Below, piece by piece: positions 1 to 64,000 of a DNA stretch of 64,000 bases. The stretch covers positions 970,734 through 1,034,733 of the forward strand of contig NC_089316.1 of assembly GCF_036669915.1 (NCBI RefSeq), given 5' to 3'. Each line of letters starts with the position of its first letter. Within the stretch, counting starts at the first letter, position 1. A program made the translations under genes and the position numbers. This DNA is from Pocillopora verrucosa (lineage: Eukaryota; Cnidaria; Anthozoa; Scleractinia; Pocilloporidae). The notes under the pieces were generated by a model. It ran no database searches, had not been told where the DNA came from, and saw only the letters and a list, made by a program, of their open reading frames with translations.

Positions 1-1849
1 AAATTCGTTCACCAAATCAGCTGCAAAGGTGTCACATTGAAACTCTTACGTTCAACCTTATCTTTCAGCTACATGTGGCCCATTGTTTCGATGTAGTTTT
101 CACATAATCGCCAGATGGCAGCTAATAAAATTAGCTTTTCGAAAACCACAACATCATTGGTTATTCACGCTATCTGCGAGGAAAACCCACTCGGAGTTGA
201 GCTGTGTAAGTTGGAACAGTGGGTGTGGAAAGCCCAGTGAGGCTCTTCCAAGATTGGTAGCCGTATATTTGCTTCTTTTCGAGTCGAATTCGTTAATTTC
301 TGAGCTTTTCATACGCACAATACTTCACGAAGGATCGATCATTAATATGGTAAAACACACACGACTCTGACACGTCTAATTCTTGTAGGATCCACAATCA
401 GGCATGAATTAAGAGATGACAACAGGCGTTACTCTTGAATAAGACCCAACGTGTAAAGAGTTAGAAAATCATTAGTATGTCACCAATGAACCACTAATTA
501 GAGACGTGAGTCTGTAATCACTCATGGAGTCTGCTTGTGCCGTCAGAGTATTGTATGAAATTTCTATAATCAATTACCCCGGCGCCAGGTGCAATTCACA
601 AATGTTACTGGGTATGCCTCCTGGGCCAAGTTCTACCTTTGTCCAACCTTAAAAGCTTCGTACCAACAGCTATTGTCTGTTAACCACTGGGAGAACGTCA
701 CGAGAAAGCCGTTTTTCGACGGATTGTGAACCGCAGAAAGAGAAAAAAACACTAACCCTTTACCGATTTATGAAAAGAAGCTGGGATTCTTGCGCATGCG
801 CATAAATTAGTTAAGACACCGTTGATCGTCAGAGTGTTTACACTTTTAGAGAAAGAAGATTTGCCAAGGCATCTAAAGGTGAAGTGATTTTCACCAAGGG
901 TGTCTCTACTAAATATTTTTCAAACCGTTATCCGATCGTCAAGGCCCCGCTCAGTCTGACCTTTTCAAACATGCAAATTTCAACCAACGGGGTAATTTTG
1001 CAAAATTAGACGAAATTGACGGTCGTAGCTTGAGTGTACGGTTTCCAATTATTACCAGAAACGGGATAGTTTCCAAGAGAAAGGATGTCATAAAAGCATG
1101 TTTTTGATATGACACTCCTCGGTTTCATCTTGGGGAAGCGCTATTGAGGATCAAACGCAGCTAATTTTGGCTTTGTTGGTTAGCTTGTTAGCAGAACGGT
1201 GTTTTTTAAAGAGCCCATCGATCTTTGTTATCTAACGTGCAGAATTAATGATTAGATAGCACGTGCTTTATTTAACAAGAATTTGCATTGTGAATACCAT
1301 TATGTGCTTGATTTACTTGTCTTTAAATTCGTGAAACGATGAGTACGGATTTATTTTTTTCCCGAGGCGTGCCTAGTCCAAGTCTTTGTTTACCTGTATT
1401 TCTCTTTGTGACCACGTGCGAATTACAAATCCTACAAAACTGGCCTGGCGTTTAAGAGTTTAAAGTTAAACACAGCCAGCCTTCGAAAGCGCAAGAACAC
1501 CTTAACATACCAACCGCACAATAATTTGCGCCTTGGTTCAGCATAAACAGGTAAGAGGGCGTTTATCTGCGTAAATTACATCTAGACTTTAGAAAAAAAT
1601 ATTAACAGGTAAGGTTTGATAAATTAATTACTGCGGGTACTTTTTGATCATTTCACGTCTGCAAGAACCTGTTATTAAGTTTTACTTTCCATAGGAATCG
1701 CACAACGCTTGAAAAAAAATAATAATAACCAAATCATGGCTGAAACGCTCGTTAAATTTATTCGCAACCTAGCTCTGACTTTTTGTTTATTTATCATAAA
1801 AGTATATCATGTCTTTTCTTTCAGGTTGCTTCAGAGATATTTCTTGGCA
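1..1849. other. Non-coding 5' flank of the bHLH gene
   Basis: I see no convincing coding exon here. The open frame at 83-370 has no recognisable domain. A polypyrimidine tract plus AG ends at 1824, just before the bHLH start codon, so the stretch probably contains a 5' untranslated exon and an intron. Two good donor-like sites lie upstream: CAG|GTAAGA after 1550 and CAG|GTAAGG after 1608. Either could end that untranslated exon. This is inferred from splice consensus only. Confidence 0.4.
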
Positions 1850-2353
1850 ATGAGCGCTCAGGAATCAAGAAGGGGTCTTTTTCAAAGCCAATCGCAAGGA
1901 AAGAAATTTAGCTCCATAACCTCCAAGAGTTTTATGAAGCAAAGTGGAGGAAAGCACACAAATGGGAAATCGTTGGGCGTGCAGCTGGAAGATAAAAACT
2001 CCAAACTGTTGACAAATGCCATACAAAGTGATTCAAGGGGAACAAAATGGGCAAAAACTCATGGCAATGAATGGCAAGCAAAGCGGAGGACGCGTCCGAG
2101 TGGGGTTAGAACAACAAGACAAATCAGGCGAAACGAGAGAGAAAGAGGGAGGAAAGCAAGATTAAACGCGGCCTTTCAAGTCCTTCGTTCAGTTGTACCA
2201 AGTAACGTGAATTCTTCTGGAGGAGTCAGCGAACGAAAGATGACTCAAGTTGAAATCCTACGTCTGGCTAAAAATTATATTTCGAACCTTACGGAACTAC
2301 TCGACAAAATCAAAGAAGAAGAGAAGTACTCTCTTCGAGCTTTCAATGCTTAA
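1850..2353 (+). CDS. bHLH transcription factor (achaete-scute/TAL-like, group A)
   Basis: A predicted nuclear DNA-binding protein of 167 aa. The bHLH domain spans about residues 93-151: basic region with RRNERERGRKARLN (residues 93-106), helix 1 AAFQVLRSVVP, an unusually long loop (SNVNSSGGVSERK), and helix 2 MTQVEILRLAKNYISNLTELL. The NERER basic motif resembles achaete-scute, while helix 2 (EILRLAKNYI) resembles TAL/NHLH proteins, so the subfamily is uncertain. The 90-residue N-terminus is rich in Ser, Lys and Gln and has no known domain. The frame is open upstream to 1709, but a polypyrimidine-AG acceptor at 1815-1824 lies between, so I start at the ATG of MSAQES just after it. Possible poly(A) signals AATAAA are at 2639 and 2843. 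Such factors bind E-boxes as heterodimers with E-proteins and commonly act in neural or mesodermal differentiation; that role is family knowledge. Confidence 0.85.
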   Translation: MSAQESRRGLFQSQSQGKKFSSITSKSFMKQSGGKHTNGKSLGVQLEDKNSKLLTNAIQSDSRGTKWAKTHGNEWQAKRRTRPSGVRTTRQIRRNERERGRKARLNAAFQVLRSVVPSNVNSSGGVSERKMTQVEILRLAKNYISNLTELLDKIKEEEKYSLRAFNA

Positions 2354-4851
2354 ATACTTTTATTGTTATCGTGATGAGATTCCTCCCGTCACTTTGGTAA
2401 TTTTGGTTTTTAAAACTACGTGAATGCAACGAAAAGCCAGCGATTAGAAATTTAGAAATACAAAATGCTGAAGCAAAAACACCTCTGGTTAATTTGAAGT
2501 TCACCGAACAACTGCAACGAGAACCCCTTGAGACTTCACTCTCGGCAATCTAATTAGCATGTTGCAATGTGACAGTTGTATCCCCTTTTTGTTAAGTGAC
2601 AATGAGATGATATTGTTTTAGAGTGTTTTCTCGCAGAAAATAAAGCTGTGAAAATTTCCCGATTCGGGGACTTAAACGCTGTACGAGCAAGTGCTTTTTT
2701 TACACATTGTATTATATATTGCAAACAACAACAAAAAAATAACCTGCCAAAATGAACTTGCAAAATATTACACGCGAAACGGTAAAAGTGCCACACAGGA
2801 TTGTATTCGTCCTTGTCTGGTGAATATGAGTAAACACTTCATAATAAAGTCAAATGGTTGACAATGCGTTTAAAGGACTTGTACAATCTCCTTTTGTTTA
2901 ACCACGAACTAACGAAATTAACTTAAGAAACAAGAAAAGAACTGCTCTGCGGAAGAGAATCGCACGCTTCGTTGGGAAGAGCTTCGTGTTGGTCCTTCCA
3001 ATTGGTCATGTTTTGTATCATTATTTCATTATTGTTTTTAACCGCTTTTACAGTTAAAAAAAGATGATCCACAATTTACAAGTCGTGAACAAAGGATTGA
3101 AATAGATAGGGCAAGATTGAATGGTAACCGAGTGGAAAGAATGTGCTATTCTAAAGATTTTGTTATTCGTGGTTTGGGCGGTCACTATCGCTTCAAGATC
3201 ATTGACCGATTACTGCCAAAATTAAATGACGACCTGGATGCGAATTCACTCGATTAAGTCAAATTTTACCTTCGCAACCGGGAGAACTAACAAAATATTT
3301 TGCTATCAACATGTTTTAATTAATAACCAGCGGGAAATATGAGATTTAAAAGAGTTTAACAATGCAGTTGATAGGAATCGCCCAACTTGTATTTTCTGAA
3401 AGCATTTGTCTTCAGCCAAATGTTGCTATCATCTTTTAAACAGTGTCTTTTATTACTTGACACTTCGATGTCCTCTCATGAGGAAAATCTAAAGTTTCCC
3501 TTTACATCGATATCTTTTCATAGATAACGTCGTCAGTGCCTTCACACTTGCTAAGAATATATTGGCTTGGACGCATGAAGATCTACGGACTGAGAGCAAA
3601 GTTTTCTGCAATACTTCATTGTCAAATTCACATCAACATTTGTAAATAACACTTTACTTACACTGAAATATGATGGTCTTTTCCTTTCAGCGAATGGGTC
3701 ATGTGGATAATATTCGTAGAACGGTCTTCGGTTTAAGTTCATTTCCTAAGCTTGATTATTGCCCAAAAAAATATTTAACCAATCAGATTGACGTTTCTAA
3801 ATTATTAGTGAATCGAAACGATTCGAGTTTCTTCACTCGAGCGGTTTTCCCGCGCATATTAGGCGCCGAGTACATGATTTCCCGTTTAAGCCTCTCAGTT
3901 AGGTATCTTCCCGAACTAATAAGGCGCCGGTTGCATGTTTTCCCGCGCTCGGCTGGCGCCATGACTATTTTTGGTTGGCTATGATTAGCAAATATAGAAG
4001 TGTTCCTCTTTCAGCTTCTCAGAAATTATGGTGACATGACCTCACCAAGATACCAGTACTCATAAAGAAAAAAAAAAAAAGATATACCAGTCGATTTTCT
4101 CAGTTTAATTTAACGAATTGAATCGAAAAAAAGAAGATCTAAGATCCTTTTGAAACCAATTCCTATTTCGAGAAACGATAGTTATCAATGGGTTTTCGTT
4201 TAAAAGAAAGTATCGTATTTCCCCTCAACACAGTCGCTGCATGCTACAGCGGTAAAAATATCTGTTACCTCAACAACAACTACGAATAGTTAATCAGGCT
4301 TACACCGTCAAATGGACAAAATATTTTATCGCCAACTGTCAAAGGTTTTTGGCCTTTTTGGGTGGTAAACCAATTGGTAAACCAATTCTTATTGCTATCA
4401 TGGATAGCAACAAGAAACAGAGATGCTATAAATTTTTTTCACTCAAGTATTATATGATGGTATCGGGCCCTTTTTTTTTTCTTGTGACTCAAAAGATGTT
4501 GTTTCAGGCAATGCGGATAATTAATCTCGGTTTTCAGGAAACCACATGATGCCAGTTGGATTTGATAAAAAAAATAATGAAAAATGGATGTAAAAGACCA
4601 AACGGAATGAGAAAGGCAAAGGAAGGTGAGGATTCACGCGGATTGAGATTGGAAAATTGAAAAATATGCTAAATGATTCACAAATCCTAAAATGTATCAT
4701 TTAAAAACTTACCCACTCTTCCTGTGTAGAAACTGCCCTTTCTGGTGACTCATGTTTCAGTTTTGTTTCCTTAAATTTATGTGTTTTTAGTTCAAAATAA
4801 TATCGAAGAGTTTTTACAATCTTAAATGCGATTTATGAGAAAAGATGTTTT

Positions 4852-5057
4852 AACCCTTTAACTCCCAGATCAAATTTGTCATTCTCATTACTGTCAACCA
4901 TATAATTCTTATAATGTTAGTTCAGAGAATTTAGTATTGGATCAACTAATTATCCCCAAATTGATATTTTTCTTTATTCTCATCACTTATCTAGTTGATA
5001 TTGTATTGATATTGTAAGGAGAAATTCTATCTTGGTCACTCATGGGAGTTAAAGGGT
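4852..5057. mobile_element. TIR element, family A (~206 bp MITE-like)
   Basis: The element starts AACCCTTTAACTCCC and ends GGGAGTTAAAGGGT, a clear terminal inverted repeat with no coding capacity. A second copy at 46224-46419 shares the interior (for example TTGGTATTGGATCAACTAAT-type sequence and the GGAGAAATT motif). Non-autonomous DNA element by structure; the target-site duplication was not resolved. Confidence 0.7.
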
Positions 5058-5886
5058 CAGTCTGAAATGTATGATTTCTTTTCCCCAGTAGGATCGTTTG
5101 ACACTTCCTTAATTTCCTAAAAACACCTGACAACTCCTGAACCTTTTCGAAGAAGTTCTCAACGTTGCCAAAAACGTTTGAGTTACGAATGTTTTGGACT
5201 CAGTGGTGGCATTTATTGCCCTTCACTGGTCTATTTCGGATGGAAATAAATCTCAATTTAAGGTTCCAGAACAACAAATAGTTCAGAATAGCTGGTTTTG
5301 CATTGTTGAATTGTCATGCATGTCAGTGATCGATGTTTTCAATCCGCAGGCGTGTGGCACATGCTTAATTCGTGTGAGAAAAAAATCTTTAAATCAGAAG
5401 AAAATCCCTATTCCCCCCGCCTCTTGCCTAATTTGGAGAGAGAAAATCTTTTCAAGTTCAGTTTTGATGGCTTTGCATTGTCATCTTCAATGGGTATTTA
5501 TTTACAAAAAAAAATCGAGTTTCGATTAATTGGTCGAGAAAACTCGTACAAAATTCTCAACCAATTAGATGGTAAAATAAAATGAATCACAACTGGATCA
5601 CTGGCGTTTTCTCGCGCTTTCGGCAGTTTATAGGGGTTTATTCTGAATTCTGGCAGTGAAGGGTCTGGCCCAAATATTTGCTCACGCTCTTCGCACAGGT
5701 AAAGCTTTCAAAAGAGTACGATGTCGTAATCTTTATCCAACGATGGTGTAGCACTCGAAAATAGTATAATGATGTCACAAAATGGTGACCAAAAAAATCC
5801 TTTCCGTTGAATGGTACCCGGGTTGAGAGGAGAAATTAGCCGGACTATCAATGAGACACTGGAAAGCTAACTCACAAAGAATTTCA

Positions 5887-5968
5887 GAATATGATCAGTT
5901 ACGCACTTACCCCTCCCCCTGCCATGTTTAGGTTAGGGGAGGGATGGGTGCGTATTTTCTCAGATACT
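5887..5968. mobile_element. Short palindromic element
   Basis: Arms ACGCACTTACCCCTCCCC and GGGGAGGGATGGGTGCGT flank a small centre, and the flanks TATGATCAG / CAGATACTG extend the symmetry weakly. It resembles the 113-bp palindrome at 60388-60500 (CACCTACCCCTCCCCTA core), suggesting two copies of one foldback family. Confidence 0.5.
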
Positions 5969-8149
5969 GAAGACATCGGGCTGTATGTAACGGGCGAAAG
6001 ACAGACGAGCATTGTTGTGAGGCGAAGATGGAACTAAATACCTTCTTTCAAAGGAACTCTTCATTCTCTTATCGAGTGACTTAGAAAATCTTGTGCGCAC
6101 GGAAATGTGTCAGAAGCATCTTTACCATCAGATTACAAGATTATCGAGAAGAAAGAGGGTTTTCCAAAGTAACAATAACTGTTCAAACAGCTAAGAGCGA
6201 GGGTTACAAACTAGCGGGAAACGGCTGTATTCAAAAGTGAATTGTGGCAGGAATAGGGTATAATTTAATTTCACGCTTTATTTTTCGAAAGGAAACGCAA
6301 AACACTTGAAAAGTTTCATTAAGAAATATAAATATAAATAGCGACCAACGGCAGATTTCTCAGACAGCCGAGTTGAAAAGAAAATAGTCGTCGATAAGTT
6401 TTTTCGCGTCATGCAATTGACAACTGAGAACTCACCACTCTATTCTAAGTTTAACAAAGTTTAAAGAACGAAATGCGAGCGAATAATAAACTTTTTTCTT
6501 TTTGTGTTCTGAGAATATTGTACGTCCGACGGCAAAGAAAAGTGACGAAAGATACTCAACAGCGAGGTAGAATTGACACAATGCCAACTCTTATCTCGTT
6601 AGTGCCTCACACCCGTGCAAACAAAAAGTATCAACAGTTTAGTAAAAGTGCCATTAATTGGGTATTATATCGACAGGTAGTTGGGAATCTTTCTCCTGGA
6701 TTGCGACTAAATACTTGACAAAAGACAGGATGTAAATGATCTCGTTTCGTGATTGCCCACGATTTAATAACCACGTGGCAATGGAAAAAATATAAACAAT
6801 AACTCTATCGAAATTAGTGTCGTATTAAGTCCGCGCGCAAAAACGTCAAATCAATCAATGTCGTGCTTACGTCACATCACGGAACTTTCAAGGGGTTTCT
6901 TATTCAAGTAATGCGTTCTATTAATGTCATATTTACAGTGAAATTAAGCACGCCTGTTTTGTTTCCTTCTGGAAGTGATATGCAAAAGACTTAGACAATG
7001 TTTTATTGTTTTAATTTATGTTTACTCACTGCTAACTCACTCCTCTAAAACAATGCATCAAAGTTATGTATTGTTTTTGCAAATAAAAGCGGTTTGAACT
7101 GAAGTTTACGAACTCCATCATAAACGCAAATTTTCTCTCTTTTAATTAAGTTGTATTTAGAAAATTTACTTTTAAAGAAAACGCATCGAAGTTGTAAGCT
7201 AAAACTGGCGTTTCATTCTTTATTTGTAGGAAGATATCTAAAGATTTTTCACCGATCGAGGACGTACTTTACTGTCTTACCGTACTTTGTATTTTGAATG
7301 ACAAGCCTGAATGTAATACAATTTCCTACAATCTTCCTGTCTTTTCTTTACGACACGATTCAAAGCATACTTAATATTTCGCTTGTTTGTGTTGCCATGA
7401 TGTTGTCTGTTTGTTGTGAGATGTGGCTCCTAAAAGCTTAATTTAATTTTCGTATCTTTGCCCGGTTATCGCTATTCTCCGAATAACTTTTCGAGGTCTT
7501 ATTATCAAATCAGTCGAGAGAGACTCGCAAAAATTTCTTAATTTTCAGGAATTTTCGAAAGCATAATGTAAATTCTTCAAACATTTTCATCGGTATCAAC
7601 TGATCCTCGCTAAGAAGTCTATCAGGTAAGAGAGGTTCGTAAGATTCTCGAAACTTTTTGGAAAGCTTTCTATTGCATTATGAGGGCTCTTTTTGTCTTC
7701 CCCCTGAATGATCTGATCTTTGTTAAGGCTTAGCTTTCTTGGGAGATCTGTTGCGAGGAACCACGGGCTCGTGCGATTTCTGGAATATGAGCCGACGGAG
7801 GCAAGTAAAATTTTCGGATTTCCTCGGAGAATTTTCGATAGCATAATGAAAACTCCTCAAACGCTTAAATTTGACTAGTCACATCTTTGTTAAAGCCTCG
7901 GTTTCTCTATTAAAGGGAAACAAGTCGACCGCAAGCATTTATGGTTGCCATGGTAACAACTGCATGAGCCTTCTTTCAGACTCCACGTTGCTAACACAGG
8001 TAAACGAATAGAGCGCCTATGAATTTAGTTTCGTAAAACCGAAGTCAAAAGGGTCCACCAGAGTAGTAGAAAACATACGATGTCAATGAGAGGTCAGGGG
8101 AAAAACAGGCAAACTGCCTAGAGCGCGGGTAAACGAGGGCAAGAAGGTA

Positions 8150-8392
8150 TTCATTCGTTTCGTACCCACGGTTGTTTCGTACACAATCGTTTCGTGCCCA
8201 ATTCAATCGATTTGTACTCATTCTGAGTCCGTACCCAAACTACTGGTCGATTTGTGCCCATTCCAATATATATTAATTCGAAGTACCTCACATGCGAGCA
8301 CATGTACGGATGTTGATTATTGCGTACGATAAGTTATTAGATTTTATTACGAAACGGCCGAGGGTACAAACCGACCGATAACAAGTAACCAA
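8150..8392. repeat. Degenerate GTTTCGTACCCA-type repeat
   Basis: Short motifs of the form CGTTTCGTACCCA, GTTTCGTACACA, GTTTCGTGCCCA, GATTTGTACTCA and GATTTGTGCCCA recur every 17-25 bp from 8155 to 8262. An inverted counterpart (TTACGAAACGG...GGGTACAAACCGACC) closes the unit near 8392. This is probably an interspersed foldback repeat. Confidence 0.45.
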
Positions 8393-8889
8393 GTCGAGAT
8401 AACTTTTTAGTTTTGCATATGATTGGTTGAGAGAGTGGGGCGAGTTCTCTGCACCAATCACAGAGCGCTGTAAATCAGGACCAGCGAAGGATTGCTTTGG
8501 ACACTCAACTGAAAATTGTTCTAATAAACCCTGTTCACATTAAAATGACGATCAAAAAAAGTTTGAATCAGATGTGAAAATAACATTATAGCAAGAGACG
8601 ACATGCATGAGTCACACATGCATGTGTGCCGTGGCTTTCGTTACCAAGTCCATGCAATTCATACTATCGGACAATTTGAAATTAATCACAAACTGTTCAT
8701 AACTAGGGAAATTTTAGGACTGGGGACATAACACAAAAAATTGAAATCGTCAGCTATAAAACTCACTTCTGTGACTTTTTCGAATCTTGAATTATATTTT
8801 GGACCATGGCAGTCACGAACTGCGAGATTAAAACGGTAGATGTTTACCGAAGGGTTGAGTACTGAGAGAGGCAAACTTTGAACAATTGA

Positions 8890-9180
8890 CGAAGATTACG
8901 GACTGCAGACAAAAAATTTTGGACTGTGGACCACGGACAGTAAACTGCAGACTGCAAACAGTGCACGGCGGACTGACACCGTCAACTTCAGACCTCTGTT
9001 TGTGGATTGTAGACCGAGGACTGCGGGCTGCGAACTGAAAAGTATGGACTGTGGACTGTGGACTGTGGACTGTGGACTGTGGACTGTGGACTGTGGACTG
9101 TGGACTGTGGACTGTGGACTGTGGACTGTGGACTGTGGACTGCGGACTACAGACTTCGGACTAACGGGTACGGACTGTGG
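8890..9180. repeat. 7-bp satellite (TGGACTG)n
   Basis: The core at 9045-9142 is about 14 uninterrupted copies of the heptamer TGGACTG. Degenerate copies (GGACTGC, GGACTAC, AGACTTC, GGACCAC) extend the array to about 8890 and 9180. Because 7 is not a multiple of 3, the array translates as a 21-bp cycle in every frame and produces spurious open frames on both strands. Confidence 0.9.
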
Positions 9181-9449
9181 ATACGTGTTATCGTCAGTTA
9201 TGAAAGTATCACTAAAAGTAGTCATGACGTCAATAGATGAATATCTTGGTAAATGTCTGATTCATAACTCAATAAAACTATCGATGTTTGCACACAGCTT
9301 TTCATCTTATTTGCTAAAATATCTGAAATGAATGTGGTTAAAAAAAGGATAGGACGCAGGCCAGAAGGACTGGAAACGAGCGTTCTGTAGTATTTTCCAT
9401 AAAAAAAACCAAAGGATTAGTCCGTTTTGGCTGTGTTGGGTCCCAATAG

Positions 9450-10500
9450 GGCACTACTGTCTAAAATCCGGCAATAGTGTCTAGTATCAGACACTACTGT
9501 CCATAATCGGACACTGGTGTCCAAAATTGAAAAGCGGTGTCTTAGGTCAGACACTAGTGTGAAAGATACGACATTAGTGTCTATCATTAGATACAAGCGT
9601 CTAAAATGGACTCTAGGGTCCAAAATCGGAAACTAGTGTCTAAAATCGAATTCTTGTGTCCATATCCGGTCACTAATGTTAAAGATTGGACATTAGTGTC
9701 TAAAATCGGACACCAATGTCCAAAATCAGACAGGAGTGTTTAGAATCGGACTTTTGTGTCTAAATTTAGACAATATTGTAATACAAGTGTCCAAAATCAG
9801 ACCCTAGAGTCTAAAATTGGACACTGGTATGTATTTTCGGACAATAATGTTGAAAATCGGTCATTAGCGTCAGTCAGACACAAGTGTCTTTAATTGCACA
9901 ACAGTAACTATAATCGGACGCTAGAGTCTAAAATCAGACACTAGTGTTTAAAATTGAACAATTGTTTCCAAAATTGGGCGATGGAGTGAATAAAATCAGA
10001 CACTAGGGTCCAAAATCGGACTCTTGTGTCTGAAATAGAACACTGGTATCTAAAATTGAACACTTTTGTCCAAAATCGGACACTTGTGTCTAAATTAGAA
10101 CACAAGTAAAAATAATTCGATACTAGTGCATAAAATCGGACTTTAGAGGGTAAAATCGAACAATAGTGTGCAAGATCGGTCACTCGTTTTCAAGGTCAGA
10201 CACTTGTGTCTATAATTGAGCACTACTCTCTAAAAAACAGACCCTAGTGTTTGATATCAGACTCCAGCATCCAAAATCGGACAGGAGTGTTCAAAATTGG
10301 ACACTGGTGTCTAAACTCAGACAATGGTGTCTAAAAGCACACCAGTGTCTCAAATCGGTTAGCAGTGACTAAAACTGGACATTGGTGTCTAAAAACGAAC
10401 ACTGGTGTCGGACACTGGCGTCTCAGATTGGTCACTAGTATCTAAAATCGGAAATTAGTGTCCAAAATAGAACATTCGTGTTTAAAATCGGACATATTAG
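9450..10500. repeat. ~20-bp minisatellite with an internal palindrome in each unit (~50 copies)
   Basis: A degenerate tandem array whose consensus is about GTGTCTAAAATCGGACACTA. Each unit contains the inverted pair TAGTGTC / GACACTA around an A-rich spacer (TAAAATCG), so every unit, and runs of units, can form hairpins. Copies vary by substitution and by 1-2-bp indels. The reading frames it opens on the minus strand (repeated LDT, RFWT, SDF-type words) are by-products of the repeat. Confidence 0.85.
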
Positions 10501-10676
10501 TTCGATTAGGTGGGGAAACACAAATGAGATAATAATAAACCAAAAACGAATAAGGATGGCTAAGGATGGAGAAGATTGACGAGGATTTTGAACGATAAAC
10601 ATGTAAATCAAAGTTAATATTATGAGATGCAGAAATTGAGACAAATTGAGACGTATCTCTTTTAGAAATCCTAGGA

Positions 10677-10875
10677 GAGGCACAGTAGTCTAATGGTCAG
10701 TGCATTGACCTCCGCGTCGAGAGGCTCGGGTCCAAACCTTGGCCGGGCTTTGTGTTCTTAGGCAACACACTTTACTCTCATAGTGCCTCTATTAAGGGCA
10801 CACTTAATTTGGAGCCTCGCTCTGTTGTGTGTCCTGGATCTTCATGGTGAAAGCGATTAAAAAAAAAGAAAAGAA
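10677..10875 (+). mobile_element. tRNA-derived SINE
   Basis: A tRNA-like head shows a split RNA polymerase III promoter: an A-box-like TAGTCTAATGG at about 10686 and a B-box-like GGGTCCAAACC at about 10728, spaced as in tRNA genes. An unrelated body of about 110 bp follows and an A-rich tail ends near 10870. It cannot be a functional tRNA gene because the acceptor stem does not close. Confidence 0.65.
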
Positions 10876-13800
10876 GTCCCTTTCCCGCTTGTTTCCAAAT
10901 CATACCTAGGAAGGAGGTTGTCTTTCAACCATAACTATTGTTTAGTCAATTTGTTTGAAACTTGATCAATTACATAATGATAATAATAGTAAATATATAA
11001 CAATGATAGATGAGGTAACAAGAAATAGAAGTTTTCACCAACAAACCAACATGCGGGCTTATGGCATTGGAAAATTTCCTCCCAGAAGCAGAAAGGAGAG
11101 TGGGTCCTTTATCAGCTTTGTCTGTTGACTGAGCGGAAATAGTTTGTCTTGCTTGTTACGGCGTATTAATTCCTTTTCTAAAACGCCTTCTTCCCTTGAC
11201 CGGCCAATAAGGGTAAAGAAGACTCTGTGGACGATATTTGTCTCACAAGAGAAAGCTGACTCTGATGATGACATTTGACTCTAATGATGACTTCCGCCCA
11301 GGATATCGATATCTTCTGAGGAATACGCTCACCCGGACGATCAAACCAATATACACTATTACATGTCACTCCCGGGGTCAAACTATTTATTATAGTGCTG
11401 AAGATGTTTGTAAATGTCACACTATTGTTCCTGGGACATGAAACATACAGGTTTCTCTGCATTTTAGCGATTGAAATACAACTTTCAATTTTTTTGCCGT
11501 TGCTGAGCTTTCAAGGACGAATTTTGATGTTCAAAATATGTCTTCGGTAATGTTACCTACTGCGGAAAACCTCTCCGTCTACGAATTTTCCAAGGCTCCT
11601 ACATGTAAAGTAGAGCTAACGCAGCGGTCAAACGTCTGTGCACATGCGAACGTTATAATGATTGAGTGGCATGTTTCAGGCTTTCAGAACCAAATTATCT
11701 TACACGAGTTCCAAACAACCTCATAAGCCAGCAATTCACGATGTTTTAAAAGTGTATAACTTTCTTAATAAAGCTCAAAACAGAATGGTAATTAATAATT
11801 GAATAACCTTTGGGTTCAAAAAGTCTCGAGTTTTTCTTTACCCTGGTTTTGTTTCCTTTTATACAGTTATCTATGAATGTCTCAATTATCTTTCGCTTAC
11901 TTTACGAGACAGCGGCGATTGTTTGTTACGTTTTCCTTTGAAATTTTGCGCGGGAAATTAGTGCGCGGGCGGCCAAAATTAAACGCATGACCTACCTACG
12001 TTTGACCGCTGTGTTGCGTTGTTGTTGGTTCATGGGCTGGCACGCGAAATTTCGTAACACACGCTAACAATTCAAAGGGACAAATGCAAAGGACTGAGGA
12101 AGGACTGAGCCAGGAAAGAGTGACTCTTAAGCATTGCCCTTTGTCAGACTCAGACCAAACATCGTTGAATTCATTCGATGACATTGACTTCCGCTCAGGT
12201 TTTCGAAACGTCAGTCACCGCTTTCGACAACAGTCCCTCCCAGGACTATTCTCCTACGGACGATCAAACTGCACGATCCATATGTAACAGTTAATGATAT
12301 CAGATTAAAGTCTTTGGGTCATTTTCACACTGAAATACAACCTCTCCAATTGAATAAAAGCTCAACAAAAGTGCTTGCATCTCAGCTGGTGACAAATTAA
12401 AACTAAATGAAAATCCTGTCCCTGAACTCGAAGTTCATTGTTTGAAACTAAGCGCAAGATTAACGAATAAATCACGCGATTAATAATCAGACCAACTTTA
12501 ATTTATCAATCTTTCTTTCAAATAACAAGAAGGGTCCAGTGAACTTTTGACTTGGAACAAATAGTGATACAGATCTTTGTGTTAAGCCTAGAAAATGGGA
12601 TTTACTCAAACAAACCCTCCCTTATTAATCTGGGTCCAGTTGTTGAGAGAATAAACAACACTTTCCAGCGGACAAATCGCTATCGAGATGATGACTGCTG
12701 AGAAAACGTACAGCGCGATCTATCGGATAAAGATCTAACCAGTGGATAGCGTTATCCTGCAAACAACCGGGGCCTATTCGTCTGATCTATAAATTAGTAA
12801 ACACAAAACTTTCGACTTATTAACCTCGAAAGTCAATTAAGATGGCAGCCGTAACTTAAGAAATTAATTAAACTAGTTTTGGTTATATTATTTTGCAGAA
12901 TTTCCCCTCCTCTTTTAATTACTGTCGTCAAAAGAAAGAAAAAGGAAAGCCAAACTCGTCGGATGTTTATTATGCAACATAAAGGGACTTATAGATCAGC
13001 GTCTTAGAAACACGTTTTAATTAAAAATTGCAGTAATCGGAAACAACTTTCTTGATTACTTTTTTGTTTCGCTCTACGAGCGAAAATTAGAATAGATTTT
13101 GCGTTTTGTTTCGTTACGAAGTTTTCTGGATTTTGCCCAAAAATTTATAACAATCTTCTCAGGTTTTAAAGAGTTTGCTGAGCCGAAAATCCTTCGCTAA
13201 AAGAGCGTGATCTTTGTCAAAAGATATACAAGTACTTAATAAAACTTATCACGTGTATCATTAAGAAGTCAATATCAACAACTTGCCAGGCAAACCACGC
13301 TTGGTAATTTGCAAATCATGCACTTGACCAAGCTTGACTGATTTTGAGTTCTACAATTTATCATCATTTACTGAGTGCGTAAATCTCGCTGTTTTAGATA
13401 CAATTTGTTGTAGATCGAAAGACACTGATCTCTGTGCTAAATAGTCTTCTCCCATTGTGGAAAAACCATTCACCAGAGTAATTATGTTTACACAATGGAT
13501 TAAATATGAGCGGTTATTCAAGAGCAATCAAGTGTAAGGGCTTGGTAATCTTTATGTAGCTTCTCATTCAAGCGTCAAATATTTTAAAGAGGTTATGCAG
13601 AGGAAGGAGGAAAACTAAGTACATGTCGATTAAAACATGACGGAAAGAAACTTCTAAAGACGAAGAAATCAGCATCTTTAAGGTTGAAAGACAAACTCTG
13701 TGAATTCTGAAAGGAATCATCGAAACAAACCGACCCCAAAGTAATTTTTTACGAGCAGCGCTTATGACTTGTGCCCAAGGATATTTCATAAATTAAAGTA

Positions 13801-14547
13801 AGCGCGGGTTTTTTTGTGACCTAAAAGTTACTATGTATCCCAATTTTATTTTGCTCGGTAGGGGGTAGTAATATTCTATACTTTACTTCGACATAATATT
13901 GTATTATTTTTTTGCCCATTATAAGTACACCACAACACATTCAGTATTCCATTCATGATTTTCAAAAACAATCATTTTAATTATCGTCTCTATCATATGT
14001 ATATTTGCCAGTTTCAGCTGTTTATGTTTTCAACATAACATGCAGAAATATCACAATAAGTAAATGCGCCTTCCGTTTGAAATTTAAACGGATATAAAGG
14101 GCACCAAACATTTTTTCCCATTTTTTTTTCTTTACTGAATTCGCTGTTGTTTTTCTACCTTATAGCAGCGTATAACACGAAGTTAAAAGTCTCAATGAAA
14201 TTAGATGCAGTAATTGAAACACATACATGAAAAGGCACAGTTATAAACCATTTGATGCGTAAAAGTTCAGATGGCTCTCTAGATTTGTAAGACAAATCCA
14301 ACGCTGTTTCTCGGGCAACATATCAGTTATTTCGACGCTTGTTTACTGACTTCAAAATATCTTTCAAAAACCACGTTCGATATATTTACAAGCTTAAGGT
14401 GTCCAAAGTCGACATCTATCTGACAATATTAACAATAAAATGCAACCTTCTCACCGGAATTATCGAAGATTAAATACATAATTACTCAGCAACAATGAGA
14501 AAATCTAGCTAGTTTATAGACCTGTAAAACGTTAGAATTTCTTCAGC
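10876..14547. other. Intergenic, no supportable gene
   Basis: No exon-like or conserved coding signal was found. Two related repeat fragments lie at about 11255-11345 and 12084-12290. They share GATGACTTCCGCYCAGG and end in (A/G)CGATCAAAC; the second also has TCGAAACGTCAGTCACC. Both resemble decayed hammerhead-bearing cnidarian repeats (see findings). The rest is AT-rich sequence in which I see nothing further. Confidence 0.4.
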
Positions 14548-15240
14548 TCAAATGCGGTTTGTGTTATTTCCCGACAGAATTTCTAACCTTTGGGCGACTG
14601 AAAACCCGTTTACAACGGGATCACCGACAATCCCGCGGGATCGTGACTTTCTTCCCCGACTCGGGCCGTCGTTACCTCGTGAATCTTCGCTGAGAGTGTC
14701 CGAGAGTGACCGGATGTAATTACAAGCGATTCGAAGTATTTCTAGCTTGGTCACGCGCCGCTTGCTTTGCGGAACTGGTAAACATTTCTTGAGGCTTTCT
14801 AATGCTCTGTTCAAAGACCGCATTCGACGCCGTTCTCGATCGTTGGCGCGAAGACGGCGCATTTTTTTCAAAGGTTGTCCGCGGCCTTGTCGTGGGCAAA
14901 CATCACCGTCGTAGGTTCCCGTGGTCTCAGTATTTTCCAGCGTGTTATTACCCAGACAGATTTCATCCAGCACCTCCAAGGTTGTAGGCGTACTGTCCTG
15001 AAGCGTTTGGCCTGACGCTTGGCATTGTGGAGTTTTGTCGTACGAAAAGGTAGATAATTCATGGTATTGCACGGTGGTAGCTGTTGAAGGATACTCTGTG
15101 TCTCTGTACTTGACGATCGAATTCAGCTGCTCATCTGTGAGGCCAAAACCGACTCGACTCTCGGGGGCGAAGCCATCGTTCAGAAAAGCACCGTCAAAGG
15201 CCGGTTCGTTGTAAAAACTTCCGTGAAAGATATCTTCCAT
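14548..15240 (-). CDS. bHLH transcription factor (neurogenin/atonal-like)
   Basis: A 230-aa predicted nuclear factor. The bHLH domain lies at residues 128-183: basic region RRLRANDRERRRMRSLN, helix 1 RALESLKKCLP, a short loop VPQSKRR, and helix 2 VTKLEILRIACNYIRSLSDTL. The ANDRER basic motif and the NYI(R/W)xLxxTL end of helix 2 are typical of the neurogenin/NeuroD/atonal superfamily. The N-terminal 120 residues are acidic and aromatic-rich (MEDIFHGSFYNEPAFDG), plausible as an activation region. The CDS appears to be a single exon, usual for this family. A weak acceptor-like CTCGTAG precedes the ATG by 7 nt, so an untranslated 5' exon is possible. It lies 12.2 kb from the other bHLH gene, tail to tail. 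A neuronal or cnidocyte role is an inference from the family. Confidence 0.87.
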   Translation of the reverse strand: MEDIFHGSFYNEPAFDGAFLNDGFAPESRVGFGLTDEQLNSIVKYRDTEYPSTATTVQYHELSTFSYDKTPQCQASGQTLQDSTPTTLEVLDEICLGNNTLENTETTGTYDGDVCPRQGRGQPLKKMRRLRANDRERRRMRSLNRALESLKKCLPVPQSKRRVTKLEILRIACNYIRSLSDTLSEDSRGNDGPSRGRKSRSRGIVGDPVVNGFSVAQRLEILSGNNTNRI

Positions 15241-18200
15241 TTTAATCTACGAGGTTTAAAAACGGACCATTATATCGAATAAATACGACGAAAACCTTGT
15301 CAACTTCAAACAGAGAAGGCTAAAAAACATATCGAAACATAATGCACTAGGTAAGAAATGAACATGAAAATTTATATCACGATGAAGAGAGAAATAAGAA
15401 ACCTTACCCACTACCCGGTGCCTCACTGTGTGTATTATCAAATGAGCAAGATTTTTATCTCACGTGCCCCTTTTATTTAGTCCCTGTACTACCTGTGTGT
15501 CTCATGTATACAAAGGAGCGACGGCATAATCACAAAACCAATTAGTGAGAACGTTTGCATTAACGCGCACCGGCTCGGATGCTGACATGTCCGTTAACAA
15601 CAAAATAACACTGCAATTCAAACGAGCTTCCTCGCGAGCCGGGGATAAAAGAAATGTCTAAACATTGTTTTAATGTGACTTGATTTCCTAGAGTGTGATG
15701 CCGCTTCTTTTTCTTTCAATAGGTGAGAGACCAGCGAGGGTTGTAGGAAGCTATCTATCAAGCATTGAACTTTTGTACAATAATTCCGTAAAAAAAACTT
15801 CTCCGAATATAAAAGAATTTTTTCTCAATAATAAAACAAAAGTGAGCATGCTTTTCAATGTCCGAACTATTGTTCGCGAAGGGTACTTTTATTAAATCAG
15901 CTCAATTAATAAAAGAAATTCAAACCACTTTCGTTGCAAAATCCTCCAAGAAAAACTCTTCTCCTTGTTTGCGACTAATACATGGAAAATCTACGAGTCA
16001 AATTTAACTTGATAACAACTACGCATGCGCGGATCTTTTGGTTTTCCTAACCAACTCATAAAAACGGCGCGAAAAATAACTGTTTTTTAAGGGTGCGGGT
16101 ATGATTTTAAACTCACAACATGAAATTCAAATTCTTTCTCGTCCTCTAAGAAGAATTTATCCACATGTTTTTGTCAATGGCAGGGCTTAAATCTAATTTG
16201 CATTTCGTCGAATATTTAAATTTGGATGGCGACACGAGATGGGAGGATTGTTCGTGTTGGAGCGAAAAACGCGATCCACTTTCCGTTATCGTCCTAAATT
16301 TACGGAAATGCGCTGAAATTAACTTTTCAAAGGATTCTTGGGAATTTAAACACATCTTTGAGTCGCCGACACACTCCTATTAATGAACTTAACGTCAAAA
16401 TAACTGATTAAAATAACAAAAATGAACGAAAATAGGGGCCTTAGAAAACCTAGTGTAATCCATTGTCACTTGAAAAAACTGCCATAGCCCGATATTTTAT
16501 TCGCCTTATTTTCACTTTAAAGCCTCTTAACTGCAAAGAAGCCGTTATCGTCGACAATATTAAAGGTCCAATATTGCACTCGTGCTGAGATGTGCTCCAA
16601 GAGTGTTCTTCGTAGAGGGGTGGTGTTTATCACATCGTAGAGTTCACGAAACGGAACATTTTCGCTTTCTATCGCAACATGTTTTATGAAAAAGAGCCTT
16701 TTGTTTGAGCGTAACAAAAGCTGCATGTCTTGATGGTGAATAATTGATATTTTCAGTGGCGGGCTCTGCTTTACCATCTTCCTTTTATCTCTCAATACAA
16801 AACCGTTTTAGGGCGGAGGACCTGAGCGATTGTCCTTACACGTTTTGCCCATCTGACGAGTCATTTTTCTCTGTCTAATAAACATTGTTATTAGGATGTG
16901 CACGGAATTTGATCAACAATGCCTGGCAATTAATAAAGCTCGACAAATCTGTTCATTTCTTAGGTAACCCGGCTATAATGACACGAGCTCACAATATAGG
17001 CCACGTGTGGGATTCTCTAAGCATCTTCAACACTTCAGGCCTCAATGTGAAGAGCTTTGCTCCTCCTGTGTGTAAATCTGATCCTTAATCCGTAGATTAC
17101 GCTAACACACTATGCTTTTATTCGCTTGTGTCTTTGCTATTTATCTTTCCTTAATCAAAAAATATAATAAACGTTAAACAGGGGGCAAATGGGGTAAAAA
17201 CAGCTCGCCCTACTTCACAGGGTAGAGATTTTTTGGACTTGAGAGAAAATGAGGGGTAAAATGAGATATGGGTTTGACCATTTTAGGTATACATTTTATT
17301 TTATAGCATCCGCAGTTAAGGAAATATTATGGAAGTTGTTGTTGCACCCCACTAGAACAGAAACTGCTCCAGCAGGTCCATAAATCAACGTATTTACCAG
17401 CATCAAATATCTAATTACCCATTTGATATCATTCTACTCCTAAATGAACGGCTGAAAACATTGTCAGTGACGCTTCATTATCAAACAAAGGCACACGCCC
17501 CGCAAAATTAGCCGATTTAGTGAGATATTTATCGGGTCACTCAACACATGTGCAAAGGAAGACTAGTCAAACATAGCAACAAACATTCAAATCAATTCTA
17601 ATCACAAAACCTCGAGGCCCTTCAAAACGTTTTCTGATAAACGTTCTTGGAGCTCATTTCCGTTTGAATGACTTGATGACGTTGTCTCTTGAGAAAAGCC
17701 CGAATGCTTCCTCGAGTATAACGCACGTGGATGAGTCAACGTAATTTAACTCGGCAAACAGATAAAATCGCAGAACAAAGAACAAAATGAGAGCTGTAAT
17801 GCTGCATCCGAAGGAAACACTTGCCCACGTACCGAAGGTAACACTTGCACACGTTTTGATATCTGCGAAAGGTCAAAGTCTCCATATTTTAACAACCATC
17901 CTTTCTCGCTCTCTTTATCTCCTTCGTCTTTAGTGTTTTCAGATCTGTCTAAAATATTATTGGTTTCCTTTAGGCGATAGACTGAAATTTAGCACGACAC
18001 GAAAAATCATTTTGTAATGTCCTTAATCTTTTGATTTCTGCATCCTAAAGACAGCTGATAAAATCTCACCACACAATACTTATACTTCGTGAGACTTCAG
18101 GTGGTGAGGATTAGCAAAAGTTATTACTAATAAATCTTAATTGTCGGAGGTAATTCTGCTGAGGAGAGAGAACTAATAGTATGAATAAAACAAAGTCAAA

Positions 18201-18906
18201 TTAAAACTGTGTCAAAATCACACTAAATTTTCAGTACAAAAACAAGTTAGAGAAACTTACAAACAAGTGATAAAAACCAAGTAATAAAAACCTGTAACTG
18301 TTTGTTTGTTTTTCTGCTCTCTACCATTGGCTTGGAAAACTGGCGTCACTTTTTCAACCAATCAGATGCAAATTCTAAACCAATTATATTCTAATTCTAA
18401 GCCAATCACGGCTCGCATAGTCATGTGCATTTTCCTGCGTTTGGCACGCATTTTCTTTGAGTTTATATATTCGATATCTAGTGGTCATCCTTTGGGTTAC
18501 GATAGTAGTGGTTTGGTTAAAGCTAAACTGTCGAAAGTACTCCACCACATAGAAACGTTCATTTTTTTCCTCTTTTTTGATTCATTCTGAAAACCCCGGC
18601 AAAAAAAGTGTAATAAAAAAAGTTTAAGAAAGTATAATTCAGGTAAACCAAGTATTTTACCGGGCTTGATCTAGTAGAGGTATGTTAAAAATATTTTACT
18701 TGAATTTATTGCAGGTCTATGTATCCCGGGTCGTTTGACAAACATTTAGGGGGTATTCCAGGTATTCAGATTCTATCAGCGAGCTGAGTTTACAATAAAG
18801 TGTATATGAGTTTATAATAAAGTGTGAAACCGGTGAAGTTAGCCAAAGCCTCGAGGTAATTTACAGTTTAGCCTGCTTTAGGTGCAAATTCCTGACCACG
18901 GTCGAG

Positions 18907-18997
18907 GGTACTCCCTAAGGGTATTCCCTAAGAGTACTCCCTAAGGGTATTCCCTCAGAGTACTCCCTAAGGGTACTCCCTAGCGGTACTCCTCTAA
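18907..18997. repeat. 13-bp tandem repeat, ~7 copies
   Basis: Units alternate GGTATTCCCTAAG / AGTACTCCCTAAG, giving a partial 26-bp higher-order period, and end with GGTACTCCCTAGC. The array is surrounded by single-copy sequence. Confidence 0.8.
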
Positions 18998-20394
18998 GGA
19001 GGCGGAGTAAGGGGTTAGGGGGAACTTCAGCCGACCACAAAACAAAATGTTGGCGAGGGCCGGCAGAACATGCCCACCATTGCCTATCGGTAAGGACTCT
19101 GTACTTTTGAAAAAGCAGCATAGAGCTGACTTGGCGAAATATTCAGTTTCGTGACTTCTTCAAAATCCCTTTATCAGGAACTTGCTTAGCGAAGTAGTAT
19201 GTTGTAACAAATAAATCACGGACATGCTGAACACTATTAAGATTGCAAAGAAGTTTGCTTGTGCCAGCAGCTGCGCGAAGGATGTTTTCAGGAAGTAGAG
19301 TGAGAGATGCGTTTTTGTTTCCCCACGAAACAAAACACTCCACCGTCTTTGCTTTTTTTTTTTTTGTGACCTCAGTTAACATCATTTCTAAACTTGCTAT
19401 ACTCCTAAAGTTCCCGTTGACGATAACGTTCGTTTAGCCGTTTCAAAACGCCCGAAATCATAGCATCGCTAAATCGACTCTTCTAAGGGGTAAAGGCAGT
19501 GCGCCAGTTCCTCCGAAACGAGTAATGAGGTTCTACCGTCTGTCTCAATGTAGTCACTTCTGATATGGGTTACATCCTTACGACAGCATATTGTCAGTCT
19601 TTTTCAGGTTATGAGGTCGACTGGTTTCGCGTCACATTATGCAGCATCACTGCAATTTGTTTAAATTCTCATCAAAATCCTGCATGCATCAAACTGAAAT
19701 AGTTATTAACACTTTTAAAACTTTCAGTCGTGACTTACTCAAGTAGCATACGTGATGTAACTGGAACACTGTGTGTATGCTGATTGGTCAGAAGCCTATA
19801 TTTTATCCACTAGTAAACTCGTTACTATTTTTTGAAAGCAATAGACTGCGCATTCTATTGGTTTTACAGGCGTAATAACCCCTCTCAGTGATGTTGGGAC
19901 AACACTCAGTAAAATTGTAAACTTTAAGCTTCGGCTCGCGTGGGTTTTCAAATGTGCCGTGAATAACTTGCGGGTCTATTGCTTAATAAACTGATATTGA
20001 ATGATTTAGATATGAATGAGATAAAACAAAAAAAGAGATATCTATAAGGCGCCAAGTTTGTTTCAACGACATGCATGCATTTCTTATATTGGTTTCAGTC
20101 CACCTTACCGCCTTGGCCGATATTACAGCTGATGTTTTGACCCAGTAAATTTTTGATAGAAAAGTTTCCGAAATAACAATTTTTTAACGATTTTGACAAA
20201 GGGAAAGGAAAAAGAAAGTAGATACTTGTCGCAAGAGGGAGATCTAGACGAAGTAAAATCCGAGTCTTTCGCCAGGATTTAAAGTTGAACCTTAGATCTC
20301 CCGATTTCGCGGCGGGATGTTCTGTGAACAAAGCTACCAAGAATTGAAAGGAAAATGTAGTCAATCTAATCACAAGCGTAGTAGAAATATAAAA

Positions 20395-20480
20395 AACTGA
20401 GTTCCTATAAGGAATCCAACCCTAGCCTTCAGGAAAGGTTCCGCGCTCCAATGCTCTACCGATGAAACTGTTGAGAACTC
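20395..20480 (-). mobile_element. tRNA-derived SINE head
   Basis: On the minus strand the stretch reads ATCGGTAGAGCATTGG (A-box-like) followed, at tRNA spacing, by GGGTTGGATTCC (B-box-like). The anticodon arm does not pair as in a real tRNA. It is likely the head of a degenerate SINE whose body lies toward lower coordinates. It sits 160 bp outside the left edge of the tandem duplication. Confidence 0.45.
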
Positions 20481-21059
20481 TGTGGTGCGCTGGGCCATTA
20501 CTACACGGCACGTGTTCTGAATACAGCTGAAGAAAAATAGCCAATCGGGACATATATCAGATCCATATGCGACAAGAGTTCTAAACACTTCTAGGATTTG
20601 CAAAGGATTTGATGTCGTGAAAATATAGAAAAGCAATAAGATAAGAGAAAAGGGGAAATAAAGAAAAGGAATTAATGAAGAATTGAATGAACAAATGAAT
20701 GAACGAAGAGTAATTTAAAAACTGGGAAAGGAATGAAAAAAGGGCAAATACTTTTTATGGTCTCAAATCGATTCAATAACACCAAAAAAATTCTTGATTA
20801 GGAGCTGCTTCCCTTAAACTGAGTGAAAACCGCCCGATTGATGGGTAATTCAGTTTGAAGAAAAAAGCTCTAAATAAACATGTAAAATATTCTTATTTCT
20901 CATAATAATAAATGCACACTGGCAAGAAAATAAAAGATGACCAGTCACGGCTCACGGCTCCACTATAATAGCTGAAGCCCTTTTGCGCAAAGGAGATTTT
21001 AAATAATTCCTAGATCCGTTGAGAGATTCAATTTTCCAGCCACGAAGGACTTATCAAGC

Positions 21060-21190
21060 AAGCGAACGAAAGAGGGAGCGAGCAAGAAAACGAGCGAACT
21101 AACGAACGAACGAAGAAAGAAACGAACGAGCTAACGAACGAACGAACGAACGAACAAACGAAAAGACGAACGAACGAACGAACAGTCGAA
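21060..21190. repeat. CGAA tetranucleotide microsatellite upstream of PBLD copy 1
   Basis: Interrupted (CGAA)n and (ACGA)n repeat about 100 bp before the start codon. A shorter version lies at the same place in copy 2 (about 29885-29996). The array differs in length between copies, so it has changed since the duplication. Confidence 0.85.
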
Positions 21191-21282
21191 GGACGAAAAG
21201 AGCCTATACCGGCCTCTCCCTCCTAACTCAACGTGTTGGAAAAAATGTATTCCGGGGAAGATTGGAGACGACATTATTCAAG

Positions 21283-22773
21283 ATGGCGGTCGAAGCGAGT
21301 TTTCCAATCTTTGTAGTCGATGCATTCACCGACAAACCTTTTGGCGGGAATCCAGCTGCTGTATGCCTCGTGGGATCAAGGGTAAGAAACTTTCAATAGC
21401 AACAAGCGTGAGATTGGGCTAGGAAGACGATTGTGTGACAATATCATTAAATTCGCCTTGAATCAGGTCACTTGAACTTGCCTCTTTCAATACGGAAAAA
21501 TAAAAGTGAATTCACCGGGTTGTATTTACGTTTTGCCTCTATTCTTTTCCCCCTGAAAACTGGGACCTGAAAAGCATTTTGCTTCGAAACTTTTGGGAAG
21601 GGATTTGCACCAAAACTGACTCGTTTCCCACCCTCAGAATTTAAGGATGACAGGAAGTTGGTTGGGGGTTGTTCAATTCAAACAGCAAACGTATTATGCC
21701 TTAAAAGAAAAACTTTCCTATTATTTTCTTTTACCTAAAATTTATCATGTGGCTTGAGAATTGAGAGGATTGATGGGGGTCTTAAATTTAGAGTGTGCTG
21801 GTGTAAAATTGACCGCATATGTACACTGTATCTCTTAATTCCAATTACATTACTACAAAGTGACACTTAATTAACCCCTTCACTGCCTACATGACATACT
21901 CAGTACATCGAAAGTTATGACAGTAACAGTCAAATCTCCAGCATTGGAAATGTAAAATAATCTGGCCTCCAAAGCTCAAAACTAGTTAAAAACTCTTGTA
22001 GCGCTTGTAGCGACCAAAACAAATATAGTTTATAAGATCCCAAGGGGTGTCACTCCAAGACGCGATTAACAAGGTGTTTAGGAGCTATTTTTACAGATCG
22101 AGATTGAAGAATAACAGACCGAAGTTGACCGTTCACACAAATCTTCAATCCTGCAAGCAATCGACCACAAACCACAATCAACGATCAATCTCACAATCAA
22201 TCAGTCAATTGTAAACTGCAACAATAATACAACGAAGTTCTATCAATCTATTGAAATGTTGCGAAATACATAATCAAAAATAGCGTGTAAAAAACTGGGC
22301 CTTTATGCTGATAACAAGATTATAATGACAATGAACAATACAAATACCCCAATAAATCAGAACAAACTATGTCAAAGGACAAAAATTTCGGTACAAATTA
22401 TTAAGAATTTTGGTGGCTGGTTAACAGCCCATTGTTCTTATATGTAAATGGTGGGCTTTCACTTGCATCTGATACAATTTTGGCCTTTAAATCTCAAATC
22501 AATTGAAAATATGGCAATACAACAAAATATCTGTTTGTATACTTTTGCCCAATGCTGGAAAACTAAACTTAGAAGAACAAAGTTACAAAAGTACTTACAT
22601 ATTGGTCTCGCTTATGCCAAAGGTTTAAGAAACAAAAGGACGAGAGTTTACCAAGGCTACTCAAAAACTTACAAAGAACTGATTACAGGGACACTAAACT
22701 CGCTTTTATATGTGTGTGGTGACCTTGGAAGGTCCGATTACAAAACCAATAGAAATATATATACCTATATATA

Positions 22774-22817
<44 letters not shown>

Positions 22818-25800
22818 ATTTCATAACAATAGAAATATAGACCAACAGATAAACAATGCAACTATGTTGGTATCTAGGATCATTCTGCTATTATTGAACT
22901 AATCAATAATCAATTTAATAAAAATGAGCTTCTGGCTAGTGTCCTTAACATTTCTAAAAAACAATAAGTCAATTTGCATTGGCACAGGACTTTTTGGTGA
23001 TGGCAGTCAAGGGGTTATGGAATTTTTCTCAATTAAAAAAAGATATGTACTCACATTTAATTGTGGGAAATTGTAGCAAATGCTGTTGGAAAGTGCTCAA
23101 CACACGAGTGTAGAGCGAAATACAGTTCAAAATGACTAAAATGAAATTCCCTGTAACTCTGAGTTTCATGCTTACGCACTCGTCAGTGTCTGTCTGATGA
23201 GTGCGTAAGCACGAAACTCAGAGTTACAGGGAATCATGCGTGTTTCATTGTAGTCATTTTGAACTGTGCTCATATTTAAAATTGTTTTATTTATGGAATC
23301 TATGCAAGTGAGGTTGTTCTCTTTTGAAATTTCAAGTGCACCATTATCTTCTTCCACTGGTGTAATTTGCAAATTGATGTGTACCAGTAATTTTTATTGA
23401 ATTAATTTGTTCTAACAAGCAGCAATTAGTGATGACATCTTGCAAAAAGTTGCAAAAGAAATTAACTTATTGGAAACAGCCTTTATCCTGGAAAAAAATG
23501 AACCTGACACATATTCAAAAGGTTAGGTTCACCAAACCCAACTGAGTTTTACTTAAGCTTAGATTCCATCTGCTTTTGTCTTAAATTTAGGAATTAAGTG
23601 ACAACACCATGCAAAGGATAGCAAATGAAATGAATTTGTCTGAAACTGCTTTTATCCTCCAAAAAACTGAGCAAGACACATACTCGAAAGGTTAGGAATA
23701 ATCACAGCAAATAGCATCCATTTAACTAAGTTAGTCCTTCTTCTTGATCCCTTTGACCCTACAATGGACCTTCATCTAATTTCTTCTTATGTCACCTCTG
23801 AATCACACCTTGAGGTCACAAGAATAAAGGAAATGATCAACTACAGAGGCTCTTGATAGTCAGGCAAATTCTCCTCATCAGCACCTGAGGAAATGTAGGA
23901 AGAACAGTATGGAGAATATGCATATTGATGTTAGGGTGTGAACAGTTATTGTCCTGGACACATGTGATGACTTATTTTATCCTCTTGTTAAATATCCAAA
24001 ACGTGTGCATTACCTTAAGTTAGTTTTCCTCTGTTCTTTTACGTCATTACTATATCTGTTCATAGTAAGCATTTTCATGTATTGGACATAACTGAACGTA
24101 GAAACATTGTTTGAAAATCTACCTTTATGGCTGAAAATTACAACATATTTTGAGAGCAAACTGATTCTGGTGAAACACGAATTAATCTTAGTGTAAGTTT
24201 TGTATGACCTGAACTTTTTCACCTCTCTGCCTATGTTGTATACTGAATTCTAATTTTATATATTGTAGGTTCCTGTTTTGGTCTTCGTTGGTTTACCCCA
24301 GCATGTGAAGTGCCTTTATGTGGACATGCAACTTTAGCCTCAGCAGCTGTTTTGTTTAACTCCATAGGTGAGGTGTAACTCTCAGAAGTGATTAACAAGT
24401 AACTTCTCCCTACAATACCCATGCACTATCCAGCAAACAGGTAATCAGAATACTTAAATCTATCAGGTAGAAGTTGTTATCATGATCTAACACCAAATCC
24501 TCATAACTTATTTACAAGGAACTGTGTAGTAGCTAAAGGGGAGAATTAACAATCAGATCTTAGGAGTTAAAGGGTTAAGAAAGTTGTGGTTTTAATAAAA
24601 GCTTGTTACTGGCCATCTACCATCCTCTTTGGACCTCTTATCCCCTGGGTAGCCTGTGAGCTGGGGTACCTGTGGGCTTTCACACTTGTAAGTGAGTTAT
24701 AAGCTGGCAGGGAGTCTCAAAACAACAACCTCACTCTCAGGGTCTTAGTTCTACCCTTCCTTTACCAAAGGAAGGAAATAAAGAGAGACCTGGGAATGAG
24801 GTTGTTGAAACAAGAGCCTCCCAACTTGTCATTTATTTTCAAATTTCCTATGTTTATCCACAAACACAGCATTCTGACTAGTCAAGAATAACAGGCAAAT
24901 AACAGGTGTCATTACAGCACTCTTTTTATTTGCCCTAAAAATAAAAGCTGAAAATTACATTTCGAGGCTTCCATAATTTTATTATTAGTTTCAGCTTGGT
25001 AATTTGTTAATATGTAATCATGAAATCATTGAACATACCCTTACTAGGTAATGCAAATGCTGAAGTAACATTCGAAACATTAAGTGGGAAATTAACGGCA
25101 AGACAGGAAGGTAGGAGTCCTATTTGATGTAAAAGGCTAACTAAAAGTGCACAGTTAGATACTTTGGTTTTCTTAAAGAAGTTCAAACTTGATGATATAA
25201 ATTGTCCACCGTAGAGAGTTTGTAAAGCTGACATTCCAAGCACTAGCCCCTTGTCAAAGCAAATGTCTACAGTAATTTTCTGGTCCATCAAAATAATACT
25301 AGAAAGTTGCATTGGGTAATACTAGTGGTATTTATTATTTGCAAGATCTTAAAATGAAATTGACAAGTCGAATCTAATTGTGCTCTTAATGAATTTGGGC
25401 AAGAATGTTGCAGCTGGCAATCATATTTTAATTTCCTTTTTTCTTTTTCTGTTACAGGTTCATCAATTTGTTTAAACTTCCCTTTGAACAGCTGTGAACC
25501 ATTACCTAAAGTATGTGTTAATTTCATTGTGTTTATGTACAGCATAGGGTACCAAATTCACATCTGGCCTTGAATGTTAAAAATTAACATTATCTTAAAT
25601 TTTGTTTATTTGCCACTAATATGAAAAGTGGGATACTCTGTCTGGGAATTTTTTCATGAAAATTCAAGTTAGAAAATTCCTACCAACCAATATTGTCTAT
25701 AATTGGGTATAGCATAATATTTATGATTATTGTAGCAGCTGTTTTGTGGGAGAATCAAAACTTGTTCAACTAGTTTGTTCAAAGCATGTTCTCACCTTAA

Positions 25801-27440
25801 AATCAATCGCTTACATTTCATTTATGTCAGGAAGAAGCAATGAAGAGATTAGTTAAAGCAGGTAAACAACTTTTTCTTCAACAATTTTTACAAGAGACAG
25901 GGAGAAGCCCATTTTGGTCTGGGTGTTATACCTCTAAAAGTTAAGTCTTGGAAACTGCTGGTTCTGAAGCATCAAGTGACTCAAATACTACCACTCCATC
26001 TGGATGGAACACCATCACATCCCATGTTACCTCCAACCCCACCCACCCCCCCCCCCCCATTTCTTGTATTTCAACCGGTTTTCCTGACATTTTCCAAAAC
26101 TCCATTTTCACTCCATGGCCCAGAGGCCTGGTGAGAGTGAAGGGCCTTAGAAATTTCAACCCTTCAAAATAACGAAGTCAGAAAGGGAGGTGTCTGGAAC
26201 AGCAAAGCCGTGACCACAAGTAATCTACGGTCTCTCAATCTAACAAGCCTATCATTCATTCTGTTCACTGTAGGAAGGAAATAGGTCAAATAAGCAAAAT
26301 TTACTTAACTAAAAATACTTATTAGAAGATAAATCAGTAACTGAAAATTGTTATCAGTTGTAGGTGACCTAAAGGTAAAAGACGTAGAATACTCCAAGAC
26401 AACCAAGAAACTTCTCTTGTGTTTGGAGCCTTCATTGACAAGGTCAGGTCATGGAATAAGAATTAAAAAGAACATAAAATTACTTACATAAAATTAGGAA
26501 GTGTGGGCTAAGGGGCAAACCTCGTTACACAATTCGACTACACGTTTGTCTTATTGAGGCTACACTCAGTCATTGAATAGCATTGTATTTCTGATAAATC
26601 TTTAACTTTTGCTCACAGAGAAGATTTGGAAAACCTCTCCCCAGACTTCCAGGCTATGTTGTCCGCCCCCTTGTCTGGACTTGTCCGTGGTGTGATTGTA
26701 ACCCTGCAGGGGACTAAGGCAAATGGGTGTGTGGATGGTAGCGGTGAGGTGTATGACTTTGTTTCACGTTACTTTGCTCCTTGGGTTGGAATATCTGAGG
26801 ACCCAGTAACTGGTGAGTTTTAAAATAGCTTTTAAGGTAGTTCTATTCATTAATGTTAGTTTCCTTTTTTAACATTACAATCTTTCTTTTAGGCTCGGCA
26901 CATACAGTTCTTGCTAGTTATTGGTCACAAAGACTGAAAAAAAACGATTTGTATGGTGAGTTCCATAATTCCATGTAAGGTTGTTTGAAATGTGCTGTCT
27001 GAATTTTGGAGTTAGTGACATTTGCCCGAGTTTTTAGTATACCCATTCCAAACAAAACAAAAAACAGCAAAGCTTGCCTTTTATTTGGCCTTACAAGGGT
27101 ATATTTCCTGATTAGAGGGGTCAGTTTGTTGTGTAGTTTGATCCAACCCAGATGATTACAAAATTGGTGTCTTGAATCGTCGCTCTTTGAGTTTATCTTT
27201 AAAGGCTGTGTTAAGCTTGATCAACCATCCATATTGTGTTTAACTTGAAATGTCTCCCTGTCACGTTCATATCAATGTTTGGGGAAGTTTAATCTGACTT
27301 TTCTATCATATCATTTTCTTTTTTTAGCTCGTCAGTGTTCATCGCGTGGTGGAGAACTGAGAATTGATGTCAGGGAAAACAACAGAGTTGACATTGCTGG
27401 ACAAGCAGTCTTAGTTCTTCAAGGAAGCATACGCTTATGA
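21283..27440 (+). CDS. PBLD: PhzF-family isomerase-like protein, copy 1 (PBLD homologue)
   Basis: Ten coding exons join in phase to 297 aa: 21283-21381, 23591-23690, 24269-24367, 25048-25110, 25458-25510, 25831-25861, 26364-26442, 26619-26812, 26893-26955, 27328-27440. The protein matches the phenazine-biosynthesis-like family along its length, close to the ~288 aa of vertebrate PBLD. Family signatures: N-terminal [16 protein letters not shown] (13-28), NLSETAF (Glu51), [11 protein letters not shown] (His86), FAPWVG, and EDPVTGSAH (Asp236, Ser241). By alignment with bacterial PhzF these match catalytic Glu45, His74, Asp208 and Ser213, so this copy looks competent for isomerase-type chemistry. 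The animal substrate is unknown. All introns are GT-AG. It is convergent with SPAG1 exons downstream. AATAAA at 27623-27628 is a likely poly(A) signal. Confidence 0.93.
22782..22815. repeat. (TA)n microsatellite in PBLD intron 1, copy 1
   Basis: A continuous TA tract. The same tract in copy 2 (31578-31594 and 31821-31832) is split by the foldback element, so this copy shows the empty site. Confidence 0.9.
23123..23266. mobile_element. Palindromic foldback MITE, copy 1
   Basis: A near-perfect inverted repeat: CAGTTCAAAATGACTA... through GAGTGCGTAAGCACGAAACTC to ...TAGTCATTTTGAACTG, with a ~7-nt centre. The left arm lacks an 8-bp CACGCATG segment that is still present in the right arm and in copy 2. 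No coding capacity. Confidence 0.75.
23423..23521 (+). other. Duplicated PBLD exon 2 ('exon 2a'), probable decaying or cassette exon
   Basis: It is homologous to the true exon 2 at 23591-23690, 70 bp downstream. In its ancestral frame it encodes [14 protein letters not shown] followed by NLLETAF, with the catalytic Glu. The nearest acceptors (AAG|CAG| tandem, NAGNAG) cannot join that frame to exon 1, which ends in phase 0. With the CAG acceptor it is 99 nt, stop-free, and frame-preserving as an extra cassette, but read in a different frame (starting QLVMTSC). The donor is AAAAG|GTTAGG. Confidence 0.6.
23748..23944. mobile_element. TIR element, family C, in PBLD intron 2
   Basis: ~200-bp element with CCCTTTGACCCTAC at one end and GTTAGGGTGTGAACAG at the other. 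The interior is shared with 32772-32970, 52926-53126 and 53802-54009 (GAATAAAGGAAATGATCA, ATTCTCCT, ACAGTATGGAGAATATG). No coding capacity. Confidence 0.7.
24374..24577. mobile_element. TIR element, family B, next to PBLD exon 3 donor
   Basis: It shares its interior with 53259-53466 and 55041-55250 (AGAAGTGATTAACA, CCAGCAAACAGGT, AACTTATTTACAAGGAA) and ends GGGAGTTAAAGGGTT-like. It starts only about 6 nt into intron 3, so it abuts the 5' splice site of exon 3. The same insertion is in copy 2, so it predates the duplication. Confidence 0.7.
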
Positions 27441-28318
27441 CAGGTGTCATGCAACCCCAACCTTTTCGATAAATAACATAGCAAAGCAAAAGAATTGCAG
27501 TTACAGAGAACACTCGCAATATGACATACACCAATACAGAAATATTCAACCTTGTATTACAAGGACAAAACCAGGATTGTATAGTTAAGGAACACATTTC
27601 TACTTTAAGTTTTGTTTCATCAAATAAAATTCACATTACATCCTATAACTAGAGATCTTCAAGAGAATACATTCACTACAACCTTCCCACACCCTAGGTG
27701 TTGTTTCTCAGGGAAACACTTTCTGTAAACATAATTTCTTCAAAAGTTAAAACTTGTATTGTCATAGAAGTTTCTGAAACATGCACTTGTTAAGCATAAG
27801 TAATACCTTTCATTTAACCAGCAAACAGTCTTTCAGCCATAAATGATACGCTAGAGATTATCTGAGGTACCGTCAATGCCCAAACAAATGCATAAGACAA
27901 CTATGACACACAAACTTCCTTAAAAAAGATTTTCAACATCTTTTTAAATTTATTTCTTATTTAGAGAAACGTGGTCAGATAATAGTTAATTATTACCAAG
28001 AAAGAGAAGAGATTTAGTTTGTTGTTTCAGTTAGTCATGCTGGAAGTTAGAGATTGCTGAGAAAGACCTTATCAGTGTTTGTCCCCAAAGGTGAAAGATA
28101 CCATTGTCAGAAAGGTATATTATTTTCACTTGGCATTGCCTTGTTGCTCTCTTTTCCTTAAGATGGACCTCCCTCCCCCCCCCCCCCACCCCCTCCCTTT
28201 CAAACGTGTAGTGCTTTCAGCTTTAAGAAGATTTAAGTGGAGCAAGGAACTAAGAAGACTCATAACATTGTCAAACGTCTAACACATAACTTGTCCTACA
28301 GTAAAGTGAACTAGATTC

Positions 28319-28794
28319 CTAATTCCAGTACTTCTTTTGTAGCTGTTCAAATTCATCACTTGTGACAAACTTTTTCTGGTCCCTCGCAACTTGAAGCTTG
28401 GAGAAAAGCTGTTGAAGTTCTAATAACAGAAATGAGTTGTTAAATTGATGTAACTGGCCCAAAGGAACAATTTGTTGAGACAACAACAACAAATGAAATT
28501 TAAAACCGAGTTTCTCACCTTTCTTTTCTTTAGACGACATAAATAACAACACCATATCGAATCGTTCAACATGACTAAGCTCTCCCAGAATGTGGCAAGC
28601 AAGTTTTTCTTCTCCTGTTACAATAACAAAGTGATCATAGGATAAGATTATGACTCCACTCCGACTAAGGTTTCAATCCTCAATTGTTCTTGAATTAAAA
28701 AGCTAAAGTTTGTCTTTACCTTGTGGAACAACTTCCTGGCTGAGGGCTGCTATAATGCTACTTAACATTGGAGCAACAAGTTTATTACTGAGAA
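28319..28794 (-). pseudogene. SPAG1: SPAG1 3'-end fragment (three orphan exons), copy 1
   Basis: Three exons corresponding to the last three of SPAG1: 28720-28794, 28519-28614 and 28319-28419, with intact splice sites and an open frame to the stop (ending QLQKKYWN; the intact gene ends QLQKKYMN). They encode most of an RPAP3_C-type domain, including LSHVERFDMVLLFMSSKEKK and the helical ELQQLF tail. The upstream exons are missing: exons 20 and 21 fall in the 668-bp deletion, and nothing further upstream was duplicated. There is no start codon context or promoter, so it is a dead fragment unless spliced onto another transcript. It is convergent with PBLD copy 1. Confidence 0.88.
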
Positions 28795-30083
28795 CTGACC
28801 AAAACAAAAAAAAACGTGCAACGTCAGTAAATGACCTTCTTTGAGGACTCCTTTAAACTTTGCCTCTTGCTTTGTAATTTATATTCCCATTTTCCCTTAT
28901 TCTCTTTTCTGTCCCTTTCTTAATATCCTTCTATCCTTCCCTTTCCCACATGACCTATCTCTCCCTATCAACCCCCCTTTAAATTCATTCCCTTTCTCTT
29001 CCCATTTTTTCTTTCTCGATCTGTATTCCACTTTCCTTTCATCCGTTATCGATTAACGGTTCTTATTCTTCCTTCATGTGAGCTTTTTCTGAACCCTCCT
29101 TCCTCTCTCTTACATATCCACTTCTATTTCCCATTTCTTTTTCTCCTTGTTATTCTCTAATTCTCCTTTTTTCATCCTCCATTCCCACTTCCCTTGTTTG
29201 TCTTTTAATCCCATTCTTTCCCTTGTCACTCCTCTCTCCTGGGAGACAAAAGATAGCATCAGTCATAGAAGAGGACGGGAAAGCAGCACACTCCATTATC
29301 ATGAAGTAATACGCAAGGGTGAAGTATGACTTCAATGCACCAGAGGCTTATACGGCGGGAAGTGAACTCTGAAATCACAATCCTTATTGGATAGCGTGCT
29401 GAAGACCTGACACAGACAGGAGAAGGGAGATGTACCATCGTTGTACCATCCTCGGACACCCAGGGATAAGAGAAAAGGGGAAATATAAAAAAGGAATTAA
29501 TGAAGAATTCAATGAACAAATGAATGAACGAAGAATAATTTAAAAACTGGGAAAAGAATGAAAAAAAGGCAAATAACTTTTATGGTCTCAAATCGATTCA
29601 ATAACACACAAAAAAATTTCTGATTAGGGGCTACTTTCCTTAAACTGAGGGAAAACCACCCGATTGATAGGTAATTCAGTTTGAAGAAAAAAGCTCTAAA
29701 TAAACATGTAAACTTTTCTTATTTCTCATAATAATAAATGCACACTGGCAAGAAAGTAAAGATGACCAGTCACAGCTCATGGTTCTATTATAATAGCTGA
29801 AGCCCTTTTGCGCAAAGGAGATTTTAAATAATTCCTAGATCCGTTGGGAGATTCAATTTTCCAGCCACGAAGGACTTATCAAGCAAGCGAACGAAAGAGG
29901 GAGCGAGCGAGAAAACGAGCGAACTAACGAACGAACGAAGAAAGAAACGAACGAACGAACAAACGAAGAGACGAACGAACGAACGATCGAGGGACGAAAA
30001 GAGCCTATACCGGCCTCTCCCTCCTAACACAACGTGTTGGGAAAAATGTACTCCGGGGAAGATTGGAGACGACATTATTCAAG

Positions 30084-33000
30084 ATGGCGGTCGAAGCGAG
30101 TTTTCCAATCTTTGTCGTCGATGCATTCACCGACAAACCTTTTGGCGGGAATCCAGCTGCTGTATGTCTCGTGGGATCAAGGGTAAGAAACTTTCAATAG
30201 CAACAAGCGTGAGATTGGGCTAGGAAGACGATTGTGTGACAATATCATTAAATTCGCCTTGAATCAGGTCACTTGAACTTGCCTCTTTCAATACGGAAAA
30301 ATAAAAGTGAAGTCACCGGGTTGTATTTACGTTTCGCCTCTATTCTTTTCCCCCTGAAAACTGGGACCTGAAAAGCATTTTGCTTCGAAACTTTTGAGGA
30401 GGGATTTGTACCAAAACTAACTCGTTTCCCACCCTCAGAATTTAAGGATGACAGGAAGTTGGTTGGGGGTTGTTCAATTCAAACAGCAAACGTATTATGC
30501 CTTAAAAAGAAAAACTTTCCTATTATTTTCTTTTACCTAAAATTTATCATGTGGCTTGAGAATTGAAAGGATTAATGGGGGTCTTAAATTTAGAGTGTGC
30601 TGGTGTAAAATTGTTTGCATATGTACACTGTATCTCTTAATTCCAATTACATTACTACAAAGTGACACTTAATTAACCCCTTCACTGCCTACATGACATA
30701 CTCAGTACATCGAAAGTTATGACAGTAACAGTCAAATCTCCAGCATTGGAAATGTAAAATAATCTGGCCTCCAAAGCTCAAAACTAGTTAAAAACTCTTG
30801 TAGCGCTTGTAGCGACCAAAACAAATATAGTTTATAAGATCCCAAGGGGTGTCACTCCAAGACGCGATTAACAAGGTGTTTAGGGGCTATTTTTACAGAT
30901 CGAGATTGAAGAATAACAGACCGAAGTTGACCATTCACACAAATCTTTAATCCTGCAAGCAATCGACCACAAACCACAATCAACGATCAATCTCACAATC
31001 AATCAGTCAATTGTAAACTGCAACAATAATACAACGAAGTTCTATCAATCTAATGAAATGTTGGGAAATACATAATCAAAAATAGCGTGTAAAAAACTGG
31101 GCCTTAATGCCAATAACAAGATTATAATGACAATGAACAATACAAATACCCTGATAAATCAGAACAAACTATGTCAAAGGACAAAAGTTTCGGTACAAAT
31201 TATTAAGAATTTTGGTGGCTGGTTAACAGCCTATTGTTCTTATATGTAAATGGTGGGCTTTCACTTGCATCTGATACAATTTTGGCCTTTAAATCTCAAA
31301 TCAATTGAAAATATGGCAATACAACAAAATATCTGTTTGTATACTTTTGCCCAATGCTGGAAAACTAAACTTAGAAGAACAAAGTTACAAAGGTACTTAC
31401 ATATTGGTATCGCTTGTGCCAAAGGTTTAAGAAACAAAAGGACGGAAGTTTATCAAGGCTACTCAAAAACTTACAAAGAACTGATTACAGGGACACTAAA
31501 CTCGCTTTTATATGTGTGTGGTGACCTTGGAAGGTCCGATTACAAAACCAATAGAAATATATATACCTATATATAATACATATATATATATATATAGGAA
31601 GTCTGCAAATCGATTTTCGCGTGGAACAGTGCTCAATACGTTGAAGCAGAGCAGAATAAATATTATGATAGGAAAAAAGGATGCAACTACATTTCCCGAC
31701 AAGCTGTTTCGTGAATCGCTTCACTCTTCAGGGGTTTAATGATTAAACCCCTGAAGAGTGAAGCAATTCACGAAACAGGCTTGTCGGGAAATGTAGTTGC
31801 GTCCTTTTTTCCTATCATAATATATATATATCTATTTCATAACAATAGAAATATAGACCAACAGATAAACAATGCAACTATGTTGTTATCTAGGATCATT
31901 CTGCTATTATTAAACTAATCAATGATCAATTTAATAAAAATGAGCTTCTGGCTAGTGTCCTTAACATTTCTAAAAAACAATAAGTCAATTTGCATTGGCA
32001 CAGGACTTTTTAGTGATGGCAGTCAAGGGGTTATGGAATTTTTCTCAATTAAAAAAAGATATGTACTCACATTTAATTGTGGGAAATTGTAGCAAATGCT
32101 GTTGGAAAGTGCTCAACACACGAGTGTAGAGCGAAATACAGTTCAAAATGACTAAAATGAAACACGCATGATTCCCTGTAACTCTGAGTTTCATGCTTAC
32201 ACACTTGTCAGTGTCTTCTGACAAGTGCGTAAGCACGAAAATCAGAGTTACAGGGAATCATGCGTGTTTCATTGTAGTCATTTTGAACTGTACTCATATT
32301 TAAAATTGTTTTATTTATGGAATCTATGCAAGTAAGGTTGTTCTATTTTGAAATTTCAAGTGCACCATTATCTTCTTCCACTGGTGTAATTTGCAAGTTG
32401 ATGTGTACCAGTAATTTTTATTGAATTAATTTGTTCTTACAAGCAGCAATTAGTGATGACATCTTGCAAAAAGTTGCAAAAGAAATTAACTTATTGGAAA
32501 CAGCCTTTATCCTGGAAAAAAATGAACCTGACACATATTCAAAAGGCTAGGTTCACCAAACCCAACTGAGTTTTACTTAAGCTTAGACTCCATCTGCTTT
32601 TGTCTTAAATTTAGGAATTAAGTGACAACACCATGCAAAGGATAGCAAATGAAATTAATTTGTCTGACACTGCTTTTATCCTCCAAAAAACTGAGCAAGA
32701 CACATACTCAAAAGGTTAGGAATAATCACAGCAAATAGCACCCATTTAAGTAAGTTAGTCCTTCTTCTTGATCCCTTTGACCCTACAAGGGACCTTCATC
32801 TAATTTCTCCTTACATCACCTCTGAATCACACCTTGAGGTCACAAGAATAAAGGAAATGATCACCAACTACAGAAGCTCTTGATTGTCAGGCAAATTCTC
32901 CTCATCAGCACCTGAGGAAATGTAGGAAGAACAGTATGGAGAATGGGCATATTGATGTTAGGGTGTGAACAGTTATTGTCCTGGAGGCATGTGATGACTT

Positions 33001-36000
33001 ATTTTATCCCCTTATTGAATATCCAAACGTGTGCATTACCTTAAGTAAGTTTTCCTCTGTTCTTTTACCTCATTACTATATCTGTTCATAGTAAGCATTT
33101 TCATGTATTGGACATAACTGAACGTAGAAACATTGTTCGAAAATCTACCTTTATGGCTGAAAATTACAACATATTATTTTGAGAGCAAACTGAATCTGGT
33201 GAAACACGAATTAATCTTAGTGTAAGTTTTGTATGACCTGAGCTTTTTCACCTCTCTGCCTATGTTGTATACTGAATTCTAATTTTATCTATTGCAGGTT
33301 CCTGTTTTGGTCTTCGTTGGTTTACCCCAGCATGTGAAGTGCCTTTATGTGGACATGCAACTTTAGCCTCAGCAGCTGTTTTGTTTGACTCCATAGGTAA
33401 GGTGTAACTCTCAGAAGTGATTAACAAGTAACTTCTCCCTACAATACCCATGCACTATCCAGCAAACAGGTAATGAGAATACTTAAATCTATCAGGTAGA
33501 AGTTGTTATCATGATCTAACACCAAATCCTCATAACTTATTTACAAGGAAATGTGTAGTAGCTAAAGGGGAGAATTGACAATCAGATCTTGGGAGTTAAA
33601 GGGTTAAGAAAGTTGTGGTTTTAATAAAAGCTTGTTACTGGCCATCTACCACCCTCTTTGGACCTGTTATCCCCTGGCTAGCCTGTGAGCTGGGGTACCT
33701 GTGGGCTTTCACACTTGTAAGTGAGTTATAAGCTGGCAGGGAGTCTCAAAACAACAACCTCACTCTCAGGGTCTTAGTTCTACCCTTCCTTTACCAAAGG
33801 AAGGAAATAAAGAGAGACCTGGGAATGAGATTGTTGAAACAAGAGCCTCCCAACTTGTCATTTATTTTCAAATTTCCTATGTTTATCCACAAACACAGCA
33901 TTCTGACCAGTCAAGAATAACAGACAAATTACAGGTGTAATTAAAAATTATTATAAACAGCACTCTTTTTATTTGCCCTAAAAATAAAAGCTAAAAATTA
34001 CATTTTGAAGCTTCCATAATTTTATTATTAGTTTCAGCTTGGTGAGCATACCCCAGATCTCCCCCTCCCCACCCCCCCATGGAAGAGGCCAACCCTTTTC
34101 CACAGTAAACTAGTTATAACAACATTGATAGCTGCCTATGTCAAATGTTACTTAACCTTCTGTCTACTTTTATAACTTAAAAATGCAAATATCAGGGGTA
34201 CCATTCCCTTGTCTGAATTGTTTGAGCCTTTGCAACAGCTTTTGCTACTGAATCAATCCAGTATATAGTAACCTTACCCCCCCCCCCCCCGAATATATCA
34301 TTAATGCATTCTCCGTTTTCCCAAGTCTTTCCAATCCTTCTATTTTAACTATTGTAAGAAATTTGCAATTTGTTAATATGTAATCATTGAACATACCCTT
34401 ACTAGGTAATGCAAATGCTGAAGTAACATTTGAAACATTAAGTGGAAAGTTAATGGCAAGACAAGAAGGTGGGAATCTGATTTGATGTAAAAGGCTAACT
34501 AAAAGCGCACAGTTAGATACTTTGGTTTTCTTAACCAAGTTCAAACTTGAGAATGTAAATTTTCCACTATAGAGAGTTTGTAAAGCTGACATTTCAAGCA
34601 CTCATCCCTTGTCAACGAAAATGTCTACGGTAATTTTCTGGTCAATTAAAATTATAATACTAGAAAGTTGCATTGGTGAATACTAGTGGTATTTATTATT
34701 TGCAAGATCTTAAAATGAAATTGACAAGTCGAGTCTAATTGTGCTCTCAATGAATTTGGGCAAGAATGTTGCAGCCAGCAGTCATATTTTGATTTCCTTT
34801 TTTCTTTCTGTTACAGGTTCATTAATTTGTTTAAACTTCCCTTTGAACAGCTGTGAACCATTACCTAAAGTATGTGTTAATTTCATTGTGTTTATGTACA
34901 GCATAGGGTACCAAATTTACATCTAGCCTTGAATGTTAAAAATTAACATTATCTTAAATTTCGTTCATTTGCCACTAATATGAAAAGTGGGATACGCTGT
35001 CTGAGAATTTTTTCATGAAACTTTAAGTTAAAAATTCCCTACCAACCAATATTGTCTATAATTGTGGGTATAGCATAATATTTATGATTATTGTAGCAGC
35101 TGTTTTGTGGGAGAATCAAAACTTGTTCAACAAGTAAGTTCAAAGCATGTTCTTGCCTTAAAATCAATTTCTCACATTTCATTTCTGTCAGGAAGAAGCA
35201 ATGAAGAGATTAATTAAAGCAGGTAAACAACTTTTTCTTCAACAATTTTTACAAGAGACAGGAAGAAGCCCATTTTGGTCTGGGTGTTATACCACTAAAA
35301 GTTAAGTCTTGGAAACTGCTGGTTCTGAAGCATCAAGTGACTCAAATACTACTACTCCATCTGGATGAAACACCATTGCATCCCATGTTACCCTCAACCA
35401 CCCCCCCCCCTCCCCATTTCTTGTATTTCAACAAGTTTTCCTGACATTTACCAAAACTCCATTTTTATTCCATGGCCCAGAGGCCTGGTGAGAGGGAAGG
35501 GTCTTGGAAATTTCCAGCCTTTAAAATAACAAAGTCAGAAAGGGAGGTGTCTGGAAGAGCAAAGTTGTGACCACAAGTAGTCTACTGTCTCTCACTCTAA
35601 CAAGCCTATTATTCATTCTGTTCACTGTAGGAAGGAAATAGGTCAAATAACAATGTTTACTTATCCAAAAATACTTATTAGAAGATAAATCAGTAACTGA
35701 AAATTGTTATCAGTTGTAGGCGACCTTAGGGTGAAAGACGTTGAATACTCTAAGACAACCAAGAATCTTCTCTTGTGTTTGGAGCCTTCATTGACAAGGT
35801 CAGGTCATGGAATAAGAATTAAAAAGAACATAAAATTACTCTTACATAAAATTAGGAAGTGTGGGCTAAGGGGCAAACCTTGTTACACAATTTGACTACA
35901 AGTTTGTCCTATTGATGCTCACTCAGTCATTGAATAGCATTGTATTTCTGATAAATCTTTAACTTTTGCTCACAGAGAAGATCTGGAAAACCTCTCCCCA

Positions 36001-36804
36001 GACTTCCAGGCTATGTTGTCTGCCCCCTTGACTGAACTTGTCTGTGGTGTGATTGTAACCCTGCAGGGGACTAAGGTGAATGGGTGTGTGAATGGTAGCG
36101 GTGAGGTGTATGACTTTGTTTCACGTTACTTTGCTCCTTGGGTTGGAGTATCTGAGGACCCAGTAACTGGTGAGTTTTAAAATAGCTTTTAAGGTAGTTC
36201 TATTCATTAATGTTAGTTTCCTTTTTTAACATTACAATCTTTCGTTTAGGCTCGGCACATACAGTCCTTGCTAGTTATTGGTCACAAAGACTGAAAAAGA
36301 ACGATTTCTATGGTGAGTTCCATAATTCCTAGTAAGGTTGTTTGAAATGTGCTGTCTGAATTTTGGAGTTAGTGACATTTGCCCGAGTTTTTAGTATACC
36401 CATTCCAAACAAAACAAAAAACAGCAAAGCTTGCCTTTTATTTGGCCTTACAAGGGTATATTTCCTGTTTAGAGGGGTCAGTTTGTTGTGTAGTTTGATC
36501 CAACCAAGAAAAAGGATGATTACAAAATTGGTGTCTTGAATCGTCGCTCTTTGAGTTTATCTTTAAAGGCTGTGTTAGGCTTGATCAACCATCCATATTG
36601 TGTTTAACTTGAAATGTCTCCCTGTCACGTTTATATCAGTGTTTGGGGAAGTTTAATCTGACTTTTCTAACATATCATTTTCTTTTTTTAGCTCGTCAGT
36701 GTTCATCGCGTGGTGGAGAACTGAGAATTGATGTCAGGGAAGACAACAGAGTTGACATTGCTGGACAAGCAGTCTTAGTTCTTCAAGGAAGCTTACGCTT
36801 ATGA
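30084..36804 (+). CDS. PBLD: PhzF-family protein, copy 2, with Glu-to-Asp change at the catalytic position
   Basis: Same ten-exon structure as copy 1, also 297 aa: 30084-30182, 32615-32714, 33298-33396, 34406-34468, 34817-34869, 35192-35222, 35720-35798, 35976-36169, 36250-36312, 36692-36804. No frameshift or stop. About 17 residues differ from copy 1. The key one is Asp51 (NLSDTAF, codon GAC) where copy 1 and the family have Glu (GAA); His86, Asp236 and Ser241 are kept. Other changes include Arg-to-Cys and Gly-to-Glu within exon 8. The ~600 bp upstream was duplicated too, so it may be transcribed. The AATAAA seen 3' of copy 1 is AAGAAA here. It may be altered, weakened or drifting; a real gene by structure. 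Confidence 0.9.
31695..31734 (-). ncRNA. Hammerhead-ribozyme-like motif (left arm)
   Basis: On the minus strand: CCC (stem I), CTGAAGA, stem II GTGAA-GCGA-TTCAC with a GNRA loop, GAAA, stem III ACA-GCT-TGT, cleavage triplet GTC, GGG (stem I). All invariant core bases (CUGANGA, GAAA, UH) are present. Stems I and III are only 3 bp, the minimal form reported for retroelement hammerheads. Self-cleavage has not been tested. Confidence 0.5.
31748..31788 (+). ncRNA. Hammerhead-ribozyme-like motif (right arm)
   Basis: Plus-strand mirror of the left-arm motif: CCC, CTGAAGA, stem II GTGAA-GCAA-TTCAC (GNRA loop), GAAA, stem III ACA-GGCT-TGT, GTC, GGG. It differs from the other arm by a loop substitution and one extra base in the stem III loop, so both cores have been preserved despite divergence. 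Confidence 0.5.
32139..32290. mobile_element. Palindromic foldback MITE, copy 2
   Basis: Counterpart of 23123-23266, here with both arms full length (CACGCATG present in both). Arms begin CAGTTCAAAATGACTA and end TAGTCATTTTGAACTG. Confidence 0.75.
32447..32545 (+). other. Duplicated PBLD exon 2 in copy 2, donor changed GT to GC
   Basis: Equivalent of 23423-23521 with the same NAGNAG acceptor, but the donor reads AAAAG|GCTAGG instead of GTTAGG. A GC donor with an otherwise weak context suggests the exon is not used in this copy. Confidence 0.55.
32772..32970. mobile_element. TIR element, family C, in PBLD copy 2
   Basis: Duplicate of the 23748-23944 element, with a few substitutions (GGAGAATGGGC for GGAGAATATGC). 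Confidence 0.7.
33403..33606. mobile_element. TIR element, family B, in PBLD copy 2
   Basis: Duplicate of the element at 24374-24577, again directly downstream of the exon 3 donor (here GTAAGG). Confidence 0.7.
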
Positions 36805-37676
36805 CAGGTGTCATGCAACCCCAACCTTTCTGATAAATAGCATGGCAAACCAAAATTGCGGTTACAGAGAACACTCGCAATATGACATACACCAGTAAAG
36901 AAATATTAAACTTTGTATTACAAGGACAAAAGCAGGATTGTGTAGTTAAGGAAAACATTTCTACATTAAGTCTTGTTTCATCAAAGAAAATTCACATTAC
37001 AGCATATAACTAAAGATCTTCAAGAGAAAACACGCACTACAACCTTCCCACACCATATGTGATGTTTCTCAGGGAAACACTTTCTGTAAACATAATTTCT
37101 TCAAAAGTTAAAACTTGTATTGTCATAGAAGTTTCTGAAACATGCACTTGTTAAGCATAATTAATACCTTTCATTTAACCAGCAAACAGTCTTTCAGCCA
37201 TGAATAAAACGCTAGAGATTATCTAAGGTACCGTCAGTGCCCAAAACAAATGCATGAGACAACTATGACACACAAACTTCCTTAAAACAAAGATTTTCAA
37301 CATCTTTTTAAATTTATTTATTATTTAGAGAAACGTGGTCAGATAATAGATAATTATAACCAAGAAAGAGAAGAGATTTAGTTTGTTGTTTCAGTTAGTC
37401 ATGCTGGACGTTAGAGATTGCTGAGAAAGACCTTATCAGTATTTTTCCCCAAAGGTGAAAGATACCATTGTCAGAAAGGTATATTATTTTCACTTGACAT
37501 TGCCTTGTTGCTCTCTTTTCCTTAAGATGGAACCCCCCCAACCCCACCCCTTCCCTTTCAACATTGTAGTGCTTTCAGCTTTAAGAAGATTTAAGTGGAG
37601 CAAGGAACTAAGAAGGCTCATAACATTGTCAAACGGCTAACACATAACTTGTCCTACAGTAAAGTGAACTAGGTTC

Positions 37677-40600
37677 CTAATTCATGTACTTCTTTTGTAG
37701 CTGTTCAAATTCATCACTTGTGACAAACTTCTTCTGGTCCCTCACAACTTGAAGGTTGGAGAAAAGCTGTTGAAGTTCTAATAACAGAAATGAGTTGATA
37801 AATTGCTGTAACTGGCCCAAAGAAACAATTTTTTGAGACAATAACAACAAAATGAAGTTTAAAACCAAGTTTCTCACCTTTCTTTTCTTTAGACGACATA
37901 AATAACAACACCATATCGAATCGTTCAACATGACTAAGCTCTCCCAGAATGTGGCAAGCAAGTTTTTCTTCTCCTGTTACAATAACAAAGTGATCATAGG
38001 ATAAGATTATGACTCCACTCCGACTAAGGTTTCAATCCTCAATTGTTCTTGAATTAAAAAGCTAAAGTTTGTCTTTACCTTGTGGAACAATTTCCTGGCT
38101 GAGGGCTGCTATAATGCTACTTAACATTGGAGCATCAAGTTTATTACTGAGAACTGACCCAAAAAAAAACATACAATGTCAGTACACGACCTTCTTTGAG
38201 GACTCCTCTAAACTTTGCCCCTTACTTGGTAATTTATATTCCCATTTTCCCTTATTCTCTTTTGTGTCCCTTTCTTAATATCCTTCTATCCTCCCCTTTC
38301 CCACATGACCTATCACTCCCTATCGACCCCCCTTTAAATTCATTCCCGTTCTCTTCCCATTTTTTCTTTCTCGATCTGTATCCCACTTTCCTCTCATCCG
38401 TTATCGATTAACGGTTCTTATTCTTCCTTCATGTGAGCTTTTCTGAACCCTCCTTCCTCTCTCTCACATATCCACTTCTATTTCCCATTTCTTTTTCTTC
38501 TTGTTATTCTCTAATTCTCCTTTTTTCATCCTCCATTCCCTCTTCCCTTGTTTGTCTTTTAATCCCATTCTTTCCCCTATCACTCCTCTCTCCTGTCCCT
38601 TCCTTTCACACACAGCATAACAAGTATCTCTACGGACTTTGTACCTTTGGTGAGGCGTTTCGTCTCTAGCTGCCTCAGTAAATCCGCATAATCTTTAGTA
38701 TCATTTTTTTTCACCGAGTTCCACGCTTGAAAGAAATCATACGGCGTTTTCTAATGAAAAACAACCATGTTTAAACTTAAGTGATGTAACGCCATGACGT
38801 TGATGAAAGTGATAAGACTTCAATTGTTATAGAAGCTACGTCAAGGATCACGATTTTCTCCCGAAAATGAGGATGAAAATTCAAAATCGAATGAAATCTC
38901 ACAGTGATTGATACAACTCTCGTTGTTTCAGAAGCTTCATCAAGGGCCACTAATTTTTTTGCGAAGATATCGTAGGATCCGCAAAATTCAAAATCGATTA
39001 AAACGTTGAAGTGATCGTCAATCACCAAGGAAGGAATTGTGAAACAAAAAGGATCAGAGATGGAGGATGGAGAAGAAGCAAACGAAGTGAAAATGACGAT
39101 GAAAACAGTATCACTGCTCATTAAAGATGTCAACCTTTGCAAGCTTGACTGGCCTTCCAGTTGTGGTCCCTTCCATTGGGTTAATTGGCGCTTTATCTGA
39201 AAGCTTGTTAGCTGTAGAAGGAGACGGCTGTTTCGGCGAGGGGACTGGCCCTTCGTCTTCCTGGGAGACAAAAGATAGCATCAGTCATAGTAGAGGACGG
39301 GAAGGCAGCACATACGTGATACGCAAGGGTCAAGTATGACTTCAATACACCAGAGGCTTATACGGCGGGAAGTGAACTCTGAAATCACAATCCTTATTGG
39401 ATAGCGTGCTGAAGATCTGACACAAACAAGAGAAGGGAAATGTGGTTCCTTTAGCGTTCTCTCGTTGTACCATCCTCGAACACCCATACGTTGTTGGGGT
39501 GCGAGGAAAAAAAACCGTCGTATTACTCAAACTTGTTTACGCGTTAGTCGTTTTTGGGCTTGACAATATTCAGGTAAAATCTCGTTGTTCTCATCGCTCA
39601 AAAGGAGATTCCATAACCAGTTAAAAGGAACTCAGTCCAGATAAAAACAGAGTCCAGAAAAGACACATTTTTTTGGTGTTTTGTGAGGGTGGGGAGGGGG
39701 GTTTACTCGACCTACCTCGTGGTCTCTATCTTGTACATCCCTTATTGTTACTCTTTTCCATTTTGTTTTCGTCTCTTCGTGACTAATTTTCGGTGCCTGT
39801 TGTTCGGCTTTCTTTTCCTCTTTTCTTTCTTTAAGTTTTTCATTTTTGTCGTGTGATGACCTGCGTTCCTGCCAAAAGTGAACATGATCACAGTTTGAGT
39901 TTCTTTTTTTTTAACTATGAAAGAAAAAACTTGAAATACGTTAACGCAAGTACAAAGCGTTCATTTGGTATCTTATTGCAGGTGGGCAATATCCCAGCAC
40001 AGTCAGTCTTTACTAATGAAAACAGTCTTGTTGGAATACCTTACGGCACATCTCGAGAACAATTTTTAATTCTTTCTTGGCGGCAGCATTTTTCGGTTCA
40101 ATCTTCTGGAGGGATAACAAGTCTCTTGCAGCTGAATCATACTGCCCTAACGCCTGTCAAATACCAACAGAGCAACAATTGTCATGACTACAGACTGTTA
40201 CGAACACTAACAGTTGGTTGAAAAAAATATTCAGCACTTAATATGTGGTACACAGTAACTAACACATTGAAATCGATACAACTTGAAGCACGATGAGCAA
40301 CTTCTTCCAACTACTGTATACGGTTTGAACTAGGGCGTGTAGTCTGATTGTTTGTACAAGAGTAGTCCAGGAAAGGATTACTATGGGGGGTGGTGACCGA
40401 TGTGTTCACAAACCGACCAGAAGTAACCATAAAGAAGAAGTCTAATGCGATTTTTTGTCGGTTGAGTGTTATCCGGTTAGTGGAAAGTGATTAGTCAGTT
40501 TGCTGTTATTTACCAGCTGTAAGCCTCACGAAGCGTGAGTCAGTGGGAACCTTCTTTCCCGCTATTTCGAGTGTTAAGTTTTTTAAAAGGAAAAAAAAGG

Positions 40601-43600
40601 CGTCATTCTTTCTCTCTTGTTTTCTTATCATTTGCGGTTGAATCACATTAATCTAACCATTAAGGTCATACCCTACATGTTTCTCTCTCGGCAATGAAAC
40701 AAACCTTTTTGCCGAGTGCTCTCCTGAAAAGAGCCTTCACGTTATCAGGTTGAAGTCTCAGAGCTTCTGTTGCATCATCGATTGCCAGCTCGTGCTTGAG
40801 ACAAAAGGAAACTGATTAGTTTTCAGAGAATCCAAATAATAATAAAAAATTTGGAATAAATAAGTAAAAGAAATAATAGTCAATGTTTGCTAGACGAAAG
40901 AGAGGTCCGTTCTCTCTAGAGGAATATAAAAATAAGGTTAATACAAGTATGCAGAACTTTTAATTTTAACTTTTAACAGGGTTCAGCCTCTTACCTGATT
41001 GAGTCGCAGGTAACATAGTGCTCTGTTTGTATAAATTGCTACATTTATGGGATCAATATTAATGCATTCTGTGTATCGCGCAACAGCTTCCTCGCAGCGG
41101 TTCTGTTACGGGAAAAGGAGAAATACTCTTGCTCTAAATAAAAATATACCTTGGATTTTAAGTACATTTAAAATTTGCACGAAGGATCGACTACACGTTC
41201 TATCACGTAAAAGATTTTTTTTAATTACAAAAATTTCCACATGGCGGACTCCATGGCTTGTGCGCGTATGATAAAAGTAAATGAAAAAACACAAACAAAC
41301 AAAAGTACACAAAAGCGAAAGCAGCACTTCGTTTTTGTAACATAAGGAAACATATAAACACACTCTGGCATAAAAACAACAGCAACAAAAGTAACACGTT
41401 ATTTACCTGTTTTACTAACGAATTCCCTTCTTCTTTACACTGTGCAAACCTCACAGCTGGATCAACAGGGGCCTCCACAGTAGGATGAGTGGTGGTTGGC
41501 ATGTTTTCGGTTATCCCTTGTGGAGGGGAGGGATGGAGTTGGTCTGTGGCTTCTTCAGCTGACTGTGTAGGGGTAGGGTGAGCTGATGAGCTGTCAGTGG
41601 TAGGCGGCGCTACAGAAGACTTGATCACTGGTAAGTATTCCATTGGGGAAACTTTCCCTCTCCAGTTCGTTCCAAACCGACGTTCTAGATGTTTTGAAGT
41701 CCTACACAAGTTGAATCAAAGTCACTCTTTTGCTGCCAAAGTTGACGTATTTAGACGTTTGCAAATTGAAAAGTTAAAGATAGACCAATGAACACGTGTA
41801 GCAAGATGGTGGGGCGAAAAATAACACCCCCCCTCCCCCCCAAAAAAAAATTTCGCAAGGGCATATTACACTAAATAACTTCAGTGTACAGAGAAAACAT
41901 ATGGTAATTATTGCATGGAAAAATTGAAGAATAACAAAACGAAAAAGTATTATTTATGTCCTCTTAGATTTAAAAAAACCTTCATGAAGTTATCACCTGT
42001 AGTTTCCATTTAATGCAGTGCTGTTTTGAGGGGAGATTTTCAGCGCCATTTGGTAATCCAGCCAAGCCTTGTCGAACCTGGCACAACAACAATCAAGAAC
42101 GCAGAAGTTAATGGTGTCATGTCTCACGTTTGCGTTTTTCACGCGGACGGAGGCAAATGCAAGGAAAGCGTATGGAAAGTGCAAGGAAAGCGCGCGAGAG
42201 GGGTGAGATACACGAGGGGAAGGAGCTCCTCCTCTCGCGCGTTACTGGCTCTTTACACTCTCCTTGCGCTTTCCTCCACTTGCATTTCGATCTCGCGAGT
42301 TGCATGACTAACTCTTACAGGTACCACTTGTTTCTCGCAAGAGATCCTTCGTAACGTGTACAAATTTGAACGCCTCGTGTCTGAATTTTGTGCTTTAAAG
42401 TATTAAAATCAAACTAAAAGAACCTCTTACTTTTCTAAGATTTCGTATGCTTCGGCTCGTTTGAGGAGTGGTCTGAAAGCACCCGGTGAAACCTCCAAGG
42501 CAGATGTACAGTCATTTATACAACTAGTACAGTCACCAATCTTGATCATACACGAGCCACGGTTACACAGCAAAGCACACATGGCGTGACGGGATACGAC
42601 TTTCTCTGCGGATAAGAATAGTCAAAAACAACTCAACTGATCCTGTTTTATGATCTTCCAGTTGATGGTAGTTCTGAAAAATGACTGCTAGCGGAGATAG
42701 CGACCCTTTACACCCTGACATCAAATTGTAGTTTCTCCATATTGTTGTCTATACATTGCCTGTTACTAAAACAAAATTTGTTTAAAGATTAACAGCCTCT
42801 TTCGTAAGCGATCCTTCCTTTTCTCATCAAGACCGTAATGTTTGATTCAAGGATGATGCTGTAAGAAGAAGTTAGGGGTTGGAGTGTTAAGTGGAAGTCA
42901 TCATCTGGGTCAAGTGAGGAGTTGTTTCCCAATTGAATGTTGGTTCGTGAAAAAGTATTGGCTATGTTCGGAGTGTTGTCATTAGCTGTAAGTGCCGAGT
43001 ATCGTTCGTTAGTTTCAATCTGCCAGTGAAGTTAACTTGTTCTGTTTCGTTCCTCTGAGTCATGTGAATACCGTAAGTATCTGACATGTCCTGGAGTCGG
43101 TTTTAAGAGGACTACAGCAGCTCAATCTGTCCAAAGAAGTTCAGGGTTTCAGTCAAATATTACCGAGCACAGTCTCGGTAAACAGTATGGTTCATAAATT
43201 GAAGAAGTTCCCTTGAAATCCTTTACGTTTTTAACTTAGTTGCTACATTGAAATGTTCAATAACTTTGAAATAATCATAATCAAAAATATCAATCCGTAC
43301 CTTCTTTACTTTGCTTCAGTATATCAATAGCTTTTGTAAACTGCTCCGCTGCCTCAGCAAATCTTCCCAGTTTAAACAGTCGTGTGGCATCTTCTTGAGC
43401 CTTCTGCACTAATCCAGGTAGTTGGGGCTGTTTTTTAACTTCTTCCTTACCGCTCGATTGCACTCCTTTACCATCCATAGTTCTTTGAATGGCTTCTGCT
43501 TTGTCTGCTGGATGAGTAAATGATTTAGTTGACGTTTCATTAATATTTCTTTCCTCGTTTGATTTTGCAGAAGTTTCTGGTTCATTTTCACTCGCAACCT

Positions 43601-46600
43601 CGATGATTTTCATCCTTTTTCCTTTGGGTTTCATTGACGACCCTTTTTCTGTTTTAACAGAACTATGATTATTAGAAGAAGTACTTTCAGAGCCATTTAA
43701 TTCACTTTTGTCTTGGTGTGATTCCGCTGATTTTCCACCAAGCTTGCTGTGTTCTTCACTTTTACTAAAACAGAAGTAAAAAAACCCTAAGTAAAAAGAC
43801 GCACAGAATTCTCCCTGTGCCACTCCCCCCCCCCTTCTCACCTTCCTAGCTTACCCCCTTCACCCTCTCGTGCTTAGAGGAGGCCATGGGAAAACGAAAA
43901 AAAAGTTCCTCTGTGGCTTTTGAAAACTGTGTTCAAAAATATGCGCGAATCTAAATAGTTCGGATACTCTCAGCTTAAAACACTTCACGAACTAATATTT
44001 GTACAACATGTATCAAACTTAAATCCATAGCGAAACAGTAATGACAGTCAAATGTAAGGCAGCGATAAACATTGTTAAGATGTTAGGAGTCGTCTACCTT
44101 AAGCAAGCTCGCTGAGCGGAAGATACACGTACCATAAGCCTCAAATCACAGTAACTTCTCTCTAATTAACCCCAACTCTGACTCCAGTTTCAACTACTTT
44201 CTACAACAACTCCAACTAACTACTATCACCAAAAAGCTACGCTTTTTATTTTCATTTGGTTGTTTTTCTCAACCTCGGAAGTTGGCACCATACCTGTGCT
44301 CGACAGTGTGATAAACAATCTGAAGCGCTAAAGGCTTAAATTACTGATAACCTCCATAATAAGAAACACACACAGATGTGAACATGTTATGTTGGTAAGA
44401 AAAAGCTTTGAGTCTTATGCAAATAAAACACTTCAAATAGTGATAATTTATTATAGAAATATAACATTCCAGAACAAATCAACTAGAACCACAAAAACAT
44501 AATTCTTAATTTACACTACACAACAATAGTTACCTGTTTTCTTTCTTTTTTAATTCATCAAGCAATTCCTGTGTTAAAACAAATCAGCAGTAACTAATTG
44601 AAGCAAAATTACTCTGATTTATATATACCACTAAATGACTGAGGATGACAAAAACATGTTAAAATTTTTATCAACACATACCAAGGCTCGTTTATTTTTA
44701 GGTTCAATGGAAAGCACTTGATTAAGATCCTTCCTTGCTTCTTCATTAAGCCCTTTCCCTCGATGAGCTATGGACCTTCTCAAGTAAGCTTAGAAAACAA
44801 AAGCAAAAGAGAGTTCAGTGCATGACCTCACTTCAAATACCAGCTGACAGAAGGTAATAGGTTAGCTTTGTATTTCCTTCAAAATGAAAGGATTTCTGAA
44901 GCATTTTGTGATAGTCACAATTACTCGTTTGGATGTTGTAAAAATGTCCATTCATTCAAAGAAGCATTGAATGATAATTCACAAAGGTGGAAACTGTAAA
45001 CTAAAATGTAACAAGAATGATTGTGAATCACAAAGAAAAACACAGATTGCACACCGAAACATTAAAACAAAATATTTACCAGCCTACATTTTTCAAGATG
45101 GATAGCTTTTCCCTTCATAATTTAACTATTGGAAACAAATACAGTTGGATGCAAAGATAATTATTGTGAATCATTAAATGTAGTACCTTTTACATTCTTG
45201 GGTTCTATACTAAGCACATGATCACAGTCATCAACAGCTTCTTGGAACTTTCCAAGTTTAATTTCTTTAGGATAAAGAAAATATGCTATTAAATTAAAAT
45301 GACAACACACTTTTCACCAAAAGGTGACATGTATCCCTTCTTCTTCATTTCCAGAAGAAAGCTTATGTACATCAAGCAGTTGAAACTATACAATTCACAT
45401 CAGAAGGAACAATATTTTTTACAATAACAGGAAAGACTTTAATTTCTTATCATCATCAGTGGGTGCACTGTGAGCACTTTATACCTGCAAGTGCCCTGTT
45501 GTTGTATACTGCTGCTGCTTTTGGATCCAGTTCAATGCTTCGGCAGTAAAAGGTCAAAGCTTCAGAGTAATGGCCACTCTGGAATGCTTCATTTCCTTTC
45601 TCCTTTTCTCTGGTAGCAAGGATTTTCCTCTCCGTGTCACTCTTTCCTGTAAATGTAGAGAGGAAAAGAAAAGAATCTTGAAAAAGAATTATAATGACAA
45701 GGTAGTTATCAAGCAGTATAAATTTGTACAAGCTAGACACAAGCATAATGGTCAGTATTCTGTGTAGATCCTTATGCCTAGTACTAGGCAAGACAATTGT
45801 CTCCCTCAGTGCTTCCAGAGACCCATGGCAAAACTGCTTGGGAATAGCATGCCATGAGCTGTCTATCAACTGTAGCCCTAATTATGCCCTACTAGAGAAA
45901 CTGTTAGAGATAAGTGGCCAGATGGGTTGACTTTACCATACCATAGTTAACAGTGGAGGAGATGAAGAAAAGAATTGATTAAAAAATGTTCAGTCACTGT
46001 TTACTTATTTTGGCCAACTATCCCCATAGAAAACATAAATGAAATGAAATGGCCCATGCATTCACCAAGTGTCATACTTCATTTTTTTTAGAGTATTTTA
46101 CCTAAGTATCCAAGACCACATTGCAGTAATCTAGGATGGAACTTAAACCTGGACCTTTCTATAAAAATTCCAACAAGTTAATCACTACCCCATGTGTCTC
46201 GATTTTATTTAGCGACTCATCTAAACCCTTTAACTCCCAAGATCTCATTTGTAATTCTCCTTACTGTCTGTCATATAGTTCTTGGGATGTTAGTTTAGAG
46301 AATTTGGTATTGGATCAACTAATAATCCCTTAATTGATATCTTTCTTTTTTCTTATCACTTGTCTGCATGATCTTGTATGGAGAAATTATGTCTTGGTCA
46401 TTATGGGAGTTAAAGGGTTGAACAAAGTACTTGTAATAATAATAGTTATGAAGTATTTATATAGCACCATATCCATCAGCTCATGGCACTTAACAACACT
46501 TTGCAGGGGGAATTTGGTCAGACTGTATTGAGCAGTTTACAATTTTTGAATCTGTCAGAGCAGCCTTCAAATTCAAATCTCTCCATTTTGTTTCATATAC

Positions 46601-58339: not shown

Positions 58340-58500
58340 GGTAATTTAGTATTATCAACAGAGGTAATAGCGTAAATTGACCACCGTAAAAGGTTCAAAA
58401 CTGATATTTCGAATGTTGGCCCTTCGCCAGAGCGATTGAAATTCTTTACGGTGGCTAATTTACGTCATTAACTCAGTTGGTAAATTACCCTCTCAAAACA
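58340..58500 (-). mobile_element. Penelope-type repeat fragment with decayed hammerhead
   Basis: On the minus strand it reads CAATCGCTCTGGCGAAGGGCC...CATTCGAAATATCAG, then TTTACGGTGGTCAATTTACG and TCTGTTGATAATACTAAATTACCC. It is the same repeat as 50806-50930, but CTGACGA has become CTGGCGA and the GAAACGTC triplet is lost, so the ribozyme is dead. Confidence 0.55.
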
Positions 58501-58739
58501 AGACGGTTTGATAGGGAGCCAATGAAAATTCACAAGTGATCGACTCGTGGGAAAACCCGAGTGAATACTTCGCTTCTAGTTTTAATGATTGACGAGATGA
58601 TTCGATTTCAAATAGTTTATAATTTCCCCACCCTTCTTCCTGATTTCTTTATGAATTTTGGGAAAGATCTTTTTTATTAAGTTCACATGTAATTCTTGAA
58701 CGAAAATCACAGTCACGCAGACTGAGTTATGTTTCGTAC

Positions 58740-58745
58740 TTTATT
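58740..58745 (-). terminator. Poly(A) signal of the apyrase gene
   Basis: AATAAA on the minus strand, about 180 nt beyond the stop codon of the apyrase. Confidence 0.5.
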
Positions 58746-58924
58746 GCATATTGAACAGAACTTGAGATATCCAATAACTTACGATAGTTATCCTGAAATC
58801 CCTTTATACTTTATTCTTTTTTAAATACCTCTCCCTGCTAAGTAACTTATGACTTTTCCCCGAATAAACTAATGCATGTCATTGATTGGCTGACTACATA
58901 AGGAATTCTACCTTTGTATTTTTT

Positions 58925-60157
58925 TCACAACAATTCTGAATTGAACAGAGCAGCACCAAGGGTCCAGCCCAAACTAAACCCTTCCAATGTGTTGCCAACC
59001 ATGATAGTTTTGTGAGCAGACAAGCCGTAACCGTGGGTGAGAAGCTCAAAAACGAAATTGCCTCCGAAGCAATGATCTTTGGCATACGGGTTGCTGTTGA
59101 TGCTCTCGAGTGTTTTAGCGCAAAAATCTCGCGATCCCTTATCAAACATGGCTGGTGAGAGGGGTTTGGTGCAATCGGAACACAATATCCCGATGGTCGT
59201 GGCAGCGTAATATATCCCAGCAAAACCAAAATAATTCCCGCGTAATTTGGGCTGATCATGAAACGGGCAATCACTCTTTTTGCAGAAAAACGTTTTCTCA
59301 ATAATTCTTCGACAGGCGGGAACATTTGCAATTCCTACGACGGTGAATAATTCACCACTGATATCAGTTGTTTCATTGAAACCTTTATGGTGACACGGAC
59401 TTTTGATAACACCATTTTTGAAAGGTTTCTTTGGCAGTCGTTCAAGGTATGTTTTGCGAGCTTCATTCAACCCATACCCTAAATAACTTCTGGCAAAAAG
59501 ATTAAATTTTTTACCTCCCACATTGATTGAATACAAATCATCCTTCTTTCGCCAAAATTGGACAGCATTTTGATGGGAAGCCCCGCCCAAATCCAATATC
59601 CCGTAGGTATGGTGGGATTTCCCTGGGATAAAATTCCCCTCCAAAAAATTAACAGACATCCAGGCATAGATCCCTTCAAGTGCCCCCGAGATCACTCTAG
59701 CGTCTTCAGGGTCAAACATAAATGGACATTTAGCTTTATCGTTCAAGACTCCTTTTACTTGCTCCATAATCGCCTTAGATTTATCTTCATCTAACAGTCT
59801 CATTCCACCAGTGGCGAGGAAGAATAGATGTGTGCTGGAGTGTTTTTCCGCTGGTATTGTCTTCATCGCTGAATCTAGTAAGGGTCGTAGATATGCCTCA
59901 ATTTCCGATGGGTCCAGGTCGGCGATACCTGGTTTTGCTTTGCTGGTTGAAGGATCAAGTTCGTGCACGTCTGTTACTTCCAACGGGGGCGAGGCGACGT
60001 CAATCTTGTAGATCTCAAGCTTTGTTTTGGTAGAGCCTGCATCAAACATAATGACGTACTCAGTTTCGTCTTGTACCACGCGACTGCCTAATCCGCGGAC
60101 CAGCATGCTTGATAGGCTCATCAGTAGCAAGATAAGGTTACCTTGTTGTCGACCCAT
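58925..60157 (-). CDS. Apyrase / ectonucleoside triphosphate diphosphohydrolase, GDA1/CD39 family
   Basis: A single-exon CDS of 410 aa. A hydrophobic signal peptide (LILLLMSLSSMLV, residues 8-20) is followed by the apyrase conserved regions: ACR1 DAGSTKTK (39-46), ACR2 LATGGMRLL (114-122), ACR3 ALEGIYAWMSVN (159-170, catalytic Glu), ACR4 LDLGGASHQ (188-196), and a C-terminal ACR5-like GFSLGWTLGAALF. Cysteines such as CKKSDC suggest disulphides. There is no C-terminal transmembrane helix, so it should be secreted or lumenal like ENTPD5/6 rather than plasma-membrane CD39. Family activity: removes gamma/beta phosphates of nucleoside tri- and diphosphates with Ca or Mg. The ATG is the first in frame before the signal peptide. 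An acceptor CTTGCAG ends 7 nt upstream, so the 5' UTR is probably spliced. Confidence 0.93.
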   Translation of the reverse strand: MGRQQGNLILLLMSLSSMLVRGLGSRVVQDETEYVIMFDAGSTKTKLEIYKIDVASPPLEVTDVHELDPSTSKAKPGIADLDPSEIEAYLRPLLDSAMKTIPAEKHSSTHLFFLATGGMRLLDEDKSKAIMEQVKGVLNDKAKCPFMFDPEDARVISGALEGIYAWMSVNFLEGNFIPGKSHHTYGILDLGGASHQNAVQFWRKKDDLYSINVGGKKFNLFARSYLGYGLNEARKTYLERLPKKPFKNGVIKSPCHHKGFNETTDISGELFTVVGIANVPACRRIIEKTFFCKKSDCPFHDQPKLRGNYFGFAGIYYAATTIGILCSDCTKPLSPAMFDKGSRDFCAKTLESINSNPYAKDHCFGGNFVFELLTHGYGLSAHKTIMVGNTLEGFSLGWTLGAALFNSELL

Positions 60158-60387
60158 TTCCTTGCTGCAAGAATACTATTAGGAGAAAATGAAGCAAAAC
60201 TTATACAAAATTGTCGCATGCGTAGAATAAAGTCCTCAAGGCCAAGTGTAAACCCATGTAGCAATAGTTAAGTAGGTCCATTAAGGGCGGGGCAGAGGAT
60301 GTTTGGGGATCACATAATTTTCAGGGGGAACCGAGCGAGGGATCAGTAGTCGCCAACAGAATTTAAAGGGAAGACGGATCAATATCA

Positions 60388-60500
60388 GTATCTGGGCAAC
60401 TGCCCACCTACCCCTCCCCTAGCCCAACATTAACCTTAAATTGTTGTCAATTGACTGTTTTTGAGTTAGGGGAGGAGTAGGCGGGCAGTTTCCCAGATAC
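60388..60500. mobile_element. 113-bp palindromic MITE
   Basis: Arms GTATCTGGGCAACTGCCCAC / CTACCCCTCCCCTA and the reverse complement TAGGGGAGGAGTAG / GCGGGCAGTTTCCCAGATAC flank a ~40-bp centre. No coding capacity. Confidence 0.75.
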
Positions 60501-61639
60501 CAATATTTTTTTTCGGGAAGACTATAGAAAATCGACTTTCCAATTAATTGCTAATGAGGGGAGGGGGTCGGGGTCATAAGAATATTACAGAGCCCCCTCC
60601 CTCCCTCTCCCAAGCGAAGAATAATGACCAAATGCTTTGGTGTATTTTGATCACTCTTCTTCGTAACCAAATGTTACCAGCTCTACTCACCGATTTTTTT
60701 TTTTTTGGTAACTCCAAAGCTAAAAAAAACTTTTTTGTAAAAGTTCTTCCCAAAAAATAGCGGCCAAGTGACTTGTTGAGGTGAAATGGTATTTCACTTT
60801 CAAAAATGCACGTGACATGTTTTCGAAACTACAGGTTTTCCAAAGGGAAGTCATTTCAGCACTACAGGTGTAAAAATGTGAGAACAAATGATGACCTAAA
60901 TATTGAAGCCGATGTCTTACCTACATCCGGTAATTCTGATTCCATTTCAGAGAGATTTTTCGGCAATGACTGGATAACTTTTTGTAATCAACCGTTAAGA
61001 TTCTCTAAGATTTTGGCCATTTGACGGATGAAACATCGAGACCCTTAGAAAACGTTTCTTACAATAAGAAACTAAAAATTTTTAACTCTTTTGTGATATC
61101 TGTTGATATACGTCGCATAAATTCGACGAAATATTTGCCTTGAGGGTTAATAGGGAATGAAATGTCCAATTATAATGTCTTTGATCCTTGTTAAATACCT
61201 GTTGCAAAGCTCTTACAGTAAATCAATCGTGTAACTAAGTGTAAATGAGATAGCACAAACCCACTGAGACCCAGGAAATTAGAACAACATAACCACGAAG
61301 ACATTCAACAAAACAGAACATGAAGACAACTTACAATTTGACTTTAACCAACTGTTTTAACGAGTGCGCTCTCCGACTAGCACTGTTGGTCTTTAGAGCT
61401 TGTAACTTCCTTTAAATGTTTTGCTGTGATAACAAATTAAGGCACAATAGTTCATTATCACTCTCTTATAATTATCCACCGCCAATAGATTCAACGCTGA
61501 GTTATGTATCAAAACGACAGTTATCTTTAATGTGAATTAGGCAAAAAACTTACCGGATCAGTTATCATGAACTTGGAAGAAATTCTCAAGCAACTGATAA
61601 CCTAAAATTAAATTCAGATATTTAAGTTTTATATTATCA

Positions 61640-61790
61640 ACCGAGTTGAAAATTGGCTACCGTAAAGGCTTCGAAAGCAACGGTGGCAGTTTACATTATC
61701 AATTCAGTTGATAAAACCTGGTTATTTTTTTTACACTCCCACCGCCGCAGCGCAGGTTCTTTCGAAACTTACCCCTTGCTTAAATATAAA
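61640..61790. mobile_element. Penelope-type repeat fragment with inverted halves
   Basis: TATCAACCGAGTTGAAAATTGGCTACCGTAAAGGC is followed by the inverted counterpart ACGGTGGCAGTTTACATTATCAATTCAGTTGATAAAACC and then ACTCCCACCGCCGCAGCGCAGGTTCTTTCGAAAC. Same modules as at 50806-50930, arranged as an inverted pair without the ribozyme core. Confidence 0.5.
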
Positions 61791-62359
61791 ATTTAGCTTT
61801 CTCGTAAACTTAATTAGTGATTTCAGTTGAATAAACTTTCATGGAAATTGAACCGCCCTAGTAACTCAGATTTTGATTGACTCTACGTATACGTGCTGCC
61901 GATTAGAAGAACGAATGATTACAGGGTGACAAAAACATCAATGCTAAACCGAACAGTTTTTTCTTTGTTAGTTAATGAGCTCTAATTTTTTCGTGCAGCT
62001 GGTGAGCAGAATTTCGTAATTTATTCCAGTTGTGTTTGAACTGTACAACGTCACAGAATGGGAATCGATGATGAAATTTACGGTCTCTGCAAATACAGCT
62101 GTGAAGCAGTGTGTTAAATGTTACAGTTGTCAATTAAGGAGAAATATCTTTACTTGTCTTTTTCCTGTCTCTTGAGAATTAGTGAAGACGGTGTCCTTCT
62201 GCGATAATTAAAACGGAAAAATCATCCATACATGGCAGTGGCAAACGGCAAAAAGATTTACACGATAAATGTCAAAATTGCACACACAATTTCACATGGT
62301 TTCACTTTCATTGAGAACGTAATTACTCTCAAATGTGTTTTCGACACATATGAGATTAT

Positions 62360-62470
62360 TTGGTTTCATCAACTGAGTAGATAGTGTAAATTTGTCACCG
62401 TAATGAGTTCCTAAAGTTTATTTTTAGGCGTTAGCCCTTCGTCAGAGCGATTGCCTTTTTACGTGCTCTC
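62360..62470 (-). mobile_element. Penelope-type repeat fragment with partial hammerhead
   Basis: The minus strand reads CAATCGCTCTGACGAAGGGC TAACGCC, then decays (the GAAAC part is lost), followed by CTCATTACGGTGACAAATTTACACTATC and CTCAGTTGATGAAACC. Same family as 50806 and 58340. Confidence 0.5.
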
Positions 62471-63907
62471 GTAAGGTTGAATAAACCTAATTACAACATA
62501 AATTTCCTACAAAAAAATAGAGGAAAGGTAAATGTTACAAAAGAAAAAAGCTAATTAGGTATTAATCAGGCAAATTCAAATGGTCTTCACCTATATCTTT
62601 GATACTGCACAAGTGCGCCATGATATCATCCTAAAATTTGAGAAGTAGACTGTCTTAAATTATTAAGATCAAATTGTAACAGCATAAACGTTTTCTTTAC
62701 AACTGAAAGTACTTTTATCTTAGAGAGCAACAGTAAGGGTAGGTTGAAAAAAAAAACAGAAATAAGAGTTAAGTAACCTAATAGGGTAACCTAGTAAACC
62801 AAATACAAACAAAAAAAGATACAAACGAAGCGAAACGGAAAAAATTCAATACTTACATTGATAACGCCTAACTTATATAACTGCAAAATCGACTTCTAAA
62901 ACAGAGAACGGCGCTAAGCGCGAATTTAGGTAAACTGACTCAAAAAGTGATTTTTGCGTAGAAGAAACTGGCTCTCTCTCTGAAGAGGACTGCAAAATGA
63001 CATGCGGTATAAGGAACGTGCGAAAAGGTGTAACTAACGAAGAAAAAAACGCTAACAAACTCAACAAACAACGCTAACGAGGAGGTGTGAAAAAAATAAG
63101 GAACCAATTAGATAAATACGAGCTCCACGAAAAATAATTAAGAAGCGCTCAGATCTTTCACTAATAAAATCACATTTTAAATAATAAATATTTCTTAATA
63201 GCTTTTAAGGTCCTGATAAGGAAATTGATATGCTAATTACAGGTCAATTACCGTATTTCATCAGGCCTTGTATTTCCTTCAATAAGCGTCCACGCTCTAA
63301 TTTTGCCTTGCAAACTAAGCACATCTTTGCAACTCTCCAATTAGCACCTACAAGCTATTTTTTATTTTGGGAAAATGAATTACCCATCATACTCAATAAA
63401 TTATTACTCTGAAGTACAGTTTGAAAGAAGGGCTTTCCTGGGAACTAGTCTCCAGTATGCAATGAAAACGAGGCTTGATTCGAAGCTTTCCCGCCATCAT
63501 TGGCTGTGATTCATATTTTATGCAATGACTTGCTGAGTTGTTGCCCATTCTTAAAACAGGTGAGAGAATGAGGATACTTTAGAACATTAAGAGTAAATGA
63601 ACATTTCATTCAAGATAAACAGAAAAAGATCACGGCCTAGCTACACCAGTAAAACGAAACTGGAGGCTTAAAACCTTCCTATCGATCAATGCATATCGAC
63701 AGCTCGAGAGCTCTCGGAATTTTTTCGTGTACGTTGAATGGGATACAAGGCCAACTGATGAGTGAGGTATCAAGTTGAATTGAAAATTGAAATTTTTGCA
63801 GGATAGAGAGATCTAGTGTCGATTAGTGAGGAATCTGATCGCAAGGTGGTTACGAACAAAAGTAAATTGAAGAAATATGAACGGTACTGTGTATATTGAA
63901 TGATTAG

Positions 63908-64000
63908 TCCCTAACGTCAGTATGCATATTCTCCATACTGTTCTCTATACATTTCCTCAGGTGCTGACAAGGAGAATTTGTTTAACAATCAAACGCTTTA
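63908..64000. mobile_element. TIR element, family C, cut by the window end
   Basis: CCCTAACGTCAGTATGCATATTCTCCATACTGT...AACAAGGAGAATTTG-type order, reversed relative to the copies at 52926 and 53802. The other end lies outside the window. Confidence 0.6.

Follow-up and report, generated by a model that had tools for sequence, protein, structure and literature searches.

A one-tailed foldback of two hammerhead-bearing terminal repeats in Pocillopora verrucosa, most likely a two-sided insertion of a Penelope-like element

The window analysed here, a 64-kb stretch of the Pocillopora verrucosa genome, contains a foldback at 31597-31827 which, judged from its sequence and that of its relatives, is most likely an insertion of a Penelope-like element (PLE) without an open reading frame (ORF), consisting of two copies of the element's terminal repeat (pLTR) with one minimal hammerhead each, placed head to head in a TA tract. 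What the present analysis adds to the known anatomy of such elements is a regularity: two-sided insertions in this genome nearly always take one start site of each kind, leaving a short tail on one outer end. We consider it probable that the two arms of such an insertion are two cDNAs, one for each target strand of a single break, begun at different start sites.

Read on the minus strand, the insert runs from the complement of the right arm through the apex into the left arm with one hammerhead, and then into the tail. Arm alignment places the left arm, a pLTR copy in sense on the minus strand, at 31656-31740 and the right arm, a pLTR copy on the plus strand, at 31742-31827, with a 1-nt apex (31741) joining them. 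The arms are 96-97% complementary, with 3 mismatches and 1 gap over 86 columns. The tail of about 59 nt (31597-31655, minus strand) lies between the two start sites, A and B, and holds the hairpin motif GCTCT..TTGAGCAC on the minus strand (31629-31652); its boundaries recur in other copies. Only the left arm carries it. The outer end of the untailed right arm (site B) merges with the TA repeats, within which a target-site duplication is unreadable here. No ORF was found inside the insert, whose content is the two pLTR copies and the tail, and the insertion is a truncated product rather than an autonomous element. The first-pass annotation of this DNA had described a foldback with two head-to-head hammerhead-like motifs, which is confirmed with one motif per arm on opposite strands; the arms are real, though the left end lies further out than was noted, at 31597, owing to the tail. 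It had also placed the differences between the arms in loops. This is correct for the two inside the motif (a mismatch in loop II, GCGA against GCAA, and the gap in loop III) and incorrect for the other two mismatches, one outside the ribozyme and one at the outer end. An origin as a MITE or DNA-transposon foldback was rejected on the unlike outer ends, with a tail on one side.

The pattern CTGANGA..CGAAA..GTC, which we take to be that of the hammerhead core, occurs exactly twice in the 64-kb window, once per arm and on opposite strands, while shuffled controls gave a mean of 0.06 matches and two matches in 0 of 100 shuffles. A descriptor search recovered both full motifs, at 31695-31734 (minus strand, left arm) and 31748-31788 (plus strand, right arm), as minimal type I hammerheads with stems I/II/III of 3/5/3 bp, in agreement with the earlier claim of two hammerhead-like motifs with stems of these lengths. 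Its other matches in the window were 23189-23230, in a second foldback described below, and 39406-39491, which has loops of 15 and 42 nt and was taken as chance. Covariance models, proposed earlier as a check, gave no match with the Rfam hammerhead families: nothing in the window scored as high as the gathering threshold of any Rfam family, and over 31300-32100 no hammerhead family appeared at E<=10. Forms with a minimal stem III may fall outside the Rfam hammerhead models. A microRNA precursor was rejected, the Rfam matches all being below gathering scores, such as long hairpins attract. When the minus-strand RNA of 31597-31835 was folded (this strand only), the prediction was one long hairpin of -145.3 kcal/mol, compared with a shuffled mean of -46.5, in which each ribozyme pairs with its own complement and both are buried. 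On this minus-strand fold, the idea that transcription from either strand would give a working ribozyme is unsupported.

The genome searched comprises 353 Mb in 52 contigs. BLAST with 31597-31835 returned at least 89 matches (40 of 269 candidates scored), and in 30 loci (L029-L058) at least 234 of the 239 query bases were matched at 90-100% identity; 29 of these loci were analysed, L041 being left out as it is without the exact tail pattern. The arm core is present at 214 places (reversed control, 0) and the tail pattern at 509 (reversed control, 141). Four main tail versions, T1-T4, were distinguished, the first foldback carrying T1. Its arms represent the terminal repeat of an element present in many copies, some of which run on into open frames. 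These coding copies extend upstream of the same pLTR, and the longest frame read, of 438 aa, holds YRDD and a YIG-containing segment. We take YRDD and GIY-YIG-like motifs to be those of PLEs. No match to a reverse transcriptase or GIY-YIG endonuclease was found for the frames in Pfam, NCBIfam, PHROGs or the PDB, the Pfam result being nothing or one unrelated weak match. Judged by these motifs and a shared anatomy, the element looks like a PLE, and the proposed link of genomic copies to Penelope-like elements is positive as far as testable, the pLTR adjoining PLE-like frames. The locus L155 (147-2078) holds a probable head-to-head pair in which both arms are coding, with frames of 258 and 438 aa.

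Ranking by the whole query might bias the BLAST loci towards one arrangement, and the insertions were therefore resampled by the arm core only, giving 98 arms from the first 100 of the 214 places (2 of these 100 were left out). Outer ends of these arms fall at two sites: 45 end at position 115 with a tail and 51 at positions 51-57 without one, the two exceptions being L120 (47) and L142 (masked stretch). Grouping yielded 66 insertions, of which 42 are pairs, 3 have a truncated partner and 21 are single arms. Among the 42 head-to-head pairs, counted with mutated partners allowed and with both arms inside one examined locus stretch, 41 have one tail, one has none (L120) and none has two. If tails were chosen independently, about half of the pairs would be expected to be one-tailed, and the probability of at least 41 of 42 is about 1e-11 with the loci taken as independent. 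One tail is also seen in 3/3 of the insertions whose partner is cut in or just past the tail. For the 33 pairs with exact cores, including one whose 2.3 kb between cores lay outside the examined DNA, the tail is single in 32 and missing in 1, and it stands on the left in 15 and on the right in 17. The single-arm insertions, 21 of 66 within the examined stretch, comprise 12 tailed and 9 untailed cases (one masked); some of them may have distant partners, but L125 and L128 appear to be simple one-sided copies without a tail.

The other tail versions behave alike. At the 52 tail places of T2-T4, a criterion that would miss two-tailed cases recognised 24 foldbacks, of which 23 have a right arm without a tail; two groups of three share flanks when compared by eye, leaving about 19 independent foldbacks. 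L061 was dropped from the T3 set as an N-masked artefact. Foldbacks were called at 43 of 84 tail places. A check of the scores by eye for cases that the criterion would miss found only L106 (T3, uncalled) to start inside the tail, its right arm stopping some 8 nt into the hairpin there. L106 together with the tailless L120 indicates that site B is not absolute. In L084 both arms measure only about 10-15 nt, and one tail, an opposite site-B end and a 12-bp target repeat (by eye) are present all the same.

The 41 one-tail pairs (L120 left out) were compared for the lengths of their arms. The difference exceeds 5 nt in favour of the tailed arm in 8 and of the untailed arm in 9, and in 24 the two are equal. 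In L144 the untailed arm extends upstream of the pLTR start by at least 683 nt, where similarity to the reference ends, and the tailed arm by 124; in L092 the untailed arm reaches 34 nt and the tailed arm 128 nt. Since either arm can be the longer one, neither is as a rule copied from its partner, which points to two cDNAs that stopped independently. Both 5' ends lie within 3 nt of the pLTR start (ATTAAA) in 23 of the 41 pairs, suggesting that the RNA template probably often has its 5' end there. At the apex, 19 pairs show an overlap of 1-14 nt, one is blunt and 21 carry filler (the longest is partly reference end), a pattern that fits the joining of two 3' ends, which the near-palindromic ATTAAA would favour. 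Filler built of repeated ACATTAAA-, TAATAAT- or TTCAT-like units occurs at the apex in L148 and L129 and past the pLTR start in L080, which looks like stuttering of the enzyme at the 5' end of the RNA; a common ancestry of PLE reverse transcriptases and telomerase is noted in the rotifer study (PMC3846280). Over the 29 loci, arms differ by 0.029 within and 0.049 between loci, and none of 10,000 re-pairings was as low. The two templates thus probably came from one source locus or one RNA, on this sequence comparison, although later gene conversion between the arms would give the same likeness within a locus.

These features can be arranged into a course of insertion. An endonuclease would make a staggered cut in both strands of an AT-rich target, as the by-eye 12-bp duplication at the second foldback suggests. 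Both exposed 3' ends would then prime reverse transcription on the element RNA, one at site A on the 3' side of the tail hairpin and the other at site B, immediately on its 5' side. This step is supported by the two outer ends with a single tail per pair in 41 of 42, the ends being read as start sites on account of published work on another PLE. Each cDNA would proceed towards the RNA 5' end and stop independently, most often, as the observed arm ends show, at ATTAAA, where the pLTR begins. Their 3' ends, carrying the near-palindrome TTTAAT, would finally be joined through the short overlaps or filler observed at the joints. That both ends are made in one event is inferred.

The most serious competitor is self-priming, in which a cDNA or antisense template snaps back on the palindrome at its 5' end and is copied into the second arm, as proposed in 2013 for rotifer PLEs in the section compared here (PMC3846280). 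The palindromic joints would suit it, and so would the near-identity of the arms, complete in 12 of 29 loci. However, it expects one arm to be contained in the other, and among the 41 pairs the longer arm is the untailed one nearly as often as the tailed one (9 and 8). A copy of a tailed arm should moreover carry the tail or stop at random, whereas the untailed arms end at one place. The arm lengths favour two cDNAs over self-priming, which we regard as unlikely. Slightly less likely again is a non-autonomous foldback mobilised in one piece, apex included. The 29 analysed BLAST loci are closely alike in build and sequence, and several share the same apex, leaving room for occasional copying of a unit; yet apex and arm lengths vary widely from locus to locus (filler to 57 nt or more, overlaps to 14), and coding copies have the identical two outer ends.

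Two further explanations appear very improbable to us. A ribozyme pair kept by selection, freeing RNA or a duplex from either strand, would explain why both cores are complete despite the differences between the arms. The predicted hairpin (-145 kcal/mol) buries both ribozymes, though, the second foldback has the same build with decayed cores in copy 2 of a tandem duplication, and a hammerhead comes with every pLTR copy regardless. Two separate insertions side by side in one TA tract are hardly to be expected either. TA tracts can hold several insertions, as L039, L087 and L145 do, but in the pairs the arms meet either directly or across a short filler, all in a single orientation and with one tail in 41 of 42, and TA repeats at the apex are not the rule. 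We retain two cDNAs with different start sites as the preferred reading.

Hammerheads are found in the foldback because each arm copies a pLTR carrying one, as every pLTR copy does, and would be mere passengers of the pLTR there. From T1-T4 to the canonical hammerhead repeat described below, the core is kept and the changes in stems I and II compensate each other, with 6 of 9 stem pairs changed on both sides among nine sequences of five families; these nine were chosen by a descriptor that demands pairing, so that their 100% pairing is given by construction. Genome-wide, a loose hammerhead pattern has 977 matches against 427 in the control, about twice as many. Hammerhead-cleaved RNA as the template found no support, only one of 32 tailed T1 arms (L014) ending at the cleavage site, while 17 of them have their ends at positions 114-119, about where the pLTR starts. 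The single arm at the cleavage site agrees with cleavage being dispensable for in vitro insertion by the Poseidon protein of Anolis carolinensis (PAc), which needs none according to the excerpted account (PMC11167929).

The tail, the inverted pLTRs, the hammerheads and the two start sites have all been published before. The PLEs of Adineta vaga, as described in part of the 2013 report, have head-to-head pLTRs with an optional tail on one of them, and self-priming was favoured there (PMC3846280). In contrast to those, no ORF lies between the pLTRs here, the copies are numerous enough for the one-tail count (41/42), and the unequal arms oppose the self-priming proposed in that work (PMC3846280). 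PAc cleaves and extends both target strands; two neighbouring internal sites serve as starts of its reverse transcription and delimit the sequence termed the 'tail', and in vitro the strands were not seen to differ in start site (PMC11167929, in excerpt). Our element resembles PAc in the hammerhead of its pLTR region, in the two start sites that bound the tail and in the AT-rich targets, and differs in that head-to-head insertions use one start site of each kind (PMC11167929). PAc starts within the first part of its ORF, as far as excerpted (PMC11167929), whereas the start here is situated past the pLTR hammerhead, in sequence without demonstrated coding. More than 6000 type I hammerhead motifs, 1508 of them canonical, have been counted in Acropora millepora, and the minimal type I hammerheads of coral PLEs are of the same PLE kind as those found here; a foldback arrangement is not described in the sections on coral PLE hammerheads with which we compared it (PMC7229834). 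Nor did the literature searched contain the rule of one start site of each kind for two-sided insertions, of which an earlier description is possible.

On the origin of head-to-head PLE copies, in the sections of the two reports considered, the 2013 study offered self-priming (PMC3846280) and the 2024 biochemistry went as far as two start sites and two extended strands (PMC11167929). The single tail per pair, together with the unequal arm lengths, connects both published start sites with the two strands of one event, and a genome with many ORF-less copies makes this origin countable.

TA tracts of the same kind in this genome also house a 243-bp repeat with a canonical type I hammerhead, and its motif suggests the name retrozyme for it. 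Animal retrozymes are, in the part of the report at hand, canonical type I hammerhead repeats of 220-240 bp that are arranged in tandem and form circular RNA (PMC7229834). The foldback itself does not fit that description, its arms being inverted and of the minimal PLE kind, with no tandem canonical repeats (PMC7229834). The retrozyme end reads GCAGTTAG followed by TTATATA in 21 of 25 rows (overlapping loci counted), and in the tandem copy L164 (317-559) that end directly precedes GCTCT..TTGAGCAC, the PLE-tail module. Retrozyme repeats carrying a module of this kind were seen in L164, L166 and L004/L009, with ends read in L162-L166; the module lies near a retrozyme in 12 of 25 rows, some of these from a neighbouring PLE. 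It arose in 23 of 200,000 shuffles of the retrozyme monomer, the motif having been picked after it was seen. In L009, beyond a tail at 300, the sequence passes from a truncated PLE pLTR directly to a retrozyme facing the same way, which is what template jumping from one RNA to another would produce. In the inverted retrozyme pairs of L162 and L163, which are near-identical loci, TA repeats stand between the arms and no tail is present, so that the one-tail pattern is not followed.

PLEs have been suggested to mobilise retrozymes in the part of the literature compared (PMC7229834), and the module and ends of the repeat suggest mobilisation by the PLE enzyme; if true, the module would give a sequence-level reason for that proposal (PMC7229834). 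It is tempting to extend this tentatively, at a little below even confidence, to an obligately asymmetric PLE integration, in which a paired enzyme would sit on one RNA hairpin (GCUCU..UUGAGCACU), its subunits would each extend one target strand, starting on opposite sides of this hairpin, and exactly one tail would result per two-sided insertion. The retrozyme has a module like this one (TA-rich site, GCTCT..TTGAGCAC), and its 3' ends lie at what corresponds to site B, so that the PLE enzyme would copy it as well.

The window also carries a tandem duplication of about 9 kb across 20928-38500, diverged by roughly 2.4-4.9% depending on the segment (45/1895, 58/2226 and 204/4162 aligned columns differ). 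The first foldback had been annotated as an insertion into a TA tract of one duplicate only, and the matching tract of copy 1 (22776-22815) is indeed empty. The insertion likely postdates the duplication, as was also claimed, on the strength of this empty tract; however, the duplicates are about as diverged as the two arms of the first foldback, and these values are too close for a proof. A loss between two TA tracts is a possible alternative for the empty tract in copy 1.

The second foldback, absent from the first-pass annotation, has the same build and lies about 0.5 kb from the first (apex to apex). It is present in both duplicates and is therefore older than the duplication. In copy 2 it comprises a tail (32075-32136, minus strand; hairpin motif 32109-32132) and two inverted pLTR copies of another PLE family with a T4-like tail (32137-32292), whose cores are decayed (CTGACAA). 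A probable 12-bp target duplication was recognised by eye, its left repeat at 32063-32074 and its right repeat at 32290-32301, the latter with 1 mismatch and with first bases that possibly belong to the arm. Probable target repeats of 12-15 bp, again by eye, are found in L019, L084 and L104. In copy 1 the second insertion spans 23059-23267, with the tail from 23059 and the arms at about 23122-23267, and one hammerhead is complete (23189-23230, plus strand; CTGATGA, stems of 5/4/3 bp). A 203-nt repeat is shared by both duplicates (24376-24578 and 33405-33607) and recurs outside them at 55048-55250 with 83% identity.
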